From NCBI GenBank assembly GCA_016934645.1, contig JAFGSL010000357.1, positions 1-5,330 on the forward strand: a stretch of 5,330 bases of DNA, given 5' to 3'. How positions within the stretch are numbered: the stretch's first letter is position 1; each line of letters starts with the position of its first letter. A program made the position numbers and the translations under genes. Source of the DNA: Anaerolineae bacterium (lineage in GTDB: Bacteria > Chloroflexota > Anaerolineae > B4-G1 > SLSP01). Below, in pieces: positions 1 to 5,330 of the stretch. Under the pieces are notes generated by a model that saw nothing but the letters and a program-made list of their open reading frames with translations, was not told the origin of the DNA and made no database searches.

Positions 1-1
1 C

Positions 2-628
2 CGCAAAGGGCTGCGCTTCTATCTGAGCGCGCATCCCGACATCGCCATCGTGGGTGAAGCGGGCGACAGCCAGACCGCCATCGAAGGCTGCACCGAGCAC
101 GTACCCGATGTCGTCCTGATGGATCTGGTGCTGCCGCTCAAACCGGGCGGGCAGCCCTACGATCAGGGCGGTGTGCAGGCCACGCGCCAGATCCGCCAGA
201 ACAGCCCGCACACGCAAGTCGTCGTACTGACGAGCTACGCCCAAGACGAACTCCTCTTCTCTGCGATCAAGGCCGGCGCCCTCTCGTACCTGCTCAAGGA
301 CGCCGACGCGCCGACCGTGCTCCACGCCATCCGCGCGGCCAGCCGGGGCGAGGCAAGCCTGCATCCGCGCATCGCCCGGCGGCTGATGAGCGAGATCAGC
401 GCACCAGGCCCCACGCACGATCCCGCCGCCGAGTTGACTGCGCGGGAAATGGAAGTACTCCACCTCATCGCCCAGGGACAGAGCAACGCCGAAATCGCCG
501 CCGAACTCGTCATCACCGAGCGTACGGTCAAGGCACACGTGAGCAATTTGCTCAGCAAACTCCATCTCTCCGACCGCACCCAAGCCGCCGTCTACGCTTG
601 GCGCGAAGGGCTAATCGAGAAATCATAA
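2..628 (+). CDS. NarL/LuxR-family response regulator, 5' end cut off by window
   Basis: This is a two-component DNA-binding response regulator. Reading frame 2 is open from the first bases, and the leading residues RKGLRFYLSAHPDIAIVGEA match the usual start of helix 1 and strand 2 of a receiver domain. The GTG at 50 is therefore an internal Val, not a start. Numbering from the window edge (208 residues visible), the phosphoacceptor is D41 in VVLMDLVLP, the switch Thr is T77 in VVVLTS and the conserved Lys is K99 in YLLKDA. Only about 13-15 residues, including the N-terminal acidic pair, should be missing. A linker leads to a LuxR-type helix-turn-helix at about 145-202 (LTAREMEVLHLIAQGQSNAEIA ... 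ERTVKAHVSNLL). The loop after the phosphoacceptor (LKPGGQPYDQGG) is about eight residues longer than the common PGMDG form. A partner histidine kinase is probably just upstream, outside the window. The target genes are unknown; the downstream operon is possible but unproven. Confidence 0.95.
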   Translation, partial: RKGLRFYLSAHPDIAIVGEAGDSQTAIEGCTEHVPDVVLMDLVLPLKPGGQPYDQGGVQATRQIRQNSPHTQVVVLTSYAQDELLFSAIKAGALSYLLKDADAPTVLHAIRAASRGEASLHPRIARRLMSEISAPGPTHDPAAELTAREMEVLHLIAQGQSNAEIAAELVITERTVKAHVSNLLSKLHLSDRTQAAVYAWREGLIEKS

Positions 629-676
629 CGGATGCGCCTATCACCATAAATCTCAGTAGAGCAAAAAATGCTCCGA

Positions 677-694
677 GGGGATCGCCAGATCCCC
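677..694 (+). repeat. Hairpin A with GGATCGCC core
   Basis: A perfect 7-bp stem GGGGATC/GATCCCC encloses a GCCA tetraloop. It shares the core GGATCGCC...ATCC with the neighbouring hairpin at 699-723. Confidence 0.6.
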
Positions 695-698
695 GTTC

Positions 699-723
699 TG
701 GTCTGGATCGCCTATCCAGACCA
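699..723 (+). repeat. Hairpin B with GGATCGCC core
   Basis: A perfect 10-bp stem TGGTCTGGAT/ATCCAGACCA encloses loop CGCCT. It carries the same GGATCGCC...ATCC core as the hairpin at 677-694 but a longer, different lower stem. No T-run follows; the next bases are AGCAAAAGACG. Confidence 0.65.
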
Positions 724-790
724 AGCAAAAGACGATCTACTGAATCCACATGAATTTGAATGTTGTTCGTGAAGATTCGTCGTTTACTTT

Positions 791-795
791 GGAGG
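791..795 (+). promoter_or_regulatory. Ribosome binding site that sets the reductase start
   Basis: GGAGG lies 8 nt before the ATG at 804. An in-frame ATG at 750 would add 18 residues (MNLNVVREDSSFTLEDKR) that do not look like SDR sequence and has no Shine-Dalgarno match before it. The 804 start is therefore preferred. Confidence 0.85.
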
Positions 796-803
796 ATAAA
801 CGC

Positions 804-1574
804 ATGTCAGTTTTGGATCGTTTCCGTATGGACAACCGCGTCGCGCTCATCACCGGTGGGAACCGGGGATTAGGCAAGGCAATGGCCGAGGCGCTCGCCG
901 AAGCCGGAGCCAACGTCGTGGTGACGAGCCGCAGCGCGGACGATGCCGCCACCGTCGCGGAACAGCTAACATCGCAGTACGGGCGAGTTTGCCGGGGCTA
1001 CGCCTGCGATGTCACGAAACCGGCGGACATCACAACACTGGTCGCTAACGTGATCGCCGAGTTCGGCCAGATCGACGCACTAATCAATAACGCTGGTATC
1101 AACATCCGTGGGTCAATCGAGGCGCTGTCTCTAGAAGAATTTCGCGAGGTTCAGGACACCAACGTCACCGGGATGTGGCTGCTCTGCCGCGAAGTCGCGC
1201 CGCACATGAAAGTCCGCCGTTACGGGCGCGTCATCAACGTGGGCTCGATGCTCTCCGTGGTGGCGATATCCGACCGCACACCCTATGCAACAAGCAAAGG
1301 TGCAGTACTACAATTCACGCGCGCGCTGGCGCTGGAATGGGCACCGTGGAACATCACCGCCAACGCGATGCTGCCGGGGCCCTTTGGAACGGAGATGAAC
1401 CGCCCGCTGCTGGAAGATCCAGAGAAATACCAGGCATTTGTGTCACAGATACCCTTGGGACGGTGGGGGGAGCTTGAGGAGATCGGCAGCCTGGCACTCT
1501 TCCTGGCAAGCGATGCTTCGAGCTTCGTTACCGGTGCGGGTATCCTGATTGACGGCGGCTGGACAGCGCGCTAA
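804..1574 (+). CDS. Classical short-chain dehydrogenase/reductase (SDR)
   Basis: This is a cytoplasmic NAD(P)(H)-dependent oxidoreductase of 256 residues, the normal size for a classical SDR. Visible hallmarks are the TGGNRGLG dinucleotide-binding motif (17-24), D69 in CDV, the NNAG motif (95-98), and the catalytic set N120, S148, Y161 and K165 (Y-ATS-K). The C-terminal ILIDGGW segment is also typical. Basic residues at R21 and at R43, the latter after strand 2 (VVVTSRS), favour NADP(H) over NAD(H); this is inferred from family rules. The overall style resembles FabG-like 3-oxoacyl-ACP reductases and gluconate 5-dehydrogenase-like enzymes, but the substrate cannot be read from sequence. The stop is 21 nt before the ABC ATPase start, which suggests co-transcription with the exporter. 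No separate promoter was recognised directly upstream, where the structured element sits. Confidence 0.95.
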   Translation: MSVLDRFRMDNRVALITGGNRGLGKAMAEALAEAGANVVVTSRSADDAATVAEQLTSQYGRVCRGYACDVTKPADITTLVANVIAEFGQIDALINNAGINIRGSIEALSLEEFREVQDTNVTGMWLLCREVAPHMKVRRYGRVINVGSMLSVVAISDRTPYATSKGAVLQFTRALALEWAPWNITANAMLPGPFGTEMNRPLLEDPEKYQAFVSQIPLGRWGELEEIGSLALFLASDASSFVTGAGILIDGGWTAR

Positions 1575-1595
1575 AGTCTGTCCGATGAGGTAACT

Positions 1596-2393
1596 ATGGA
1601 ACACGATACAAAACCTGCTATTCAAACGGAGAATCTCACTCGCCGCTTCGGCGAACTGACCGCCGTGGACACTCTGAACCTGTCCGTGCCGCGCGGTGTG
1701 ATCTTCGGATTTCTAGGACCGAACGGCGCGGGCAAGTCCACGACGATTCATATGGTCATCGGGTTGCTACCACCAACAGCCGGGACGGCCTACGTGAGCG
1801 GCTTCGATGTCATCCAAGCGCCGTTGGAGGTCAAGCGGCGCATCGGCGTAGTACCCGAAAACCTCAACCTTTACGAGCGCCTTACTGCGACCGAACAAAT
1901 CGAGTTGGTGGGACGCTTGTACGGCTTGACCCAGGCTGAGATCAAACGCCGCATTCCGCCGCTACTGGAGATGTTAGAATTGGACGACGCGGGTAACAAG
2001 ATGATCCTCGACTACTCGCAGGGGATGCGCAAGAAGACGGCGATGGCTTGCGCGCTCATCCACGCACCTGAGATCTTGTTCCTCGACGAACCCTTCGAGA
2101 GCATCGATCCGATTTCCACGCGGGCGATAAAAGCCACGCTGCGCGAAATGGTCGAGCATCGCGGCACGACAATCTTCTTTTCCACGCACGTTATGGAACT
2201 GGCGGAACGCTTCTGCGACCAGGTGGGCATCATCAACAAGGGTCAGCTTGCTGGCGTGGGCAGCATCCCCGAACTACGCGAGCGCGCAGCCCTGCCGCCC
2301 GACGCAGCGTTGGAAGACGTCTTCCTGCACACGGTGGGCGCAGAAGTGACCGATCAAGGGCTGCTAGATTGGCTGACGGGACAGGTTGGATAA
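1596..2393 (+). CDS. ABC-2-type exporter ATP-binding protein
   Basis: This is a 265-residue nucleotide-binding subunit that powers export by the permease encoded next to it, at the cytoplasmic face of the membrane. Motifs in order: aromatic A-loop residue F18, Walker A GPNGAGKST (41-49), a Q-loop with Glu in place of Gln (VVPENLNLY, E88), signature YSQGM (140-144) instead of LSGGQ, Walker B ILFLDE (160-165), D-loop ESID (168-171) and switch H198 in FFSTH. A Glu-type Q-loop and a YSxGM signature are usual in the DrrA/NatA/CcmA-like group of ABC-2 exporters, so the enzyme is probably active. The unusual D-loop (ESID rather than SGLD) is a minor deviation. A GAGG Shine-Dalgarno sequence (1587-1590) precedes the ATG by 5 nt. 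The stop codon lies one base before the permease ATG. Substrate unknown. Confidence 0.95.
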   Translation: MEHDTKPAIQTENLTRRFGELTAVDTLNLSVPRGVIFGFLGPNGAGKSTTIHMVIGLLPPTAGTAYVSGFDVIQAPLEVKRRIGVVPENLNLYERLTATEQIELVGRLYGLTQAEIKRRIPPLLEMLELDDAGNKMILDYSQGMRKKTAMACALIHAPEILFLDEPFESIDPISTRAIKATLREMVEHRGTTIFFSTHVMELAERFCDQVGIINKGQLAGVGSIPELRERAALPPDAALEDVFLHTVGAEVTDQGLLDWLTGQVG

Positions 2394-2394
2394 C

Positions 2395-4098
2395 ATGTGG
2401 CGCGATCTGAAGAACTTGCTATGGCTCCAAGGCCGGCTGACTGTGGCGATGTTCCGCACGCGCCGGGCAAGCGAACAACTGCACGTGGCGGGCGTTGTAC
2501 TCCGGATTGTCGGGTTTCTATTCGCCATACCATTTTTCATCGCGATGGGGGCTGGGATCGCCGCCATCAGCATCCTGCTGCTCTCGCCCCAAGCCACCTA
2601 CGAGTTACTGATGCTGGTGAACAACGGTCTGTTCTTCGTATGGCTGATCCTGCCGGCATCGTATAGCTCGCAGATCGTAGAACGCTTCGAAATGTCACGC
2701 CTGTTCGCCTACCCGGTCCGCTTCCGCAGCATCGTGGTGGGCAGCACGCTCATCTCCCTGTTGACGATGACCGGAGGATGGTCGGTCTTGATCCTTAGCG
2801 GCGAGATCGTCGGATTAGCATGGCAACAACCGCTGGCGCTACCGATAATCCTATTGGGAACGTTGCCGACCTTCGCCGTACTCGTACTCACCGGCCGGAT
2901 CATGGAAGACCTCTTCGATCTCGTCGCCGGAGATCGGCGCCTGCGCACATTAGTGCTCACGGTAATGATGCTGCCATTTATGCTTTTGGGACTCGGACAA
3001 TCATTCTTCCAAGGTCTCATTCAGAACTACGACCAGATCGCCTTCCTGAAAAAGCTGCCGATTCAGGATTTGCTCTCACAGTTGGCGGCGGCGCAAAATG
3101 TCAGCCAGTTTCTGGAAATCCTGAGCCCTTCGCGTGTGCTGGTGTGGCTACCCGCGGGCTGGACTACAGCAGGTATGGCGTCTGCATCCGCCGGAGCGTG
3201 GGGACGCAGCATACTCTTCCTAGCCATATCATTGGCAGCCGTCGGGCTGCTGCTGTGGCTGCATGCGGGCATCACTCGGCGGCTGATGCAAGGTGCAGCG
3301 GTAGGACTGGGCGCAGAGCGCGTGCACAGCCGCGAATCGCGTTTCGCCGGACGCTTGCCCGGTCCGCCGACGTTCTGGGCGCTACTGCGCAAGGATTGGA
3401 CATACCTCTGGCGCAGCCCTGCTACACGGCGGATGATCTTCGCCGGACTGATGTCGATACTGCCAGCGATATTCATCCTCTGGCAGCCGAGTATCGAGGA
3501 CACCGACTTTCATGCCATTGCGCCGCTGGCCGCTGGGCTCTTTATCACTGTGATGCTGAGTATGATGATCAACATGAACATCACGTCGAACTACTTCGGC
3601 ATCATCGACCGGGAGGGATTTGGCGCGCTTGCGCTGTCGCCGATAGATCGCCGCCAGATCATCATCTCGGCAAATGCAATCGCCTTTCTCGTTGCCATGG
3701 CACTGTACTCCCTGGTACTTGTTCTGATAGGCGCGTTTACCCACACCTGGATCGTCGTCCCCTTGGGGTTGTGCCTGGGATTGTGTATGCAAATCAGCGG
3801 TAGCCCATTGTACACGCTCGCGGCGATCATCGGCCCCTACCGGATGCAACTTCAATTCACGTCCGGCACGCGCCAGCGGGGCAATATGTGGGGGATGTTA
3901 GCCTGGCTTATTTCAGGCGTCCCGATGGCTCTGCTCCTGGTAATGCCGTACATTTTTTGGAAACCGGCACTGTTCGTCACCATTCCCGTGGCAATCCTCT
4001 ACAGCGTCGTCGTGTATGCCCTCACGCTCAAGCCGTTAGCAATGCTGTTGCAACGCCGTGAGCACACCATCCTGGAAGCCGTGACAACGGAAACATAA
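2395..4098 (+). CDS. ABC-2-type exporter permease, about 12 membrane segments
   Basis: This is an integral membrane protein of 567 residues, the likely channel partner of the preceding ATPase. About twelve hydrophobic segments can be seen, near residues 35-63, 68-90, 112-142, 145-168, 186-206, 272-293, 347-363, 374-394, 427-448, 452-478, 501-522 and 525-545. The two halves look related. LFAYPVRFRSIVV (103-115) matches LALSPIDRRQIII (412-424), and both halves begin with an amphipathic, basic stretch ending in RR (about 5-24 and 330-346). The pattern resembles the large 'putative ABC exporter' permeases rather than the usual 6-segment ABC-2 subunit. The ATG at 2395 is chosen because it follows the ATPase stop by one base, favouring translational coupling. 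A TTG at 2386 would overlap that gene and add only three residues. No clear intrinsic terminator follows; the downstream bases are A-rich. Substrate unknown. Confidence 0.88.
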   Translation: MWRDLKNLLWLQGRLTVAMFRTRRASEQLHVAGVVLRIVGFLFAIPFFIAMGAGIAAISILLLSPQATYELLMLVNNGLFFVWLILPASYSSQIVERFEMSRLFAYPVRFRSIVVGSTLISLLTMTGGWSVLILSGEIVGLAWQQPLALPIILLGTLPTFAVLVLTGRIMEDLFDLVAGDRRLRTLVLTVMMLPFMLLGLGQSFFQGLIQNYDQIAFLKKLPIQDLLSQLAAAQNVSQFLEILSPSRVLVWLPAGWTTAGMASASAGAWGRSILFLAISLAAVGLLLWLHAGITRRLMQGAAVGLGAERVHSRESRFAGRLPGPPTFWALLRKDWTYLWRSPATRRMIFAGLMSILPAIFILWQPSIEDTDFHAIAPLAAGLFITVMLSMMINMNITSNYFGIIDREGFGALALSPIDRRQIIISANAIAFLVAMALYSLVLVLIGAFTHTWIVVPLGLCLGLCMQISGSPLYTLAAIIGPYRMQLQFTSGTRQRGNMWGMLAWLISGVPMALLLVMPYIFWKPALFVTIPVAILYSVVVYALTLKPLAMLLQRREHTILEAVTTET

Positions 4099-4161
4099 CC
4101 AACAACAAAAAAATCGCAATATTATCTCAAAACACAAACGAACAGCACGACCAAAGTACCA

Positions 4162-4191
4162 TTGACATCCCCCTCTCCCTTATGCTAAACT
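4162..4191 (+). promoter_or_regulatory. Sigma70-type promoter with extended -10
   Basis: A perfect -35 TTGACA (4162-4167) is followed by an 18-nt spacer and -10 TAAACT (4186-4191). An extended -10 TG dinucleotide sits at 4183-4184 (TGCTAAACT). Transcription should begin near 4198, giving a leader of roughly 105 nt before the pilin gene. The position in a 207-nt gap after the permease gene fits a new transcription unit for the pilin/protease pair. Confidence 0.7.
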
Positions 4192-4218
4192 AGCTTGTAA
4201 AAGGGAGCTGGCTCTTGT

Positions 4219-4287
4219 ATGGAACGTGTGCAAAATTGTACGAAACTAGACGTGTTTCCAAGTCGTCTGCACGCTTTCTGTAGATGA
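4219..4287 (+). CDS. Possible 22-codon leader ORF in the pilin 5' UTR
   Basis: ATG at 4219 opens a 22-codon frame ending at TGA 4285-4287 (MERVQNCTKLDVFPSRLHAF, then Cys-Arg). AAGGGAG (4201-4207) lies 11 nt upstream, somewhat far for an optimal Shine-Dalgarno sequence but the same heptamer as the one before the pilin gene. The ORF ends 3 nt before that second AAGGGAG, so its translation could influence pilin initiation. A weak hairpin AGACG/CGTCT (4248-4268) lies inside it. It may be a regulatory leader peptide or chance; nothing in the peptide resembles a known attenuator. Confidence 0.25.
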   Translation: MERVQNCTKLDVFPSRLHAFCR

Positions 4288-4290
4288 GCC

Positions 4291-4297
4291 AAGGGAG
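4291..4297 (+). promoter_or_regulatory. Ribosome binding site of the pilin gene
   Basis: AAGGGAG is placed 8 nt before the ATG at 4306, a strong and well-spaced Shine-Dalgarno sequence that supports this start. Confidence 0.8.
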
Positions 4298-4305
4298 TTA
4301 TAGAC

Positions 4306-4614
4306 ATGCGAAAAAGGGATCTCTTTCATAAAAAAGGTCAGGGGTTAGTAGAATACGCCCTGATCCTGGCACTTATCGCCATTGTCTCTATCGTGGCACT
4401 CTCCCTCCTTGGGACATCAGTCAGCGATGTTTTCAGCCAAATTACCGAAGCACTCTCAGGAGACGGTGGGGGTGGGGGCGGTGACGGACAGCCACCTCCT
4501 GGAGGAACCTGTTATGGCTCGCTGCTGCTTCCATACCTCATCGGATCAACAACCCTATTTCTCCTGATTTTCAGGCCGGGTCCGCAACGGTCAACTGCAG
4601 TTATGGGAGTATGA
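4306..4614 (+). CDS. Flp-type (type IVb) prepilin-like protein with extra C-terminal tail
   Basis: This is a 102-residue protein. The N-terminus is a class Flp prepilin signal: a short basic leader (MRKRDLFHKKG), predicted cleavage after G11, mature residue E16 at +5 and Y17 at +6 (QGLVEY), then a hydrophobic helix to about residue 35. Such subunits are cut by a TadV/PilD-type prepilin peptidase and assembled by a Tad secretion system; none of those genes is in this window. Flp pilins normally end at about 55-70 residues. This one continues with a Gly-rich linker (52-61), PPPGG, a single Cys (C69), a second hydrophobic stretch (72-89) and a tail with R90 and R95. The tail could be a second membrane anchor or a C-terminal sorting signal, or the product of a frame change in the G-rich tract. 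The stop codon overlaps the start of the membrane protease gene (ATGA), implying coupled translation. Confidence 0.85.
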   Translation: MRKRDLFHKKGQGLVEYALILALIAIVSIVALSLLGTSVSDVFSQITEALSGDGGGGGGDGQPPPGGTCYGSLLLPYLIGSTTLFLLIFRPGPQRSTAVMGV

Positions 4615-5267
4615 ATAGCAGCGAAACCGACGTATCCGGAAATGCCACGCAAGATACGGGAAAAAGGCGATTCCTCTCTGTAAGAGGCGAAGTAGTATTG
4701 GCGGTCTCAGGTTTATACCTGGGGATTTTCCTCTACTACTCTAAACGCTTGCCCTGGTCGCCCATTGGAGTGGTCATCCTGACACTCACTGCATTCTGTC
4801 TGGCCTATTCCCTCAAATACCTCCATCCCACTACACTGTCAGCCCTCAATATAACCCGCAAACGAGCAGGACTCTACATCCTGGTAGGACTACTCGTGAT
4901 TATGCCAGGATGGTTCTTCGACAGCTTGGCTTCCTATCTGTCTGGAAGAGGATGGTGGTCTTTTGGAATCGCGAAGTCCCCTCCCCTCATCATTTCGATC
5001 CTCATTGTTGCTATATCCGAAGAGCTATTTTTCCGCGGCTATGTACAAGGGCGCTTGAAGTCACTAGGTGGCAACAGATGGATGCGTATCGCTACTGTCA
5101 GTGCTATATTTATGTTCTACAAGGTCGTCGTCCATGCCTGGGATGGATGGGCCTTTGCCACCTACGCCGGATTTTTTGCGTTCGGCGCGACCGAGATGTT
5201 ATTTGAGACTTTTTGGGTCGACTGGACAGGGAGCATCGTCACTTCCATTAGAGTTATTGCACAATAA
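4611..5267 (+). CDS. CPBP-family (Abi/Rce1-like) intramembrane glutamic protease, 3' end possibly frameshifted
   Basis: This is a 218-residue membrane protein with hydrophobic segments near 28-43, 52-70, 88-103, 126-141, 161-175 and 182-198. Motif 1 of the CPBP family is clear: E137, E138 and R142 in SEELFFRGYVQGRL. H175 in FYKVVVHAW is the candidate motif-2 histidine, although the residue four before it is Lys rather than the usual Phe. The TGSI sequence (206-209) that normally precedes the last histidine motif is present, but the frame then ends SIRVIAQ without that His. The neighbouring frame reads ELLHNKNIR there. The gene may thus be slightly truncated, carry a sequencing error, or be a divergent active form. 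Family members process proteins at the membrane, confer bacteriocin immunity, or act as dedicated sorting proteases. The ATG overlaps the pilin stop; GGGAG at 4605-4609 is too close to act alone, so coupling to pilin translation is likely. Confidence 0.8.
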   Translation: MNSSETDVSGNATQDTGKRRFLSVRGEVVLAVSGLYLGIFLYYSKRLPWSPIGVVILTLTAFCLAYSLKYLHPTTLSALNITRKRAGLYILVGLLVIMPGWFFDSLASYLSGRGWWSFGIAKSPPLIISILIVAISEELFFRGYVQGRLKSLGGNRWMRIATVSAIFMFYKVVVHAWDGWAFATYAGFFAFGATEMLFETFWVDWTGSIVTSIRVIAQ

Positions 5268-5312
5268 GAACATTAGGTAGGTTTAACTGGCGAAGCGGAA
5301 GTTGACTAGATT

Positions 5313-5327
5313 AAGCGCCCATCGCTT
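5313..5327 (+). other. Small hairpin near window end
   Basis: AAGCG/CGCTT forms a 5-bp stem with a CCCAT loop, about 45 nt after the protease stop. No T-run is visible before the window ends, so it could be part of a terminator or simply chance. Confidence 0.2.
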
Positions 5328-5330
5328 GCG

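Follow-up and report, generated by a model that had tools for sequence, protein, structure and literature searches.

That a prokaryotic CPBP protease carries out C-terminal sorting was first reported from experiments in 2025 (accessible part of PMC11980579). According to the same part of that paper, the Myxococcus CPBP protease MrtX cuts a Cys-bearing tail, the cut depends on conserved cysteines, and lipidation of the cysteine has been proposed for MrtX substrates. The locus described here joins the gene of a tailed Flp-type pilin to that of a CPBP-family membrane protease. We think it probable that these form a dedicated two-gene sorting pair, in which a C-terminal signal and a CPBP sorting protease would act on a pilin which is also cut at its N-terminus.

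The window, by which we mean the whole stretch of DNA that was analysed, is an entire contig of 5,330 bp, probably from a member of the Chloroflexota. Its features are:

2-628, + strand: LuxR-type response regulator, cut at the left edge
750-1574, + strand: SDR oxidoreductase
1596-2393, + strand: ABC ATPase
about 2395-4098, + strand: presumed permease of the ABC ATPase, 567 aa
4162..4191, + strand: possible, weak sigma-70-type promoter (TTGACA, 18 nt, TAAACT; 10 of 12 matches)
4306..4614, + strand: Flp-type prepilin with a C-terminal tail (P0035), 102 aa, identified from sequence, homologues and alignment
4336..4356, + strand: GXXXXEY prepilin peptidase motif, G11-QGLV-E16Y17, seen in the sequence; predicted cut after G11
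4456..4509, + strand: variable Gly/Pro-rich linker, aa 51-68
4510..4533, + strand: CYGSLLLP signature, aa 69-76, the proposed recognition motif, holding the pilin's only Cys (C69)
4516..4572, + strand: helix of hydrophobic residues in the tail, aa 71-89, from the alignment and AlphaFold2
4573..4611, + strand: C-terminal end of the tail, aa 90-102, including R90 and R95
4611..4614, + strand: four bases, ATGA, shared by the pilin stop and the protease start
4611..5267, + strand: CPBP-family (Rce1-like) membrane protease gene, 218 aa in the window, broken at its 3' end
5019..5036, + strand: CPBP motif 1, E137-E138-LFF-R142, with the predicted catalytic glutamates
5133..5135, + strand: CPBP motif 2 histidine, H175
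5250..5330, no strand assigned: sequence foreign to the protease family, 81 bases at the contig end

A preliminary description of this DNA had reported a prepilin of Flp type, extended by a tail, whose stop codon overlaps the start of a CPBP protease gene, and the open reading frames 4306-4614 and 4611-5267 do share ATGA. All of the parts it gave for the tail are also present, namely the Gly/Pro-rich linker, the single C69, hydrophobic residues 72-89, R90 and R95.

The pair resembles JDVT-CTERM/MrtJ in that a single tailed substrate and a single CPBP protease are encoded by neighbouring genes, and in its invariant Cys (accessible part of PMC11980579). However, its substrate is a Flp pilin and its motif CYGSLLLP, and the MrtJ model (NF033192, cut-off 75) gave 14.0-23.5 bits in four relatives of the protease and 23.3 in the window protease. 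With MYXO-CTERM and the proteases MrtX, MrtC and MrtP it shares the Cys motif, the membrane helix, the basic end and, in the CPBP protease, the motif EExFFRGY[LV][LQ]GR, but the substrate here has a prepilin leader and not a Sec signal peptide. The preliminary description had drawn a parallel to the myxosortase group, and membership of that group was not borne out, the window protease and four relatives scoring 32-36 bits with the myxosortase model NF040914 (Mrt_core, cut-off 100). The same model gave 111-122 bits in four of five Myxococcota proteins and 43 in the other (L001). Matches below the cut-off are unspecific, with 38 of the 43 CPBP proteins of alignment A3 matching at 0.001, and therefore at least 12 of the 17 CPBP proteins fetched without a myxosortase-like pattern also match at 0.001.

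In a tree of 53 rows, 12 of which came from the clade of the window protease, this clade stood alone on a long branch (support 100/99) and fell outside a 15-row myxosortase-like group, with no clear nearest group and with the bootstrap not settled. The tree omits seven duplicates (L036, L037, L040, L043, L048, L049 and L060), sequences with no usable frame (L046, L054, L062 and L064) and wrongly framed ones (L022 and L038). The exosortase E / VPEID-CTERM protease, which also has a CPBP domain (rows L007, L012 and L024, with L007 confirmed as exosortase E family), took a weak sister position to the clade in the core tree (support 88/61, with the bootstrap unsettled). Unlike the proteins of the clade, it is fused to an exosortase domain, and TIGR04162 gave 20.7 bits on P0001 against a cut-off of 150. 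The CAAX prenyl endopeptidase MmRce1 (4cad), whose substrates are prenylated C-terminal CAAX boxes (accessible part of PMC11980579), is also set apart, with 14% identity. By analogy, the best reading is that the pair would function like JDVT-CTERM/MrtJ or MYXO-CTERM/myxosortase without being a member of either.

In its N-terminal half the small protein reads as a Flp pilin. GXXXXEY is the motif used by Flp prepilin peptidases (accessible part of PMC10934763), and in the window pilin it is followed by a hydrophobic helix, as in Flp/Fap (type IVb/IVc) pilins. The AlphaFold2 model, made with 35 aligned pilins, predicted helices at 13-53 and 71-89 joined by a low-confidence linker (mean pLDDT 66, pTM 0.32). 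A Pfam scan gave Flp_Fap 31.6 bits (cut-off 32.2), and the precomputed annotation assigns PF04964. Ordinary Flp pilins such as P0088 (Thermoflexus) and P0112 (Anaerolineales) share this N-terminal half and the GXXXXEY motif, but are tailless and 57 residues long. Three of the tailless pilins listed carry organism names, namely Thermoflexus and Anaerolineales, both of which belong to the Chloroflexota, and a Deferrimicrobiaceae bacterium.

All pilin counts given here rest on the best 120 of 725 homologues, which is 119 without the window pilin. Within this set CYG was present in 38 of the 119 other pilins, all 38 reading CYGS-x-LL, while 80 lacked the tail motif and P0099 carried a natural Cys-to-Ser variant, SYGSLLLP. 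The pilin alignment A2 comprises the window pilin and 34 of these 38 (P0075, P0077, P0080 and P0083 were omitted, as was P0099 with its Ser). The preliminary description had made its proposal depend on the tail being conserved in relatives, and this it clearly is: the commonest residue averaged 0.99 over C69-P76 in the 35 rows, compared with 0.82 over Flp residues 12-34 and 0.31 over the linker. The rows were chosen for CYG, and the C-Y-G columns therefore owe their conservation partly to selection, whereas the other five motif columns are free of it. Judged from this alignment, CYGSLLLP is the best conserved part of the pilin and its conservation exceeds what chance would give.

The tail has the tripartite layout of a sorting signal, with a short motif (found in 38 other tails of the best 120 of 725), a membrane helix and a basic end. 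A hydrophobic stretch was found in 35/35 rows and the distance from Cys to C-terminus was mostly 34 residues (23/35), but the net charge of the tail was positive in 26/35, zero in 6/35 and negative in 3/35, meaning that the basic end is not universal. GlyGly-CTERM and rhombosortase likewise combine a tripartite C-terminal tag with an intramembrane protease (accessible part of PMC11980579), but rhombosortase is a rhomboid serine protease, of another family. A Gly-Gly motif, the other candidate in the preliminary description, failed to emerge as a feature of the tail, GG lying within four residues before the Cys in 8 of the 38 tailed pilins (best 120 of 725). An NCBIfam scan of the window pilin returned no sorting-signal model, its sole match being T3SSXpsH (E 0.15), and six tailed relatives matched no MYXO-CTERM, JDVT-CTERM, Synerg-CTERM or other sorting-signal model up to E 1. 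A second tail subtype, in which the motif is followed by I, A or L, was seen in 16 pilins among the best 120 of 725 homologues (P0054, P0057-P0059, P0061-P0063, P0066-P0068, P0071, P0072, P0075, P0077, P0080 and P0083).

The window protease matched the Rce1-like/CPBP family (PF02517) with 35.2 bits (cut-off 22.4) and falls in a clade of some 40 known proteins, which has the CPBP fold. Its best structural match was SpdC in the SagB-SpdC complex, a CPBP-fold partner protein; SpdC is a scaffold. A PDB sequence search with the protease alignment A1, which holds 31 of the 34 proteins found (P0011, P0033 and P0034 were omitted), gave nothing up to E 10. Both glutamates and the arginine of motif 1 are invariant in the 31 rows, and H175 is invariant in these and in 43 CPBP proteins. 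All three of EExxxR, the His and HxxxN/D are present in the 30 unbroken A1 rows, and the window copy has the first two only. Motif 2 is unusual in this clade (A1 residues 167-175), with KxxxH in the usual place of FxxxH; the Phe which aligns with the FxxxH of the other fetched CPBP proteins is found eight positions N-terminal to the His.

Position 5267 is not a natural gene end, as intact relatives are 230-248 aa long (mostly 234-235) and continue VIHIGWDL... The window protease leaves the family sequence after codon 213 (position 5249) and meets a stop five codons later, the foreign bases at 5250-5330 replacing the HxxxD third motif (HIGWD in relatives). These bases may be an insertion edge or inserted element, or an assembly join. 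Read on the minus strand from the contig edge they give RKRWALNLVNFRFAS and then a stop, and that they are the end of a transposase or insertion sequence is a guess. An insertion-sequence search with the 3' end gave one chance-level match (E 3) in plasmids, and an exact search of viral contigs gave none.

By contig statistics, tailed pilins and clade proteases recur together. Linkage in relatives was judged by identical size and source database of contigs in the protein tables, and not on DNA, comparing 119 pilins (best 120 of 725, window excluded) with 39 proteases. Eight of the 38 tailed pilins lay on a same-sized contig as a clade protease (sizes 1970, 2021, 1076, 3144, 1995, 2052, 9688 and 3166), and the source agreed in all 8, whereas a control in which sizes were shifted by up to 100 bases either way gave a mean of 0.44 matches and a maximum of 3. 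The recurrent neighbourhood envisaged in the preliminary description is thus supported by contig statistics. It had also named tailless pilins beside the same protease as evidence to the contrary; two of the 80 tailless pilins of the best 120 of 725 (P0104 and P0114) do match P0025 (1995, jgi), but the control for these (mean 0.66, maximum 3) would explain them, though they may still be true neighbours. All eight matched tailed pilins were of the CYGSLLLP-Y/F subtype (8/22 Y/F vs 0/16 I/A/L, Fisher p 0.012; best 120 of 725), and the I/A/L tails may use another enzyme or have a partner encoded elsewhere. Pairwise distances among the pilins and among the proteases of the nine pairs, window included, were correlated (Mantel r 0.88, with 1/5000 permutations as high), as would be expected for co-inheritance; alone, this correlation does not show interaction. 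One further protein, P0159 (202 aa, on a 960-bp contig), is a CYGSLLLP pilin which runs into the catalytic CPBP part without its first helices. This fusion may have come about by deletion or by a join made in assembly, and in this case at least the pilin tail and the protease are on one contig.

The pilin ATG is preceded, 8 nt upstream, by the ribosome-site-like AAGGGAG, while the sole G-rich stretch upstream of the protease ATG is GGGAG, 1 nt away; translation of the two genes is likely to be coupled, because GGGAG is too near the ATG for an ordinary ribosome site. A gap of 207 bp separates the pilin gene from that of the presumed permease, whose product drew no hits from Pfam (up to E 1) or NCBIfam (up to E 10). 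The possible promoter at 4162..4191 lies in this gap and would set the pilin and protease genes apart as their own unit, although its support is weak, as 3 promoter-like sites occur in 3900-5330 and shuffled sequences give 1.3 on average. No Tad assembly genes were seen among the scanned ORFs of the window.

We propose the following mechanism for the sorting pair. The pilin would be inserted by its N-terminal prepilin helix, with the N-terminus inside and the rest outside by established prepilin rules, and the tail helix would return toward the cytoplasm, which would put R90 and R95 on the cytoplasmic side and Cys69 on the outer surface of the membrane. Prepilin peptidase would cut after G11. 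By analogy with MrtX, which cuts such a tail in Myxococcus, the CPBP protease may cut CYGSLLLP tails: it would recognise CYGSLLLP together with the helix and cut at or beside the Cys, so that the second helix is lost. Lipidation of the Cys may precede the cut, in line with what is proposed for myxosortase substrates. The pilin, freed of its second membrane anchor, would then join a filament, or would be held at the surface by a C-terminal lipid. The fullest form of this proposal, in which a sorting system arose outside the myxosortases and the pilin is cut at both ends and carries a lipid on its Cys as a surface lipoprotein or filament anchor, we put forward only tentatively.

Within the sorting-pair reading, a narrower version would have the protease only remove the tail, with no lipid or anchor, the tail serving as a safety catch against entry into the filament. 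No lipidating enzyme is among the window genes, and D or E immediately precedes the Cys in 31 of the 38 tailed pilins (best 120 of 725), which to our knowledge is unlike known lipoboxes. Both points favour this version, but the occurrence of Cys in 38 tails against Ser in P0099 (best 120 of 725) suggests Cys chemistry, bearing in mind that CYG was the selection criterion, and overall we regard removal of the tail alone as rather unlikely. In a minor, base-anchoring pilin the tail could instead stay in place permanently, as a second membrane anchor or an element of assembly, with the CPBP protein serving it as a chaperone or scaffold and cutting nothing. The structural match to SpdC agrees with this, the conserved LLLP helix could serve packing, and the 16 I/A/L tails (best 120 of 725) have no detected partner protease of the clade. 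Nevertheless, the invariance of R142, H175 and the two glutamates across 31 rows would serve no purpose in a scaffold, and conservation falls not on a helix face but on a short motif around the Cys, predicted to lie at the edge of the membrane, like known sorting signals; we consider a permanent anchor improbable.

The remaining explanations take the upstream genes into account. It is very unlikely, in our judgement, that tail and protease are unrelated chance neighbours and that the protease goes with the ABC transporter encoded upstream: the ABC ATPase and presumed permease are indeed there, and the NCBIfam model of ABC-permease/CPBP fusions (NF041647, ABC_perm_CPBP) matches weakly (16-28 bits, cut-off 435), but the protease gene overlaps the pilin gene by four bases and none of the upstream genes, and the repeated pairing on same-sized contigs, the concordant distances and the P0159 fusion all argue for a connection. 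Some CPBP genes adjoin bacteriocin genes and protect from or process the peptide. A peptide/immunity-like pair, in which the small protein would be toxic or signalling and the CPBP protein would protect against it or process it, could draw on this, on the small gene immediately upstream of the CPBP gene and on the ABC ATPase and presumed permease before it. However, motif and alignment identify the small protein as a Flp pilin, with the N-terminal half of ordinary pilins, the 207-bp gap intervenes before the presumed permease gene, and a double-glycine leader is absent from the sequence, making this the least probable of the explanations.

The protease alignment found 24 loci in genome contigs, all distant CPBP, most from Myxococcota and none closely related; no Flp gene was detected within 2.5 kb of these 24 loci using a motif expression on frames under 250 aa and two strict peptide patterns. 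At three of the 24, a small minus-strand frame fitted the loose tail expression and looks spurious. A Planctomycetota locus (L015, 235 aa, matching from residue 1) was considered as a paired locus and rejected, no tailed small gene being seen alongside. With A2, nine pilins were found in viral contigs, eight of which match only within residues 3-51; the match of the other (L026) reaches residue 69, yet on reading it proved tailless. No CPBP relative was found in the viral contigs searched, and the pilin was unmatched in plasmids up to E 1. A degenerate DNA pattern for the tail motif matched in 1/294 genomes of Planctomycetota (the phylum of G007) and 0/296 of Actinomycetota (that of G004), and the reversed pattern used as control gave five matches and one match, respectively. 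The single forward match in Planctomycetota did not amount to a tailed pilin, as its CYGSLFLP stands in a frame that holds no pilin.

Neither CYGSLLLP nor a pilin/CPBP sorting pair was found in the full-text literature searched, consisting mostly of papers outside subscription, and pilin, Flp and Chloroflexota are unmentioned in the accessible part of PMC11980579. CPBP-based C-terminal sorting is already known, and what looks new here is the CYGSLLLP signal, the separate protease clade and, as an unexpected feature, a pilin as the proposed substrate.

If the sorting pair is real, CPBP sorting would be extended by a new signal and a separate clade of proteases, and to a substrate of a new kind. 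Pilins are generally regarded as being cut once, at the N-terminus, and a pilin with a second, removable anchor would raise questions on how filaments are assembled, released and anchored, in a bacterial group that has seen little work on its envelopes. Being small and self-contained, the pair is amenable to co-expression, and CYGSLLLP could serve as a searchable tag for further substrates.
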